A stretch of 64,000 nt of DNA, taken from NCBI RefSeq assembly GCF_011039075.1, contig NZ_JAAKEG010000005.1, positions 1 through 64,000 of the forward strand, in the 5' to 3' direction. The position numbers and the translations under genes are program-made. Under the pieces are notes generated by a model, which ran no database searches, had not been told where the DNA came from, and saw nothing but the letters and a program-made list of their open reading frames with translations. Position 1 is the first letter of the stretch, and each line of letters begins with the position of its first letter. This stretch comes from Adlercreutzia sp. ZJ304. Lineage in GTDB: Bacteria > Actinomycetota > Coriobacteriia > Coriobacteriales > Eggerthellaceae. This document shows positions 1 to 64,000 of the stretch, piece after piece.

Positions 1-36
1 CCATGTGGATCTATCAAAGATTTTGCTGTCTTTTTG

Positions 37-133
37 ATCACACATTTTTGTTTGTGTGATCCCATCCACAGTATCCGGTTGTCAAGGTGCCAAAGGTGTT
101 TAACCTTTGCGCCGTTTTGCGGCGCGAGAAGAT
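37..133 (-). other. structured leader resembling the start of an rRNA operon
   Basis: Read on the minus strand, this stretch contains two perfect hairpins (GCGCCG-CAAAA-CGGCGC, then AAAGGT-TAAAC-ACCTTT). A segment GCACCTTGACAACCGGATAC follows, which resembles the boxA/leader sequence found ahead of 16S or 23S rRNA in Gram-positive bacteria. A third inverted repeat, GATCACACA with TGTGTGATC (37-62), lies beyond it. A promoter lies directly upstream. The rRNA gene itself would lie left of position 1 and cannot be seen. A leader of another stable RNA is the alternative. Confidence 0.5.
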
Positions 134-162
134 ATAATAGCAATCACGCAACAGCAATTCAA
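134..162 (-). promoter_or_regulatory. sigma-70-type promoter facing the left edge
   Basis: The minus strand shows TTGAAT (157-162), a 17-base spacer and TATTAT (134-139). An A/T-rich run upstream could act as an UP element. It drives the structured leader that exits the window at position 1. Confidence 0.6.
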
Positions 163-314
163 CAACTTTTTTGCAATTTTTCAAATTATTTTTTGATTGG
201 AGTGAATTTAGCGCGAAAAGACCGGTGTATAACCACTGTATATAAGCAATATGGCTAAACACAAACTGGCAAACTTCGCCATAAAAAAGCCAAAATGACT
301 AGTAAGGCAAAAAA

Positions 315-1691
315 TTGACTTCATTTAACGAATGCATTGAAGTTCATATCGACATTCCAAAGCACGCCGAACAAACACTGCAATTATTAGAGGATGCAGG
401 ATTCGAGGCTTGGGTTGTTGGAGGCTTTGTTCGCGATGCGCTACTGAACCGCCCAGCAACCGATATAGATATTGCGACTAATGCACACTGGCGCGATGTT
501 CAATCTGTATGCGAAAACTTCGGAATGCGCACATACGAAATAGGGGTGAAGCACGGAACACTTACTGTAGTGCCGCCAGATGCAAGCGCAATTGAAATTA
601 CCACATATCGCGCCGATGGCAATTACGCCGACAGGCGCCATCCTGACAGTGTGGAATTTCTTAATAATATAGAAGAGGATTTGAAGCGACGAGACTTTAC
701 TATAAATGCTATGGCTTACCATCCGCAGCGCGGATTGCTAGACCCGCAAGGCGGAATGCAAGATATGCAAGAAAAGCAGATCCGCATAGTAGGTAATCCG
801 GAAAAGCGCTTTCAGGAAGATGCGCTGCGCATATTGCGGGCGTGCAGGTTTTCGTCGCAGCTAGGTTTTCGCATAGAAGAATCGACCTATAAAGCAATGG
901 TGATGAACAAGCATTTACTTGCTGGAGTTTCTACGGAACGCATAACACACGAACTAGATCATTTGTTAATGGGCGACTATGTGCATGATGCAATAATGCA
1001 ATGTGTTGACACGTTGGTCTTTGTGGTGCCAGAACTTGCAGCAATGGATGGATGCGAACAAGTAACTAAATGGCATATGTTCGATGTTTTGGAACACACG
1101 GCTTATGCGGTGCAATATTGTCCCAAAAACAGGCTGATACGCTGGGCTGCATTTGCACACGACATGGGTAAACCCGCAGCTGCCTTTTTCTCGGATGACG
1201 GAGTGGAGCATTTCTACGGACACGCAAAGGTAAGCGCGAAGATTGCCCGCGGCATGGCCGAGCGATTACTTATGTCGCAAAAATTCCGCGCCGATTTGGA
1301 AGTTTTGGTGCTTCGCCATGACGACACAATAGAGCCCACACCGCGTTCAGTAAGAAGAGCTATTGCGCATTTAGGCGGTCGTGTGGATTTATTCCGAGCG
1401 TTGCTTGCATTGAAGAGAGCTGACACGATGGCGCATTCCACAGAAAGCGCTGCATATCTTGAAGTTATAGACCAGTTAGAACGCGTGCTTGAAAATGTTT
1501 TAGAAAGCGATACTGCGTTTTCCGTTAAAGATTTAGAGGTTAACGGCAGCGACGTGTTGGCTATTGGCGTACCCGAAGGACCACAAGTTGGGCAACTTTT
1601 GAATGCAGCTTTAGATGCGGTCATGGACGAGCGCGTGCCCAACCGCCGCAAAGAGCTGATCGAATTTCTTAAATCGGTTGAAATTGCTTGA
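315..1691 (+). CDS. cca: CCA tRNA nucleotidyltransferase with HD domain
   Basis: This enzyme adds or repairs the 3'-CCA of tRNAs. The 458-residue product has the nucleotidyltransferase head with the GGFVRD motif and the DIDIA metal site near residues 36-54. It continues with the RRDFTINAMAY region, the RNA-binding neck, and a C-terminal HD domain (LEHTAYAV and AAFAHDMGKP). Length and domain order fit the bacterial PcnB/Cca family. The start is TTG at 315 with AAGG seven bases upstream; an ATG at 295 is out of frame and stops at once. Two tRNA genes follow on the same strand, which suits the role, although both already encode CCA. CCA-adding rather than A-adding specificity is inferred. Confidence 0.93.
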   Translation: MTSFNECIEVHIDIPKHAEQTLQLLEDAGFEAWVVGGFVRDALLNRPATDIDIATNAHWRDVQSVCENFGMRTYEIGVKHGTLTVVPPDASAIEITTYRADGNYADRRHPDSVEFLNNIEEDLKRRDFTINAMAYHPQRGLLDPQGGMQDMQEKQIRIVGNPEKRFQEDALRILRACRFSSQLGFRIEESTYKAMVMNKHLLAGVSTERITHELDHLLMGDYVHDAIMQCVDTLVFVVPELAAMDGCEQVTKWHMFDVLEHTAYAVQYCPKNRLIRWAAFAHDMGKPAAAFFSDDGVEHFYGHAKVSAKIARGMAERLLMSQKFRADLEVLVLRHDDTIEPTPRSVRRAIAHLGGRVDLFRALLALKRADTMAHSTESAAYLEVIDQLERVLENVLESDTAFSVKDLEVNGSDVLAIGVPEGPQVGQLLNAALDAVMDERVPNRRKELIEFLKSVEIA

Positions 1692-1758
1692 CGATGGTGC
1701 CGGCAATCCGTAATATATCGGGTTGCGCTAAAGTCCAATCGGACGCGCGAGATGTCGT

Positions 1759-1832
1759 TGGGGTGTCGTCTAATGGCAGGACAGCGGTTTCTGGTGCCGT
1801 ATGTGAGGGTTCGACTCCTTCCACCCCAGCCA
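1759..1832 (+). tRNA. tRNA-Gln (anticodon CTG)
   Basis: The acceptor stem TGGGGTG/CACCCCA pairs over 7 bp. The anticodon arm is GCGGT-TTCTGGT-GCCGT with anticodon CTG, and the T-arm contains GGTTCGACTCC. The discriminator base is G and CCA is encoded at 1830-1832. It reads CAG codons. Confidence 0.93.
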
Positions 1833-1866
1833 CAATTTCGTGTATACTAGCGTGGCACATTGAAAT

Positions 1867-1943
1867 GGCTCCGTCGTCTAGCGGTTTAGGACGCCGCCCT
1901 CTCAAGGCGGAGGTCGCCGGTTCGAATCCGGTCGGAGCTACCA
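1867..1943 (+). tRNA. tRNA-Glu (anticodon CTC)
   Basis: The acceptor GGCTCCG/CGGAGCT starts with a G-U pair. The anticodon arm CCGCC-CTCTCAA-GGCGG gives anticodon CTC. The T-loop is GTTCGAATC and CCA is encoded at 1941-1943. It lies 34 bp after tRNA-Gln and probably shares its transcript. Confidence 0.94.
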
Positions 1944-1951
1944 GTAATTAC

Positions 1952-1977
1952 GAGCCGCCCGCGGGCGGCTCTTTTCT
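1952..1977 (+). terminator. Rho-independent terminator after the tRNA pair
   Basis: A perfect 9-bp stem GAGCCGCCC/GGGCGGCTC with a GC loop is followed by TTTTCTT. Confidence 0.9.
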
Positions 1978-2110
1978 TAACCAAGCACCATGATATTAGT
2001 GATCTTCTCTCTTCTGCTTCTTCTTTTCCTGCTTTTGGGAGAAGCGTGCTTCCTGTGCTTCGCGCCTTGATTGAGCGCGGTGCGCTTTCATAAGGTCTGG
2101 CGGCTTAATC

Positions 2111-2142
2111 ATAAGATTAGGCATATAGGCAGAAAAGTGTGT
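2111..2142 (-). repeat. inverted copy of the CACACTTTTCTGCCTATATG repeat
   Basis: The reverse strand carries CACACTTTTCTGCCTATATG followed by CTAA, as in the plus-strand copy at 2788-2820. The two copies face each other about 640 bp apart. Confidence 0.6.
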
Positions 2143-2231
2143 CTGTTTTAGTCGATTGCATATTGATAGGACGCGCTGTTGTGGAACTCTGACCAAACCA
2201 GACCGTGTGTTGCCTTCGTCACTTTTTAGGC

Positions 2232-2396
2232 GAAAAATGGTCAAAACTTCCGACTTTCCACAGTCTATAATGCCAAATTACGCCAATTACGAATCAAAAT
2301 AGAATTGGAGAACCTTGTTTGCCCAGTGTTCTCCACAATTCAAGTTAGCTATGTGGCGCTATGACCATGGAAAGCCGGAAGTTTTGACCATTTTTC
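2232..2396. repeat. short terminal-inverted-repeat element, copy 1 (MITE-like)
   Basis: The ends at 2232-2260 and 2368-2396 are 29-bp inverted repeats with one mismatch, sharing the core TGGTCAAAACTTCCG. The interior contains GTTTGCCCAGTGTTCTCCAC, which is repeated in the second copy at 53245-53397, and an inner GAATTG.GAGAAC/GTTCTC.CAATTC symmetry. There is no coding capacity. Target-site duplications are not obvious. Confidence 0.75.
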
Positions 2397-2670
2397 TAAC
2401 TTTTTTGAACTAGTATGCGGATGAGTTGAATCGTAATCTAGCGTCCGGGGTGTTGAGAGTTTACCCAAAAGCCATTCAACAAACACTTTAAGCCATCTTG
2501 CGGAGGTATCGTTTTCCTAACGCTAGAGCCTCCGCATAAGCTACATCTTCACCTCTGCCTTCAGGCTTTTGTAAATCCTTTTTCTTCATCTTGCCGCCAC
2601 AGATTGCATATTTTCTAGTAAACACAGCTCACACCTGTTCATAACTGACTTTTTCTTGGAAAAAGCTTGT

Positions 2671-2719
2671 CTGAACAGGCATGTCAAGTCAGAATCCTAC
2701 ACACTTTTTTGCCTATATG
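2671..2719 (+). repeat. bipartite direct repeat, unit 1
   Basis: The unit is CTGAACAGG, 18 variable bases, then TACACACTTTT and GCCTATATG. The same arrangement recurs exactly 90 bp downstream. Confidence 0.65.
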
Positions 2720-2760
2720 AAAGTCGAGCGGCATCGACTTCAAAGGCATCTATTTGGTAT

Positions 2761-2809
2761 CTGAACAGGGAAAACAGCATGAACTTTTACACACTTTTCT
2801 GCCTATATG
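2761..2809 (+). repeat. bipartite direct repeat, unit 2
   Basis: This has the same two conserved blocks and the same internal spacing as unit 1. It ends 13 bp before the -35 box of the molbindin promoter, so it could be a regulator-binding region. Confidence 0.65.
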
Positions 2810-2822
2810 TCTAAGATTACTA

Positions 2823-2851
2823 TTGACAGAATATACTTTATAGAGAATAAT
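2823..2851 (+). promoter_or_regulatory. promoter of the molbindin gene
   Basis: TTGACA (2823-2828), a 17-base spacer and AATAAT (2846-2851). Confidence 0.65.
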
Positions 2852-2870
2852 CATAACTAAGTATTATTCT
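2844..2870. promoter_or_regulatory. palindrome over the molbindin -10/+1 region (candidate operator)
   Basis: AGAATAAT (2844-2851) and ATTATTCT (2863-2870) form a perfect 8-bp inverted repeat with an 11-base spacer. It covers the -10 box and the expected transcription start, a typical repressor position. It is not an obvious match to the E. coli ModE box. Confidence 0.5.
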
Positions 2871-2893
2871 TATTTATGGTGAAAGGAATAATT

Positions 2894-3319
2894 ATGCAAC
2901 TTTCCGCGCGTAACGTACTTAAAGGAACAATACAAAACATAGATGAGGGTGCTGTTAATGGCGTTGTAGCGATTGACATGAACGGACAAACCGTAAAAGC
3001 TGACATAACCATGGACGCCATTAAATCAATGGGTCTGAAAACCGGAGAGCAAGCATATGCTGTCATAAAAGCAAGTTCTGTAATGTTTGCAGCGGGCAAC
3101 GAGCGAATCAATAATCTTTCAGCACGAAATCAGATTCATGGAACTATTGCAGACATCCAACAAGGCGCGGTTAATGGAATAATAACGTTAGAAATTGCCG
3201 ATGGGATATGCATTAAAGGATCTATCACCAATGAAGCCATCAATCAATTAGATTTTAAGGCGGGCGAAAAAGCCCTAGCTGTTATTAAATCGACCGACGT
3301 TATGGTTGCGATTGATTAG
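2894..3319 (+). CDS. two-domain molbindin (Mop-type molybdate-binding protein)
   Basis: The small cytoplasmic protein (142 residues) consists of two tandem Mop/TOBE domains, one beginning LSARNVLKGTI near residue 2 and the other LSARNQIHGTI near residue 74. Each carries the GAVNG turn of oxyanion-binding molbindins. Such proteins store or buffer molybdate or tungstate for molybdoenzymes. The start is ATG 2894 with GAAAGGA seven bases upstream; an in-frame ATG at 2876 lacks a ribosome site. The gene is monocistronic, with its own promoter, a palindrome over the -10 region and a strong terminator. No molybdate transporter or cofactor gene is nearby. Confidence 0.9.
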   Translation: MQLSARNVLKGTIQNIDEGAVNGVVAIDMNGQTVKADITMDAIKSMGLKTGEQAYAVIKASSVMFAAGNERINNLSARNQIHGTIADIQQGAVNGIITLEIADGICIKGSITNEAINQLDFKAGEKALAVIKSTDVMVAID

Positions 3320-3365
3320 CGAATTTTTACGCCAAGTTATTTCAGCTTTCTTCTCTTCTTCTTTG

Positions 3366-3404
3366 AGCCATGTTTGCTTAATTGCAAACATGGCTTTTTA
3401 TTTT
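3366..3404 (+). terminator. Rho-independent terminator of the molbindin gene
   Basis: A perfect 12-bp stem AGCCATGTTTGC/GCAAACATGGCT with loop TTAATT is followed by TTTTATTTT. Confidence 0.9.
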
Positions 3405-3431
3405 CAAACGCTTTGACGTATGCAGCATCCA

Positions 3432-4913
3432 CTATAACGCGGCGATTATTGCCTCTACTGAGTCTTTTGCATCACCTAGCAGCATTTCAGTGTTTTCATT
3501 AAAGAACAGTGGATTTTGCACTCCCGCATAACCAGCATTGCCCATACTTCGCTTCGACACAACAACTGTGCCAGCCTCCCAAACATGCATAACGGGCATG
3601 CCTGCTATGGGAGAGTCGGGTTCTGTTTCAGCCGCAGGGTTCACGGTATCGTTCGCGCCAACCACAAGAGCTACATCCACATCGGCGAAATCGTCGTTTA
3701 CTTCATCCATTTCAAAAACATTATCGTATGGAACTTTCGCCTCGGCTAAAAGCACATTCATGTGCCCCGGCATGCGTCCGGCAACCGGATGAATAGCAAA
3801 CTTCACATCTATTCCACGGTCTATTAGCTTGCGCGTAAGGTCTGCCACAGGATATTGCGCCTGTGCCACCGCCATACCATAACCGGGAGCCACAACAACT
3901 TTTTTCGCATTCTTTAGCTGCTCAGCCACCTCTTCAGGCGTAATCTCGGTATAGTCGCCCATCTGCTGGTTCGAACCACCCGACGCAGGTGCCGAAGAAT
4001 CGCCACCAAAACCGCCAAGAATAACAGATGCAAAAGAACGATTCATTCCCTGACACATTATGTAGGACAGATACGCACCAGATGAACCAACCAATGCGCC
4101 AGTAATTATTAGCAAGTCATTCCCAAGAGTAAAGCCAGCCATTGCCGCTGCCCAACCAGAATACGAGTTCAGCATAGAAACAACCACTGGCATATCGCCG
4201 CCACCTATGGCGAGCACAAGATGTGCACCAAGCACAAGCGACACAACCGTTAGCAAGCAAAGCGGCAACATTCCATCTTCAACACCGCGCGTATTGATAA
4301 ACCACACAATAAGCGCGATAGAAGCCACAACCATAGCCAAATTAATGAAATTACGCCCCGGAAGTGTAAGCGGTCTGCCTGACATTTTTGCCGATAGTTT
4401 CAAATAAGCAACTATAGAGCCAGTAAGAGTAACGGCACCTATAAATACCGCCAAGCCAACTTCGCCCATATGGAAAGCGTTTTCGTATCCAGCAGCACCG
4501 GGTTCCATAAAAAATGAATTAAAACCTACAAGTACAGCCGCCGCACCTACAAAAGAATGCAGCATAGCCACAAGCTCGGGCATGCCTGTCATCTTCACAT
4601 GCAGCGCTTTCCAAACACCAATGCAAGCACCTATAGCTATAGCTACAAGAATAATAACTATTGTGCTGATAGCAACTTCTTCGCTTTGCGCTACCGCAAC
4701 CACTATGGTTGCCACCAGCGCCAAAACCATACCTATTATTCCAAGTGTGTTGCCTCGCTGCGCAGTTTTTTGTTTCGATAAACCCGCCAGCGCCAGTATG
4801 AACAATAACGCCGCAAGAATGTAAGCTAACGACTGAAAGCGCACAAGCGCATCCCACATAGCAATGTTGAAGAATGTTATGCCCGATTCGCTTATAAGCA
4901 TTATATTTTCCAT
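3432..4913 (-). CDS. pntB: NAD(P) transhydrogenase subunit beta
   Basis: This is the membrane and NADP(H)-binding subunit of the proton-translocating transhydrogenase, which uses the proton gradient to move hydride between NADH and NADP+. The 493-residue product begins with about nine hydrophobic helices (residues 10-290). It ends in the domain III NADP site, with [15 protein letters not shown] near residue 345 and [10 protein letters not shown] near residue 420. The start overlaps the pntA stop codon as TAATG, so translation is coupled. It is the last gene of the minus-strand group and converges on the molbindin gene. Confidence 0.95.
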
Positions 4914-6475
4914 TATTTGTCAGAGCTCCTTTGAAACATCTTCAACATGCGATGTGATACCAAAAAACCGCCAAAGATGTTGATGGACGCTATGACCATG
5001 GCAATAAATGCAAGCACCGTAACAACTATATTGCCTGTACCGGCAAGCAATATAGCGCCAACTATAATAATGCCGCTTATGGCATTTGTAACCGACATAA
5101 GTGGAGTATGCAGCGAATGCGTAACAGCGGTTATAACGTAGAACCCAACCACTACTGCCAGCATAAACACTATGAAATGATTTGCCATATTAGCCGGAGC
5201 AACCGCTATAAGTAACACCGCCAAAACTCCGAGTAATATTTTCCACCATAGTTTCTTCCAACGCGGAGTGGGCGTTACCTCTTCCTTAGCTGCAGCATTG
5301 GTCTGCATCTGCGCTTTCTGCGTACCAGATGCAGCCGATACACTTACCGGAGGCGGTGGCCACATAGTTTTACCCTCACGCGTTAGCATCATGCCGCGTA
5401 CAACTTCATCTTCTTCATTTAATTGAACGCATCCGTCTTTGTTGGGAGTTATCAGCTTGAATAAGTTGACAACATTCTGCCCAAACATTTGCGATGCCTG
5501 CATAGGAAGGCGATTTGCCAAATTTGTATAGCCAATTATGGTGACACGATTCGGCGTGGTTACTACTTGGTCTACCTTGGTAAGCGCCGTGTTGCTGCCC
5601 TGCTCTGATGCCCCCATATCTACAATTACGGAACCGGGCTTCATAGCTAGCACAGCCTCTTCCGTAAGAAGCAAAGGTGATGGGCGCCCCGGAATTTGTG
5701 CCGTGGTAATTATAATGTCGCTTTTGGCAGCCTGCTCAGCGTATAAGCGCTGAGCTATGCTTTGCTCATCCTCTGACATTTCCTTGGCATAGCCATCGGT
5801 AGATTCTTGCTTTACCGGTATCTCGATAAATTCGCCACCGAGCGATTCTACTTGATCGAACACTTCCGGACGCACATCGGTAGCAGCCACCACAGCGCCC
5901 ATAGAACTGGCTGTTCCTATAGCGGAAAGCCCCGCCACGCCTGCACCTATAACATACACGCGCGCTGGTGGCATTTTTCCAGCAGCAGTAACCTGACCCG
6001 GGAACAAACGACCAAACGCATCCGCCGCTTCTATAACAGCTTTGTAGCCCGCTATATTCATCATAGACGAAAGCACGTCTAGCGACTGAGCACGCGAAAT
6101 GCGCGGCACACAATCTAGCGCAAGTACGGTTATTCCCATATTAGAGAACTTATCCAACAACTGCGGATTTGCACGCGGGTTAACACGAGTTATCAGCAAT
6201 CCCCCGCGCTTTATTTGCGCCAGCTGTTCATCGGGCGGCGTATTCATGCATACGACCACATCGGCACCCCATGCGCAAGCCTCATTTACAATTTGCGCAC
6301 CCTGTTCTTCATATTGCTCGTCATAAAAATCTGCTTTTATGCCGGCATTGTGCTGAACCAGAACTTTATAGCCTAGCTTCAACAAACGCTCTATGTTATT
6401 CGGCGCAACACTTACACGTAATTGATATCCGTAAGGTTCTTTGGGAATACCAATAGTCATTTGCTTTTCAGACAT
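4913..6475 (-). CDS. pntA: NAD(P) transhydrogenase subunit alpha (undivided)
   Basis: This is the NAD(H)-binding subunit of the transhydrogenase. The 520-residue protein has the alanine-dehydrogenase-like N-terminal fold ([17 protein letters not shown]) and an NAD site ([15 protein letters not shown] near residue 172). After a polar linker near residues 375-410 come hydrophobic helices (about 420-510). It therefore combines the A1 and A2 parts that many bacteria encode separately. AGGAG lies upstream of the ATG. It follows thiD by only 15 bp with no terminator, suggesting co-transcription with the thiamine genes. Confidence 0.95.
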
Positions 6476-6490
6476 TACATTATCTCCTGA

Positions 6491-7303
6491 TTATCTAAAT
6501 TCCCACATATGGTCTAGTGGTCCCGAGCCGCGCCCTAAATTCAGTTGCGCCCCAAGAGCACCCGCAACATACGCCTTTGCACTACGTACAGCCTGCTCAA
6601 CACTAAGCTCGTCTGCCAAACCACATGCTATAGCAGACGAAAGCGAACAACCCGTACCGTGCGTATTCGGATTATCGATACGTGCGCCACGCAACCATAC
6701 GGCACTACCATCCGGCAAATACAACAAATCGTTAGCTTGGTCAGGCAAACTGGTTCCGTGCCCACCTTTTACTAACACCGCAGGTGCACAATTGCACGCA
6801 TCCTGCACACGCCTAGTTATTTCAGCCGCTGCTAGATGCATATCAGCTTCGCTATGTATGGACAGCTCAGCCAGCGCCGCAGCTTCAGGAATGTTTGGCG
6901 TTATCACGGCAGCCATAGGAAACACGTTGCTAACAAGCGCTTCTATGGCATCGCTTGCGATAAGAGCAGACCCGCTAGTAGCCACCATAACAGGATCTAC
7001 CACAATGTTTTCAGCTTTGTTACGAACAAGCGAATCGGCAATAGCATATACAATTTCTACACTCGAAACCATACCTATCTTGACCGCATCGGGACGTATG
7101 TCGCTAAACACAGCATCTATCTGCTTCGACACAAAAGCTGGGTCTATATTTTCCACACCAAAAACGCCCGTAGTGTTTTGCGCGGTAAGTGCCGTTATTG
7201 CGCATTCGGCAAACATCATATGAGCGGTTATTGTCTTGATGTCAGCTTGAATGCCTGCGCCACCACTAGAATCGCTGCCCGCTATAGTAAGCACAACTTT
7301 CAC
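6491..7303 (-). CDS. thiD: hydroxymethylpyrimidine / HMP-phosphate kinase
   Basis: This ribokinase-fold enzyme phosphorylates the thiamine pyrimidine (HMP to HMP-P to HMP-PP). The 270-residue product starts with the typical TIAGSDSSGGAGIQAD and has VKGGHGT and the active-site NTHGTGCSLSSAIAC near residues 208-222. It overlaps the preceding hydrolase by 4 bp (ATGA type) and runs into pntA. It should share the TPP-riboswitch transcript starting ahead of thiC. Confidence 0.95.
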   Translation of the reverse strand: MKVVLTIAGSDSSGGAGIQADIKTITAHMMFAECAITALTAQNTTGVFGVENIDPAFVSKQIDAVFSDIRPDAVKIGMVSSVEIVYAIADSLVRNKAENIVVDPVMVATSGSALIASDAIEALVSNVFPMAAVITPNIPEAAALAELSIHSEADMHLAAAEITRRVQDACNCAPAVLVKGGHGTSLPDQANDLLYLPDGSAVWLRGARIDNPNTHGTGCSLSSAIACGLADELSVEQAVRSAKAYVAGALGAQLNLGRGSGPLDHMWEFR

Positions 7304-7908
7304 AGATTTGTACTCTTTTTCTCTATAAGATTAATAATGTCGTCGGTATTAAGAAGTTTAGCGGCGTAGCACTTCTGCATATATTCCAAACCTTCAGCCT
7401 GTTCACCAACTAAAAAAGTTGCGGTAGCATCGGGCACCACAACAATATTAAAGTTGTTGAAATATGCATCAGCCGCTGTGTGTCGCACGCATATATTAGT
7501 GTCGAAGCCCACTAGTATAAGCGTACCCACCTCTAATTCGTCCAAAAGCAAACGAAGGCTTGTCTGGAAGAAAGCCGAATAGCGCCGTTTTTCAATTATG
7601 TAATCGGATTCGCACACATTAATTTGCGGCGACACTTGAGCCTCGGCGCTGCCCGCTATGCCATGTTCGCCCCACAATAAAAGTTCGCGATCTATTCCCG
7701 GAATGTGCGCATCATTTGTGTATATGACTGGCATTTTTATGCCATGCGCAGCATCAACCAGACGAGCGGTTTGTAAAGTTGGAGCCAGAAGCACATCGCT
7801 TAGCTGACCACTTTCCACATCACCTAATTCATCAATAACCACAAGCGCGCTAGATTTCAAATCTATCTCAAAGTCTGCACCTTTAGTATTGCTAGATTTG
7901 TCCAGCAT
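7300..7908 (-). CDS. isochorismatase/nicotinamidase-family cysteine hydrolase
   Basis: The 202-residue product has the family catalytic triad: Asp26 in LVVIDEL, a basic residue in IIEKRRYSAF (Lys107) and the nucleophile Cys140 in VGFDTNICVRHTA. DAH at 66-68 resembles the metal-binding DxH of nicotinamidases. The substrate cannot be assigned; amidase activity on nicotinamide or a related amide is possible. It sits between thiC and thiD and overlaps thiD by 4 bp, so it is probably made under thiamine control and may act in pyrimidine salvage or on NAD precursors. AAAGGAGGGAG precedes the ATG. Confidence 0.8.
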   Translation of the reverse strand: MLDKSSNTKGADFEIDLKSSALVVIDELGDVESGQLSDVLLAPTLQTARLVDAAHGIKMPVIYTNDAHIPGIDRELLLWGEHGIAGSAEAQVSPQINVCESDYIIEKRRYSAFFQTSLRLLLDELEVGTLILVGFDTNICVRHTAADAYFNNFNIVVVPDATATFLVGEQAEGLEYMQKCYAAKLLNTDDIINLIEKKSTNL

Positions 7909-7951
7909 AACAAGTCTCCCTCCTTTGAGCGCAAGATACGATTCTATCCCA

Positions 7952-9322
7952 TTACAGCCCTAGGTCTACCACATTGTTTTCCATAAGTTGATTAACTGTT
8001 CTCATAGCGCACATTTTTCCGCACATGGTGCAAGTTCCTTCGTTCGTTGGAGGTGCACTTGCGAAGTATTCCTTAGCACGCACAGGATCAAGCGAAAGTT
8101 CAAACATTTCATCCCACGCCACGCGCCTTCTAGCGTCGCTCATTTTGTTATCGCGCACGCGCGCATCCTTAACACCCTTAGCTATATCAGCTGCATGTGC
8201 CGCAATTTTTGTAGCTACAAGCCCTTCGCGAACGTCGTTTTCGTCAGGCAAACGCAAATGCTCGGCGGGTGTTACGTAACACAAAAAGTCTGCACCACTA
8301 GCAGCTGCCACCGCCCCTCCTATAGCTGCGGTTATATGATCGTAGCCCGGTGCTATATCGCACACAAGCGGACCTAGCACATAAAACGGTGCATTGTGAC
8401 AAAGGCGCTTTTCCATCTTCATATTAGCTTCTATCTCGTCTAGCGCCATATGGCCCGGTCCTTCTACCATAACCTGCACGCCTGCATCCCACGCACGCTT
8501 GGTTAGTTTGCCTATTTCTATAAGCTCGGCAATTTGGGCGGCATCGCTAGCATCATATGTGCTGCCGGGACGCATTGCATCTCCAATAGATATGGTTACG
8601 TCACAAGAATGCAAAATGCTTAACACTTCATCGTAGTGTTCGTAAAACGGATTTTCGCTGCCTGTAGCTTCCATCCAAGCAAATATAAGTGAGCCACCCC
8701 GGCTAACAATGTTTGCAAGACGCCCTGTTTCCTTAAATGAATCTATAACGCGCCGGTTCATACCGGCATGAACCGTAACAAAATCTACCCCGTCTTCAGC
8801 ATGCTTTCTTATAACATCTAGAAAATCTTGCGCGGTTATGTTTATAAGAGCCTTTTCAAGATAGCCTATGGCGTCATACATTGGCACAGTACCTATCATG
8901 GCGCTAGAGCGCTCTACTAAACGCTTGCGAAAATTTTCCGTTTTGCCGCTATTGGAAAGATCCATTATTGCATCGGCACCAAGAGAAAGGGCGATGTCTA
9001 CCTTCTTCCATTCTTGCGCTTCATCTGCCATATCTCCCGATATACCCAAATTCACATTTACTTTTGTGGAAAGAGGAATGCCACTACACAAACTACCCAC
9101 GCCGCCAGCTTTTAGCGATGCGTGATGAATGTTTGCCGGAATGGCAATGCGTCCGCATGCCACCGCTTCGCGAATGTCGTCGGCACAAAGGTTTTCAGCA
9201 ATGGCTACAGCCTGCATCTGCGGAGTAATAATTCCGGCGCGCGCAAAATCTATTTGCGTAATGCACTCTTGCGCCGCTCTTTGATGTGACAAATTAGCAG
9301 TTGAAATAGCAGAATTGTTCAT
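7952..9322 (-). CDS. thiC: phosphomethylpyrimidine synthase
   Basis: ThiC is a radical-SAM enzyme that converts aminoimidazole ribotide to HMP phosphate. The 456-residue product contains [13 protein letters not shown], the MEGPGH-type segment [12 protein letters not shown], and the C-terminal iron-sulfur motif [10 protein letters not shown]. The chosen start is ATG 9320-9322, nine codons inside the longest frame, because GAAGGGAG lies six bases upstream. That ribosome site forms the end of the TPP aptamer, so translation should be blocked by thiamine diphosphate. Confidence 0.96.
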
Positions 9323-9415
9323 GGTTCTCCCTTCGCTGGCATTATCCAAACAGGTTCTGCGGGTCGGGCGATACGCACCCCTCTCAGCCTGACTAAATCA
9401 AGCTCCCCAACTATT
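9323..9415 (-). promoter_or_regulatory. TPP (THI-box) riboswitch ahead of thiC
   Basis: The minus strand reads GGGGAGC, then CTGAGAGGG, GACCC, GAACCTG, TGGATAATGCCAGCGAAGGGA in the canonical THI-element order. The final GAAGGGAG is also the thiC ribosome site, which suggests control of translation initiation. Confidence 0.95.
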
Positions 9416-9428
9416 TGATTTCAACAAA

Positions 9429-9434
9429 ATTATA
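9429..9434 (-). promoter_or_regulatory. -10 box of the thiC riboswitch transcript
   Basis: The minus strand shows a perfect TATAAT about 15 bp ahead of the aptamer. No good -35 box is seen at the usual spacing. Confidence 0.45.
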
Positions 9435-9460
9435 GCCCACTGTACCAGCAAGCCTGCTAA

Positions 9461-9811
9461 GAAGCGGGAAGGCCTATAAGCCGGGTTCTGTCTAGGACGA
9501 CCATTTATCTTGGATGCACGTCACCGTGCACCTCTAGCACGCTACCCGAACGCACGGCAGGCGAACCGTATAGCGTTCCTACTCGCGCTTGCTCCGGATG
9601 GGGTTTGCCAAGCCATATCGTTGCCGACATGCTGGTGCGCTCTTACCACACCGTTTCAGCTTTTCCCCTAATGCCTAGGCATCGGTTGGAGTCTTCTTTT
9701 CTGCGGCACTTTCCGTCGGGTTGCCCCGCCCAGCCGTTAGCTGGCATCCTCGCCTGAGGAGCCCGGACTTTCCTCACGCACAAGGCGCGCAGTCGTCTAG
9801 CCTTCCCGCGT
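9461..9811 (-). ncRNA. rnpB: RNase P RNA (bacterial type A)
   Basis: This is the catalytic RNA that matures tRNA 5' ends. The minus strand carries the conserved GAGGAAAGTCCGGGCTCC near the 5' end and the universal 3' segment ACAGAACCCGGCTTATAGGC. The ends pair (GCGGGAAGGC with GCCTTCCCGC). A TAGAAT -10 box at 9818-9823 fits a start near 9811. The exact ends are estimates. Confidence 0.93.
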
Positions 9812-9867
9812 CGTGGTATTCTAGCAAAATAATGAACAAACTGCTGAAGTAGAGAGGAATTAGCCAA

Positions 9868-10494
9868 GTGAAAACTTGCGCTTTAGTAGGAGCATCCGAT
9901 TTCAACGCAGATCAATTCAAAATCATGGATGACGCGGGCGTATTCGACTATGTTATGGCAGTTGACGGCGGATTTGCACATTTGGAATCTATAGGACGCA
10001 AGCCCAATATGGCTATAGGAGATTTTGACTCGCTGGGTTATGTGCCACGCGGTTTGCATGTAGTGCGCCATTCTGCCCACAAAGACGAATCCGACATGGA
10101 ACTAGCTTTAATGCGTGCTAAATCCCAGCGGTTTGACACGATATACATATTCGGAGGACTGGGACGCAGGCTAGACCACACTCTAGCCAATTTGCAACTG
10201 TTCGCTAAATTCGCCGAACGCGATATATCGATTAGCGCCATCGGCGACGATTCGCTTGTAACATTTCTAGCAGGTCCCGATGTTTTAGAAGCTCCTGCAC
10301 GCGAAAGCGGAACGGTATCTGTTTTCGCCATGAATGACAAGTGTTGCGGCGTATTTGAACGCGGACTAGAGTGGGAACTTGACGACTACACACTAGATAA
10401 CCGTACATCGCTGGGCTTGTCTAACGAATTCAAAGGCGAAGCGATAATGATAGGTGTTGAACAAGGTACACTAGCTGTTTTTCTGCCGCTTTAG
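9868..10494 (+). CDS. thiN: thiamine pyrophosphokinase
   Basis: This enzyme transfers pyrophosphate from ATP to thiamine, giving thiamine diphosphate. The 208-residue product has the family's VDGG (residues 33-36), GDFDS, DESDMELAL and GLGRRLDHTLANL motifs, and a C-terminal beta domain. The start is GTG at 9868 with AGAGAGGA upstream. It is transcribed away from RNase P RNA and lacks its own riboswitch, so it may be constitutive. With thiC and thiD it covers the pyrimidine branch and the salvage step; thiazole genes are not in the window. Confidence 0.92.
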   Translation: MKTCALVGASDFNADQFKIMDDAGVFDYVMAVDGGFAHLESIGRKPNMAIGDFDSLGYVPRGLHVVRHSAHKDESDMELALMRAKSQRFDTIYIFGGLGRRLDHTLANLQLFAKFAERDISISAIGDDSLVTFLAGPDVLEAPARESGTVSVFAMNDKCCGVFERGLEWELDDYTLDNRTSLGLSNEFKGEAIMIGVEQGTLAVFLPL

Positions 10495-10523
10495 GCGCTG
10501 TTTTAGCTTCTGAGCCGTCGGGC

Positions 10524-10563
10524 AAAAAGTGCGCTGCAGCATACAAATGCAGCTACAGCGCAC
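10524..10563 (-). terminator. terminator of the ABC exporter operon
   Basis: On the minus strand, GTGCGCTG pairs with CAGCGCAC around a nested GCAT/ATGC stem, followed by TTTTT. It separates the convergent thiN and exporter genes. Confidence 0.75.
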
Positions 10564-10621
10564 ATACTAAGTTTATGTTGCGATGCTTTCTGTAAGCAAG
10601 CGCTGCGCATGCTTGTTGTGC

Positions 10622-11851
10622 CTATATAGCCACCACCTCAGCCGCGGCGTTGCCACCAGCTTCACTCGTCTGGGTGCGCATACGCCCAACTACAAGCGCA
10701 ATTCCAAACACCGCCGCTGCAAACAACAGCATAATTCCTATATCGCAGCCTATAGCCGCAAGCGTTGCATAGTCGGACGACCCTAGTTGGCACGCGCGAC
10801 TAAGCGCATCGGTATACCAATACCCGGGTAGAAAATGCGCAATCATATTTACCTCGGGTGTCATAATATCCATAGGCACCCACGAGCCACCGAGGAAAGA
10901 TAAAACCAAGCCCAATATATTTCCGACAGCATTCATAAGTGTCTCGCCCACATGCAGCTGACCCATCAAAAACGCTACACTAAGTGGTATTAGCGCAAAT
11001 ACGAACGGCACTATTGCCATCATAACCTTGCCAAGCAAAGGAACAGCAGCAAACGATTGCGGGAAACAAACAGCACCCAAAATATATGTTAATGCCCAGA
11101 AAATCATCATAACGACAAGACATGCCAACATTGTTTGCGCACTATATCTGATATAGCTTATAGGTGAAGCTAAGTTGCGCCGCCTAACTTCCGCGCGGTT
11201 TAAAGTAACCAGCATCATGCCTACGCACACGATAATCCCCGCAAAGTAAACATACATGTCAAATTGCAGATAGAACATGAATTTGTCAGTCTCGGTCGCA
11301 TCCGTTTCGCTTGGTATTATTTGCACATCGGCGTATACCCTAGATGCCTGCATAGCAAGTTCTATCAATTCATTAACTGGTTTATCTGGCATAGCTGCGG
11401 CGTAAGCACTAAGCGAGGACAGGTATTCCGCTAAAGCAGCATCCACCAAAGCACCTTCCGCAGAATAATAGCTGTATATGCATTCCATTTCCGGCAGAGG
11501 TTCCGCATTTTTAGCAGCTTCCATAAATGCCTCGCCGTAACCATCGGGAATAATAAGGAGATAGCTGCATGTATCCTTCGCCACCGCATCTTGTATTGCG
11601 AAGTCGCTATCCTCTATAGCAATTCTGTCGCCCTGTGTCGTCAGAAATTCGCATACCCCTTCTGATACCTGACTGCTATCGCGGTCTATAACAGCGTAAT
11701 CTACCTGATACTTTTCGTATTCATCCGTAGAAGCAGGACTCATAAGACTGCTTGCCATAAAAACAGCCATTAAACTTAGCCAAACGCCGTAAACAAGGAA
11801 ATAAACCGGACGGCGCGCAACCAATTTCATCGCACACTTAAAGACTTGCAT
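10622..11851 (-). CDS. ABC-2 type exporter permease (second)
   Basis: The 409-residue membrane protein has one N-terminal helix (about 15-38), a large extracytoplasmic domain (about 40-225) and a bundle of C-terminal helices (about 230-400). This is the layout of the ABC-2/YhgE-like permease family. It overlaps the upstream permease by 14 bp and probably forms a heterodimeric channel with it. The exported substrate is unknown; drugs, peptides and lipids are all possible for this family. Confidence 0.85.
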   Translation of the reverse strand: MQVFKCAMKLVARRPVYFLVYGVWLSLMAVFMASSLMSPASTDEYEKYQVDYAVIDRDSSQVSEGVCEFLTTQGDRIAIEDSDFAIQDAVAKDTCSYLLIIPDGYGEAFMEAAKNAEPLPEMECIYSYYSAEGALVDAALAEYLSSLSAYAAAMPDKPVNELIELAMQASRVYADVQIIPSETDATETDKFMFYLQFDMYVYFAGIIVCVGMMLVTLNRAEVRRRNLASPISYIRYSAQTMLACLVVMMIFWALTYILGAVCFPQSFAAVPLLGKVMMAIVPFVFALIPLSVAFLMGQLHVGETLMNAVGNILGLVLSFLGGSWVPMDIMTPEVNMIAHFLPGYWYTDALSRACQLGSSDYATLAAIGCDIGIMLLFAAAVFGIALVVGRMRTQTSEAGGNAAAEVVAI

Positions 11852-13034
11852 AGCGTTGCCTCCCTAAGAAACGAGCGGCCACCAGAAAGAAAACCACTGC
11901 CATAATTGCAAGAATTGCCAAATGCTGCATACATGGAATTAACGTGTCGTAATACATAAGCGAAAACATTGCCTGTGACACCTGAACAGCTGGATTGATA
12001 TACTGCGATGCCGGGAAAGCTACAGCAATGTCGTCGGCAAGCTGCATAGTAGGCTGTCCATATAACCCAGCAAAAAACGAAGCGAAGCAAACAATACCTG
12101 TCAATATGCCTGACTTAGCACCTATCGAAACTTTAGGAATGCTTCCTATGAGAGAGCCCAGAGCTGTTGCCATAAGCGACGAAGCCGCCAATACCGCAAT
12201 GCAAGAAAGGTTGCGTGTGCCAAAATCGACACCTACTGCATAGCGCATAAACAAAAATGCCACAAGCAAGCAACAAAACGACATTAACCAGCTGGCAAGT
12301 ATGCATCCAAAAAGCGACCGCACACGCGATGTGCCGCCCAAAGCACGCCTAGCCCCTAGTGCACTTGTGTTCGGCAAAAGCGCCCCAACAGCCACAAGAC
12401 CTGCTTGCGCTCCAAACATAGATGCCATACCAAGAAGTGCAAAATAGTAACGCACCGATTCGCGTGGCGCGTTCTCGGTGACATCTATTTTCTCGGTAAC
12501 ATTAGCGCTAGCTATAAGACTTTCAATAAATGCCGGATCTGACATTAAGGCAGGATTGTCTTTCATTAAGCTAGTAATAATTTCGTTCTTATTGCAAAAA
12601 GAATCCATCAAAGTTACCAAAATAGATTGGTATACCTCTATCATGCTGGCTGAATTCGACCGATTTCCTCCCTGTAAATGAACCACAGGTAATCCTGCAG
12701 AATCTGCCGTAATGTAGCCTACATAGGGGTCTTCAGCGTTCTCGGAATCGTTCAGCACATCTTTAGCCTGCTGCTCGTTTTCAACGCTGTAAACATCAAG
12801 TATTGCATCTTCTGAAGATATAGCGTCAATAAATTGTGGCAGCGCAACCGACTCTTCATATGCTGCATCCTCTACCACTACAGTGCGTATAGTGCTTCCC
12901 TCTGCAACATCATCTAAGCCCTGAAACATCATCATAAAACAGCATGAAAGCACTATCGGAAACGCTAACCCCCAAACCAGTATCCCTTTATTTCTAAGAA
13001 GGGACAATAAAACATATTTGAATGTATTAGCCAT
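11838..13034 (-). CDS. ABC-2 type exporter permease (first)
   Basis: The 398-residue protein is built like its neighbour, with one N-terminal helix, an extracytoplasmic domain of about 190 residues and then about six helices. It follows the ATPase gene by 12 bp and overlaps the next permease. The pair resembles exporters that Coriobacteriia and other actinobacteria place beside LuxR-type regulators. Confidence 0.85.
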   Translation of the reverse strand: MANTFKYVLLSLLRNKGILVWGLAFPIVLSCCFMMMFQGLDDVAEGSTIRTVVVEDAAYEESVALPQFIDAISSEDAILDVYSVENEQQAKDVLNDSENAEDPYVGYITADSAGLPVVHLQGGNRSNSASMIEVYQSILVTLMDSFCNKNEIITSLMKDNPALMSDPAFIESLIASANVTEKIDVTENAPRESVRYYFALLGMASMFGAQAGLVAVGALLPNTSALGARRALGGTSRVRSLFGCILASWLMSFCCLLVAFLFMRYAVGVDFGTRNLSCIAVLAASSLMATALGSLIGSIPKVSIGAKSGILTGIVCFASFFAGLYGQPTMQLADDIAVAFPASQYINPAVQVSQAMFSLMYYDTLIPCMQHLAILAIMAVVFFLVAARFLGRQRYASL

Positions 13035-13046
13035 TGCTTACCCACC

Positions 13047-13982
13047 TTAATCGCGAAGATCGCGACCAGTAATCTCTAAGAAAACGTCGTTTAATGTAGG
13101 GGGCTCAGCCCAAATGCGTCCGGGATGCGCGCCAAATACAGTTAAACACTCTAAGATGTCAGCCACATTGTGCTGCCCGCTATTGCAAACAATCCTTAGC
13201 GTTTTGCCTTCATATTCAGCGCGCTGCACGCATTCCAAACCCTGCACCTTAGCGCGCGCAGCCTCTGGAAGATCGACAATGTCCATCTCTATGCGCTCGC
13301 CTATGCCAGTCATAACTTTCAGCTGCGTGTTAGTACCTATGGCAAGCGTGCGACCCTTGTCCATAATCATTATGCGACTGCATATTTCTTCGACTTCTTC
13401 CATATAGTGGCTCGTATAAACCACAGTTGTGCCGGCTTTGTTCATATCCAAAATTCCCTGCAGAATTGACGCGCGGCTTTGCGGATCTACCGCAACAGTG
13501 GGTTCATCGAAAAATGCCAATTCAGGCTTGTGAGCTATTCCGCATGCTATGTTTAGACGCCGAAGCAAGCCGCCAGACAGTTTTCGCGGACGAAATTTTG
13601 TGTAATCCTGCAAGCCCGTGAATTCTATGGCATCGTCCACACATTCTTTACGCCGCTTCGCATCGGAAACATATAGACCGCAAAAATAGTTTATATTTTC
13701 ACGAACATTCAACTCTTCAAACACAGCCACATTTTGAGGCACAATTCCTATACGCTTTTTTAAGTCGTAGCGTGTAGGGCTCATAGGCTCGCCAAACAGT
13801 TTTATTTCACCTTTGTCATATGTAAGCAATTGCAAGATGCAATTTATTGCTGTGGTTTTCCCGCTACCATTCGGTCCCAACAATCCGAATACCTCACCCT
13901 GCTTTATTTCCATATTAAAATGGTCTAGCGCCAAGGTAGATCCGTATCGTTTCACTAGGTTCTTAACCTCTACAACATCCAC
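13047..13982 (-). CDS. ABC exporter ATP-binding protein
   Basis: This ATPase powers the two ABC-2 permeases. Walker A is GPNGSGKTT, the Q-loop lies in IGIVPQNVAVFEE, the signature is LSGGLLRRLN, Walker B is LAFFDEPTVAVDP and the H-loop lies in VVYTSHYMEE. This is the DrrA/CcmA-like subclass. The chosen start is GTG 13980-13982 with AGAAGGAG five bases upstream; a frame extending to 14033 lacks a ribosome site. The product has 311 residues. It is divergent from the LuxR-type gene at 14132. Confidence 0.9.
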   Translation of the reverse strand: MDVVEVKNLVKRYGSTLALDHFNMEIKQGEVFGLLGPNGSGKTTAINCILQLLTYDKGEIKLFGEPMSPTRYDLKKRIGIVPQNVAVFEELNVRENINYFCGLYVSDAKRRKECVDDAIEFTGLQDYTKFRPRKLSGGLLRRLNIACGIAHKPELAFFDEPTVAVDPQSRASILQGILDMNKAGTTVVYTSHYMEEVEEICSRIMIMDKGRTLAIGTNTQLKVMTGIGERIEMDIVDLPEAARAKVQGLECVQRAEYEGKTLRIVCNSGQHNVADILECLTVFGAHPGRIWAEPPTLNDVFLEITGRDLRD

Positions 13983-14042
13983 ATTCGCTCCTTCTTCCAA
14001 ACTACAACACCGCATATTTTGAATATTGGACAAAAATAGCGG

Positions 14043-14060
14043 TAGTGATATTTGTCACTA
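14043..14060. promoter_or_regulatory. inverted repeat between the exporter and the LuxR-type regulator
   Basis: TAGTGA-tatttg-TCACTA lies between the divergent genes. On the minus strand it overlaps a weak promoter (TTAGTG, 17 bases, TATTTT). A candidate operator for the regulator; inferred. Confidence 0.4.
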
Positions 14061-14119
14061 ACTAAGTTTGCGCAGGTCAAAGCGCTAAACATTACAATCG
14101 TCACAAGCAATTCAGGCGC

Positions 14120-14125
14120 TATAAT
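14120..14125 (+). promoter_or_regulatory. -10 box of the LuxR-type gene, likely leaderless transcript
   Basis: A perfect TATAAT ends only six bases before the ATG at 14132 and no ribosome site is present. The transcript probably begins at or next to the start codon. No clear -35 box is seen, which fits an activated promoter. Confidence 0.5.
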
Positions 14126-14131
14126 TTTGTT

Positions 14132-14839
14132 ATGGAAAGATTAGTTGACAGTTCGGTTATGTGGATAATTTGCTTTGCGTTCATGGGAGTAAGCGGAACA
14201 GGTGAATTTTCAATTGTTGGAGCACTAATATCTCTAGTTACTCTGTGTGCAGCCATAGTAATTAAAAATACTTATATCCGAGGCGCGGTGCTAATTTTAT
14301 CGTGTGCCATTTGTGCAGCATGGGCGCCAGCACTTCCCTTTCTGCCTGTCGTAGTAGGTCTTAGCATGTTTGAACACACGCCTGTTATACAGGCTGCTGG
14401 AATAATTGCTTGCGCTTTCGCCGCAATTAAGTTTGGTGCCACTCAAACTTTGCCATTGCTTGCCTTATGCGTGGCAAGCATTGTTTTAGCCATACGCACA
14501 TCCCACGATTTTGCAGCTAAACGCGGTATGCGAATTTCGCGCGACGTTATGCGCGAACAGATGATTGACTTATCTGCGCGTAATTACACGATGGAAAAAG
14601 AGCTGGAGAAAATTCCCGCCGACTATACATGCGAAGAAAACAAAGTAGACCCGCTAGAAAACCTAACTGACAGAGAACGCCAAATTGCAACACTGGTAGC
14701 TGAAGGGATGGACAACCGCGAAATAGCGGAGCAGCTGTTCCTAAGCGAAGGTACAGTACGCAACAACATAAGTTCCATTTTGGCAAAAAAGCAGCTAAAG
14801 AATCGAACCCAACTAGCGGTGTTATGTCTTTCGAAATGA
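14132..14839 (+). CDS. membrane-anchored LuxR-family transcription regulator
   Basis: The 235-residue product has about five hydrophobic segments in residues 8-130, a short charged helix (about 132-165) and a C-terminal LuxR helix-turn-helix. The last contains LTDRERQIATLVAEGMDNREIAEQLF and GTVRNNIS. The membrane half resembles the sensor part of NarX-like kinases, but no kinase domain is present, so this looks like a one-component membrane sensor-regulator. It is divergent from an ABC exporter that it may control. The signal is unknown. Confidence 0.85.
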   Translation: MERLVDSSVMWIICFAFMGVSGTGEFSIVGALISLVTLCAAIVIKNTYIRGAVLILSCAICAAWAPALPFLPVVVGLSMFEHTPVIQAAGIIACAFAAIKFGATQTLPLLALCVASIVLAIRTSHDFAAKRGMRISRDVMREQMIDLSARNYTMEKELEKIPADYTCEENKVDPLENLTDRERQIATLVAEGMDNREIAEQLFLSEGTVRNNISSILAKKQLKNRTQLAVLCLSK

Positions 14840-14855
14840 GTTGTATGTAAGGAGA

Positions 14856-14882
14856 GGTCTAATGCCAGATTAGCATTAGACC
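14856..14882 (+). terminator. hairpin between convergent luxR-type and divIVA genes
   Basis: A perfect 10-bp stem GGTCTAATGC/GCATTAGACC with a 7-base loop. TTTT follows at a short distance on the plus strand. It could serve both strands. Confidence 0.6.
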
Positions 14883-14891
14883 CCAAATGTT

Positions 14892-15665
14892 TTAATCAAC
14901 GTCTTCAAAGTCGTCTTCTACATCTCCAAAGCCAGAGAGGTCTTTCTCGTATGTGCTGGCAACAGGAGCCGCAGGAGTTGCGATATTTTCTGATTCGGGA
15001 GTAGTGTAGTTAACTGCAACATTTTCATCATAGACAACATCGATTTCACCCGCAGAAGGAATAGCCTCAATATCGTCATCATATCCTAAGTTGTTTAGCT
15101 TAGTAGTTGCATCGTCTATCATATCGCGCAGCATTTCAGCGTATTCAGTACGCGCATCTTCGCGATCATCTTCTAGCCTATGGATTGCATCTATAACTTC
15201 TTGCTTGTCAGCGTTTGCACGCGCCAAAATGCGCTCCGCTTCGTCGCGCGCATCCTGCATAGTCTCAGAAGCCTGCGTGTTCGCCTTCACAATTATTTCG
15301 TCCGCAGAACGCTGCGCAATAATAAGCGCCTGCGAAATGGCGGCATCGTTTGCCTGCTTGTCAGCCAACTGGCGCTCTAGTTCGGCAATTATGTCGTCTT
15401 TCTCAGCTATTAAGCTAGCGTATTCAGAAGCATCAGCGCTGCTAGCATCTCTGTCTTCCGCAGCTTCTACATCCTGATTAATAGAAGCCGAATGTTGAGC
15501 ATCCTGAGCTTCAGCAAGCTGATCTTCTAATTCGATTATACGATCATTCAGAATGTCAATTTCATCTGCTACGTGCTCTAGGAATACATCGACCTCATCA
15601 ACATCGTAGCCTTTTCGATCGATTGAAAAACTTTGGTTTTGAATGTCTTCCGAGGTGATTGCCAT
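14892..15665 (-). CDS. divIVA: DivIVA-family polar growth / septum placement protein
   Basis: This cytoplasmic scaffold binds curved membrane at poles and septa. The 257-residue product has the DivIVA N-terminal motif (SEDIQNQSFSIDRKGYDVDE), then two long coiled-coil stretches (about 28-60 and 80-180). The C-terminal tail is acidic and rich in Pro and Val. The start is ATG 15663-15665 with GAAGGGA upstream; a longer frame to 15701 lacks a ribosome site. It closes the division cluster, as in other Gram-positive bacteria. Confidence 0.92.
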   Translation of the reverse strand: MAITSEDIQNQSFSIDRKGYDVDEVDVFLEHVADEIDILNDRIIELEDQLAEAQDAQHSASINQDVEAAEDRDASSADASEYASLIAEKDDIIAELERQLADKQANDAAISQALIIAQRSADEIIVKANTQASETMQDARDEAERILARANADKQEVIDAIHRLEDDREDARTEYAEMLRDMIDDATTKLNNLGYDDDIEAIPSAGEIDVVYDENVAVNYTTPESENIATPAAPVASTYEKDLSGFGDVEDDFEDVD

Positions 15666-15721
15666 TTTTGTTTCCCTTCGCTGGATGAACTTAATATTCA
15701 CCCTCTAAATTTATCCATGCG

Positions 15722-15976
15722 CTAGAACAGCCAATATAAAAGTACCTCGACTAATTGTAATGCAATAATCGCAACTATAGGCGAAATATCTATCATTCCC
15801 CCAATAGGAGGTATAAAACGCCGGAATAAGTCGAGATATGGGTCGCATAATTTCCCAAGCGCGTTTTCAATGTCTGCCAAAACGCCACGCTTCGTAGGAA
15901 TCCACGACATAAGCACGTATACAAAAATGATAAACGTATAAACATTAATAAGTTGTGCAATTATAAATGTGAGCAT
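15722..15976 (-). CDS. yggT: YggT-family small membrane protein
   Basis: The 84-residue protein has two hydrophobic helices and the family core VYVLMSWIPTKRG, LCDPYLDLFRRFIPPIGG and ISPIVA. The family (YlmG in B. subtilis) is tied to division-site or membrane functions. It starts at ATG 15974-15976, sharing TAATG with the proC stop codon. Confidence 0.92.
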   Translation of the reverse strand: MLTFIIAQLINVYTFIIFVYVLMSWIPTKRGVLADIENALGKLCDPYLDLFRRFIPPIGGMIDISPIVAIIALQLVEVLLYWLF

Positions 15977-16797
15977 TATGCAAGCTCCTTTGCCCGCGCC
16001 ATGGCGGCACGCACGCCGTCTTTCAGAGCACTTGAGAAGCCACCTTCCTGCATAGCAGCCAACGCCGCAAGCGTTGTACCGCCGGGAGAGCAAACCGAAA
16101 CGCGAACTTGCTCAGGTGTCTGATTTGTTTTGCACATCATATCAAAAGTACCCAATCCGCTTTGAACAAGCAATGCGCAAGCTGTTTCGTAGGAAAGACC
16201 AGCATCTGCGCCAGCAGCAGACAGAGCTTCTATCATTAAAGCAAAATATGCCGGTGCTGCCCCGCTAAGTGCGCAAACAGCATTTATTTGGTCTTCTTCA
16301 ACCTGCACGGCAAGACCAAGACAGTTGAATAAGTCGCACACCAAGCGCACATCTTCCGCAAACGCTGTTTGCCCAGCGGCTACTGCAGTAGCTCCTTTAC
16401 CAACCTGCAAAGGCGTGTTCGGCATTGCACGCACAACACGCACACCAGAGTTAAGTTTGCCCTCTATCGTAGAGGTGGTCACGCCTGCAGCTATACTTAA
16501 AACAAGCGGAACTTCCCCTTGCGATGACGCAAGTACTGCAGACAAGTTATCCAGCACTTCGCCTAAAACCTGCGGCTTCACGCCCAACACAATAATTGAG
16601 CAATCGGAAATATCATTCATATGACGCTGTACCCGCACGCCATAACGCTTCGCCAAATAGTCGCAACGTTCTTGCGTGTGCCCAACCACGACAAAATTTT
16701 GAGCAGAAAGAGCAGCAGCCGCACCAGATTCAGCCGCCAACCAGCCAGCCAATATGGCTTCGCCCATTTTGCCGCATCCGATTATGCAGATATTCAT
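15976..16797 (-). CDS. proC: pyrroline-5-carboxylate reductase
   Basis: This enzyme reduces 1-pyrroline-5-carboxylate to proline with NAD(P)H. The 273-residue product has the Rossmann motif IIGCGKMGEAILAG at the N-terminus, VRAMPNTPLQVGKG, and the C-terminal SPGGTTLAALAAMQEGG signature. It sits between sepF and yggT, the position it holds in many Gram-positive division clusters, and is translationally coupled to yggT. Confidence 0.95.
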   Translation of the reverse strand: MNICIIGCGKMGEAILAGWLAAESGAAAALSAQNFVVVGHTQERCDYLAKRYGVRVQRHMNDISDCSIIVLGVKPQVLGEVLDNLSAVLASSQGEVPLVLSIAAGVTTSTIEGKLNSGVRVVRAMPNTPLQVGKGATAVAAGQTAFAEDVRLVCDLFNCLGLAVQVEEDQINAVCALSGAAPAYFALMIEALSAAGADAGLSYETACALLVQSGLGTFDMMCKTNQTPEQVRVSVCSPGGTTLAALAAMQEGGFSSALKDGVRAAMARAKELA

Positions 16798-16811
16798 GCG
16801 CTCACAAATTC

Positions 16812-17600
16812 CTAGAGTATTCCCTGCGTATGTAAGCTAGTCTGTTCGCTTTCGGAAAGCCCGGGACCTACCGTTATAGAAAACACTTTGCTGCCGATGC
16901 ATTCCACATTAGCGCCAAGCGCGCTTGCAACTCCAAATGAAAAATCAAGCAGCCGCTTCTCAAGGCTTTCAGGAGTAGATTTGAACACTAAAACTACAGC
17001 ATCGCCCGCACGAAGCATGGAAGCCACTTCGGACACTTGCGAATATTCTGTTGGCTTCAAAATGCGCAAGCCACGATTAGCTGCATTCGATGCCGTAGAA
17101 GACGACAAAGCTGCATTGGCGCTGGCAGCTCCTATAACTCCCAAACGCGAAGAAGCGCCGGAATCTGACTTCTGCGAAGTAGACGAAAAAAGCGAATCTA
17201 AACCATTCGCATGCCGCCTAGATGCTGCAGCTGAAACCTCGGCAGCCCCTTCAGGAGTCATAGAACGCGGAAGCGAAGAGTCCATCATTGTGCGCCCAAC
17301 AACCGACCCGGTTGTACGGCTGCGTGAATAGTTTCTGGCTCTGCTGCTGTCGCGCACGTCAGAGTACGAAACCAAACGAGGTACAGAAGCGCCTACTTCA
17401 CGTGTGGTTACAGTATTGCGGTTGCCATACCCACCATGTGGCGGAGTGTAGGCACCATCGTCATAGTCATCGTAATCGTCTTCGTAGTCATCTTCATATT
17501 CGTCGTATTCATCATATTCGTCGTAATCGGCATCAGTTTGTCTGCTACCAAACCCGAGCTTTTCTTTTATTCCGCCGAACATATCTCCCATATTCGCCAT
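16812..17600 (-). CDS. sepF: cell division protein SepF
   Basis: SepF tethers FtsZ to the membrane. The 262-residue product is longer than the usual 150-200. It has an N-terminal amphipathic segment (MANMGDMFGGIKEKLGFG), a very acidic Asp/Glu/Tyr stretch (about 22-52), a Ser/Arg-rich linker and the C-terminal SepF domain (LKPTEYSQVSEVASMLRAGD to SITVGPGLSE). The long linker is the odd feature. A promoter lies at 17644-17671. Confidence 0.92.
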   Translation of the reverse strand: MANMGDMFGGIKEKLGFGSRQTDADYDEYDEYDEYEDDYEDDYDDYDDGAYTPPHGGYGNRNTVTTREVGASVPRLVSYSDVRDSSRARNYSRSRTTGSVVGRTMMDSSLPRSMTPEGAAEVSAAASRRHANGLDSLFSSTSQKSDSGASSRLGVIGAASANAALSSSTASNAANRGLRILKPTEYSQVSEVASMLRAGDAVVLVFKSTPESLEKRLLDFSFGVASALGANVECIGSKVFSITVGPGLSESEQTSLHTQGIL

Positions 17601-17643
17601 TTTTAAGCGTCCCCTTCACCGCTAGCAGCCGTTATGCGACCGC

Positions 17644-17671
17644 TTTATACGGATACAGATTCATCTAACAA
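17644..17671 (-). promoter_or_regulatory. promoter of sepF-proC-yggT
   Basis: The minus strand shows TTGTTA, a 16-base spacer and TATAAA within the gap between yggS and sepF. Confidence 0.5.
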
Positions 17672-17702
17672 CATTACCTTATATTGCACTTTTTTATAAA
17701 CA

Positions 17703-18392
17703 TCACGCGAAATCATCACTAAATATGGCACGTCCTATACGGACAATGGTAGAACCTTCCTCTATAGCCACTTGCCAATCTTCGCTCATGCCCATTGAAA
17801 GTTCGCAGAAATCTTGCATGCGCTGTGTGTCCATTTTAGCCTTCGTGTTTTCAAATAACTCTCGTAGACCCGAAAAACAATGTCGCGCAACATCTAAATT
17901 GCCCTGCGGTGCCATAGTCATAAGACCTTTTATGCGCAAATTTGGAAGACCGGCACAAAATCGAACTAAGTCTGCCAATTCTTCAGGACTAACACCGCTT
18001 TTGCTTTGCTCTCCCGAAACGTTCACTTCCAATAAAACGCTTTGCACCTTGCCAATATTGGCAGCTGCATCGTTTATTTTTGCAGCATGTTTCTTCTCGT
18101 AAAGCGAGTGTATTAAATAAGCATTTTGAACTATTTTACCAATTTGGCGCGACTGAATATTTCCGATGAAATGCCATTTTTCATTAGGAAATGCCTGCGC
18201 TTTTTGGACAAGCTGATCTGGACGATTCTCTCCAAATTGGTCGGCATTAGCTTCTATTGCTTGCTCTACCCCACTAAGTCCGACAGTTTTCGAAACAGCT
18301 AAAAGCGTAACGCTATCAGGCGCACGTCCAACACGCTCGCATTCGTGGCGCACCTGCGCAGCCACTTGCTTATATTGTTGCGCAATTCCCAT
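17703..18392 (-). CDS. yggS: YggS-family PLP homeostasis protein
   Basis: This single-domain PLP-binding protein maintains vitamin B6 and amino-acid balance. The 229-residue product has the PLP lysine in LLAVSKTV (near residue 33), FGENRPDQ, WHFIGNIQSRQ, and the C-terminal LSMGMSEDW and VRIGRAIFS. The start is ATG 18390-18392 with GGAG upstream. It is the second gene after ftsZ, as ylmE is in B. subtilis. Confidence 0.93.
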   Translation of the reverse strand: MGIAQQYKQVAAQVRHECERVGRAPDSVTLLAVSKTVGLSGVEQAIEANADQFGENRPDQLVQKAQAFPNEKWHFIGNIQSRQIGKIVQNAYLIHSLYEKKHAAKINDAAANIGKVQSVLLEVNVSGEQSKSGVSPEELADLVRFCAGLPNLRIKGLMTMAPQGNLDVARHCFSGLRELFENTKAKMDTQRMQDFCELSMGMSEDWQVAIEEGSTIVRIGRAIFSDDFA

Positions 18393-18400
18393 TGTTGCTC

Positions 18401-19243
18401 CTAACAAACGCGCACGGCTATTGCCGAATGTCTTCCGCATTTTCCGCCAGATGCGCGATATGAAAAGTAATTTTGTGAATTACAAACTGTGCATATACCG
18501 CAATTGACAATGCGTCGCGCGTCAATACCAATTGATTTTAAATCGAATTCGATGGCGTAAGATAAATTGACACAATCGGCACCCGATAGAACACTTTTGC
18601 CATACTGTTGAATGAATTGCTCCCGTACATCTTGACCTGTTTGGAAGCAACATGCGCCAATATGTGGACCTATATATACATTAATACTGCTAGCAATTTG
18701 AGTTATGTCGGGTTTAATTGTGGTATGCGCTTCTAAATCTATAAGCATTCGTACTGCTTTTACGGCAGTTTTAGCTATAACGCCGCGCCATCCTGCATGA
18801 GCTACTGCAAAATTTCCCGACGGAGCCACGGCTATAACCGAAACGCAATCGGCAAAACATAGAATCGGTGCAATATTGCAAGCGCTTACCACTATGGCAT
18901 CGGCACCTTTAGCTGCCTTCGCCCGCACACTATCAAGTTCACTTTCTGAATTAATGCGAACAACATTGCAACCATGAATCTGATTTAGGGTTACAGCGTG
19001 CGCATGCCCAGCGCCTAAAGCCTCTAGCGCTAATTCCCTATTCCTAGTTACAGCGGCTGCATCATCACCAACATGTGAGCCTAAATTAAGAGTATCAAAC
19101 GGAGGCGCGCTTGTTCCACCTGCGCGCCCAGTAAACGCTATGCGCACACCGCACGCACGGAAAAGCGCATCGTCAGTCAGAAACGAAATGCCCGACGATG
19201 CGCTTTCGCGCAGTTCGGGCATTTGGAGATAATTAGGTTGCAT
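18401..19243 (-). CDS. pgeF: multicopper-oxidase-fold (PgeF/YfiH) protein
   Basis: This belongs to the PgeF/YlmD family, linked to editing of misplaced residues in peptidoglycan precursors and to purine nucleoside cleavage. The 280-residue product contains LNLGSHVGDD, NQIHGCNV, ADCVSVIAVAP, VAHAGWRGVIAK and the terminal GICTVCNSQNYFSYRASGGKCGRH. The family His and Cys metal ligands are present. It lies between ftsZ and yggS. Confidence 0.92.
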   Translation of the reverse strand: MQPNYLQMPELRESASSGISFLTDDALFRACGVRIAFTGRAGGTSAPPFDTLNLGSHVGDDAAAVTRNRELALEALGAGHAHAVTLNQIHGCNVVRINSESELDSVRAKAAKGADAIVVSACNIAPILCFADCVSVIAVAPSGNFAVAHAGWRGVIAKTAVKAVRMLIDLEAHTTIKPDITQIASSINVYIGPHIGACCFQTGQDVREQFIQQYGKSVLSGADCVNLSYAIEFDLKSIGIDARRIVNCGICTVCNSQNYFSYRASGGKCGRHSAIAVRVC

Positions 19244-19259
19244 GCAAAAACCGACAACG

Positions 19260-20387
19260 CTAGCTTTGACGCCTTAGAAAATCGGGAATGTAGTCGTTAT
19301 CGGTAAAGCGGCTACCGGAAGAATTGCTACCAAATGATGTCTGAGTTGCTGGTTGTACGACAGGAGCCGGCTCGGGAGATGCAAACATATCCTGCATGGC
19401 TGGGCGCGCCGAGAAATCCATTGAAGACTGTGCTGGAACATTTGAGAAACCGGTAGCAATAACGGTAATGCGAACTGCATCTTTCATCTCTGGATCAATT
19501 ATCTGACCGTAGATAATGTTTGCGTTTTCATCAGCGCACATTTCTATAGTGCGTGCAGCATCCGACACTTCAGTAAGCGTTAGATCGGGACCACCAGCAA
19601 TAGAGAACAGCACGCGGCTTGCTCCCTGAATAGATGCCTCAAGCAAGCTGGAATTTGTGGCTTGCTGCGCTGCATCGAGTGCGCGATTTTCGCCAGAGGA
19701 AAGACCGATGCCCATCATGGCGGTGCCGGCATCTTTCATAACGGTACGAATATCTGCAAAGTCAAGGTTGATAAGACCCGGAATTGTAATTAGGTCGGTT
19801 ACGCCCTGAATACCTTGACGCAGCGTATCATCAGCGATGCGGAACGCATCAACCATGGAAGTTTTCTTATCTACAATTTCAAGCAAACGATCGTTTGGAA
19901 TTATGATTAGCGTATCTACCTTACCAGCCAAAAGTTCGATGCCCTGCTCAGCTTGGTTGCGACGCAAGCGCCCTTCAAAGCCAAACGGCTTAGTTACTAT
20001 ACCAACGGTAAGCGCACCAATTTCCTCGCGAGCAATTTCAGCCACAATAGGAGCAGCGCCTGTACCAGTTCCGCCACCTTCGCCGGCTGTAACAAAAACC
20101 ATATCGGCTTCAGCTAGCGCCTCGCGTATTTCAGAGCGACTTTCCTCTGCTGCCTGACACCCCACCTCAGGGTTCGCCCCGGCACCAAGACCGCGAGTAA
20201 GCTCTTCACCAATGTGTATAGTTTTATCGGCATCTGACATAAGCAGTGCCTGCCTATCGGTGTTTACGGCGATAAATTCAACCCCGCGCACACCAGACTC
20301 GACCATTCGGTTAACTGCGTTAGTGCCGGCGCCACCGACGCCTACTACTTTGATGACCGCCAGATGATCGCTTGTGTAGTTCGGCAT
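19260..20387 (-). CDS. ftsZ: cell division GTPase FtsZ
   Basis: This tubulin homologue forms the Z ring. The 375-residue product has [14 protein letters not shown], the tubulin signature [10 protein letters not shown], the T7 loop region ([15 protein letters not shown]), and a disordered linker. It ends in the conserved tail [12 protein letters not shown], which binds FtsA- or SepF-like tethers. GGAGG precedes the ATG and a promoter lies at 20474-20501. It heads the cluster ftsZ-pgeF-yggS-sepF-proC-yggT-divIVA. Confidence 0.97.
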
Positions 20388-20473
20388 TTAGAATCCTCCA
20401 AGCTGCTGCGTTATAGTGCTGCGTTTTTTATTCGCGCACGCGCGCCCTGTGCGCACGGCATAAGTAATAAGAA

Positions 20474-20501
20474 ATTGTACACCAAAGCGCACCTGATGCA
20501 A
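20474..20501 (-). promoter_or_regulatory. ftsZ promoter
   Basis: The minus strand shows TTGCAT, a 16-base spacer and TACAAT, about 90 bp ahead of the ATG. A GC-rich symmetrical leader (GTGCGCAC, GCGCGTGCGC) follows. Confidence 0.55.
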
Positions 20502-20568
20502 TCATAAATACAAGTTATGAACGTAGTATGTTGTCGGTAAGAAGCATTCAGAGCAACCAAATGGGCTT

Positions 20569-21033
20569 TTATAGGTCTTCCTCATCACTAACAACTTCTA
20601 AATGCTCGTGTTCGCTTATGTCGCTAACTGGCTTCTCTAAACCTTCAATGGTTATTCCGTTTTTCTCGGCGTAATCCCAAAGTGCCGCATGAATAGCCTC
20701 TTCTGCCAAAAGCGAACAGTGAATTTTTACCGGCGGCAATCCGTCCAGCGCGTCCATAACAGCTTTATTTGTAACTTCAAGCGCCTGTTGCACAGTTTTA
20801 CCTTTTATTAATTCGGTAGCCATACTAGAAGTAGCAATAGCAGCACCGCATCCAAAAGTCTTAAATTTCGCATCTCGTATAATGTTTTGATCGTCTATAT
20901 CTAAATAGATGCGCATGATGTCGCCACAGACAGCGTTTCCAACAGTACCGCATCCGCTGCATCCTTCTATTTCACCCACATTGCGTGGATTAGTGAAATG
21001 ATCCATTACCTTTTCGGAATAGTTCATCGCCAT
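20569..21033 (-). CDS. nifU: NifU/IscU-type iron-sulfur scaffold
   Basis: This scaffold assembles Fe-S clusters with sulfur from NifS. The 154-residue product has the three conserved cysteines in GTVGNAVCGD, FKTFGCGAAIATSS and KIHCSLLAEEAI. It is the single-domain form. The start is ATG 21031-21033; a longer frame to 21063 lacks a ribosome site. It follows nifS by about 100 bp on the same strand. Confidence 0.94.
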   Translation of the reverse strand: MAMNYSEKVMDHFTNPRNVGEIEGCSGCGTVGNAVCGDIMRIYLDIDDQNIIRDAKFKTFGCGAAIATSSMATELIKGKTVQQALEVTNKAVMDALDGLPPVKIHCSLLAEEAIHAALWDYAEKNGITIEGLEKPVSDISEHEHLEVVSDEEDL

Positions 21034-21131
21034 TGTTGTTTTCTCTCTTTCATATGATGGCAAAACAGGCTTTACAAAAGTGCTATTTGCGCGTTTAACC
21101 TTTTCAAGACCTGCTGCTCTATTGCTGGTAA

Positions 21132-22358
21132 TTAATTAACGTTCGCCATACCGCTATTCTTATAACCGTCCATTATGCCTGCATAATGACCATTTTTGTA
21201 ATCTTCGTACAGCGGGCTCATGCTGCGAAGATTCTGCAATGTGTTTTTCAGTGAATCAATAGCGAAATCAATATCTTCCTTGGTCGTATCGCGCCCAAGA
21301 CTTATACGAAGCGACCCGTGCGCTATCTCGTGCGGAAGCCCTATCGCTAAAAGCACGTGGCTAGGATCAAGCGACCCAGATGTGCATGCGCTACCAGAAG
21401 ATGTGCATATGCCGCGCGCGGCTAATTGCAATAGCATGCCCTCGCCCTCAATAAATTCAAAGCTGAAATTAATATTGTTTGCCAAACGGCTTTCCCAGCT
21501 ACCATTTAGCTTGGCGTGGGGAATTTCATCTAAGATGCGCCGTATTGCATAATCGCGAATTTCCAGCTGGCGATTATATTCAGCTTCAAGATTGCCGATG
21601 GCAAGTTCTACCGCTTTCGCAAAGCCAATAATGCCGGGTACATTTTCAGTAGTAGCACGACGACCCCGCTCTTGTTGACCGCCATCTAGCAAATTGTCTA
21701 CCTTGGTGCCGCGGCGAATATACAAAAGCCCAACACCTTTTGGACCGTTTAGCTTATGCGCGCTTGCTGAAAGCATATCTATTCCCAGCTCGCCAATATT
21801 CATTGGCAAATGAGCAAACGCCTGAACAGCGTCTGTATGGAATGCAACGCCACGCTCTTTAGCTGCAGCGGCAAGTTCAGCTATGGGCTCTATCGTGCCG
21901 ATTTCGTTATTGGCAAACATAATGGTGGCTAAAATTGTGTCTTCGCGAATAGCTGCCTTGAAATCTGCCACAGAAATAAGCCCGTCTGGGTTAACCGGAA
22001 GATAAGTAACCTCAAAGCCATCCTTTTCGAGCGCCTGACACGTATGTAGTACAGCATGGTGTTCTATTGCACTAGTTATTATGTGACGACCGCGCTGTTT
22101 GTTTGCATGCGCATAACCTTTGATAGCCCAATTGTCCGCCTCTGTTCCACCGGATGTAAAAAATATTTCCGTAGGCTTGACACCTATAAGGTCGGCTATC
22201 GTTTGGCGTGCTTGCGCAACCGCATCTGAAGCGCTTTGCCCAAGTGGATAAATTGAAGAAGGATTCCCAAATTCATCCATAAAGTACGGCAGCATAGCAT
22301 CAAGAACCTCTTGGCGAACAGGCGTTGTTGACGCATTGTCTAAATATACCTGCTTCAT
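21132..22358 (-). CDS. nifS: cysteine desulfurase (NifS/IscS type)
   Basis: This PLP enzyme takes sulfur from cysteine for Fe-S clusters. The 408-residue product has YLDNASTTPVR at the start, the PLP lysine in SASAHKLNGPKGVG (near residue 207) and the catalytic cysteine loop TSSGSACTSGSL (near residue 324). The ending is close to classical NifS (SPLYEDYK, GY). It is divergent from the Rrf2 regulator across a perfect palindrome that covers its promoter. Confidence 0.96.
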   Translation of the reverse strand: MKQVYLDNASTTPVRQEVLDAMLPYFMDEFGNPSSIYPLGQSASDAVAQARQTIADLIGVKPTEIFFTSGGTEADNWAIKGYAHANKQRGRHIITSAIEHHAVLHTCQALEKDGFEVTYLPVNPDGLISVADFKAAIREDTILATIMFANNEIGTIEPIAELAAAAKERGVAFHTDAVQAFAHLPMNIGELGIDMLSASAHKLNGPKGVGLLYIRRGTKVDNLLDGGQQERGRRATTENVPGIIGFAKAVELAIGNLEAEYNRQLEIRDYAIRRILDEIPHAKLNGSWESRLANNINFSFEFIEGEGMLLQLAARGICTSSGSACTSGSLDPSHVLLAIGLPHEIAHGSLRISLGRDTTKEDIDFAIDSLKNTLQNLRSMSPLYEDYKNGHYAGIMDGYKNSGMANVN

Positions 22359-22388
22359 TGCATAACCTCTTTGTCTTATGTATTCGAA

Positions 22389-22417
22389 TTTAAGTCTAGT
22401 TTTTTACTAGACTTAAA
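22389..22417. promoter_or_regulatory. perfect palindrome, probable Rrf2/IscR operator
   Basis: Two 12-bp arms, TTTAAGTCTAGT and ACTAGACTTAAA, are separated by five T. The element touches the -10 box of the nifS promoter and lies 82 bp before the Rrf2 start. The position and symmetry suit a dimeric repressor of nifSU and perhaps of its own gene. Confidence 0.75.
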
Positions 22418-22443
22418 TATAGCGTCGTGATATACATTGTCAA
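22416..22443 (-). promoter_or_regulatory. nifS promoter
   Basis: The minus strand shows consensus TTGACA (22438-22443), a 16-base spacer and TATATT (22416-22421). The palindrome begins within the -10 box. Confidence 0.7.
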
Positions 22444-22498
22444 GATGTAAAATTCATCAGTATAGTTACAAACCCGAATTGAAAAGATATAAGGCTAG

Positions 22499-22921
22499 AT
22501 GAAGATATCCACCAAAACACGTTACGGAATGCGCTTTATGATAGATGTCGCCGAGCATTGGGGTAGCGGCTGCATATCGATGAAAGACGTGGCAGATCGC
22601 CAAGGAATTTCGAAAAAATACCTAGAACAGGTTGTGGCTCCGCTGGCGCAAGCTGGGCTATTAAATGTAACGCGCGGCAATCGTGGAGGATTTCAACTTT
22701 CGCGCCCGCCCGAAGAAATAACCCTAGCCGATATAGTAAATGCCAGTGAAGACGGAATAGAGTTGCTAGATTGCTTGGGTTGCCTAAGCGCATGCGAGCG
22801 CGAAGATAACTGCATATCTCACAATGTGTGGGGCGGCATGCAGCACGCAATAATCAATTATCTGGAAAGCCGCACTCTGGCAGATGTGATTAAAGAAAGC
22901 GCTGGCACCGCTAACACTTAG
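22499..22921 (+). CDS. Rrf2-family transcriptional regulator (IscR-like)
   Basis: The 140-residue protein has an N-terminal winged helix ([17 protein letters not shown], then [19 protein letters not shown]) and the wing [21 protein letters not shown] cysteine cluster follows in [15 protein letters not shown], which could bind an Fe-S cluster as in IscR and NsrR. It is divergent from nifSU and is the obvious candidate to bind the palindrome at 22389-22417. Its stop codon overlaps that of the convergent hisI by a few bases, so no terminator separates them. Confidence 0.9.
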
Positions 22922-23235
22922 GAAAGTTGCTGATAAAAGCAAGTACGATTACCTGTATGACATGCTGGTCCTGCTGGATGCACCAATGCAAGCAGCGTGT
23001 CGGCATCGCAATCGTAGCGCACTTCTACAACTTCTTGCGTATTCCCGCTTGTAGCGCCCTTGTGCCACAATGCATTGCGGCTGCGCGACCAAAACCATGT
23101 TTGCCCTGTGTCTAATGTGCGTCGCAGCGATTCTTCATTCATCCATGCCATCATAAGCACTTCTAGCGTATCGGCATCTTGAACAATACAAGGAATAAGC
23201 CCTTGTTCGTTGTATTTCAATTCGCAAACTTGCAC
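22918..23235 (-). CDS. hisI: phosphoribosyl-AMP cyclohydrolase
   Basis: This catalyses the third step of histidine synthesis. The 105-residue product has [13 protein letters not shown], the WFWSRSR segment, KGATSGNTQ and the metal-site cysteines in [11 protein letters not shown] and [11 protein letters not shown]. Only the HisI domain is present, with no fused HisE. The likely start is GTG 23233-23235 with GAGGTG six bases upstream; a GTG three codons earlier is possible. It is the last gene of the his cluster. Confidence 0.93.
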
Positions 23236-23271
23236 CAATATCACCTCAACTTCGCGAAAAACTGTAGGCAG

Positions 23272-24036
23272 CTATAGGCGCACAGGAATTCCGTGACGCG
23301 CCATGTCTTCTTTAACTTGCCGAATAGAAAGTTCGCCAAAATGAAAAACGCTAGCAGCTAAGACCGCATCTGCCTCGCCCTCTAAAATGCCCTGCGCAAA
23401 ATGTTCCAACTTGCCCACGCCTCCACTAGCAATAACGGGAATATTTACTGCCCGCGCCACTGAGCGCGTTAGCGCGCAATCGAAGCCTTCACGGCTGCCG
23501 TCCCTATCCATACTGGTAAGCAATATTTCGCCCGCGCCACGTCGCGCAGCTTCTTGCGCCCACTGAACAGCATCTATTCCGGTAGCTTTGCGCCCGCCTG
23601 CAACATACACTTCCCACTTATCAGCACTACCAGCACAATGTTTTGCATCTATTGCCACTATGATGGCTTGCGTTCCAAATGCCTTAGCCGCAGAAGTTAT
23701 TAGCTGCGGATTAGCAACAGCTGCCGAGTTAACCGATACTTTATCGGCTCCGGCAGATATCATGCGTCGTATGTCTTGAACGCTGCGAAAGCCACCACCA
23801 ACCGTATAAGGTAGGCGCAGTTGTTCGGAAGCGCGACTGGCTAAATCAACCGTAGTTGCCCTATCGTCGCTTGTGGCGGTTATATCTAAAAAAATAACTT
23901 CATCGGCGCGCTCATCGTCATAGCGCTGCGCAAGCTCTATTGGGTCGCCCGCATCGCGCAAATTCACAAAATTCACGCCTTTGACAACACGCCCATCGCG
24001 CACGTCCATACAAGGAATTACACGTTTGGTAAGCAC
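23272..24036 (-). CDS. hisF: imidazole glycerol phosphate synthase, cyclase subunit
   Basis: This TIM-barrel subunit forms IGP and AICAR with ammonia from HisH. The 254-residue product has [26 protein letters not shown], the catalytic D in VAIDAK, and LTSMDRDG and PVIASGGVG. The start is GTG sharing TAAGTG with the hisA stop codon. Confidence 0.96.
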
Positions 24037-24831
24037 TTAGCTCTCCAAATCTTTTATCGTAAGCGGCTTTTCAAGTTGCTCTGCGAAATCCGGTTCAAAC
24101 TCTAGAGTTCCCGCACAAGCAGCTATTCCATCAGCCACGCTAAACGCACCTTCATATATTGCGCGACCGACTATAACGCCCTCTATAGCGCTTGAAACGC
24201 GCGCTAATTCCACAATATCAGCCAACATGGCTATTCCGCCGCTTGCCACCACCGGATTGCCAAACGCTTGCGACATTTCTACATATGCCGCCGCCGAAAT
24301 GCCAGTGCGCATACCATCGCGCGCAATGTCGGTATAAACCATGTGCTCAAACCCGAGCGCTCCCATCTTCTGCGCCAGTTCTAGGGCGTTCACGCCAGCG
24401 CCCTGCACCCAACCTTCTACTTTTACATCGTGCTTGTCGGCATCTATGCCACACGTAAGCATATCTGGACCAAATTTCTCACGTGCCGCCTGAGCCATAT
24501 CTGGATTCTTAACCAACGCCGTTCCAAGCACCATGCGCGAAGCACCCACATCAGCCAAGCGCCTACATGTATCAAGGCTGCGCACGCCGCCGCCAACTTC
24601 CACCTTCAAGTTAGTACGTTGCAGAATGCGCTTAATTACATCCAAATTTTTAGGCTTGCCTTCTTTTGCCCCATCAAGATCGACCACGTGCACCCACTGT
24701 GCGCCGTCTTCCTCAAACAGTTGCGCTTGAAGCGCTGGGTCGTCTTGATAGACGGTAACTTTTGAATAATCACCGCGCGCCAGCCGCACAGCCCGTCCGT
24801 CTAATATGTCTATAGCGGGAAGCAGATACAT
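24037..24831 (-). CDS. hisA: ProFAR isomerase
   Basis: HisA opens the ribose of ProFAR (Amadori rearrangement). The 264-residue TIM barrel has LLPAIDILDGRAVRL with the catalytic Asp, VGGGVRS, CGIDADKHDVKVEGW and the second catalytic Asp in VYTDIARDGM. It is a few residues longer than usual at the C-terminus. It lies 3 bp after hisH. Confidence 0.95.
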   Translation of the reverse strand: MYLLPAIDILDGRAVRLARGDYSKVTVYQDDPALQAQLFEEDGAQWVHVVDLDGAKEGKPKNLDVIKRILQRTNLKVEVGGGVRSLDTCRRLADVGASRMVLGTALVKNPDMAQAAREKFGPDMLTCGIDADKHDVKVEGWVQGAGVNALELAQKMGALGFEHMVYTDIARDGMRTGISAAAYVEMSQAFGNPVVASGGIAMLADIVELARVSSAIEGVIVGRAIYEGAFSVADGIAACAGTLEFEPDFAEQLEKPLTIKDLES

Positions 24832-24834
24832 AGC

Positions 24835-25479
24835 TTAACCCTTCCTAACGAAGTTAACGAAATTGGCTAGCACTTTAGCACCAGCGTCTGAGCTTTTTTC
24901 GGGATGAAATTGTACGCCGAAAGCATTCCCTGTTTGTACTACACTCGGAAATGTTATGGAATGCGTAGTATGCGCAATTGTAGCTGCGCTTTCTGGGGCA
25001 ACATAGCTGTGAGTGAAATAAAAGTGCGTGCCACTAGCAATGCCCTCAAGCAATGCCGCGCTATTATCGCTGCGCGTAATATCTATTGTGTTCCAACCAA
25101 CATGCGGAACTTTGTACACCTTATTAGCCGCATCGGTGCGTGGCATACTGCTGACTATTCCGCGAATAAGACCTAGCCCCGGCGTAGGAGCATTGTTTTC
25201 TGCATGCTCTTCGCCGCCTTCAAACATAAGATGCTCTCCCAAACATATACCCAAAAACGCCACGCCACGCCTATGTGCTTCAAGTATTGCCTGATCCTGA
25301 CCTAAATCGCGCATTGTGTTCATAGCATCGGTAAATGCTCCAACCCCGGGCAACACTATAGCATCTGCACGAACAATAACATCGGCATCCTGCGAAATAG
25401 CCACCTTCGCGCCAGCCGCTTCAAGCCCTCGTGCAACCGAGCGCAAGTTTCCTTTCAGATAATCAACTACAACTATCAA
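24835..25479 (-). CDS. hisH: imidazole glycerol phosphate synthase, glutaminase subunit
   Basis: This class I glutamine amidotransferase feeds ammonia to HisF. The 214-residue product has VVDYLKGNLRSV, LPGVGAF, the nucleophile in GICLGEH, and the His/Glu pair in GVQFHPEKS. The usual GICLGMQ is GICLGEH here. The chosen start is TTG 25477-25479, preceded by GAAAGG and overlapping the hisB stop as TTTGA; the longer frame to 25557 reads into hisB. Confidence 0.92.
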   Translation of the reverse strand: MIVVVDYLKGNLRSVARGLEAAGAKVAISQDADVIVRADAIVLPGVGAFTDAMNTMRDLGQDQAILEAHRRGVAFLGICLGEHLMFEGGEEHAENNAPTPGLGLIRGIVSSMPRTDAANKVYKVPHVGWNTIDITRSDNSAALLEGIASGTHFYFTHSYVAPESAATIAHTTHSITFPSVVQTGNAFGVQFHPEKSSDAGAKVLANFVNFVRKG

Positions 25480-26075
25480 AGCGAACCTTTCGTGCTGGGC
25501 AAGTTGGTGGCTATACGCGGATTTATTGCCACCGCCTGACACAAAGCGCGCCCACACGCCTTAAACGCCGCTTCAATTATGTGGTGTGCATTTTCGCCAT
25601 CGAATTGCTCCATATGTAGAGTAAGGCGAGCATTAGTTGCCAGCGCCACAAAAAATTCCTTTGCCAGCTGCGTATCAAAAGTAGATATTGCCTCTATTGG
25701 CACATCCATGCGCCAATACAGCGCGCCACGCCCCGATATGTCTATCGCAGCCATAACCAGCGCTTCATCCATAGGAACGGCAGGGCTAGCAAACCGATTA
25801 ATGCCGCGCATATCGCCCAGCGCCTCACATATCGCTTGTCCTATAACAATGCCGGTATCTTCAACCGTATGATGCGCATCTACCTCTAAGTCGCCTTTTG
25901 CGCGTACAGTTAAATCGAATAAACCATGACGCGCAAACGCATCCAACATATGGTCAAAAAATGCAACCCCGGTCTGTATATTAGATACACCCGTGCCATC
26001 CAAACATATCTCAACAGATATATCTGTTTCGCGCGTTTTGCGTTTTACTTTCGCACTACGCTTGTTCGTGCCCAT
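25476..26075 (-). CDS. hisB: imidazoleglycerol-phosphate dehydratase
   Basis: HisB removes water from IGP. The 199-residue monofunctional form has FFDHMLDAFARHG, the metal-binding VDAHHTVEDTGI, and the second HHIIEAAFKACGRAL. No phosphatase domain is attached, so histidinol-phosphatase must come from another gene. GAGGTGG precedes the ATG. Confidence 0.96.
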   Translation of the reverse strand: MGTNKRSAKVKRKTRETDISVEICLDGTGVSNIQTGVAFFDHMLDAFARHGLFDLTVRAKGDLEVDAHHTVEDTGIVIGQAICEALGDMRGINRFASPAVPMDEALVMAAIDISGRGALYWRMDVPIEAISTFDTQLAKEFFVALATNARLTLHMEQFDGENAHHIIEAAFKACGRALCQAVAINPRIATNLPSTKGSL

Positions 26076-26084
26076 AATGCCACC

Positions 26085-27164
26085 TCAATCTTTCCGCAGC
26101 GCAAAATCGCGCAGGGTTCGCAAAAATGCGCTATTTTGCTCTGGCGTTCCAACCGTAACGCGCAACGTGTTTTCCAATAGCTTTGTGCTGCTAAAATCGC
26201 GTACTAAAATGCCATTATCGTATAGGTATTGCCACGCTTGCTCTGCATGAGAGATGCGGAACAACACCCAGTTAGAATCGCTAGGAAAAAACTGAACCCC
26301 CGGTATAACTTTTAACTCCGATATAATTCGTTCGCGCTCGGATATTATGTCGTGAATAGCAGGCTCAAACGCATTGCGATTGCGGAAAACCACACGTGCT
26401 ATAGCCTGACTTACAGCATCTACCGAATAGGGCTGGCGAACTTTCATGTATTCGCGAATTACAGCGGGATGCGCCAAAATGTATCCAATGCGCACGCCCG
26501 CTAAACTGAATGCCTTACTGAAGGTGCGCAAAATTACCAAATTCTCATGCCGCTCAAGATAGGGGCGCATAGTTTCGCGCGAAAATTCGAAATAAGCCTC
26601 GTCTACCATAACCAACGCATCTGTAGAATTTAGCAACTTCTCCAGAAACACCTGCGGCGCGCGCAGACCGGTCGGGTTGTTCGGGCTGGCTATTATAGTA
26701 AATGCTATATTATTTGTCGGATCAGCCAGCGCTGCCAAAACACGGTCTTCATCTATAGAAAAATCTTCCGAAAAACGCTCTATGTTCATAATGGGCGTGT
26801 TTGTTAAACGGGCGTTTGCCTCGTAAACAGAAAATGTTGGAGGCAGGTTTAGGAACGTGCGTCCAGCCCCTCCCCAAGCCAAGGCTGTGTCAAATAGAAG
26901 CTCATCACCGCCATTTCCCACTAATACCCATTCGCGATCTAATCCATTAGCCTGAGCTATTTCATCGCGCAAATCGTTAGCTAGCGGGTCGGGATAGCGG
27001 TTCAAAGACACTTTGCGCACAGCTTCGTCTATTTGAGATCGTATATCAGGGTCTACATCACGCGGGTTTTCATTAGCCGACATGTACATTTGCGCCGACA
27101 GATACTTCGGATCGTAAGGTATGATTCCGGCTAGCTGAGGCGCCGATTCACGCACCCGATTCAT
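26085..27164 (-). CDS. hisC: histidinol-phosphate aminotransferase
   Basis: This PLP fold-type I transaminase acts on imidazole-acetol phosphate. The 359-residue product has SANENPRDVD, the VLVGNGGDELL loop, SPNNPTG, DEAYFEFS, and the PLP lysine in RTFSKAFSLAGVRIGY (near residue 219). It overlaps the hisD stop by 4 bp (ATGA). Confidence 0.95.
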   Translation of the reverse strand: MNRVRESAPQLAGIIPYDPKYLSAQMYMSANENPRDVDPDIRSQIDEAVRKVSLNRYPDPLANDLRDEIAQANGLDREWVLVGNGGDELLFDTALAWGGAGRTFLNLPPTFSVYEANARLTNTPIMNIERFSEDFSIDEDRVLAALADPTNNIAFTIIASPNNPTGLRAPQVFLEKLLNSTDALVMVDEAYFEFSRETMRPYLERHENLVILRTFSKAFSLAGVRIGYILAHPAVIREYMKVRQPYSVDAVSQAIARVVFRNRNAFEPAIHDIISERERIISELKVIPGVQFFPSDSNWVLFRISHAEQAWQYLYDNGILVRDFSSTKLLENTLRVTVGTPEQNSAFLRTLRDFALRKD

Positions 27165-28525
27165 CGCGCACTTCCCTCTGTTGAGTCTTCACAAGTGCAG
27201 CGCGAACCCGCCTTCGTATCAGATGATGCACTTGTAATATTTGCCTTGCCCATGCGCAGCGCCACCGACTGGGCATGCGCCCAAAGCCCTTCGTGCATGG
27301 CAATTTGTATTATGTGCTTCGCATCATTTTGAAGCGCATCTTGCGAATACTGAATTATTGAGCTCTTTTTCACAAATTCATCTACAGAAAGCGGACTAGC
27401 ATAACGCGCCGTGCCCCCGGTGGGCAGTGTATGATTTGGACCAGCCACATAATCGCCCACAGCTTCAGGTGTCCAGTCTCCTAAGAAAATAGCGCCAGCA
27501 TTTTCTATTTGTCCGAGATAATCCATAGCATTGCGCACGTGCATTTCCAAATGCTCGGGCGCTATAACGTTCACAGTTTGTATCGCCTGATCCATATCGT
27601 TCACTATTACTATAAGCCCCTGACTGGCAAGCGACTGGCGAGTTATATCTGCGCGCGTGGAATGCTGCAAATGCTCTTCTATTGCAGCTTCTACCGCGTC
27701 AGCATATTCCGCATCTTCGCATATTAAATAGCACGCAGCTAAAGGATCGTGTTCTGCTTGCGCCATTAAATCTATAGCTACCAAAGCAGGTTCTGCTGTG
27801 CCATCGGCTACAACGCATACCTCAGATGGACCAGCTATCATGTCTATTCCGACATCGCCCGATACAATCTTTTTAGCAGCGGCAACATACGCATTGCCCG
27901 GTCCAGTTATCTTACACACAGGACTAATAGTTTGCGTGCCGTAAGCAAGCGCCGCTACAGCCTGTGCGCCACCCACTGTGTATACCTCGGTAACACCAGC
28001 CAATTTCGCTGCAGCCAATATTGCTGCATCAACATGTCCATCTTTTGTGGGAGGCGTTACGCATGCTATTCGTTTTACGCCAGCCACACTTGCTGGAAGG
28101 GCATTCATTAAAACAGTGGAAGGATAAAGCGCTCTGCCACCCGGCACATATATACCAACAGAATTAAGCGCACTTACCTTTGCGCCTACAATTGCGCCAT
28201 CCTCCCGTGCGAATAGCCAACTCTGCTGTATTTGGCGCTCGTGGAATTCGCGTATCTGGCGGGCTGCATGACGAAGGGCTTCCATCGTTTGACTGTCAAC
28301 ATGTTCATGCGCTGAATCCAACTCTTCTTTTGAAACGCGCAATCTGGTCAGCTTAACGCCGTCAAAACGCTCTGTTAGCTCAAACAGCGCCTCATCGCCG
28401 CGCTGGCGCACATCTTCCACAATCTCGGTTGCCGCCTGCAATGCTTTCACATTAAAAGCGCCCGTTCTGTTTATAAGTGAATCCTGAAAAGGCTCACATG
28501 GTTTAAGCTGGATGCGTCGCATCAT
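27161..28525 (-). CDS. hisD: histidinol dehydrogenase
   Basis: HisD oxidises histidinol to histidine in two NAD+-dependent steps at a zinc site. The 454-residue product has YVPGGRALYPSTVLMNALPA, GPGNAYVAAAKKIVSG, DMIAGPSEV, the catalytic Glu-His in APEHLEMH, and GPNHTLPTGGTARYASPLSV. It ends with a short Cys- and Ser-rich tail that is not typical. The start is ATG 28523-28525 with GAGGGAG upstream; a longer frame to 28570 overlaps hisZG. Confidence 0.95.
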   Translation of the reverse strand: MMRRIQLKPCEPFQDSLINRTGAFNVKALQAATEIVEDVRQRGDEALFELTERFDGVKLTRLRVSKEELDSAHEHVDSQTMEALRHAARQIREFHERQIQQSWLFAREDGAIVGAKVSALNSVGIYVPGGRALYPSTVLMNALPASVAGVKRIACVTPPTKDGHVDAAILAAAKLAGVTEVYTVGGAQAVAALAYGTQTISPVCKITGPGNAYVAAAKKIVSGDVGIDMIAGPSEVCVVADGTAEPALVAIDLMAQAEHDPLAACYLICEDAEYADAVEAAIEEHLQHSTRADITRQSLASQGLIVIVNDMDQAIQTVNVIAPEHLEMHVRNAMDYLGQIENAGAIFLGDWTPEAVGDYVAGPNHTLPTGGTARYASPLSVDEFVKKSSIIQYSQDALQNDAKHIIQIAMHEGLWAHAQSVALRMGKANITSASSDTKAGSRCTCEDSTEGSAR

Positions 28526-28541
28526 GTTTTGCTCCCTCAAC

Positions 28542-30272
28542 TTACTTTGTTCCGCCGGCGATAGGATCATATTCGGCAGTCTTTGCGCTATCCGCTAGCT
28601 TTCTGGCTAATTCTACTATTCTGGAATCGGTGCGCAATGCACATGGATTCGCGAAAAAACGCGCGGTAGAATCTAGCACATCTTCTACAATTTCTAGTTT
28701 ATTTTGGCGAAGAGTGGTGCCCGTCGCAGTTATATCAACTATACATTCTGCTATGCCAGTAAGCGGCGCAAGCTCTATATTTCCATTCAACTTTACAATC
28801 TCTACTTGCATGCCTGTTTTTGCATAATGACCTAGTGTTATGCGGGGATACTTCGTAGCCACCCTGATAGAGCCTAAACGACGATAGCGCTCAGCTATAG
28901 CTTTAGCTGATCCTTCCGGACGTGCCACAACAAACCGGCAGCCTCCAAAGCGCAAATCGCTAAGTTCTACTATGGAAAGCGCTGCTTCATCTATAGAATC
29001 GCGTCCGCAAATTCCGCAATCAGCTGCACCAGATGCTACGAAGGCTGGCGCATCGGACGGACGCACTATTATGTATTCTGCACCCGAAGCTTTTATTACC
29101 AACTGGCGACCCGGATTGCGCAATTCATCCACATTAAGACCGCACGCCTCTAGGCAGTTAATTGCCTGCTCGTTAAGTGCCCCTTTAGGAACAGCTATGC
29201 GAAGTGGGCGGCAAGCCGGCAAACTGCTTGCAGTTTTGGCAGTTGACGCTGCCGCTTTAGCAGTCTGCGCAATTTCGGCTTCCGCAGCAGCAGCCTCCAT
29301 GGCGCGCTCTAAAAAGAATGCAAAACCGGCAGCTGGGCGCGCATTGCCATACACGCCTATCATGTTGTCGTAGCGCCCGCCAGACCCTAAAGGCGACCCT
29401 AAATACGGAGAATACGCCTCGAACACTATGCCCGTGTAATAATCAAATGAACTAATAACCGAAAAATCTACGAGAATTTCTGCTTGCAAATTGGCGCTTT
29501 GCAAGTTTTCGCAAAGAGATTGTAACTGATCGAGCCCATCGGTACATCCCAGCGGCGCAACAAGGCTGCGCGCCTCGTCTATCGCATTTATGCCGCCTCG
29601 AATGCGCGGCAGATTGCGTATAGCCTGAGCATAAGCCGGCGCTGTAGATGCATCTAAATTCGCAAGATCGGTAAGCCTGTCAACTTCCACAAAATCTGAT
29701 GCATGATAAGCATTAAGAACGGCGCTCTTCCAAGCATCTGGCGCACCCGAGCGCTCTAACAGCGAACGAAGCGGTGCAACCGTAGCAATAGCAAGCACCA
29801 CATTGGATACACCAGCAACGCTAAGCGCTTGCACACATAAGCCGACTACTTCAGTATCGGCTTCGACGCAATTTGTAAGGCTATCGCAACCAATGTTTTC
29901 TATGCCAATTTGTGTTAGTTCACGCGCTAGCGCTTGAGCTTGCCCGTCCATTTCGCGAAACACGCGCTGCGTATAGCGGAATTTCAAAACTCCGTTAGCA
30001 TCAGGCATGCGCGTTGCGCACATACGGGCAATTTGCAAAGTTACATCGGGGCGCATAGCCAAAAGATCGCCTTGCGAATCGAAGAATTTGAACGACGAAG
30101 ACGGAAGCCGCCCAGCACGCGCCATAACATCCATAACCTCTAATGTGGGCGTTTCAATAGGCAAATAGCCGCGCGTCGCAAAAAGATCTTGGACGCTGCG
30201 CGTTATATGTTCTCGTTCGGCAGCTTCGCTAGTTAACACGTCTCGAAATCCAAGCGGAGTTACTAAATTCAT
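28542..30272 (-). CDS. hisZG: fused HisZ-HisG ATP phosphoribosyltransferase
   Basis: The product joins the two parts of the short-form ATP phosphoribosyltransferase, the first enzyme of histidine synthesis. Residues 1 to about 325 are the HisRS-like regulatory HisZ (TPLGFRDVLTSEA, RPDVTLQIAR, GGRYDNMIGVYG, AAGFAFFLERAM). An Ala-rich linker of about 30 residues follows. Residues 357-576 are the catalytic short HisG (LRIAVPKGALNEQA, GRDSIDE, PRPP-site DITATGTTLRQN). The reading frame is unbroken. The chosen start is ATG 30270-30272; another ATG six codons upstream is possible. It heads the his cluster after a structured 150-bp leader. Confidence 0.9.
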   Translation of the reverse strand: MNLVTPLGFRDVLTSEAAEREHITRSVQDLFATRGYLPIETPTLEVMDVMARAGRLPSSSFKFFDSQGDLLAMRPDVTLQIARMCATRMPDANGVLKFRYTQRVFREMDGQAQALARELTQIGIENIGCDSLTNCVEADTEVVGLCVQALSVAGVSNVVLAIATVAPLRSLLERSGAPDAWKSAVLNAYHASDFVEVDRLTDLANLDASTAPAYAQAIRNLPRIRGGINAIDEARSLVAPLGCTDGLDQLQSLCENLQSANLQAEILVDFSVISSFDYYTGIVFEAYSPYLGSPLGSGGRYDNMIGVYGNARPAAGFAFFLERAMEAAAAEAEIAQTAKAAASTAKTASSLPACRPLRIAVPKGALNEQAINCLEACGLNVDELRNPGRQLVIKASGAEYIIVRPSDAPAFVASGAADCGICGRDSIDEAALSIVELSDLRFGGCRFVVARPEGSAKAIAERYRRLGSIRVATKYPRITLGHYAKTGMQVEIVKLNGNIELAPLTGIAECIVDITATGTTLRQNKLEIVEDVLDSTARFFANPCALRTDSRIVELARKLADSAKTAEYDPIAGGTK

Positions 30273-30319
30273 CTTGCTTGAACCTTTCATCTTCTTTTGG
30301 CAGTTTTACACCGTCGGAT

Positions 30320-30363
30320 ATGCCCATTTAAGGCATGCGCCTTCAGTTCATACCCTCGGGGGT
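30320..30363 (-). promoter_or_regulatory. leader with alternative hairpins ahead of hisZG
   Basis: The minus strand can form AAGGC/GCCTT (30330-30343) or ATGCC/GGCAT (30320-30336). They share bases and exclude each other. A further ACCC-CCGA-GGGT stem lies upstream (30352-30363). No T-box sequence and no His-rich leader peptide is seen. This is a candidate attenuator or ligand-sensing leader. Confidence 0.35.
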
Positions 30364-30374
30364 CAAGCAGAGTA

Positions 30375-30404
30375 ACACTTTAGCACAGTAGAGTAATAAA
30401 GTGT
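30375..30404. other. inverted repeat between asnB and hisZG
   Basis: ACACTTTA and TAAAGTGT form a perfect 8-bp inverted repeat with a 14-base spacer, 20-50 bp after the asnB stop. There is no T-run. It may be a weak terminator or an operator for hisZG. Confidence 0.35.
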
Positions 30405-30423
30405 AGTTCAATTTTTCAGATAA

Positions 30424-32265
30424 CTAGCGCTTCTGGAAAAACTCATCATGCCACGCAAGGAAAGAATATATCGACCATATCTTTTTCATATTCGAACCCT
30501 TGCCTTCCAAATGCGCATCTAGCAAACCATTGAGCGCCTTTGTGTTGAACAGCTCTGATGCAACTCGGCTGTTAAATGCATCACGTACACGATCTGCAAA
30601 TTCAGGACGGCGCAACCATACAGCCAAAGGCGTAATAAATCCAATCTTTGGCATATCGGCAGTCTTTTTTGGAAGTGTTGCCTCCGCAGCTTTACGTAGC
30701 GCCGGCTTTGTTTGTTCATGCGTAACGCGATAACGTGAAGGTATTTGTAACGCCAAATCTAGCACATGCTTATCCAAAAACGGCACGCGCAATTCAAGCG
30801 ATGATGCCATAGACATGCGGTCGGCTTTCTGCAAGATGTCGTATTGTAGCCAAAAAGCCAAATCGGCAAATTGCATCTGCGTTACCTCATCTTCGTGCGC
30901 AACCTGCGCAAATACGGGCGCAGTTATGCTGTCGGGCGTTGGACAGTCAGGCATGTCACGCAAATACTGTCCACAGTCGCTAAAGTTGAAGACATAATTG
31001 CTGCGAATATAGCGCTGCGGCAATGAATATCTTCCCCGCATCAAAAATCGGCGACCGTGAAATTGCGGCATCTTTGCCGCCACATTACCCGCCAACATAC
31101 GTAACGCCCTAGGCACGCGCATATAAGGCTCGTAAGATAAACATTCCTGATAATAGGGATACCCTCCAAATAGCTCGTCAGCACCTTCACCGGACATAAC
31201 ACCTTTAACTTCACGCGCCGCTAAACGAGCTAAATGGTAAAGCGGCACAGCCGACGGATTTGGCAGAGGTTCATCCATATGGTACTGAACAGCACCCGCG
31301 GAATCGAAAAAACCAGCTGCCGATATAGTGCCCGCAATATTGCGCACGCCTATACGCTCAGCCAATTCACGCGCAGCACCTAACTCGGAAAATTCTTCTT
31401 CAGCGTAGCCAATAGAAAACGTGCGCACATCCATTAAGTCTTTTGCATGCGCCGCCACAAGACTAGAATCGACACCAGCCGACAAAAAGCAACCTACCTC
31501 CACATCGGCTGCTGCATGCGCCTCGCTAGATTCAGCCATGCAAGCCGCTATGCGGCTAGCCCAATCGTCCATACTAAGTGCATCGTCAATGTTGTAGCGA
31601 AATTCGCAATAGCGCCGCACTTCTAGCTTGCCGTGCGCCCAAGTGGCACAATGCCCCGCTTGTAGCTTTTCCACACCAACAAAAAGTGTTTGCTCAGTGG
31701 GAATGTACTCGAAGCACATATATAAAGGCAGCAAGTTTTCGTTTAGGCGCTTTTCAAATTCTGGATGATGCAAAAACGCTTTAGCCTCAGAAGCAAAAAG
31801 AATACCATCACGAACTTTATAGAAATACAGCGGCTTAATGCCAAACGGGTCGCGCGCAAAAAACAGTGTATGCTGCTTGCGGTCGTAAACAACAAACGCA
31901 AACATACCGCGCAGACGGTCCAGCACAGAACTGCCCCATTCTTGATACCCTTTTAGCAAAACTTCGGTATCGCATTTTGTGCGAAATGTATAACCTAAAC
32001 CTCGCAGCTGTTCGCGCAGTTGTGCATGGTTGTAAATTTCGCCATTAAAGCATATGACATAGTTTCCATCTTCAGTCTGCATGGGTTGATCGCCGCCCTC
32101 AATGCCAACCAAGGCAAGCCGACGAAAGCCAAGCGCTACCACTTCGTCATCGAAATAGCCATCGGAATCTGGACCGCGATGTATGATGCTATCAGCCATA
32201 TTGCGCAAAACAGATCTGCGGTCGTAGCTACGATCGGTTGACACAAACCCAACAAATCCACACAT
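30424..32265 (-). CDS. asnB: asparagine synthase (glutamine-hydrolysing) family amidotransferase
   Basis: The family amidates a carboxyl group using glutamine and ATP. The 613-residue product has the N-terminal nucleophile Cys2 (MCGFVGFV), RGPDSDG, and FNGEIYNH. The synthetase PP-loop is the variant CFLSAGVDSS (near residue 260) instead of SGGVDSS, followed by SGEGADELFGGY. It follows an Asp/Glu racemase and a D-Asp-ligase-like gene, so its target may be the D-Asp side chain of peptidoglycan (the role of AsnH in Lactococcus) rather than free aspartate. Free asparagine synthesis remains the simple alternative. Confidence 0.88.
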   Translation of the reverse strand: MCGFVGFVSTDRSYDRRSVLRNMADSIIHRGPDSDGYFDDEVVALGFRRLALVGIEGGDQPMQTEDGNYVICFNGEIYNHAQLREQLRGLGYTFRTKCDTEVLLKGYQEWGSSVLDRLRGMFAFVVYDRKQHTLFFARDPFGIKPLYFYKVRDGILFASEAKAFLHHPEFEKRLNENLLPLYMCFEYIPTEQTLFVGVEKLQAGHCATWAHGKLEVRRYCEFRYNIDDALSMDDWASRIAACMAESSEAHAAADVEVGCFLSAGVDSSLVAAHAKDLMDVRTFSIGYAEEEFSELGAARELAERIGVRNIAGTISAAGFFDSAGAVQYHMDEPLPNPSAVPLYHLARLAAREVKGVMSGEGADELFGGYPYYQECLSYEPYMRVPRALRMLAGNVAAKMPQFHGRRFLMRGRYSLPQRYIRSNYVFNFSDCGQYLRDMPDCPTPDSITAPVFAQVAHEDEVTQMQFADLAFWLQYDILQKADRMSMASSLELRVPFLDKHVLDLALQIPSRYRVTHEQTKPALRKAAEATLPKKTADMPKIGFITPLAVWLRRPEFADRVRDAFNSRVASELFNTKALNGLLDAHLEGKGSNMKKIWSIYSFLAWHDEFFQKR

Positions 32266-32274
32266 GCTTGCCGC

Positions 32275-32988
32275 CTATTCCGCTAGCTGCGCACCCGCAG
32301 CAGCAATTGTGCTATCAACTAAAACTCGCAACGAGTCTACTACAGCAATGGGCATACACGCCGAATCTGCCTCATACGCAACAGAAAGTTCGGTGCAGCC
32401 CAATACCACACCATCACATCCCATAGCTGCCATTGCACCGCATGCATCTGCAAGCGCACCCTGCGGCACACTTACTCCGCTTTTCACCCAATCGTTAATA
32501 ATTTCATTTGTCTTATGCTGTATTTCCGCATTTGGATATATACATTCCAGCCCAAAATTGCGAAGCGCCTTGCCGTATACATCTACCTTGACCGTGCCTT
32601 CGGTAGCCAGCACGCCTACACGCTTAATCCCTCGGCGCCCACATTCGCGCGCAGTATCAGCCACCATGTTAAGCACCGGTATATCGACAGAACTTGTCAA
32701 CTCGTCAAACAGTGAATGTGCCGTATTGCACGGCATGGCAATAAACGAACATCCTGCACTCTGCAAAAGACGAGCACCGCTAATCAATTTAGGCAACGGC
32801 GAATCTTCGCTGTTTCCCAACAAAAACTGAGTACGATCGGGGATGCTGGCATCATTTAGCACCAGCGTACATATATGGTCCTGATCGCATGCAGCCCTCG
32901 TGCGCTCAACCAATTGCTCCGAAAAGCAAACAGTAGCCGCAGGTCCCATTCCGCCAAGAACCCCTACAAGCACATCGCTCTTGTTCAC
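32275..32988 (-). CDS. aspartate/glutamate racemase family protein
   Basis: The 237-residue cofactor-independent racemase has GVLGGMGPAAT at the N-terminus and the two catalytic cysteines in AMPCNTAH (near residue 81) and VLGCTELSV (near residue 196). The family includes aspartate racemase RacD. It overlaps the upstream ATP-grasp gene by 4 bp and precedes asnB by 9 bp, which points to supplying D-aspartate to that ligase. Glutamate specificity (MurI) cannot be excluded but is less likely from motif and context. Confidence 0.85.
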   Translation of the reverse strand: MNKSDVLVGVLGGMGPAATVCFSEQLVERTRAACDQDHICTLVLNDASIPDRTQFLLGNSEDSPLPKLISGARLLQSAGCSFIAMPCNTAHSLFDELTSSVDIPVLNMVADTARECGRRGIKRVGVLATEGTVKVDVYGKALRNFGLECIYPNAEIQHKTNEIINDWVKSGVSVPQGALADACGAMAAMGCDGVVLGCTELSVAYEADSACMPIAVVDSLRVLVDSTIAAAGAQLAE

Positions 32989-34283
32989 TTCGCAACACTC
33001 TCTGTACTGTATGATATAGAAACCGGTGCACCCTCGGCAGCCTTGCGCCTATCCGATGCAATAACTTCATCCATTACTTTCCCATAATTGCGCATGTGTA
33101 CACGCGGATACACAACGCGACGCATAAAGCTTGCTTCGCCGCTGTAAGCCATAGGGTCAAACACATTTCCTTGTGAATAAATGCTTTCCACCTCGGCTTT
33201 TAGGTTGGGGTCGCTAAGACACGACATTATTGTTTTCTTCGGAACAGCCGAATACAGCCTGCCATCCACCTGTTTTTGAATATCATCGCTGAATTGCTTG
33301 TTTTCTATTAGGTCTTCCACAACCCACTTCGCCACGTTCTGACCACCCATGGTTACGTAGTAATTGCTGCGCCCCAGCCTAGAATTCAGCTCGAAAAATC
33401 TATATTGCCCGTCGCGTTCGTCAACTTTAATATCGAAGTTGGCAAAACCGGTGTAACCAACGTGCTCTAGCAAACGAACAGCATCTGCCACTACACTGTC
33501 GTTTGAGCGGCTGATTATAGCCACCGGGTTTCCAAGCGCCAGCGGTCTTTTATCCTCTAGCAGCACCTGCCCAAACGATGCCATGCGCACTTTACCATTC
33601 CTGTCACTGTAGGTAGTAAGTATGCGCATATGAGAATCGTCGCCCAATACAGGCTTTTGCAACACCAGCTTACCCACATACCCCGCATCGCGCATATTAG
33701 ATATAAGCTCTTCCAATTCTTCACGACTATGCACGAAACATACTTTGCGTTTCCCCGGGAAATCTACATAGTGATAATCGGCAGAAGACGCAGGTTTAAC
33801 ATATATTGGAAATTCAAATGGAAGCGATGCTATTTCTTCTAAACTGCCCTGCGCCACATCGTACACAACAGTTTCGGGAACCGGCACGCCAAGTTCGTCG
33901 CATATATGAAAGAAGCGGTCTTTAAGCACAAGGCTATCGCGCAGCTGCTCAGACACATACGGAATTATGAAGTGCTTTTCTAATTCCGCACGATTCCTAG
34001 TTATTAAATCGACATACCAGTCGCCACAGCCGAACAAAATAAGCTGCTTATCTGGACGTTCATCAGCAATATCACTTAACTTGCTAAGAAATACCTCTTC
34101 GTAGTCCATTCCGGGAATCATACGCATTTCCATTGTGCTGGAACTGTCGCACATGCGGCTATGCTGCTGACTAATTCCTATAGACTTGATTCCATACGCT
34201 TCATGAAACGCTCTAGCCAAACTGTAAGCCCCTCTATCGGCACCTAGAATAACTGGCTGAAAAATAACTTCATCCGAATGCAT
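32985..34283 (-). CDS. ATP-grasp ligase, D-aspartate ligase (Aslfm)-like
   Basis: The 432-residue cytoplasmic protein has an N-terminal substrate domain (PVILGADRGAYSLARAFHEAYG) and a preATP/ATP-grasp core. The core includes LVLKDRFFHICDELGVPVPETV, FPIYVKPASS, and the metal-site FFELNSRLGRSNYYVTMGG near residue 310. These fit the carboxylate-amine ligase group that holds Enterococcus and Lactococcus D-Asp ligases, which attach D-Asp to the lysine of the stem peptide. AAAGGAGC precedes the ATG. It is 30 bp after gatB and overlaps the racemase gene. D-Asp specificity is inferred mainly from context. Confidence 0.75.
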   Translation of the reverse strand: MHSDEVIFQPVILGADRGAYSLARAFHEAYGIKSIGISQQHSRMCDSSSTMEMRMIPGMDYEEVFLSKLSDIADERPDKQLILFGCGDWYVDLITRNRAELEKHFIIPYVSEQLRDSLVLKDRFFHICDELGVPVPETVVYDVAQGSLEEIASLPFEFPIYVKPASSADYHYVDFPGKRKVCFVHSREELEELISNMRDAGYVGKLVLQKPVLGDDSHMRILTTYSDRNGKVRMASFGQVLLEDKRPLALGNPVAIISRSNDSVVADAVRLLEHVGYTGFANFDIKVDERDGQYRFFELNSRLGRSNYYVTMGGQNVAKWVVEDLIENKQFSDDIQKQVDGRLYSAVPKKTIMSCLSDPNLKAEVESIYSQGNVFDPMAYSGEASFMRRVVYPRVHMRNYGKVMDEVIASDRRKAAEGAPVSISYSTESVAK

Positions 34284-34313
34284 CCGTGCTCCTTTGACAC
34301 TGCGCTGTAAGTC

Positions 34314-35903
34314 TTACGCATCAAGCTTTTGTGTCAGAAGCTCGTTTATCATTTGCGGATTTCCCTTACCCTGCATACGCTTCATGCACTGACCTACAAA
34401 AAAACCTATCAAACCTGTTTTGCCACCTTTGTATTGCTCTACTTTGTCGGGGTTTTCACCCAAAACCGCATCTATTACGGCTTCTATAGCGCCAGCATCG
34501 CTTACTTGCTGCATACCGCGCGCCTCGACTATATCTTTCGGGTCGGCATCTTCATCGATAACCGCCGCAAATACCTCCTTTCCCTGCTTAGACGATATAG
34601 TGCCATCCGCAATAAGATGCACCAGCTGCACAGCACGCTTAGGTGTTAGCGCAGAGGCATCCAACGAGGCACCCGTATTGGCATTTAGCCATGCCGCCAC
34701 ATCGTTAATCGCCAAATTCGCTAGTGGCTTCGCAAGCTTTTCAGCATTCTTGCCACCTGTCTGCTCTACCTCAGCCATACATTTCTCGAAGAATTGCGAT
34801 ATAGAACGGTGCTCTACCAAATGCCTAGCATCGTATGCGGAAAGACCGAACGATTCCTCAAAGCGCTTCGCCTTATCGTCGGGTAGTTCGGGAAGTTTTG
34901 CGCGAACGCATTCTATAAATTCATCCGATAAATCGTATGGCGCTAAATCGGGTTCGGGGAACAGACGATAATCGTCAGCCGATTCTTTCACACGCATAAC
35001 AATGGTGCGCTTGGCAGTAGGATCCCAGTGGCGCGTTTCTTGATATATTACGCCGCCTTCCTCTAACACCTCAGCCTGACGGCATATTTCATACATAAGT
35101 CCATCGTGCAGATTCTTAAAGGAATTCATATTTTTAAGCTCGGTTTTTGTGCCTAGCTCTTTAGTTCCGCGGCGACGCAGGCTTACATTGCCATCGCAGC
35201 GCAAACTGCCCTCTTCCATACTGCAGTCAGATATACCAATAGCCAGATAAATTTGGCGCAGCTTTTGCATAAAAAGGCGCGCTTCTTCAGGCGTTCGAAG
35301 ATCGGGCTCGGTAACTAGCTCGATTAGCGGAGTGCCGGCGCGATTGTAGTCAACCAGTGAATGAGTGGCACCCGCTATACGACCTTCACCACCACCTATG
35401 TGAACCATCTTGCCCGCATCTTCTTCCATATGTATGCGCGTTATGCCCACATGCGCCACATATCCATCTTCTGTGCGAGTTATGTTGCCCTGCGCATCGC
35501 CCGGCTTCATATCTGAAATACCATAGCGCTCGTTTGCATTTACGCCATCTACATCTAAATCTAAATGCCCGCGCATACAAAACGCCACCGGACCCTGCGT
35601 GGTCTGAAAGTTTTTCGCCATGTCGGGGTACATGTAATTTTTGCGATAGAACATAGAATGCTTTTCTATATCGCAATTAGTTGCAAGACCCGCCAGCACA
35701 ATGCTTTCTATAGCCGCCTTGTTTGGCACAGGCAACGCACCCGGCAAACCCAAGCATACCGGACATGTATGCGTATTAGGCGGCGCACCAAATTCAAGTT
35801 TGCACCCGCAGAACATCTTAGTATTCAGCGTGGTAAGCTCGGCGTGAATTTCAAGACCTATAACGGGTTCCCATGTTTTTAGAATGTCTTCCAATTTCCG
35901 CAT
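34314..35903 (-). CDS. gatB: Asp/Glu-tRNA amidotransferase subunit B
   Basis: GatB binds misacylated Glu-tRNA(Gln) or Asp-tRNA(Asn) and activates it for amidation. The 529-residue product has WEPVIGLEIHAELTTLNTKMFCGC, CPVCLGLPGALPV, KNYMYPDMAKNFQTTQ, RAGTPLIELVTEPD, and the tail domain with GKTGLIGFFVGQCMKRMQGKGNP. The start is ATG 35901-35903, one base after the gatA stop codon. Confidence 0.96.
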   Translation of the reverse strand: MRKLEDILKTWEPVIGLEIHAELTTLNTKMFCGCKLEFGAPPNTHTCPVCLGLPGALPVPNKAAIESIVLAGLATNCDIEKHSMFYRKNYMYPDMAKNFQTTQGPVAFCMRGHLDLDVDGVNANERYGISDMKPGDAQGNITRTEDGYVAHVGITRIHMEEDAGKMVHIGGGEGRIAGATHSLVDYNRAGTPLIELVTEPDLRTPEEARLFMQKLRQIYLAIGISDCSMEEGSLRCDGNVSLRRRGTKELGTKTELKNMNSFKNLHDGLMYEICRQAEVLEEGGVIYQETRHWDPTAKRTIVMRVKESADDYRLFPEPDLAPYDLSDEFIECVRAKLPELPDDKAKRFEESFGLSAYDARHLVEHRSISQFFEKCMAEVEQTGGKNAEKLAKPLANLAINDVAAWLNANTGASLDASALTPKRAVQLVHLIADGTISSKQGKEVFAAVIDEDADPKDIVEARGMQQVSDAGAIEAVIDAVLGENPDKVEQYKGGKTGLIGFFVGQCMKRMQGKGNPQMINELLTQKLDA

Positions 35904-35904
35904 C

Positions 35905-37401
35905 TTATTCACCCGCCTTTTCAGCGAACGCAGGAGCAATGGGCGCTTTGCCGTAAATCGACTCTAGCGCTGCAGCCACACGGAACATGTTCACGTCTTT
36001 GAACGCAGGGGATATAAGTTGCGCACCTATGGGTAGGTTCGTTTGCGACCCCAGCCCCACAGGCACCGACATTCCACCGTTGCCCGCTATGTTTATAGAA
36101 ATGGTGAACATATCTGATAAATACATTTGCGCCGGATCGCCTATTTCGCCAAATTTGAACGCCGTGCGCGGACTAACCGGGCTAAGAATGCAATCAACTT
36201 TTTGGAAAGCGTGCTCGTAGTCTTGCGTGATAAGGGTGCGCACTTGCTGCGCCGGATAATAATAAGTGTCATACACGCCGGAAGATAACAGGTAACTGCC
36301 AAGCATTATGCGACGGCGCGCCTCGGGACCAAAGCCTTTAGAGCGACTAGTTTCGTATTGCGTATCTAAGTCAGTATGACCCGGATCGCAGTAACCGTAG
36401 CGCACCGAATCGAAACGCGCCAAATTGCTAAACGCTTCGCACGGACCCAGCACATAGTAAGCGCTCATTGCCGCTTTTGCGTGTTCAAGCTCTATTTCTA
36501 CCAGCTCGGCACCTAAGTCAGCTAGTTTTTGTGCAGCCTCTGTTATGCGGCTGCGCACTTCATCTGTAAGCCCTTCGGCTTCCATAAATTCTGGCACTAT
36601 ACCTATGCGCATACCCTTTATACCTTCGGCAAGATTTGCCGTGAAATCTACATCGACGCATTGACTGGTGCAATCGTGTTCATCGAAACCAGATATGGCA
36701 TTCAGCGCCAAAGCGGCATCTTCCACGCTGCGAGCAAATGGACCAACCTGATCTAGGCTGCTACCAAAAGCCACCACGCCATAGCGCGAAACAACGCCAT
36801 ATGTTGGTTTTACGCCCACAATTCCGCAAAAACTTGCAGGCTGACGGATTGAACCACCCGTGTCTGACCCAAGCGCCACAGGCACAAGCCCCGCCGCTAC
36901 AGCAGCAGCACTTCCGCCCGAGCTGCCGCCCGGAACGCGCTGGAAATCCCAAGGATTTAGCGTGGGACCAAATGCGCTTGTCTCGGTCGAACTGCCGAAA
37001 GCAAACTCGTCCATATTCAGTTTACCGACAGGTAGGGCGCCAGCGTTTAGAGTATATTCAACACAAGTAGCTGTATATGGCGATACATAGTTTGCCAGCA
37101 TGTTTGAAGAGCATGTTGTATGCGTCCCCAGTAAATTCATATTGTCTTTAAAGCCCACCGGAATGCCTGCAAGCGCACCAACTTCATCAAACTTTCCGCT
37201 GGCTATGGCGCTGTCAACTTTTTTAGCGGCGCTTGCTGCCATATCGGCTGTAAGTTCTAGGAAAGCGTGCATTTGCTTGTCTGATTGCTGTATGCGGTCT
37301 ATGGTTGCGCTGGCAATTTCAGCAGCTGTAAATTCCTTAGCAGCAAGCCCAGCCTGCAAATCGCGAACACCCATAGCTCCAAAAGCGGTTTTTGCAGCCA
37401 T
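35905..37401 (-). CDS. gatA: Asp/Glu-tRNA amidotransferase subunit A
   Basis: GatA is the amidase-signature glutaminase that supplies ammonia. The 498-residue product has the catalytic triad: Lys in VGFKDN, and the two serines in RVPGGSSGGSAAAVAAG and LGSDTGGSIRQPASFCG. It starts at ATG 37399-37401 and shares TAATG with the gatC stop codon. The presence of GatCAB implies indirect routes to Gln- or Asn-tRNA. Confidence 0.96.
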   Translation of the reverse strand: MAAKTAFGAMGVRDLQAGLAAKEFTAAEIASATIDRIQQSDKQMHAFLELTADMAASAAKKVDSAIASGKFDEVGALAGIPVGFKDNMNLLGTHTTCSSNMLANYVSPYTATCVEYTLNAGALPVGKLNMDEFAFGSSTETSAFGPTLNPWDFQRVPGGSSGGSAAAVAAGLVPVALGSDTGGSIRQPASFCGIVGVKPTYGVVSRYGVVAFGSSLDQVGPFARSVEDAALALNAISGFDEHDCTSQCVDVDFTANLAEGIKGMRIGIVPEFMEAEGLTDEVRSRITEAAQKLADLGAELVEIELEHAKAAMSAYYVLGPCEAFSNLARFDSVRYGYCDPGHTDLDTQYETSRSKGFGPEARRRIMLGSYLLSSGVYDTYYYPAQQVRTLITQDYEHAFQKVDCILSPVSPRTAFKFGEIGDPAQMYLSDMFTISINIAGNGGMSVPVGLGSQTNLPIGAQLISPAFKDVNMFRVAAALESIYGKAPIAPAFAEKAGE

Positions 37402-37712
37402 TAGCGATCGCCTCCGTCCCCTAGAACCGACGGAATAAGAAAGCATCCGTCTTGTTGCTTAGGCGCATTCTGCAATGATTCTTCCTGCGTAAAGCTTGAT
37501 CGCTCGGTGTCTTCACGCATCACATTTGCAAGTGCCCCTATGGGGTGAAATGTTGGCGGCACACCGGTTAAGTCGTATTCAGTTATTGGAGCCAAGCCGT
37601 CGATGATGGAGTTCAAATCTACCGTCATCTGCACCACTTCGTCCTCCGTCATGCCTATGCGCGCGTACTCAGCAATGCCGCGTACATCGGCTTCAGTAAG
37701 ATGTTGCGTCAT
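37401..37712 (-). CDS. gatC: Asp/Glu-tRNA amidotransferase subunit C
   Basis: This small subunit stabilises GatA-GatB. The 103-residue product has VRGIAEYARIGMTEDEVVQM, the FHPIGALANVMREDT segment and the terminal FLIPSVLGDG, as in the family. The start is ATG 37710-37712 with GGAAGGCGAG upstream. It is the first gene of the apparent gatCAB, ligase, racemase, asnB run. Confidence 0.93.
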   Translation of the reverse strand: MTQHLTEADVRGIAEYARIGMTEDEVVQMTVDLNSIIDGLAPITEYDLTGVPPTFHPIGALANVMREDTERSSFTQEESLQNAPKQQDGCFLIPSVLGDGGDR

Positions 37713-37862
37713 AGAATCTCGCCTTCCAGCACGTGAACTGGTCGAAAAACAACTCGAACCATAATAACGCAAAGCACTCTAAAAGCATGCCATTGGCACC
37801 CCGATTAATGAACTTGAAATAATCCTCAGCCTAGTAAAATCGATAAAATAACCAAAATGCAA

Positions 37863-38927
37863 CTAAACATTAAACTTGAAATGCATCACATCGCCATCTT
37901 GGACTATGTAGTCTTTGCCCTCTTGCCGCAACTTGCCGGCTTCGCGGCATCCTTTTTCGCCACCATTGGCAACATAATCTTCAAAGCTAGCTGTTTCGGC
38001 TTTGATGAATCCGCGTTCAAAATCGCTATGAATAACGCCTGCAGCTTGCGGAGCCTTTGCCCCTACCGGCACAGTCCAAGCCCTACTCTCGGTTTCGCCG
38101 CTAGTAAAGAACGATTGCAACCCAAGCAGCGCATACGCTTCACGAACAAGCCGCGCCAAACCGCTTTCGGAAAGCCCCATAGCTTCCAAATATTCAGCAG
38201 CTTCAGCCGGATCAAGCTCTGCCAAATCAGCCTCGACCTTCGCGCTGATAGGCACAGGATCTAGTCCATCTATCTCGGGCAGATCGGCATCTAACTGATC
38301 TTCATCAACATTTGCAATGTATAACATTGGTTTCATGGTTAGTAAATGAAGCCCATAAAGTGCTGCCTGTTCGTCTTCAGTTAGGTCAAGCGTGCGGGCT
38401 CTGTGTCCATCGTTTAACCCAGCAAGCACTTTCTTTGCTACCTCAAACTGCGCAACGGCAGCCTTATCCCTCTTAGCTTCTTTCTCTAAACGCGGAAGCG
38501 CCTTTTCCACAGTAGCTATGTCAGCCAAAATCAGCTCGGTTTTAATCGTCTCCACATCGGAAAGCGCATCCACACGCCCAGCCACATGCACTACATCCGG
38601 ATCGGTGAAGAAGCGCACAACCTCACAAATTGCATCGGTTTCGCGAATATTTGCCAAAAACTGATTGCCAAGCCCTTCCCCTTGGCTAGCACCAGCCACA
38701 AGACCCGCAATGTCTACAAACTCCACCGTAGCGGGCACAATTTTTGCAGGGTTGTCAATTTTAGCCAGCGCATCAAGACGCGCATCGGGCACCGGCACCA
38801 CACCAACATTAGGCTCTATTGTTGCAAACGGATAATTCGCAGCCAGCCCACCTTTATTTGTAAGCGCCGTAAACAACGTAGATTTCCCTACATTTGGCAG
38901 ACCAACTATACCAATTGAGAGAGACAT
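37863..38927 (-). CDS. ychF: ribosome-associated ATPase/GTPase YchF
   Basis: This Obg-family P-loop ATPase binds ribosomes. The 354-residue product has GLPNVGKSTLF at residues 8-18, YPFATIEPNVGVVPVPD, the G3 region VDIAGLVAGASQGEGLGN, a coiled-coil insertion (about 130-190) and a C-terminal TGS-like domain with ETASFEDYV and KEGKDY-type ending. It follows the transporter gene by 11 bp. Confidence 0.96.
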   Translation of the reverse strand: MSLSIGIVGLPNVGKSTLFTALTNKGGLAANYPFATIEPNVGVVPVPDARLDALAKIDNPAKIVPATVEFVDIAGLVAGASQGEGLGNQFLANIRETDAICEVVRFFTDPDVVHVAGRVDALSDVETIKTELILADIATVEKALPRLEKEAKRDKAAVAQFEVAKKVLAGLNDGHRARTLDLTEDEQAALYGLHLLTMKPMLYIANVDEDQLDADLPEIDGLDPVPISAKVEADLAELDPAEAAEYLEAMGLSESGLARLVREAYALLGLQSFFTSGETESRAWTVPVGAKAPQAAGVIHSDFERGFIKAETASFEDYVANGGEKGCREAGKLRQEGKDYIVQDGDVMHFKFNV

Positions 38928-38938
38928 GAAACTCCTAA

Positions 38939-40393
38939 CTAAAGCGTAATAACATGCATAGTATTCAATATGTAAGCAACCAAAATTACTACAACGAAAA
39001 TTGGCGCAATATATTTAATCATAACCACAAACAACTTCTCGCCGTTAAATTTACTCGACTGCTTCACTTCGTCAACTATGACTTTCGGCTTTATTATCCA
39101 GCCGATAAAAATGCAAGTAAGCAGCGCCACAATAGGCATCATAATAGTGTTCGACAGGAAATCGAAGAAATCGAGCAATTGCGAATCTTGGTATTCACCT
39201 ATGCCGAATAATGTATACATCAAATCGACCGACAGCATATTGTCGTAGCCCATATTCACAATTACGCCTACCACGGTAACAAACGCTGCGCAAACAGCAA
39301 TTGAAAATGCGCGACCACGACCTGTCGCATCGTCCACAATAGAAACAAGCGTTTCGAAAAGCGAGATGCAGCTGGTCAGCGCCGCAAAAAACACAAGTGC
39401 AAAAAAGGCGAAACCTACAATGTTTCCCATTATGTCGCCTGCAAAATTAAACCCGTTAAACACCTGCGGAAGCACGCCAAACATTAGCCCCGGACCCGCT
39501 TTTGCCGCAACCGCATCAGCGCCGCCTTGAACCGCTACAGCTGCCGGAATTATCATCATGCCAGCAAGAATAGCTATGCCGGTATCAAAAATCTCAATAC
39601 GGCGCACCGAATGCTCCAAGTCTTCTTTTTTTGAAAAGTAGGAACCGTAGGTAATCATAATTCCCATAGCTAGCGACAAACTAAAAAACATCTGCCCCAT
39701 AGCCGCCACCACAAGTTCCACGCTAAATTTTGAAAAGTCGGGAATTAGATAATACGCAAGACCATCAAGCGCGCCCGGCAATGTAAGCGAGAAAGCAGAA
39801 ATTGCTATCGCCATGATGATAAGCGCCACCATAAGCACTTTACTCACACGCTCGATGCCGCGCTTCACGCCCAATGCCGCAACCGCAACCACCATTAGGA
39901 TAAATGCAATCATCCAAGCGTAAGTTTCAGGGTTTTGAAGAATGAAGCCCGTAAAGTATCCATCATCGGCTATAACAGAGGAAGGCGTGAACAGGTAAGA
40001 AAACATGTATTTCGTAACCCAGCCGCCGATAAGCGCATAGTACGGGGTAATTATGAACGGCACCGCACTAGCCAGTATCCCAATTATCATGTATTTCTTG
40101 CCGAATGCGCGGAAAGCACCTATGGCTGATTGACCGGTTTTTCTGCCGAGCGCAGACTCCGCCATCATTAGGGCGAAACCAAACGTAATAACTAGCAGTA
40201 TGTATACAAGCAGAAACGCACCGCCGCCATACTTAGCAGCAAGATACGGAAAGCGCCACAAGTTTCCCAAGCCAACTGCAGATGCTGCAGCCGCCAAAAT
40301 AAAGCCCCATTTTCCAGACCACGATGACCTGCCACTAGACGCTGCTCCATCATGACCGTTGGATTTCACGGGCGCATTTGTTGTCTGACCCAT
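38939..40393 (-). CDS. neurotransmitter:sodium symporter (NSS) family transporter
   Basis: This is a Na+-coupled amino-acid transporter of the LeuT fold. The 484-residue product has the family motif FILAAAASAVGLGNLWRFPY in the first helix (about residues 31-50), the second helix GGGAFLLVYILLVITFGFAL, and about 12 helices in total. The substrate is not determinable from sequence; amino acids are usual. Its expression with ychF is unexplained. Confidence 0.92.
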   Translation of the reverse strand: MGQTTNAPVKSNGHDGAASSGRSSWSGKWGFILAAAASAVGLGNLWRFPYLAAKYGGGAFLLVYILLVITFGFALMMAESALGRKTGQSAIGAFRAFGKKYMIIGILASAVPFIITPYYALIGGWVTKYMFSYLFTPSSVIADDGYFTGFILQNPETYAWMIAFILMVVAVAALGVKRGIERVSKVLMVALIIMAIAISAFSLTLPGALDGLAYYLIPDFSKFSVELVVAAMGQMFFSLSLAMGIMITYGSYFSKKEDLEHSVRRIEIFDTGIAILAGMMIIPAAVAVQGGADAVAAKAGPGLMFGVLPQVFNGFNFAGDIMGNIVGFAFFALVFFAALTSCISLFETLVSIVDDATGRGRAFSIAVCAAFVTVVGVIVNMGYDNMLSVDLMYTLFGIGEYQDSQLLDFFDFLSNTIMMPIVALLTCIFIGWIIKPKVIVDEVKQSSKFNGEKLFVVMIKYIAPIFVVVILVAYILNTMHVITL

Positions 40394-40506
40394 CGTTCTA
40401 TCCTCCGATTCTGTTTCGCACGATTATATCCGCTCGAACAACTGAAACCGAATCCAAAGCATTAAATGTGTCGTACAGTATGAGTAGAGGTAATTACTAC
40501 GTTAAA

Positions 40507-40707
40507 TTAAACAAGACGTGAAGCATCCACGGAAACAAGATGCCCATCATGGGTTTCAAACAAGCACAGCCGCCCATCGCCTTCATATATACAAGAAAAA
40601 CGCGATGGTACATGCGCGGGCGGTACTCTTTCGGGCTTTTCCGAATCGCCATTAACAGCGCTAGCCACATCGGCATATTTAATGTATTTGCGCTTCGTTT
40701 TGCTCAT
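40507..40707 (-). CDS. small hypothetical protein after truA
   Basis: The 66-residue product starts with a basic segment (MSKTKRKYIKYADV) and ends LFETHDGHLVSVDASRLV. I do not recognise the family. The ATG at 40705-40707 is two bases after the truA stop codon; an in-frame ATG at 40725 lies inside truA. Neither has a clear ribosome site, so translation would depend on coupling to truA. Confidence 0.45.
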   Translation of the reverse strand: MSKTKRKYIKYADVASAVNGDSEKPERVPPAHVPSRFSCIYEGDGRLCLFETHDGHLVSVDASRLV

Positions 40708-40711
40708 GGTT

Positions 40712-41482
40712 TCAATATTCGACATGCCATAGAAAAAGGCCCTGACCGGGGGCATTTTCACCAGCAGCTTGGCGATTTCGCGCAGCAAGCACATCTGTCA
40801 TCCAATTAGGTTCACGCTTGCCGCGCCCCACAAGCACAAGCGACCCAACAATAGCCCGCACCATAGAATGCAGAAAAGCATTGCCTACAACCTTCACCAC
40901 AAGCATGTTTTCGCCCAATATGCAATCTTGCGAAAACGAAATTTCATGCACGTTGCGATGCGTAGGCTTTCCTTCAGCGGATGCAGCCATACAGAAACTT
41001 TTGAAATCGTGCTCTCCAATTAAATATTGTGCAGCCTGTTGCATTGCTTGCACGTTCAACGCCTGCGAAACATGCCAGCTGAAATTGGCTGCAAAAACAG
41101 GCGGCGTATCCTGCTGGCATATGTAATAGCGATATTCGCGATATTTCGCATCGAAGCGCGCTGAAAATTCACACGGGCGCAGCTGCACATCTCGCACCGA
41201 TATATCGTCGTGCACAAGCGCGTTCATCGAGCGCAAAAACGCGCTGCTGCCGCGCTGCTGCATTTCGTCTTCCGCAACCTGAAAACTGACCACCTGCCCA
41301 AGCGCATGAACACCCGCATCGGTACGACCAGCACACACGGTTTCAACTTGCCGGCGAAAAATTAGCTGGAGCGCATGTTCTAGTTCGCCCTGCACAGTAA
41401 GCTGCCCGGGCTGGCGCGCAAACCCGCTAAACGCTGCCCCGTTATAGGCCACCAGCACCGAATATGTAGTCATATCATCCAT
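40712..41482 (-). CDS. truA: tRNA pseudouridine(38-40) synthase
   Basis: TruA makes pseudouridine at positions 38-40 in the tRNA anticodon arm. The 256-residue product has LVAYNGAAFSGFARQPGQ, the catalytic Asp in CAGRTDAGVHALGQV (near residue 54), REYRYYI and FLHSMVRAIVGSLVLVGRGK. No ribosome site lies ahead of ATG 41480-41482. The start codon sits in an inverted repeat GTAGTCAT-N7-ATGACTAC, and a second ATG three codons in is possible. Confidence 0.94.
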   Translation of the reverse strand: MDDMTTYSVLVAYNGAAFSGFARQPGQLTVQGELEHALQLIFRRQVETVCAGRTDAGVHALGQVVSFQVAEDEMQQRGSSAFLRSMNALVHDDISVRDVQLRPCEFSARFDAKYREYRYYICQQDTPPVFAANFSWHVSQALNVQAMQQAAQYLIGEHDFKSFCMAASAEGKPTHRNVHEISFSQDCILGENMLVVKVVGNAFLHSMVRAIVGSLVLVGRGKREPNWMTDVLAARNRQAAGENAPGQGLFLWHVEY

Positions 41483-41488
41483 GACTAC
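41466..41488 (-). promoter_or_regulatory. inverted repeat over the truA start codon
   Basis: GTAGTCAT and ATGACTAC are perfect 8-bp arms with 7 bases between them. The first arm contains the start codon. A CATAAAAT sequence just upstream could be a -10 box, which would leave an almost leaderless mRNA beginning at this hairpin. Confidence 0.35.
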
Positions 41489-41541
41489 ATTTTATGCGAT
41501 TAAGAAATGCATTCGGCGCATAAAGTCGGAAAGGTGAAGTG

Positions 41542-41570
41542 AAGGCTGCGCAGCTTCTTAGCGCAGCCTT
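41542..41570 (-). terminator. hairpin after dnaE
   Basis: A perfect 10-bp stem AAGGCTGCGC/GCGCAGCCTT with a 9-base loop lies 12 bp after the dnaE stop codon. The T-run is weak on this strand. Confidence 0.6.
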
Positions 41571-41582
41571 TCCGGTTTTACC

Positions 41583-44500
41583 CTAAACAGCCCTGCCGAA
41601 TAGTTGATTTAGCTCGTTGCGCATTATTGGAGAACGAGCATCTACCGTTATAGGCAATTCCGCGCGGAAATTATGCCCATCGGATTGCGTTATAAGAATG
41701 CACACGCCATCGCGCCCGGGGAATTGCCGCAGAATACGGTTCAACCTTTGTGAGCGATTAGCGTCAAATTCACCAGCGCGCAAACGCAGCTCTAAATGCT
41801 CGGGGGCACGACTGCCTTCCTTGCCTTCTAGTTGTATAGCCTCTATTTCGTTCGCCAAAATTTGGTTGCCGCGATCGTTTGCTTCAAACTTGCCGCGCAC
41901 GCGCACTATTGAATCTTCCATTACGGCATCTTGGAATTTCTCAAAATCGAAGGTGATGCACTCTACCCAACCAGTTGTATCCTCTAGCGTAAATGTTGCC
42001 ATCTTCGTACCGCGTTTCGTTAGACGTACATTAACACCGGAGATAAGCCCCACATAGTTCGATATTTTTACATCATGCTTCGTCTCGGCTAAATCGCCCA
42101 AGCTGCAGCGCGACATGAGAGCTATAGCATCTTCATACGGATCAAGCGGATGCCCCGACACGTAAATGCCCATGGTGTCTTTCTCGTTCTTTAGCTTTAA
42201 GCGCAGCGGCCACTCCACGCCATCGGGTGCGGGTACTTCTTCTTTGAAGCCCGAATCTTCTATGTCGCCAAACATGTCGAACATGGAAACTTGTCCGCGA
42301 TCGTTATCGCGCTGACGACGCGCAACATCATCAAGCAGCGAAGTTTCGTCTACGAAATGTATCAACTGTTTGCGCGTATAACCCGTAGAGTCGAACGCAC
42401 CACCCATTATTAAAGCTTCAAGCGTTTTGCGATTCCAGCACTTATAGTCAACGCGATTCACAAAATCGTGCAAACTACTAAATGCTCCATTGCGCTCGCG
42501 CTCGGCAATAATTTCTTCCGCTACATTGCGTCCAACACCGCGCACGCCGACCAAACCAAAACGAATACCACCCTCAACCGGCGTAAATTCAGCATTCGAT
42601 GAATTTACATCAGGCGGCAAAACCGCTATGCCACTATGCTTGCAGCTGGCAATGTAGCGTATCAGCCTATCGGTTTTGCCCATGTAGCTAGAAAGAACAG
42701 CCGCCATGTAATCGTTAGGGTAATGCGCTTTCAAAAACGCTGTGCGCATAACAAGAATCGCATATGCCGCTGAGTGCGATTTATTAAAAGCGTACTTAGC
42801 GAATTTCTCGGCATCGTTCCAAATTTGCTTGGCAATTTCAAGCGGAAAACCGTTTTCTACCGCGCCATTATTCCAGTCTTCCTGAAGCTCTTTCATAACG
42901 TCGAGCTTTTTCTTGCCCATAGCCTTGCGCAACTTGTCAGCCTTTCCAGCCGAGAAGCCACTCATCGCCATAGAAATCTGCATGATCTGCTCTTGATAGA
43001 CCATGGTGCCATATGTTTCTTCCAAAATAGGACGCAGGCGCTCGTCGTAATAGTGAATTTGCGTTTTACCCGATGCGACTTTTACATAGTCGTCCACCAT
43101 GCCCGACTCTAGCGGACCCGGACGGTTCAACGCAATTGAAGCCACAATATCGGAGAAGCGTCGCGGTGGCAGACGCTTGAACAGGCTTACATAAAGCGCA
43201 CTTTCAACTTGGAACAAACCGTCCATATTGCCCGAGCGCATAAGTTCAAATGCAGCCTCATCGTCGGTCGGTATTTCTTCAGGAATTATTTTTTCGCCGG
43301 TGCGAGCCTCTATGTTGCGGCACGCGCGCGACAACACACCCAGCGTGCGCAGCCCCAAAAAGTCCATCTTCAAAAGACCAAGTTCGGGGGTGTAGTGCCC
43401 ATCGTATTGGGTAATTATGCCGCCACCCTTAGTGTCGCGCTTCATGGGTACATGGTCGCTCATAGGATCGCGGCAAATAATTGTGGCGCAAGCATGCACG
43501 CCTTCACCGCGCACATGCCCTTCAATTGACAAAGCTCCATCCAGAATTTTCTTCGCCACTTCATCGGTTTCATAAGCAGTTTTTAGGTCGGGGTTTTTGG
43601 CAATAGCATCTTTAATACTTATACCCAACTCATCTGGAATCATCTTCGATATGCGATCGCCCGAACCATAATCGAAGCCCAGTACACGCGCGGCATCGCG
43701 CACAGCATTTCGCGCCTGCAACGTACCAAATGTAATAACGCCCGCTACGTGATCTTCGCCATAAACTTGCTTTATGTGCTCAATAACTTCACCGCGCCGT
43801 TCATCGTCGAAATCGACATCAATATCGGGCATTTCCACGCGCTCGGGCGACAAAAAGCGTTCGAACAGCAAGCCGTTAGTCAGCGGGTCAAGATCGGTAA
43901 TTCCCATGGCGTAAGACACAATAGCGCCTGCAGCAGACCCACGTCCGGGACCAACTCCAATACCCTGACTGCGTGCCCACTCTATATATTCCTGAACAAT
44001 AAGGAAGTATGCCGGAAAACCCTGCTGGATAATAATGCTCATCTCGTAGTCGGCGCGCTCTTGCGCCTCGGGAGGCACCGGCACTCCATAGCGGCGCTCA
44101 AGACCCGCTTGTACCTGCTTGCGAAAATAGCTTTCCTCCGTTTCGCCTTCGGGTAGAGGAAATTTAGGCAAGATACTGTCGCGCTCAAGTTCAACGTTGC
44201 ACTTCGCCGCCAGTTCTACCGTGTTATCACACGCTTCCGGGAAATCAGCCATAACGGCTCGCATTTCTTCCTCAGTTTTCATGTAGAACTGATCGTTTTC
44301 AAACTTCATCCGCTTAACATCGTTCACAGAAGCGCCCGTACCTATGCATAGCATAAGATCTTGCGCGGTAGCGTCTTCCTGAAGCAAATAATGAAAGTCG
44401 TTCGTGGCGATAGTTTTCAAACCAACTTCTTGCGCCACTTTCACCAGCTGATGATTTAGTTGCGTCTGCGTAAGACCACCGTCGGTGGTAAGCCCTTGGT

Positions 44501-45038
44501 TTTGCAGCTCTATATAAAAGTCGCCCTCGTCAAAACATGCAGCCAGCGTTCGTGCCCACTGTACAGCTTCATTAAATTGCCCTGCGTCTATCATGCGTGG
44601 AACAATGCCCGCGATGCATGCCGATGCACCTATTATTCCGCTACCGTATTTCTGCAATTGCTCTAGCGTTGTACGCGGCTTGTAGTAGAAATTATCAACG
44701 TGGCTTTCGCTAACAAGCTTTAGCAAGTTGTGATAACCCTGCGTAGTCTTCGCCAACAACAATAGGTGATAAAGCCTAGGTTTAACATCGGTTCTAAGTT
44801 CGCTGTCGGTCGTAAAATAAACCTCGCAACCATAGATTGGTTTTACAGTTTTACCAGTTTCCGCCTTTACAGCTGCACAGGCATCGCACAGTTCCACCAC
44901 ACCGCTCATAACACCATGGTCGGTTATTGCTACTGCGGGCATACCTAAGTCAGCTGCGCGACGAACCATGTCTTTAACATGGGTTATTCCGTCCAAAAGA
45001 GAGTATTCAGTATGATTGTGCAAATGCACGAATGCCAT
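41583..45038 (-). CDS. dnaE: DNA polymerase III alpha subunit
   Basis: This is the replicative polymerase of the DnaE1 type. The 1151-residue product starts with the PHP domain (FVHLHNHTEYSLLDG, then ITDHGVMSGV). The palm has the catalytic PDIDVDFDDERR (near residue 400), with GVGPGRGSAAG just before it, and the fingers include HVRGEGVHACATIICRDP. The helix-hairpin-helix and OB domains follow (VGLISGVNVRLTKRGTKMATFTLED near 990-1015). Length and order are normal. Confidence 0.97.
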   Translation of the reverse strand: MAFVHLHNHTEYSLLDGITHVKDMVRRAADLGMPAVAITDHGVMSGVVELCDACAAVKAETGKTVKPIYGCEVYFTTDSELRTDVKPRLYHLLLLAKTTQGYHNLLKLVSESHVDNFYYKPRTTLEQLQKYGSGIIGASACIAGIVPRMIDAGQFNEAVQWARTLAACFDEGDFYIELQNQGLTTDGGLTQTQLNHQLVKVAQEVGLKTIATNDFHYLLQEDATAQDLMLCIGTGASVNDVKRMKFENDQFYMKTEEEMRAVMADFPEACDNTVELAAKCNVELERDSILPKFPLPEGETEESYFRKQVQAGLERRYGVPVPPEAQERADYEMSIIIQQGFPAYFLIVQEYIEWARSQGIGVGPGRGSAAGAIVSYAMGITDLDPLTNGLLFERFLSPERVEMPDIDVDFDDERRGEVIEHIKQVYGEDHVAGVITFGTLQARNAVRDAARVLGFDYGSGDRISKMIPDELGISIKDAIAKNPDLKTAYETDEVAKKILDGALSIEGHVRGEGVHACATIICRDPMSDHVPMKRDTKGGGIITQYDGHYTPELGLLKMDFLGLRTLGVLSRACRNIEARTGEKIIPEEIPTDDEAAFELMRSGNMDGLFQVESALYVSLFKRLPPRRFSDIVASIALNRPGPLESGMVDDYVKVASGKTQIHYYDERLRPILEETYGTMVYQEQIMQISMAMSGFSAGKADKLRKAMGKKKLDVMKELQEDWNNGAVENGFPLEIAKQIWNDAEKFAKYAFNKSHSAAYAILVMRTAFLKAHYPNDYMAAVLSSYMGKTDRLIRYIASCKHSGIAVLPPDVNSSNAEFTPVEGGIRFGLVGVRGVGRNVAEEIIAERERNGAFSSLHDFVNRVDYKCWNRKTLEALIMGGAFDSTGYTRKQLIHFVDETSLLDDVARRQRDNDRGQVSMFDMFGDIEDSGFKEEVPAPDGVEWPLRLKLKNEKDTMGIYVSGHPLDPYEDAIALMSRCSLGDLAETKHDVKISNYVGLISGVNVRLTKRGTKMATFTLEDTTGWVECITFDFEKFQDAVMEDSIVRVRGKFEANDRGNQILANEIEAIQLEGKEGSRAPEHLELRLRAGEFDANRSQRLNRILRQFPGRDGVCILITQSDGHNFRAELPITVDARSPIMRNELNQLFGRAV

Positions 45039-45321
45039 ATCTTGCGCCTCGGTTCTATGATTAATGCGCCATGTTGTGTTTTGAATGCGAATGCGGCGCT
45101 TCGTTTGTCTATGCCATCATAGCAGCATTCAGACTTCGCGAACATCGAACATTCTATGCATTTTCGATTGATTTTACATTTGACGGCATATTAGGAGACG
45201 CAAACTGTAAATAGCGCATTACAAGACAGGATACAGCATCTGCGGTTTATTGTATAAATATTGCTTGTTTTTAGAAGGAGGCGCAAGGAATATACGTTCC
45301 CTGCGCCTCCATATTGTGAGT
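45039..45321. other. intergenic region with a 14-bp hairpin
   Basis: No gene is seen. A near-perfect stem (GGAGGCGCAAGGAA at 45277-45290 with TTCCCTGCGCCTCC at 45297-45310, one mismatch) lies just after the surface-protein gene on the minus strand. It probably ends that transcript, although the T-run is poor. The rest upstream of dnaE shows nothing recognisable. Confidence 0.6.
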
Positions 45322-47481
45322 TTACGCCCTGCGTGATGCTGTATCTGTCTTGTTTGCTTTTCGGCGACGCATGCAAACAATTGATGCCGCAAGAGTTACC
45401 GCAGACACAAGCGCCATAACAATACCCGTTATAAGCAAGGCTGCGTTCATAGGATTATCTCCCGTTTTAGCCAGAGAAGTGCCCGCAGCTAATACGTTTT
45501 GTGCGGGAAGCTTAGTAGGCACACGTACATATTTCGTAACGGTATTAGTGTTAGGCTTAGTAGGACTTGTGGGCTCAACACCTCCGGGTTCATTATCACT
45601 TGGATTCGTTGGACCGGCGGGCGCATTAGATGCAAGCTTATAAACTATATCTGCGCGCTTTAGAGCGCCAGTGTCTGTATCGCGCGTGTCTACTCTACTT
45701 GCCAGTATGTAATCTCCAACATGTTCAGGTGTATCTGCTATGGCATATGAATAGATACTTTTAGCGCCAGCATTGTATTTAGGAAGCTCTATGAAAGCAT
45801 CTTGTGTGTTTTCCCCTGCATTTACTTCCACAAAATCCATCTCATCTTCGCCTGCTTGTTTAGAAAGAGACACACGAAGAGGCGAAGTGTCTTTATCCGA
45901 GCTACCTTCCCACTTCACACTGTATTCCACTTGCGTGAGATGCAGCGTGTGATTAAACGCAGGATACATGGCTTTTGATTTCTCTGTTTCTATATCAGGA
46001 GATACTGTACATGAAATAGATGAAGCCCTATCCGCTTTCACGCTCTCATGCATTGGATCTATTACAGATGCAAGCCATGTACTTTGTGCATCTATACCCT
46101 CTATGGTGGCACTTTGATCGGGCGCTAGGTAAAGCACTCCGTCTTCTGTAAGATGTACGCCGTCCACATCTCCTGCAGTTGTACCGTTTGCGGCACGCAA
46201 AGTGCCATCATCTGCAATGCGCACTTCGCATTCAAGCACAGTACCTGATAAGTCTTTAACCTTTAAGGCGTAGGTTCGCGCATCATCTGACGCATCAATA
46301 TGTATTACATACGGAAAAAGCGCATCTTTTGCAAACTCGGGAAGTGAAGTGTCATCAGAGTAGTCGCGCTGGGCGCAAAGCATGTTTGTTATAGAAATCT
46401 TGCCCGTAGTATGCGTCTCTGCTTCCTCGCTTGTAAGTATCAAATTTTGGAAAGGCAGATACAGGGCAACAGATTCACCTTCAGGTATTACGCCTTCAAA
46501 GATGCCGCTATATCCACTTACTTGGTTTTCTGTTATGTGCAAGGCTCTGTCAGATGTATCACTACCATCTGTAAGGTGCTGTATGACCGAATATGTAATG
46601 CCACTTGGAAGACTCGGAAAGTGCGCATAGTCGCCACAGCGCAGATAAACCATAAGCTCTACCGTGTTTGCACTAGAGTTATACGCGGGCTCTGTGCTGT
46701 AAGAAGAGCCTAGCGGGATATCTTCTTCTGCAGCCCTAGATACGGGAAGTGGCTTGTTTGTTTTTGGCTCTTGTTCACTAGCTGCAGCAGAAGATGTGCT
46801 AGAAGACGAGCTAGCAGCAGAGGATGAAGCGGAAGACGAATCAGCGGACAAACTAGCAGAAGATGAGCTGCCAGAGGCGCTAGCAGAAGATCTCTCAGAA
46901 GAGCTGTCAGATGTAGAAGCTGCATCCACAGAAGAAGATTCTGCCTTATCAGCCGTGTCACTTTCGGGTGTTTCATTCTGCTTTGTCTGTTGTTCATCCT
47001 CTAGTGGTTCACTAACACAAGGAAGCGAACGAACCTCAGATGCAACCGCTTCAACACTTCTGGCGGCATTCTGCTCAACTACATCTTTGTCGCTATCATC
47101 TCGCGCATATATATCTGGAATGAAACTAGCTTTATCATATATGTAACCTTCAGGCGCACTATCAAGTTCAAATTTGATGGAGTATGTATACGTGCGCTCA
47201 ATATCTCCCTCATTTTTTATGTGCACCTGCGCGCCTTCTGTATTGATAAGTTCAGTATGCATTAGAAGTCCGCCTGTTACGTCAGACGGAATTACAGGCG
47301 CAACCGGCGCATCAGGGGCTTGCACAACATCGCGGTTATTAACCACATCTAGGCGCGTTGCAGATAAGGTTGAAGGCACCATTAAGCAAAGCGACACAAC
47401 AAGACACACCGCACTTACAACCAGTGTTTTTACTCTGAAAAGCTTGTGTGTCTGTTTGTTTTTAATGCGGTTGGTACGCAT
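45322..47481 (-). CDS. Ser-rich cell-wall-anchored surface protein (LAKTG sorting signal)
   Basis: This secreted protein of about 719 residues begins with a basic leader and hydrophobic core (KTLVVSAVCLVVSLCLMVPSTLSA). A Ser/Ala/Asp-rich low-complexity segment of about 55 residues follows roughly 190 residues in. The C-terminus is a complete sorting signal: LAKTGDN, a hydrophobic stretch of about 28 residues, then MRRRKANK. The region after the signal peptide (GGLLMHTELINTEG, then DIERTYTYSIKFELD) looks like beta-sandwich. It closes the sipW-tasA-like run and could anchor the fibre to the wall. No sortase is in the window. ATG 47481 or 47502 may be used. Confidence 0.8.
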   Translation of the reverse strand: MRTNRIKNKQTHKLFRVKTLVVSAVCLVVSLCLMVPSTLSATRLDVVNNRDVVQAPDAPVAPVIPSDVTGGLLMHTELINTEGAQVHIKNEGDIERTYTYSIKFELDSAPEGYIYDKASFIPDIYARDDSDKDVVEQNAARSVEAVASEVRSLPCVSEPLEDEQQTKQNETPESDTADKAESSSVDAASTSDSSSERSSASASGSSSSASLSADSSSASSSAASSSSSTSSAAASEQEPKTNKPLPVSRAAEEDIPLGSSYSTEPAYNSSANTVELMVYLRCGDYAHFPSLPSGITYSVIQHLTDGSDTSDRALHITENQVSGYSGIFEGVIPEGESVALYLPFQNLILTSEEAETHTTGKISITNMLCAQRDYSDDTSLPEFAKDALFPYVIHIDASDDARTYALKVKDLSGTVLECEVRIADDGTLRAANGTTAGDVDGVHLTEDGVLYLAPDQSATIEGIDAQSTWLASVIDPMHESVKADRASSISCTVSPDIETEKSKAMYPAFNHTLHLTQVEYSVKWEGSSDKDTSPLRVSLSKQAGEDEMDFVEVNAGENTQDAFIELPKYNAGAKSIYSYAIADTPEHVGDYILASRVDTRDTDTGALKRADIVYKLASNAPAGPTNPSDNEPGGVEPTSPTKPNTNTVTKYVRVPTKLPAQNVLAAGTSLAKTGDNPMNAALLITGIVMALVSAVTLAASIVCMRRRKANKTDTASRRA

Positions 47482-47551
47482 GTCTCTCATCCTTTTCTGC
47501 ATCGTCTTTAACTATGTTGGACTGAAGGTACTTAATGCCCTAGATAATGCC

Positions 47552-49984
47552 CTAGACATCCTCTGTAAGGGATTTCAGCATGTCATATATATCTTTTGAG
47601 CACGGCATAGTGGCTTGCTCGTCAAAGTAGTAATTGCCATCCGCGCCTATACAGGGTTCATCTACCTCTGCCCATGCGCCCTCTACATTCAGGTTGTAAT
47701 CCCAACCACCTGAATAGCTCACATGTGCACTGTCGATAAGAAGTCCAGTTACTTCTTCTGGTTGAAGCAGCGCTGCCCAGTAGTAATAGCCATCCTTGTC
47801 ATATACCCATACATTGGTCGGAGCACTACCACTCTCACATGCCTTTTTATAATCAGAAATAGTCATTACAGAAGACTCAGGAATGGCGCGGGCACTATGT
47901 TCAACCCACATACCTTCCGTACCGTCATAGAGTGTCTCTTTTGCACGCAACTTATCTCCCGCTTTCCAAGATGCATAGTCAACGAACGCTTGCTCATATG
48001 TTCCGCGTACATCGTTTGCGCTACTTTGCAGGTTCTTGTTAAAAGTTGGCATATAGTAGGCACCACTGCCGCCAAATGCTATGTCTACCTTACCTTTTGC
48101 GTATGTACCATCTGCTCTATATTCAAGCGGTGTGTCTGGCTCTATATCTTGTACTGTCTGACTTGTGGAATACCTCTTAGTAGATAGCTCGTGACTAAGT
48201 TTTACACGCACAAGAACAGGCTGCGCTTCTTTGTCTCCATCATCCGATGCATAGTTTTCGAAGTATACGTTTTTATCTCCGTCAGATTTAAAGCCTGAGA
48301 AATCGTCATGTAGACGAGCGCCTGTGATGGTGTTCATATTTCCATCGGTGTTAGAAGTGGTGGCACACTCTACAACAACACTAACTTCAATCTCGCCTGT
48401 TGCGCCATTAAATGTAGCTTCATCGCCGTTATATTTCTTGCCATCAATTACAAAAGTGGGACCAAAAACGGTAATTCCAGAAGATGTAATCTTGCCACCG
48501 CTTGTAAGGTTAAGTGTATGGCTTCCACTTGCGTTATACATCTTCAGTGTTACCCCTACAGGAATATCTATATCACTTGAACTTGCGCATTGCCCTAGAA
48601 TCTCAACTGTATCTCCCGGATGTGCAGCACTTATAGCCTCACTAAGAGAATCGTAAGGGATACTATTAATAAGCGCATATGTAAGACGATTGGGATAGCT
48701 TACAGATACTTCTGCAATACGATTAGCACACGCTGCATCTGCGGCAGAAAACGCACCAGTATAGGAAGTGTCAGACACACTAAATGAATCCCTACCATCT
48801 GCCAATATAAGCATGTCTTGATATTCAGTAAGAATTGATTGCGCTATACAGGCAGATACTAAGTAATTACCTTTGGAATTAACATGCGTAGAGTCGCTTA
48901 AAAATGCAAAATCGTTACCATTGCCTAGATAGGTTTGCCCTGCATCACGTATTACAGTACATCCGGGTATAACAAAATCTACCACTCCAGCCTGTTCAAC
49001 CGCTTCAACGCAAGCTTTAGAGTTCTCATAGCACTCATCCACTGTACCTGAATAACCATCTCTTGCACCGATACCCATATTGGGCTTTTTGCTTGCACTC
49101 TCTTTATCAACCCAATCAGCAAACCATGCAATCTTAGCTCCCGGTTGGCGAGAACTATCATGTAAAAGGTCTACAACTCTCTGCAGTCCATTCTTAAACT
49201 CATCCGGCGTACACTGAGAAGCCGACTCCATCCAATCTTGCACAACAATTACATCCCATGCATCTTTTGCTTGAAGTTTTGCAACGTAATTAGCTCCGCA
49301 AGCATTAATACCCGTTATGTGATTTATCTGCGTACAACGAGAATGATATGCGTTTGTCTTAAAAAGCCCATGTCCACCAGCTGAGTTTCCAGCAAGCTCA
49401 ATTTTTATATTTGTATCTAACCCAACCGACCTGAGGCTACTACATAGCGCTTGATCAGATGAGGTATTCAAAAATGTATGGCTATTACCAATCCTTAATA
49501 CACGTAATTCCTCAAGCTTTAACTGTATGTTGGGATGCGATTCAGCATATCTACCTGCACAAGAATTCATATGGGCATACATTTCGAATTGTCTATTCTG
49601 CGGAAATGCATCATCTGCAATGTTTGTTACAGAATCAGGTACTTTGATGGTATTTAGATTCGTACAGTCCTTAAAAATGTTTGATGATATAGATGTAACA
49701 CCATCGCTTACAACAATGTCAGTAATACTTAAGTTCGCAATATCGCTATACCATTGAGCTTCAAAACTTGAGCCCTGAATGCTAGGCATACCGCCTGTAC
49801 CAGATATACTCAAAGTACATTTATTGCTGTTGCTATTAACAACACTATAAGTAAGCGACGAATTAGGAATATATCCTGATTTTGCAGTATCTGCAAATGC
49901 CACAAAAGGCACTAGCAGCATTACTGCAAGCAAAAGCATTATGAACTTAATTGCAATACTTTTTATATCCTTTATAGCTGTCAT
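47552..49984 (-). CDS. secreted SGNH-hydrolase-like protein fused to the TasA-like module
   Basis: The 810-residue product has a signal peptide (about 1-31, ending VAFADTA). A short leucine-rich-repeat-like part (about 85-130: IVVSDGVTSISSNIF, IKVPDSVTNIADDAF) follows, then an SGNH/DUF4886-like hydrolase (about 160-395). The hydrolase has RIGNSHT (Ser168), ELAGNSAGG (Asn200) and SDSTHVNSKGNY (Asp364, His367). Residues about 541-810 are homologous to residues 45-315 of the next protein upstream (TGARLHDDF, KNVYFENYA, PVLVRVKLSHE, YYMPTFNK, VTGLLIDSA). It could be an enzymatic subunit of the same extracellular structure. AAAGG lies upstream of the ATG. Confidence 0.75.
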   Translation of the reverse strand: MTAIKDIKSIAIKFIMLLLAVMLLVPFVAFADTAKSGYIPNSSLTYSVVNSNSNKCTLSISGTGGMPSIQGSSFEAQWYSDIANLSITDIVVSDGVTSISSNIFKDCTNLNTIKVPDSVTNIADDAFPQNRQFEMYAHMNSCAGRYAESHPNIQLKLEELRVLRIGNSHTFLNTSSDQALCSSLRSVGLDTNIKIELAGNSAGGHGLFKTNAYHSRCTQINHITGINACGANYVAKLQAKDAWDVIVVQDWMESASQCTPDEFKNGLQRVVDLLHDSSRQPGAKIAWFADWVDKESASKKPNMGIGARDGYSGTVDECYENSKACVEAVEQAGVVDFVIPGCTVIRDAGQTYLGNGNDFAFLSDSTHVNSKGNYLVSACIAQSILTEYQDMLILADGRDSFSVSDTSYTGAFSAADAACANRIAEVSVSYPNRLTYALINSIPYDSLSEAISAAHPGDTVEILGQCASSSDIDIPVGVTLKMYNASGSHTLNLTSGGKITSSGITVFGPTFVIDGKKYNGDEATFNGATGEIEVSVVVECATTSNTDGNMNTITGARLHDDFSGFKSDGDKNVYFENYASDDGDKEAQPVLVRVKLSHELSTKRYSTSQTVQDIEPDTPLEYRADGTYAKGKVDIAFGGSGAYYMPTFNKNLQSSANDVRGTYEQAFVDYASWKAGDKLRAKETLYDGTEGMWVEHSARAIPESSVMTISDYKKACESGSAPTNVWVYDKDGYYYWAALLQPEEVTGLLIDSAHVSYSGGWDYNLNVEGAWAEVDEPCIGADGNYYFDEQATMPCSKDIYDMLKSLTEDV

Positions 49985-50077
49985 CGCTTACCTTTATCTT
50001 TCCATATTTACTAACTAATCAATCTTTAAATAATGAACAGGCTGTTAAATTATTCTTTTAAGAAAAGTTATTGTGGT

Positions 50078-50114
50078 GGGGCAGCGATATAAAAATTGGA
50101 CTATTCGCTACCCC
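50078..50114 (-). terminator. hairpin between the TasA-like and SGNH-like genes
   Basis: A 10-bp stem (GGGGCAGCGA at 50078-50087 with TCGCTACCCC at 50105-50114, plus strand; one G-U pair on the minus-strand RNA) lies about 75 bp after the TasA-like stop codon. There is no tight T-run. It may be a partial terminator or may stabilise the upstream message. Confidence 0.45.
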
Positions 50115-50187
50115 AACATTTATTTCTAATACGAAGTTCAATTTGCGATAAATCATTAGAGATTTATGCCGTTATTGACAAATTACT

Positions 50188-51789
50188 CTAATACCGAATG
50201 ACAAACATGGGTAAAGCGCATATCGGCCATGTATGACTCGGAGAAGAGTTAGTCATCCACTCTACATCTGAATCCGTAGGATCCAAGTATACAATGCTTA
50301 TACCGTTGAGAGGTTGACCCTCCTCTAGACTCATCCAGCTAGCCGAACTAACAAGTAACGAAGTATTTGCATTAAAATTAGAAAAAAGATTTTTCACAAT
50401 TGCTTCGCCGGTTAACATCTCAGATGGCATATTAAGCCCAGTAGAGTTTGCAAATGTAGGACCTACTATAGAGCTTATAAAAGTATCGTCCGTATCCCCA
50501 AGCGTCGGTAGTGTAATCTTCTGCTTTACGATTGTGTTGTCACCACTGTTTCCAGAATTGTTATATGCATAATCTTTCGCAACAGCACAGCTAGCAATAG
50601 TTGGTTTATTGGCAAGCCATCCATCTGTTTCGGCACTGTTAATATAGGCGTTTACCCATGTCTTATCGAAAGATACACCATCCTCTATTGGTTTCGCTGT
50701 TGTATCTATGTCAACCTTATTCTCTTGCGAAGTTAAAAGCACAGCCTCACGGGTTTTTTCATTGCGACCGATAATCGTGAATTTGGTATCATCAATAGTA
50801 ACCTCGCCTGACCCAATTTCAGCAGTAGCAATTGCAGCACTCTGGGTTGCGTTTATACGACCGAGCGATTTAGCAAGCATGTTGTAGATACCCTCAGACA
50901 TCGGCATTATGGCATCTTTGTCAAAGTAATATTGACCCTCTTTCACACAGGGCTCATTTATGTCTGCATAGGTACCCTGAACATCAATGGTATACGTCCA
51001 GCCACCAGTAGAATTTACAACAGCATCGTTGATGAGAAGACCAGTAACTTTCCCCGGATTAAGGGGTTCAGACCAGTAGTAGTAGCCATTCGCACTGTCT
51101 GCGTCATATACCCAAGCTGCAGGAAGGGAAGGATTAGCTGCTTTGGCAGTTTCCCAATCAGCAACTGAAGCATAAACTTGGCAATCAGGAATAGCTTTAG
51201 CCTTGTGCTCAGTAGCTGCAATAGTATTGCCGTTATAGTCTTTTCCGGCTTCACTTATTGCCTCTTCATTTGCCCAGTCTTTGTAGTTGGCGGGGTTGTT
51301 GTTTATACTTCTGACATCATTTGCAGGGTCATTAATTTGCTTGTTAAAGGTTGGCATATAGTACTCGCCACTACCACCCATTGTGACTGTAATATTATTT
51401 GCTGCATAATTTGGAGTAAGTGCAGAGCCAGCCGCTACAACCTCAGTAGATGTTGTTTTATCTCTGGTTGTATATTCATGAGTCAGCTTCACGCGGACCA
51501 ATACAGGATTTGCAGCGATTGTGTCGCTTTCTTCTGCAAAGTTTTCAAAGTAGACATTCTTGTCGTGTTTGCCTTCTTCATTTTTAAAACCCGCAAAGTC
51601 ATCATGCAGACGAGCTCCTGTATAGGATGCAAGTTCGTTTTCATCAACATTAGATGTAGTAGCGCCCACTACAGCAGCAAAGGTAGCAGGTACACCAATA
51701 GCAAGTGCAAGTGTTACAGCCAAACCTGCTGTTAGCGCCTTCTTTCCCTTCCCCTTTTGCTTAGGCTCTGTTACTGTCGTATAAGACAT
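50188..51789 (-). CDS. TasA/camelysin-like secreted matrix protein
   Basis: The 533-residue product has the signal peptide typical of SipW substrates: a basic start, then KKALTAGLAVTLALAIGVPATFAA and VVGATTSNVDEN. Residues 45-315 form the module shared with the next gene (TGARLHDDFAGFK to EGIYNML). Residues about 325-533 look like a DUF6273-type domain (VTIDDTKFTIIGRNEKTREAVLL, WVNAYIN). There is no sorting signal. AAAGGAG precedes the ATG. The signal peptidase gene lies about 100 bp upstream, which supports a fibre or matrix protein processed by it. The match to TasA is by layout and signal type rather than by clear overall similarity. Confidence 0.7.
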   Translation of the reverse strand: MSYTTVTEPKQKGKGKKALTAGLAVTLALAIGVPATFAAVVGATTSNVDENELASYTGARLHDDFAGFKNEEGKHDKNVYFENFAEESDTIAANPVLVRVKLTHEYTTRDKTTSTEVVAAGSALTPNYAANNITVTMGGSGEYYMPTFNKQINDPANDVRSINNNPANYKDWANEEAISEAGKDYNGNTIAATEHKAKAIPDCQVYASVADWETAKAANPSLPAAWVYDADSANGYYYWSEPLNPGKVTGLLINDAVVNSTGGWTYTIDVQGTYADINEPCVKEGQYYFDKDAIMPMSEGIYNMLAKSLGRINATQSAAIATAEIGSGEVTIDDTKFTIIGRNEKTREAVLLTSQENKVDIDTTAKPIEDGVSFDKTWVNAYINSAETDGWLANKPTIASCAVAKDYAYNNSGNSGDNTIVKQKITLPTLGDTDDTFISSIVGPTFANSTGLNMPSEMLTGEAIVKNLFSNFNANTSLLVSSASWMSLEEGQPLNGISIVYLDPTDSDVEWMTNSSPSHTWPICALPMFVIRY

Positions 51790-51838
51790 TTTTAGAGCTC
51801 CTTTCTCTCATATAGTCTCTAGAAACTTGTCTAACTTT

Positions 51839-51871
51839 GCACGCAGGGGTGTCTTCACCGCCCTTGCGTGC
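51839..51871 (-). other. strong hairpin between sipW-like and tasA-like genes
   Basis: GCACGCAGGGG (51839-51849) pairs with CCCTTGCGTGC (51861-51871) with one mismatch. It has no T-run and lies about 20 bp after the peptidase stop codon. It is likely a processing, attenuation or mRNA-stability element. Confidence 0.5.
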
Positions 51872-51888
51872 GCCCCTAAATTTCTTCG

Positions 51889-52704
51889 CTATCTAATTGC
51901 ACCACCTCCCTTCAGAGGCATATACGCCTGATATGCATCTTTGCGTGTTCTAGCTTTTCTATCTGTTATGCAAGAAATAGCAAAAACTAATAGAGCGACG
52001 GATATAACCCACCCAACACCAACCATCCACCACTCCCTTACAAGCTGTATTACTGCTCCGGCTATTGCACTTGATGCCACAACTTTGCCCACTATGTTTT
52101 CAGGGGATACTAGTATTTCATCAGGTGTTTGATTCATAACACCCTGCGTTCTAAACACTCGTTTGATGGGATCAGTTTCGTCTGCGTAAACATCTACTAT
52201 GCGATGGGTAATAGATGTGCCTGTTGCAGTTAGATATGTAATGTCGTCGCCTTCACGAAGACTTGTTGGATCTGTTGTGTGTGTTATGACAAGCGTGCCT
52301 TTAGGATAAACGCTCTCCATTGAAGAAGATGCCACTATTGCAGCTGAGTACCCCGCAAAACTTATAGGTGTGCCACCAGATGCAAATATTTTCGCCCCCA
52401 CAATAGCCGCGCACACCAATACAAGGCACACTACAAATACGATATTTGAGGCGACATGGCGCTTTTTTGCTGGGGGCTTATTTGCGGTAGTATATGATTG
52501 AACCACCCCGTGTTTAGGATAGCGGCGCGCGCCCTCAGGGAAATAAGCATCGGGATAAGCAGGATTGCTAAGACTTTTTGTCACATAAAAGCTAGCAGGG
52601 ACAGAACCTGCGATTTGGTGCCGGGCGCCGCCGCTTTGCCCTACCCCACGGGACGGTTGGGGTGGGTAAGCGGAATTTGCCGCATGCGGAACCATACCGT
52701 ACAT
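51889..52704 (-). CDS. SipW-type (ER/archaeal-like) signal peptidase I
   Basis: This membrane serine protease removes signal peptides. The 271-residue product has an unusual N-terminal cytoplasmic extension of about 85 residues (Pro/Tyr/Ala rich, ending KPPAKKRHV). A helix follows (about 88-108), then the catalytic domain with Ser in VASSSMESVYPKGTLVI. His in TGTSITHRIVDV replaces the Lys of ordinary bacterial enzymes. A second helix lies near the C-terminus. Ser/His enzymes of this class process TasA-like proteins, and such a gene follows directly. The first ATG lacks a clear ribosome site. Confidence 0.85.
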   Translation of the reverse strand: MYGMVPHAANSAYPPQPSRGVGQSGGARHQIAGSVPASFYVTKSLSNPAYPDAYFPEGARRYPKHGVVQSYTTANKPPAKKRHVASNIVFVVCLVLVCAAIVGAKIFASGGTPISFAGYSAAIVASSSMESVYPKGTLVITHTTDPTSLREGDDITYLTATGTSITHRIVDVYADETDPIKRVFRTQGVMNQTPDEILVSPENIVGKVVASSAIAGAVIQLVREWWMVGVGWVISVALLVFAISCITDRKARTRKDAYQAYMPLKGGGAIR

Positions 52705-52803
52705 ATGTCCGCATACAGCATCCTTAGATGAAACATATTCTGTTTTCGTAAGGGTTTCCTTAGAGTTTATGTTCCCTTTCGGGAAAAACCCTAAATCAGT
52801 GAA

Positions 52804-52812
52804 CCCCCCCCC
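52804..52812. repeat. nine-base C/G homopolymer tract
   Basis: Nine consecutive C on the plus strand (G on the transcribed strand) lie 100 bp upstream of the sipW-like start codon. Tracts of this length can slip during replication and switch promoters on and off. Confidence 0.8.
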
Positions 52813-53107
52813 TCAATCTTTTTTCCGTTTGGGGAGGAAGCCTCGGCAGGACTGGCGACAAAAATGAATTCATCCATAAATGCAGAAGGAACAGTTATGC
52901 ACTCTGGAACACTTGCAGAAGGCATCTGCTGTATTTTTGCATTACGTAGAACCATCTTTGACAAAACACTCTCTTGTTTCTTAAAAGTGCCAATCGAACA
53001 GATTGCATTAAACCACGCATTAACCTATTCGCAAACCCGCGACTCGCCAATACTTGCTTTTCTCCACAAATCGAACATCGAAGCAACTTCTCAGCAACTT
53101 CTAGACT

Positions 53108-53148
53108 TAACTGCAACCTAACTGCAATTCTTCCTAGAGTAACTGCAA
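53108..53148. promoter_or_regulatory. three phased TAACTGCAA boxes
   Basis: TAACTGCAA occurs at 53108-53116, 53119-53127 and 53140-53148. The spacings of 11 and 21 bp put all copies on one face of the helix, as regulator arrays often are. The regulated gene is uncertain. Confidence 0.4.
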
Positions 53149-53244
53149 AAGGTTGCGCCTAACTTGAAGGACGATTAAGCACTTACAGCCCAAAGAACCA
53201 ATTGCATAACGTGCAAATACAAGCTTGCAGAAAGTTTTTTACGG

Positions 53245-53397
53245 AAAAGTGGTCAAAACTTCCAGCTTTCCACTGTGAAAAGCACAGAATAGCGCCTATA
53301 GATGCACCATCAAATACTGTTTGCCCAGTGTTCTCCACAATTCAAGCTACCTTCATGGCAATCCGACCGTGGAAAGTCGGAAGTTTTGACCACTTTT
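53245..53397. repeat. short terminal-inverted-repeat element, copy 2 (MITE-like)
   Basis: The ends 53245-53273 and 53369-53397 are 29-bp inverted repeats with two mismatches (core AAAAGTGGTCAAAACTTCC). The interior shares GTTTGCCCAGTGTTCTCCAC with copy 1 at 2232-2396. It is 153 bp long with no coding capacity. Confidence 0.75.
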
Positions 53398-53853
53398 GCC
53401 AATTTATTTCTCTCGCTACGTATTTCTGTTAAGCCGCTTTCCGTTTGCTTGCCCGAGATGCGCCTGTTTCAACAATGCATAGCAAACGCTGCTTGCACGC
53501 CACCGGCGGAAAGCGCATCTTTTACGATGCGCACCGAATCATATTGCTCCAATCTATGGTTTCGAACATGGTCGAAACTGTGAAACAATTTGGTGATTGT
53601 TTCTATTGCAGTCGAAACCCTGCGGTGAAAACAAACATTTCAGTGCGCGGTAACTTCGCAACTTGGCTGCAATTCTTAGGAAGATATAACAAGAATGCGC
53701 TCTATGCGTTTATTGATTAATTGCTTTATATATGGGATGCGCTGTTCCAATGCGGGGTTTAGTGCAAAAATTTGCTCTACTTCCTCGGCACTTATAAAAA
53801 CTTCACAAAGAGACACAGTTAGTAACATTGAAAGTAAGCGCAGACAGGTACAA

Positions 53854-55056
53854 CTATCGCATTACGCGGCGGATAACACCTATTCTTTCTTCCACTTCAT
53901 CAACAACAGTTTTTATGCGACGCTCGGGGATATTAGGATTCTTAGACAGTATTTCATGCAAGCTATCAGTGTATCCGTCTAGCGCATCAGAGGTAAACCA
54001 ATCAAAATAGCCATCGAATAGACGAACCTGATCTATTGGTTTCATGCCCCCATACTTAAAGGGCTTTGCCTTGTACAGAAAATCTGCCGGGACTTCCAAT
54101 AGTTCAACATTAGACCACAAGCAAGAACCGGTATCGAACACCGGAGCCAAGCGCGTAACCTCCAGCGTTTCAACATTGCGAATTATTCCAAAATTACGGT
54201 AATGCCGATCGCGATTCGCCAATATATAATCGCACACAAACATCTTAGCTAGTTGCGTCATAACCTCGTGCGCATCTAACCCTAAATCGACACAACGCTT
54301 AACGTAAAATTGCAGTTCAGACAGGTTATTCGGCTGTTTCACATTGCGAATTACATCCCACGCAGCTATAAGTTCTTCATCGGGTTCTAGCATGTTTTCG
54401 CAAGCTGAATACACGCGCCGTCCATCTTCAAAAAGCGTATACGGCAAATATTCACCTGCATTCATTAGACGCGAATGCAATTCCGTTGCAGCAACTTCGT
54501 TGTAGGGCTCTTGGTTAACGAAACCAACACCGGCTTTCAGCAAAATGCGCTTACCGCCAACTATCTTCCATTTCTTCAGAAGATCGCCGCCTAGCGTGCT
54601 GTTCGGCGAAGATAAGTTAATGTTTGCATAGTCCGGAGCATCAGGAGACGACCCAGACGAGTCTTGCCCCAAGGTTAGAAAACCCAAATCGTCAGTAAAA
54701 TCGTTATCGAAAAAGTTAATCTCTTCCCAAGTTTTAGGATCGTCTTCATTGTTCAGCCAATAGCGATCCGACAGCGACAAGCCGAAACTTTTCTCCGCAA
54801 GCACCAGTGTGCTTGCAAGATTTAAATTTTCCAATAACCTATCTATCTGAGCGCGAGAAGCCGGTATAGCACGCGCAGCCCACCAATAATTTATTTCGCT
54901 TTTGGTTATTTCGCCACGCCTATCATGTATACCTATCGGAGCCGCTTCTAAACATTCGGTTCTGGTTATGCGCGTAGCCTTATGCTGTTCCATATCGTAC
55001 TCAAACGCCAGCACAGGCGTGTTTTTATTCATAAGAATATAATTTGCTAGACCCAT
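53854..55056 (-). CDS. orphan HipA-like protein kinase
   Basis: The 400-residue product resembles the kinase domain of HipA/CtkA-type Ser/Thr kinases. It has a nucleotide-binding lysine in KRILLKAG with NEVAATEL after it. The catalytic loop is YILANRDRHYRNFG (Asp and Asn present), and the metal site is APVFDTGSCLW. No HipB-like antitoxin gene is adjacent, so a toxin-antitoxin role is not supported. The start is ATG 55054-55056; a longer frame to 55095 exists. It lies between the ATP synthase operon and the 1.15 kb gene-free region. Confidence 0.75.
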   Translation of the reverse strand: MGLANYILMNKNTPVLAFEYDMEQHKATRITRTECLEAAPIGIHDRRGEITKSEINYWWAARAIPASRAQIDRLLENLNLASTLVLAEKSFGLSLSDRYWLNNEDDPKTWEEINFFDNDFTDDLGFLTLGQDSSGSSPDAPDYANINLSSPNSTLGGDLLKKWKIVGGKRILLKAGVGFVNQEPYNEVAATELHSRLMNAGEYLPYTLFEDGRRVYSACENMLEPDEELIAAWDVIRNVKQPNNLSELQFYVKRCVDLGLDAHEVMTQLAKMFVCDYILANRDRHYRNFGIIRNVETLEVTRLAPVFDTGSCLWSNVELLEVPADFLYKAKPFKYGGMKPIDQVRLFDGYFDWFTSDALDGYTDSLHEILSKNPNIPERRIKTVVDEVEERIGVIRRVMR

Positions 55057-55129
55057 AACCAATTCACCCCGCTCTGCATACCGGAAGCATTTCAATCTCG
55101 ATTATAGAGGATACAGACAGAAAATATGA

Positions 55130-55160
55130 AGAGGGTCTAGGCACATTACCCAGACCCTCT
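55130..55160 (-). terminator. hairpin ending the atp operon
   Basis: AGAGGGTCT pairs perfectly with AGACCCTCT about 45 bp after the atpC stop codon, with an inner GG/CC extension. The T-run is weak. Confidence 0.6.
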
Positions 55161-55205
55161 AAAAACAGGCTCAATTCAAGCGGTTAGACCCACTTAACTC
55201 AGAGG

Positions 55206-55646
55206 CTATTTCCCCTCGTCTACATATCGAATCTGGCGTTCGTACCACTCTAAGCGATCGCGGCTAGACTCTAGTTCCGCCTTATCCTGCGCAGATTCAT
55301 GCACAGCCTCTAATTCCTTGATGTGCTCACGCATTTCATCGGCACGAGCCGCCATAGACTCGCGGTCGATATCTTTCACGTTCTTACCGAAACGTCCGAG
55401 CACCGTCAAGATGCCGTTATACATCTGCGTAGCACCTTCGCTTATCAGGAATTCTTCCTTCTGCGAACCAGCTTCGTCAAGATTCAGCGTACAGATGCCG
55501 GATTTGCTGTTCAGCGCTACCAACAGTTCGTGACCAGCTAAAACGCCATACGAACCTTCGCAACCCGGAACGGATGCGTAATATACGCTGTCATCGAACA
55601 GCTTGCGCGTAGGCGTGGCTACGACACAATGGAACGTGGAAGCCAT
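55206..55646 (-). CDS. atpC: F1Fo ATP synthase subunit epsilon
   Basis: This is the rotor subunit that couples F1 to the c-ring and inhibits ATP hydrolysis. The 146-residue product has an N-terminal beta-sandwich (FHCVVATPTRKLFDDSVYYASVPGCEGSYGVLAGHELLVAL) and a C-terminal helical hairpin. It is the last gene of the operon and adjoins atpD directly. Confidence 0.94.
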   Translation of the reverse strand: MASTFHCVVATPTRKLFDDSVYYASVPGCEGSYGVLAGHELLVALNSKSGICTLNLDEAGSQKEEFLISEGATQMYNGILTVLGRFGKNVKDIDRESMAARADEMREHIKELEAVHESAQDKAELESSRDRLEWYERQIRYVDEGK

Positions 55647-57092
<1,446 letters not shown>

Positions 57093-58028
57093 TTATTCCT
57101 CCAAAGCTGCAGCGCCACCAACGATCTCGGTGATCTCGGTTGTAATAGCGCCTTGACGTACACGGTTGTATACACGAGTCAAAGTAGCGACCATTTCATT
57201 GGCATTATCCGTCGCCGACTTCATAGCATTTCTACGAGCGCCTTGCTCACCAGCCGCCGAGTCCAACAGCGCAAAGTTCACTGAGTTGCGAATATAGCGC
57301 ATCATCAGCCAATGCATAACGGTTGAAGCGTCAGGTTCATAATCAACATCACCCGGCGGAAACTCGTCTGAAGGCTCGCGGAACTGCATGAAGATATCTT
57401 CTTCTGCCTTCACAAGACCTAATATTTCAGCATAGCTCTCGCGGCTAATCGGAAGAACCTGCTGCATAACAAGCGTTTGCTCGGCTGCGTTCTTTGCGTG
57501 GTTGAAGACAACGTAGACTTCATCTAACGGATCTTCATCCTGAGCGTATTGCGGAGCGATGTATTTCGAAATCTCCACCGACTCCTCATACGATGGGTCG
57601 GCTGACAAGCCAGCAAATTCAAACACAGGCTTCACACCGCGATAGCCGAAATACCCGATGGCTTTTTTGCCGCAAGCGGCAACTTCCACCTTCATGCCAG
57701 CGGCTTCTTTCTCGTGGATTAGCCCATCGGCGGCGCGCAACACTGTGCTGTTAAAACCACCTGCAAGACCGCGGTCTGATGTTACAACCACCACAAGAGC
57801 ACGCTTAGCATTGTCATGAACGCGCAATAACGGCTCAGAATCGATAGGTGCATGCGGCGCTGTGGATACAAGCATATCCGATACCGCACGAGCCCAAGGA
57901 AGTGCACCTTCCATTCGCTCGGTTGACTTGCGGATTTTCGCGGCAGCCACCATTTCCATGGTGCGCGTTATCTGCTTCGTCGATGAGACGGAGTTGATTC
58001 GTCTTTCTATGTCGTGAAGGTTTGGCAT
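57093..58028 (-). CDS. atpG: F1Fo ATP synthase subunit gamma
   Basis: This is the central shaft. The 311-residue product has the N-terminal helix (IERRINSVSSTKQITRTMEMVAAAKIRK), the SDRGLAGGFNS segment and the C-terminal helix (ARRNAMKSATDNANEMV to ITTEITEIVGGAAAL). It is slightly longer than the usual 285-290 because of acidic insertions. Confidence 0.96.
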   Translation of the reverse strand: MPNLHDIERRINSVSSTKQITRTMEMVAAAKIRKSTERMEGALPWARAVSDMLVSTAPHAPIDSEPLLRVHDNAKRALVVVVTSDRGLAGGFNSTVLRAADGLIHEKEAAGMKVEVAACGKKAIGYFGYRGVKPVFEFAGLSADPSYEESVEISKYIAPQYAQDEDPLDEVYVVFNHAKNAAEQTLVMQQVLPISRESYAEILGLVKAEEDIFMQFREPSDEFPPGDVDYEPDASTVMHWLMMRYIRNSVNFALLDSAAGEQGARRNAMKSATDNANEMVATLTRVYNRVRQGAITTEITEIVGGAAALEE

Positions 58029-58044
58029 TTACCTTACCTCCTTT

Positions 58045-59610
58045 TTACTCCGTCGTCGCGAAGGACTTCTTGAACGCACTTATTGCTGCGTTCAGGTCAG
58101 CCTCTATCTGGTCGGTCAGCTTCTTCTCCGTGTTAATAGCATCTATAATGCCCGCATTGTTCAGGCGAATGCTATCTAGCATTTCAGTACGGAAACGCAC
58201 TACATCAGCAAGCGGCATATCGTCTAGGTAGCCTTTGTTGCCTGCATAGATTGCAATTACTTGCTCAGCTACAGGCATAGGGTTATACCTGCCCTGCTTC
58301 AGTATTTCAGTCATATGTGAACCACGAGTCAGCTGGTCTTGCGTAGCCTTATCCAAGTCGCTACCAAACTGGGTAAACGCTTGTAGTTCACGATAGCTTG
58401 CCAGATCGAGACGCAATGAACCAGCTACCTGCTTCATAGCCTTAATCTGCGCAGAACCACCAACACGAGAAACCGAAATGCCTACATCAACCGCAGGACG
58501 CTGACCTTGGAAGAACAGGTCGGTCTGCAAGAAGATCTGACCGTCGGTAATGGAGATAACGTTCGTCGGAATGTAAGCGGACACGTCACCTGCTTGCGTT
58601 TCGATGATAGGAAGTGCAGTCATCGAACCGCCGCCGTTCGCGTCGCTCATCTTCACCGCGCGCTCTAGTAAGCGGCTATGCAGATAGAACACGTCTCCAG
58701 GATATGCTTCACGTCCGGGCGGGCGGCGCAGCGTCAGCGACATCTGACGATAAGCAACAGCCTGCTTGGACAGGTCGTCATAAACGATTAGTACGGCGCG
58801 ACCCGGATTGTCCGGACCAGCCGGTTGACCATTTTCGCCGTTATAGATAAAGAATTCGCCCATTGCAGCACCAGCCATAGGAGCAATGTATTGCAACGGA
58901 GCAGAGTCAGACGCATTCGCTGCCACAATAATTGTCTTATCCATAACGCCATGGCGCTCAAGCGTTTCAACAACACCAGCCACAGTAGAAGCCTTCTGAC
59001 CAATGGCAACATAGATACAGATCATGTCTGTTTCTTTTTGGTTGATGATAGCGTCGATTGCGATAGCGGTCTTACCAGTTTGGCGGTCGCCAATGATAAG
59101 TTCGCGCTGACCACGACCAATAGGGATCATCGAGTCGATAGCCAAAATACCTGTCTGCATAGGTTCGTCAACCGGACGACGAGCAGTAACGCCCGGAGCC
59201 TTAAACTCTACAGGACGCGTGCCTTCTGCCTGAATTGGACCTTTGCCGTCTATCGGCATACCCAGCGGATTCACAACGCGACCCAGCAGACCTTTGCCCG
59301 CAGGAACCTCAACGATGCGGCCGGTAGTACGAACCTGATCGTTTTCCTTGATAGCAGTGACATCGCCAAGAAGAACGGCGCCTACTTCATCTTCTTCGAG
59401 GTTTTGAGCCAAACCGTAAACGGTCTTGCCACCTTCCCCGATGAATTCGAGCAATTCGCCAGCCATCGCATCACGCAGGCCGTCTACACGGGCAATTCCG
59501 TCACCGACCTGAATGACCGTGCCGACTTCGCGCGACTCCACGCTGACATTCAGCGCGTCGAGCTGCTTGCGCAGAGCTTCGTCGATTGTCTGAGCGGTGA
59601 TTTCAGTCAC
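58045..59610 (-). CDS. atpA: F1Fo ATP synthase subunit alpha
   Basis: This is the regulatory nucleotide-binding subunit of F1. The 521-residue product has Walker [16 protein letters not shown] (near residue 170), the [21 protein letters not shown] region, and [17 protein letters not shown]. It overlaps the atpH stop codon by one base. Confidence 0.98.
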
Positions 59611-60185
59611 TAGCTTTCACCTCCATCTGTTTCCTTTAGTGTGTGACGAGCGCGATTCAGCTGGCTTATCATGCTAGCGTCAATACGCATTCCATTCACA
59701 CTCATAACTATGCCGCCCAAAATAGACTTGTCGACGCTTTCGTTTAGCATCGCTTCAAGACCAAGGTCGGCCTGAACTTTATCCTTGATAAGTTTGCGCA
59801 GATCGTCGTCAAGCGAAACCGCTGTAACCACATCTACCACGCAAAGATTGAGCTCCTGCTTCATAAGCTCAGCGTACATGCGAAATACACGCGGGAGCTC
59901 TTCGGCGTCGCCATTTTCCGCCATTATTGATGCAACCTTGCTAAAAGCTATGTTGCAGTCGGCGAATGCAGCCTCGGCCAGTTGGCGGCGCTGCTCTGGA
60001 GTGTAATCAGGGTTAGCTAGCGCTAAGGAAAGATCCATATCAGAATACATCAGGGTCTTCACCTGATCCATTTGGTTGCGCACTTCTAACACCGCATCTT
60101 TACCGCCAGATGCGTTAGCCGCATTGAACATCGCCTCCGCATAGACGGCGATCTTCTCACGCTGTACGAGACGATTAGTTGCCAT
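59610..60185 (-). CDS. atpH: F1Fo ATP synthase subunit delta
   Basis: This subunit attaches the peripheral stalk to F1. The 192-residue product has [12 protein letters not shown] near the start and the C-terminal [25 protein letters not shown] signature. The start is ATG 60183-60185, overlapping the end of atpF by 11 bases. Confidence 0.92.
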
Positions 60186-60792
60186 TGAAGCTACCTGCCT
60201 CTTTGACATAACGCTCTATGATGGCGCGATGCTCGGCATCAGACAAATCTTCACCAATAAGCTTTTGAGCCACATTGATTGATGTGTCAGCTATAGATGC
60301 CTGCAGCTCAGCTATTGCAGCCTTCTTCTCGGCTTCAATAGTAATCTTCGCCTTGGCTATCATTTCGGCTGCCTCGGCGCGCGCCTTCTCTTGTATGTCG
60401 GCCTTCACAGCTTCGCCTGTAGCACGTGCATCGGCAACTACTTGAGTAGCCTGCACCTTAGCTTCTGCTAGCTGTTCTCTGTACTCTGCCAGCACACGTT
60501 CGCTTTCAATCTTCGCTTCTTCGGATTTTTTCAAAGCCTCGCGAATGGTATTCTCGCGCTTTTCTAGCATCCCATTAAACATAGGCCAGCCGAACTTCGC
60601 GAGGATTATCCAAAGAAGGATGAACGCCACGAGCATAGGAACGAATTCCATCATGTCGGGGAGAATGGCAGAGATTCCGGCACTTTCAGCCTCTTCGGCA
60701 CCTTCAGCAGCAAAAGCCAGTATAGGCGTAGCGGCTAGAGCCGCAGAAGCCCCAACTATTGCACTGACTGCCTGTTTCGCTCTTGTTCTCAC
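60175..60792 (-). CDS. atpF: F1Fo ATP synthase subunit b
   Basis: This is the peripheral stalk. The 205-residue product has one membrane helix (MLVAFILLWIILAKFGW, about 53-69) and a long charged coiled coil. Ahead of the helix lies an extra hydrophobic N-terminal segment (VSAIVGASAALAATPILAFAAEG) that looks like a signal peptide and is absent from E. coli b. The start is GTG 60790-60792 with a strong GGAAGGAGG. Confidence 0.92.
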   Translation of the reverse strand: MRTRAKQAVSAIVGASAALAATPILAFAAEGAEEAESAGISAILPDMMEFVPMLVAFILLWIILAKFGWPMFNGMLEKRENTIREALKKSEEAKIESERVLAEYREQLAEAKVQATQVVADARATGEAVKADIQEKARAEAAEMIAKAKITIEAEKKAAIAELQASIADTSINVAQKLIGEDLSDAEHRAIIERYVKEAGSFNGN

Positions 60793-60843
60793 GTGTCTAC
60801 CTCCTTCCAGCCTTTAACGGCAAATTGTTTTTTGCCTGAAGGA

Positions 60844-61062
60844 CTAGAGGATGAACGCCAGAACGAAGCCGATAAGCGCCAGCGCCTCAGCAAGAGCAGC
60901 GCCGATGATGAAGTTGGTGAACAGACGACCCTGAACCTCGGGCTGACGAGCAGTGCCAACGCAGCAGCCATAGCAAGCGATACCGATGCCAAGACCAGGT
61001 CCAATGGCGCCAAGGCCGTAGCCGATGACCTTGAGAGCAGAGAGTACGAGTTCGATTTCCAC
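60844..61062 (-). CDS. atpE: F1Fo ATP synthase subunit c
   Basis: This is the proteolipid that forms the rotor ring. The 72-residue product is two helices joined by the polar loop ARQPE, with the ion-binding Glu in [12 protein letters not shown] of helix 2. The Gln and Ser/Thr ligands of sodium-type rings are not seen, so proton coupling is inferred. Helix 1 has an unusual YGCCVG cysteine pair. The start is GTG after AAAGGAGG. Confidence 0.95.
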
Positions 61063-61117
61063 AGTTTCCTCCTTTTACCGTTTTTGAGCCTGTTTTCCCA
61101 AAAACATTTCTTTTTAT

Positions 61118-61144
61118 GATTACCAGCCGGAGAGCCGGATAATC
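61118..61144 (-). other. hairpin ahead of atpE
   Basis: GATTA..CCGG-CTCT-CCGG..TAATC forms a stem about 55 bp before the atpE start on the minus strand. Structures here may raise c-subunit expression or stabilise the downstream mRNA. Confidence 0.45.
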
Positions 61145-61197
61145 CCTAAACGTAACGCACGTTTTGCGCTAGCCGAATCGTCAAATACACCTAGTTA

Positions 61198-61983
61198 TTA
61201 GTGTGCCGAAGTGGCTAGGCTAATATAAACCGAAGTTAGCACGGTAAATACGTATGCTTGCAAGAAAGCCACCAGAGTTTCCAGCGCATACATAACTGTT
61301 AGCAGCAAAAACCACGGCACCGATATAACGCCAGTAGCTATATCTATTGACTGGATGCCCGTAGTTAAAAAGATGCCACATGCCAAAGCAAAGATGCCGA
61401 GAACCATGTGCCCTGCAAACATGTTGCCATAAAGTCGAACTGCCAACGTGAGCCAGCGAAGCACAAGCGAGATTAGCTCGAAGAACCATATGATGGGCAC
61501 CATAACCACCGGCAGCCCTGAAGGAGCAATTGATTTTATGTAGCCCCAACCACCATGAGCCCTAATTCCCTGCACATTAAAGTAAATGAAAGAGATGGTT
61601 GCAAGAGCCCAAGTGACCGATATGGTTCCTGTAGGTGTTTTGCATCCGGGAATAAGTCCAACAAAGTTAGATATCAGAATAAAAAAGAAAAGTGTCGCTA
61701 AAAACGGCACATGCTTTTTGAAGCCATGACCGATAACGCCTTCGCCCATGTCGTTACGCACGAACTGATAGCCATACTCGACAGTATTAATGAACTTATT
61801 AGTTGGAATCAGAGTTAGCTTGCGTGCGGCTACTAAAATAACCACAAGCGTGAGAATCCAGCAGATTATCATCCATAAGGTGTACTGAGTAAGACCAAAC
61901 GTGCCATTTCCGATAACGATAGCGGAATCGAAAGACTCCTTAAGTTCAGGTACGTGTTCCGACAATACTTCGAGAGCGTTCAC
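61198..61983 (-). CDS. atpB: F1Fo ATP synthase subunit a
   Basis: This is the stator half-channel. The 261-residue product has about six helices, the essential Arg in LTLAVRLYGNMFAGH, PTNKFINTVEYGYQF, and a C-terminal LEALVAFLQAYVFTVLTSVYI-like helix (here METLVAFLQAYVF-type). The start follows the small membrane-protein gene by 18 bp. Confidence 0.96.
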   Translation of the reverse strand: MNALEVLSEHVPELKESFDSAIVIGNGTFGLTQYTLWMIICWILTLVVILVAARKLTLIPTNKFINTVEYGYQFVRNDMGEGVIGHGFKKHVPFLATLFFFILISNFVGLIPGCKTPTGTISVTWALATISFIYFNVQGIRAHGGWGYIKSIAPSGLPVVMVPIIWFFELISLVLRWLTLAVRLYGNMFAGHMVLGIFALACGIFLTTGIQSIDIATGVISVPWFLLLTVMYALETLVAFLQAYVFTVLTSVYISLATSAH

Positions 61984-62001
61984 GCGGACTTCCCTTCTAA
62001 T

Positions 62002-62283
62002 CTATCTTCTAAGCATCTGCCACAGAGCAAAGCCAATTGCAGCAGCACTAAGAGCCAATACTTCAGCTAACAAAAATGCAATGCCTCTGTCGTGGTCGTA
62101 TCCGAAGAACAAAGCTGCAAAAGCGAAAAGAAGCGCAAACGAAACCACTAATCCCAGCATGAGCACAATCATAGAAGCTGCGGTGCCTCCATGCGTCGTG
62201 CGCTTGGTTAATTTGAGCCCAATAACTAATGGGACAAATCCCACAAGTCCGGCTAAAACGCCAAGCAAGATTGCTAGAACCAT
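62002..62283 (-). CDS. small membrane protein in the AtpI position
   Basis: The 93-residue product has three hydrophobic helices (about 2-23, 36-60 and 68-89) with HDRG in the last loop. It is the first gene of the atp operon, where AtpI-like assembly or ion-handling proteins are found, but the sequence match is not strong. ACGAGGTAG precedes ATG 62281-62283, and a TTGCGC-TTAT-GCGCAA hairpin lies just ahead. Confidence 0.7.
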   Translation of the reverse strand: MVLAILLGVLAGLVGFVPLVIGLKLTKRTTHGGTAASMIVLMLGLVVSFALLFAFAALFFGYDHDRGIAFLLAEVLALSAAAIGFALWQMLRR

Positions 62284-62483
62284 TCACGCTACCTCGTTTG
62301 CGTGCCTTGCGCATAAGCGCAACTTGTCTCCAAACGTTACAGAATGATAAACGGATTCGGATAACTACGTTACCTTTCTGAAATAATTAAAGGTGAACGG
62401 TGCCACGAATCCCGGTCAAATCGCATGAAATAGGGTGAAGCAGGAAATTCTATTGCGCAATTATGGCAAACTTCATTCTTTTT

Positions 62484-62954
62484 TTAATCTTGAGGGCGGA
62501 ATTCACGCATCAAAATTCCCGACTCTTTAAGAAGCTGCATGGCTAGTTCGTCTGGATAAGGATTCTGATAAACAATTTCTTTTATACCGGCATTTATTAT
62601 CATCTTTGCGCACACGACACAGGGTTGCGTGTTTACATATATACTTGCGCCGTCTATATCGGTGCCGAAGCGAGCCGCCTGTATTATTGCGTTCTGTTCA
62701 GCGTGAAGACCACGACATATTTCGTGACGCTGACCTGATGGCACCCCAAGCTGTTGGCGTAAACAGCCAGTTTCAGCACAATGCGCAAGTCCAGAGGGAA
62801 CGCCGTTGTAGCCTGTAGCCAAAATGCGACGATCTTTCACTATGACCGCACCCACGCCTCTGCGCAAACACGTAGTGCGCGTAGCAACCTGATTTGCAAG
62901 AGTCATAAAATATTCGTCCCAGCTAGGACGTGCATCTTGTACTGCGCTGTTCAT
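62484..62954 (-). CDS. deoxycytidylate (dCMP) deaminase family protein
   Basis: This zinc enzyme deaminates dCMP to dUMP for thymidylate synthesis. The 156-residue product has the zinc motif LHAEQNAI and PCVVCAKMI, and the additional GCLR..GVPSG..HEICR segment with His and Cys seen in the ComE/dCMP deaminase group. It starts directly after the glyA stop codon (TAAATG). Both enzymes feed thymidylate and one-carbon metabolism. Confidence 0.92.
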
Positions 62955-64000
62955 TTAGTATTCCAATCCGGGATATAAAGGATGTGCTTCCAAAAGAGAT
63001 TCAGCCCGCTTGTGCACCTGTGCTTTCACCTGTTCGTCGGTAGAATTAAACAATGTAGTTGCGATTAGCGCACCCACTTCGCGAAATTCTGTAGCATTCA
63101 GACCGCGTGTGGTAGCAGCCGCGCTGCCTACGCGAATGCCGCTAGTAACAAACGGACTGCGCGTTTCATTGGGAATGGTGTTCTTATTCACGGTGAAGCC
63201 AACTGTTTCCAGCAGCTGCTCTGCCTGTTTGCCGGTAACACCAGATGCCGTAAGATCGACTAGACATAGATGATTGTCGGTACCGCCGGACACAAGGCGC
63301 AAGCCGCCTTCTATCATGCCGGCGCCCAGTTCGGTGCAATTGCGGACAACGTTTTCCATATACGTCTTATATTCAGGGCGCTGCGCTTCGCCAAAAGCTA
63401 CAGCCTTGCCAGCAATAACATGCATAAGCGGTCCGCCCTGAGCACCGGGGAACATCGCCTTATCAATTTTCTTCGCTATTTCTTCGCTATTTGACAAAAT
63501 GAATCCACCGCGAGGTCCGCGCAATGTTTTATGGCTAGTTGACGTTACAACATCGGCATGCGGAACGGGGCTTGGATGCAAACCGGCAGCCACTAATCCT
63601 GCGATATGTGCCATGTCTACCATTAGATATGCGCCTACACTGTGCGCTATATCGGCTAAGCGTTCGAAATCTATTATGCGCGGATAAGCGCTTGCGCCGG
63701 CTACTATCATCTTTGGGCGCACGTCGTTGGCTTGGCGCTCTAGCGCATCGTAGTCGATCATCTCGGTTTCGGGGCTAACGCCGTAACTGACCATGTTGTA
63801 TAACAAGCCAGAAAAATTCACTGGACTTCCATGCGTAAGATGCCCGCCATGTTGCAGGCTCATTCCCATAACGGTGCTGCCCGGCTCTACTAGCGCTAGG
63901 TATGCGCCAAAATTTGCCTGCGCTCCGGAATGCGGCTGAACGTTGGCGAATGTAGAACCAAATAGTTCGCAAGCCCGCTGGCAAGCTAAGGTTTCGACCA
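62955..64000 (-). CDS. glyA: serine hydroxymethyltransferase (5' part beyond the window)
   Basis: This PLP enzyme converts serine and tetrahydrofolate to glycine and methylene-tetrahydrofolate. The visible 348 residues run from [13 protein letters not shown], through [13 protein letters not shown], the PLP lysine in [13 protein letters not shown] and FPGAQGGP, to a complete C-terminus. The reading frame continues off the right edge, so the N-terminal part (about 70 residues by family length) is missing. Confidence 0.97.

Follow-up and report, generated by a model that had tools for sequence, protein, structure and literature searches.

A few Bacillota are known to build matrix fibres that depend on SipW. 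The question raised here is whether four consecutive genes of Adlercreutzia sp. ZJ304 (Eggerthellaceae; genome of 2.0 Mb in 33 contigs) encode a fibre of this kind, how it would be held to the cell, and why one of its proteins should carry a hydrolase domain. We examined a stretch of 64,000 nucleotides, referred to as the window. The sequence-only reading of this DNA had described four genes, in order on a single strand, for a SipW-type signal peptidase, a secreted protein, a hydrolase fusion and a wall-anchored protein. All four are indeed present in that order on the minus strand, and the intergenic gaps from sipW to the LAKTG gene are 99, 203, and 49 nt (Table 1). We believe, with a probability of about 0.55, that these genes specify an extracellular fibre of the BsaA type that is anchored to the wall and has an enzyme attached.

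Table 1. The four genes and the protein regions discussed in the text, in positions of the window
Feature	Position	Strand	Product or residues
sipW	52704-51889	minus	271 aa
Fibre-subunit candidate, secreted	51789-50188	minus	533 aa
SGNH/module protein, secreted	49984-47552	minus	810 aa
LAKTG Ser-rich protein	47502-45322	minus	726 aa
Shared BsaA-related module, copy 1	50863..51663	minus	residues 43-309 of 533-aa protein
Shared module, copy 2	47567..48364	minus	residues 541-806 of 810-aa protein
SGNH/DUF4886 region	48815..49507	minus	about residues 160-390 (PF16227 and motifs)
LAKTG sorting motif	45460..45474	minus	residue 677 of 726-aa protein
Ser-rich stalk	46789..46968	minus	residues 179-238, Ser 32/60

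Judged by its sequence, the product of the first gene is an ER-type (Ser/His) signal peptidase I, as had been proposed. It scored 74.8 bits on NCBIfam TIGR02228 (signal peptidase I; cut-off 51.85), and Ser128 and His167 were invariant among 38 SipW homologues. No other protein of the genome matched TIGR02228 above the cut-off. The N-terminus has an extension of about 80 residues ahead of the first hydrophobic span, and the Bacillus equivalog NF046067 scored 67 bits, under its cut-off of 190 bits. Promoter-like and terminator-like sites were no commoner at the locus than in shuffled sequence; hence, we claim no transcription units. An invertible promoter upstream of sipW was considered and dropped, since the inverted repeat there (53245-53397) is a genome-wide repeat element. 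This element of about 150 bp with inverted ends also occurs at 2235-2393 of the window. The pattern GTGGTCAAAACTTCC, allowing at most one mismatch, had 53 forward and 51 reverse matches in the host genome, while the reversed control pattern had 0.

The 533-aa product of the second gene consists of a signal, a BsaA-related module, and a degenerate DUF6273-like C-terminal domain, the last on weak profile evidence. It had been described as a secreted protein with a SipW-type signal. The evidence for the SipW type is the place of the gene in the locus and homology; on a profile built from the SipW-type signals of homologues, the window copies scored at noise level. The prediction that a module of about 270 residues is reused behind the hydrolase was correct, with the two copies being 45% identical over 276 aa (BLASTP, E = 2e-65). 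Copy 2 retains an ATTSNxDxN segment, which in copy 1 is placed just past the cleavage region (similarity P = 0.002 versus residue shuffles). An assembly chimera is an unlikely source of the fusion because the copies share only 45% identity.

The rest of the 810-aa protein comprises an ordinary-looking signal, a BspA-type leucine-rich repeat (LRR) region, a DUF4886 SGNH domain, and a linker ahead of the module. The LRR (PF13306, LRR_5) and DUF4886 (PF16227) both scored above the Pfam gathering scores, the latter with 36.8 versus 26.7 bits (E = 2.7e-9; alignment covering residues 236-385). Together with the motifs GNSHT (166-170) and DSTH (364-367), this match supports the predicted SGNH hydrolase. 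The Block III Asn was not evident in the SGNH region, and no relatives of the region were found in the PDB. The DUF4886 family has no known activity (PMC9487903). In all other full-module proteins, the module begins within the first ~90 residues; the 810-aa protein alone has it at the C-terminal end, from about residue 549.

The fourth product has the features of a Ser-rich, sortase-anchored protein, in agreement with the sequence-only reading: an LPXTG-like motif (LAKTG), one hydrophobic span past it, and then a basic tail, in a genome with three sortases above the Pfam cut-off, all away from the locus. DUF7601 (E = 0.002) and Cna_B (E = 0.046) were both sub-threshold on this protein. An anchor-family profile gave a weak match, with E = 5e-8 in a single-sequence search, which equals about 1e-4 over 2,038 ORFs. 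Going by these matches, the protein is probably, at best, distantly related to the DUF7601/Cna_B anchors. A SipW-type signal on this anchor was also considered and was unsupported by the signal profile.

A single-sequence genome scan for relatives of the module found none, and when 84,980 species were scanned with the pattern of a 3-sequence alignment, 51 module loci came up. In 12 of the 20 loci having both a sipW and a module gene (L041, L042, L046, L051, L052, L053, L056, L059, L063, L065, L070, and L077), sipW is followed on one strand by one or more module genes and then by an anchor gene; several of the other eight are truncated by the end of the locus. These three core genes stay together in many gut bacteria; the hosts belong to two phyla and include Clostridia, Erysipelotrichaceae, Lactococcus, and Coriobacteriia. 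The anchors tested have DUF7601, DUF5979, Cna_B, FctA, and SpaA domains and LPXTG-like tails that resemble sorting signals, and the cassettes often hold at least two module genes behind a single sipW. This recurrence supports the earlier idea of a fibre-type system that depends on SipW and includes a partner with a covalent anchor. Literature searches in open-licence papers brought up no account of the anchored cassette. Module genes also occur without a nearby sipW, often in many copies, which implies that the linkage of sipW and module is not strict.

The cassette anchors and modules have a mature N-terminal motif, WxSxxQxAxN, in common. The summed score for likeness of the anchor and module N-termini was 376, whereas 2,000 residue shuffles reached 116 at most. 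Partners from the same locus showed a weak excess of likeness (p = 0.025). TapA donates a TasA-like N-terminus and starts TasA filaments (PMC10151520). By analogy, the shared N-terminus suggests TapA-like nucleation by the wall-anchored protein. Since the motif sits in the region where SipW cleaves, it could be due to shared processing alone. In the window, the subunit and anchor lack WxSxxQxAxN and show no mutual likeness at this end (P = 0.5).

We also observed tyrosine recombinase genes followed by inverted repeats of 21 to 28 nt in four loci (L041:1038-2194, L043:5436-6786, L044:1388-2476, and L062:6841-8007). The repeats are separated by 166 to 264 nt and precede sipW or a module gene, and three of the four have the core TACAACATA. 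Since this arrangement resembles an invertible promoter, some Clostridia may show phase variation of the cassette. Two module proteins end in other C-terminal domains, a PT-HINT pretoxin domain (L045:7866-10439) and a ricin-B-type lectin domain (L085:7920-10484).

The genomic setting of the locus bears on whether its four genes belong together. The interval between atpC and dnaE in the window is about 10 kb and holds the four-gene locus and a HipA_C-like gene. The G+C content of this island is 39 to 47% versus mostly 48 to 54% on the flanks. In a congener (G011), atpC and dnaE are adjacent, about 210 bp apart, so that the site is empty. In Adlercreutzia murintestinalis, atpD and dnaE are separated by 15.7 kb with other genes inside, among which we noted large ORFs of 2,052 and 1,446 aa with signal-like starts (L121, G010:C4:60600-76500); with such ORFs, the site resembles a hotspot for surface-protein cargo. 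Taken together, the interval appears to be a cargo site at which the four-gene locus was gained horizontally. The HipA_C-like protein of the same island (53854-55095), which is also PI3-PI4-kinase-like, scored slightly under the Pfam cut-offs.

Such a site could also bring unrelated genes together. SipW and the 533-aa protein would then make a BsaA-type fibre, the SGNH and LAKTG proteins would be independent and share the island by chance, and module copy 2 would be a leftover of recombination. The other surface-type ORFs at the A. murintestinalis site fit this explanation, as does the 203-nt gap behind the subunit gene, which could split transcription units. The 810-aa protein has neither a SipW-type signal nor a wall anchor, and DUF4886 was absent from the other Coriobacteriia, occurring in this genome alone among 199 genomes. 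The fusion of hydrolase and module was likewise found in this genome only. Therefore, the test set beforehand, the joint distribution of the four genes, had a divided outcome, with linkage of the three core genes on one side and a fusion seen in a single genome on the other. However, module copy 2, at 45% identity, remains intact and retains the segment past the cleavage region, an anchored protein stands behind the module genes in 12 other loci, and the SGNH and anchor genes are only 49 nt apart. We consider a chance association of these genes rather unlikely.

If the four genes do encode one structure, its nature depends on the kinship of the module. The NCBIfam model TIGR04090 (BsaA family SipW-dependent biofilm matrix protein) was matched by 68 of 75 aligned module homologues (best E = 6.7e-13), mostly under the curated cut-off of 60 bits, and homologues searched singly also fell under 60 bits. 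The match persisted after removal of the signal, lying in the body of the protein at profile positions of about 81 to 192 and below the curated cut-off. For the window itself, copy 2 matched TIGR04090 at 17.8 bits (E = 0.0021; residues 159-223 of the searched piece), and copy 1 had no direct match. A profile alignment (hhalign) of the module with 13 Coriobacteriia SipW substrates, signals removed, was co-linear over the full length with E = 3e-8. By these comparisons, the module body is homologous to the BsaA family independently of the signal, with copy 1 connected via intermediates. We describe the module on this basis as related to BsaA and do not file it as a TIGR04090 member, because the scores fall under the curated cut-off.

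BsaA of Clostridium perfringens needs SipW for its secretion and forms filaments (PMC7395162). The purified protein polymerises, the polymers are unlike amyloid in dye tests, and deletion of the adjacent srtB left both polymers and pellicles unchanged (PMC7395162). The srtB result speaks against the anchored-fibre explanation. The polymerisation of the characterised member of a related family counts against reading the module proteins as wall-associated adhesins, in which the module and its DUF6273-like partner would bind ligands as monomers and SipW would merely process them. Large single proteins containing DUF6273, Big_2, LRR, ricin-B lectin, or PT-HINT domains are numerous among the module homologues, and many module genes have no nearby sipW; both observations would fit an adhesin. 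On the other hand, the frequent presence of two or more module genes per sipW in the cassettes is more in keeping with a fibre, and we find the adhesin explanation improbable.

The sequence-only reading had likened the locus to that of TasA and proposed structure prediction of the module against TasA/camelysin as a check. An AF2 model of copy 1 reached a pLDDT of 82.9 and was beta-rich, with low confidence in the first ~17 residues; an earlier model from a 3-row alignment (pLDDT 48) was set aside along with its fold search. Foldseek, run on the model of pLDDT 82.9, returned no match at E < 0.001 and no link to the TasA fold, hhalign found nothing between module and TasA (comparator sequence checked against 8AUR and 5OF1), and a PDB sequence search (hmmsearch) with the module found neither TasA nor a related solved structure. 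Kinship to TasA/camelysin was rejected on these results, the kin being BsaA. It is accordingly very hard to credit that the locus is a genuine TasA/TapA system whose subunit has the TasA fold, even though BsaA and TasA are both SipW-dependent and polymer-forming (PMC7395162) and TIGR04090 also matches in a Bacillus subtilis control genome, a match that may stem from the signal peptide.

Returning to the anchored BsaA-type fibre, we propose the following sequence of events. SipW would cleave the precursor of the 533-aa subunit, whose module would polymerise outside the cell as C. perfringens BsaA does. A sortase from elsewhere in the genome would join the LAKTG protein to peptidoglycan, where, going by the recurrent cassette, it would hold or nucleate the base of the fibre in a TapA-like but covalent manner. 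The 810-aa protein would leave by the ordinary secretion route and could enter the fibre via its C-terminal module. Because that module is C-terminal and the protein has no SipW signal, we suggest that the 810-aa protein may cap the fibre. If subunits are joined by N-terminal donor strands as in TasA, which is speculative, the module of the 810-aa protein might take up the strand donated by the final subunit, with the fused LRR/SGNH region blocking its own, resulting in a fibre cap that displays an esterase-type enzyme.

More tentatively, and with the odds against it, the cassettes may represent a widespread, undescribed class of fibre. SipW would free a BsaA-type subunit and a Cna_B/DUF7601 anchor with the same N-terminus, the anchor would give the first donor strand and thereby start the fibre at the wall, and subunits having the module behind another domain would end the fibre and display cargo, here the SGNH enzyme. 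If such a class exists, the function of SipW would be to provide donor strands with free N-termini that are defined. A cassette that pairs a fibre subunit with a sortase-anchored protein of the same N-terminus makes the attachment of fibre to cell directly testable in genetically accessible hosts, e.g., lactococci. The hydrolase fusion, if it functions as proposed, would be a naturally occurring example of a matrix fibre that carries an enzyme.

Within the genus, loci L006 and L007 of A. murintestinalis are similar to the window: sipW adjoins a module gene, and a second module and DUF6273 gene is followed by a LARTG DUF7601/Cna_B anchor. They differ in being on two contigs, in the lack of an SGNH fusion, and in an ATPase gene (AAA_14/DUF4143) near the module genes, which lies on the opposite strand between two of them (L006:870-2186). 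The domains DUF7601, Cna_B, FctA, and SpaA and the LPXTG-like signals of the cassette anchors are also those of sortase-assembled pili; unlike those pili, the window locus has no sortase gene, and its candidate polymer subunit has no sorting signal. Like the window locus, tapA-sipW-tasA of B. subtilis combines a dedicated SipW with a fibre subunit and an accessory protein. The accessory protein of the recurrent cassette has the mature N-terminus of the subunit, as TapA has that of TasA, but it is wall-anchored with Cna_B/DUF7601 domains, whereas TapA has an Ig fold; the window module has no link to TasA in sequence or fold. The sipW-bsaABCRSD operon of C. perfringens differs in its two-component genes, which the window locus lacks, and no sortase-anchored partner has been described for it, while the window locus has a predicted one. 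Its BsaA is about 23 kDa, whereas the window module bears an extra C-terminal domain and has a second copy fused to LRR/SGNH. Still, BsaA and the window module are homologous at the family level, and in both loci SipW is directly followed by the SipW-dependent, filament-forming matrix protein or its candidate counterpart and then by further secreted proteins.
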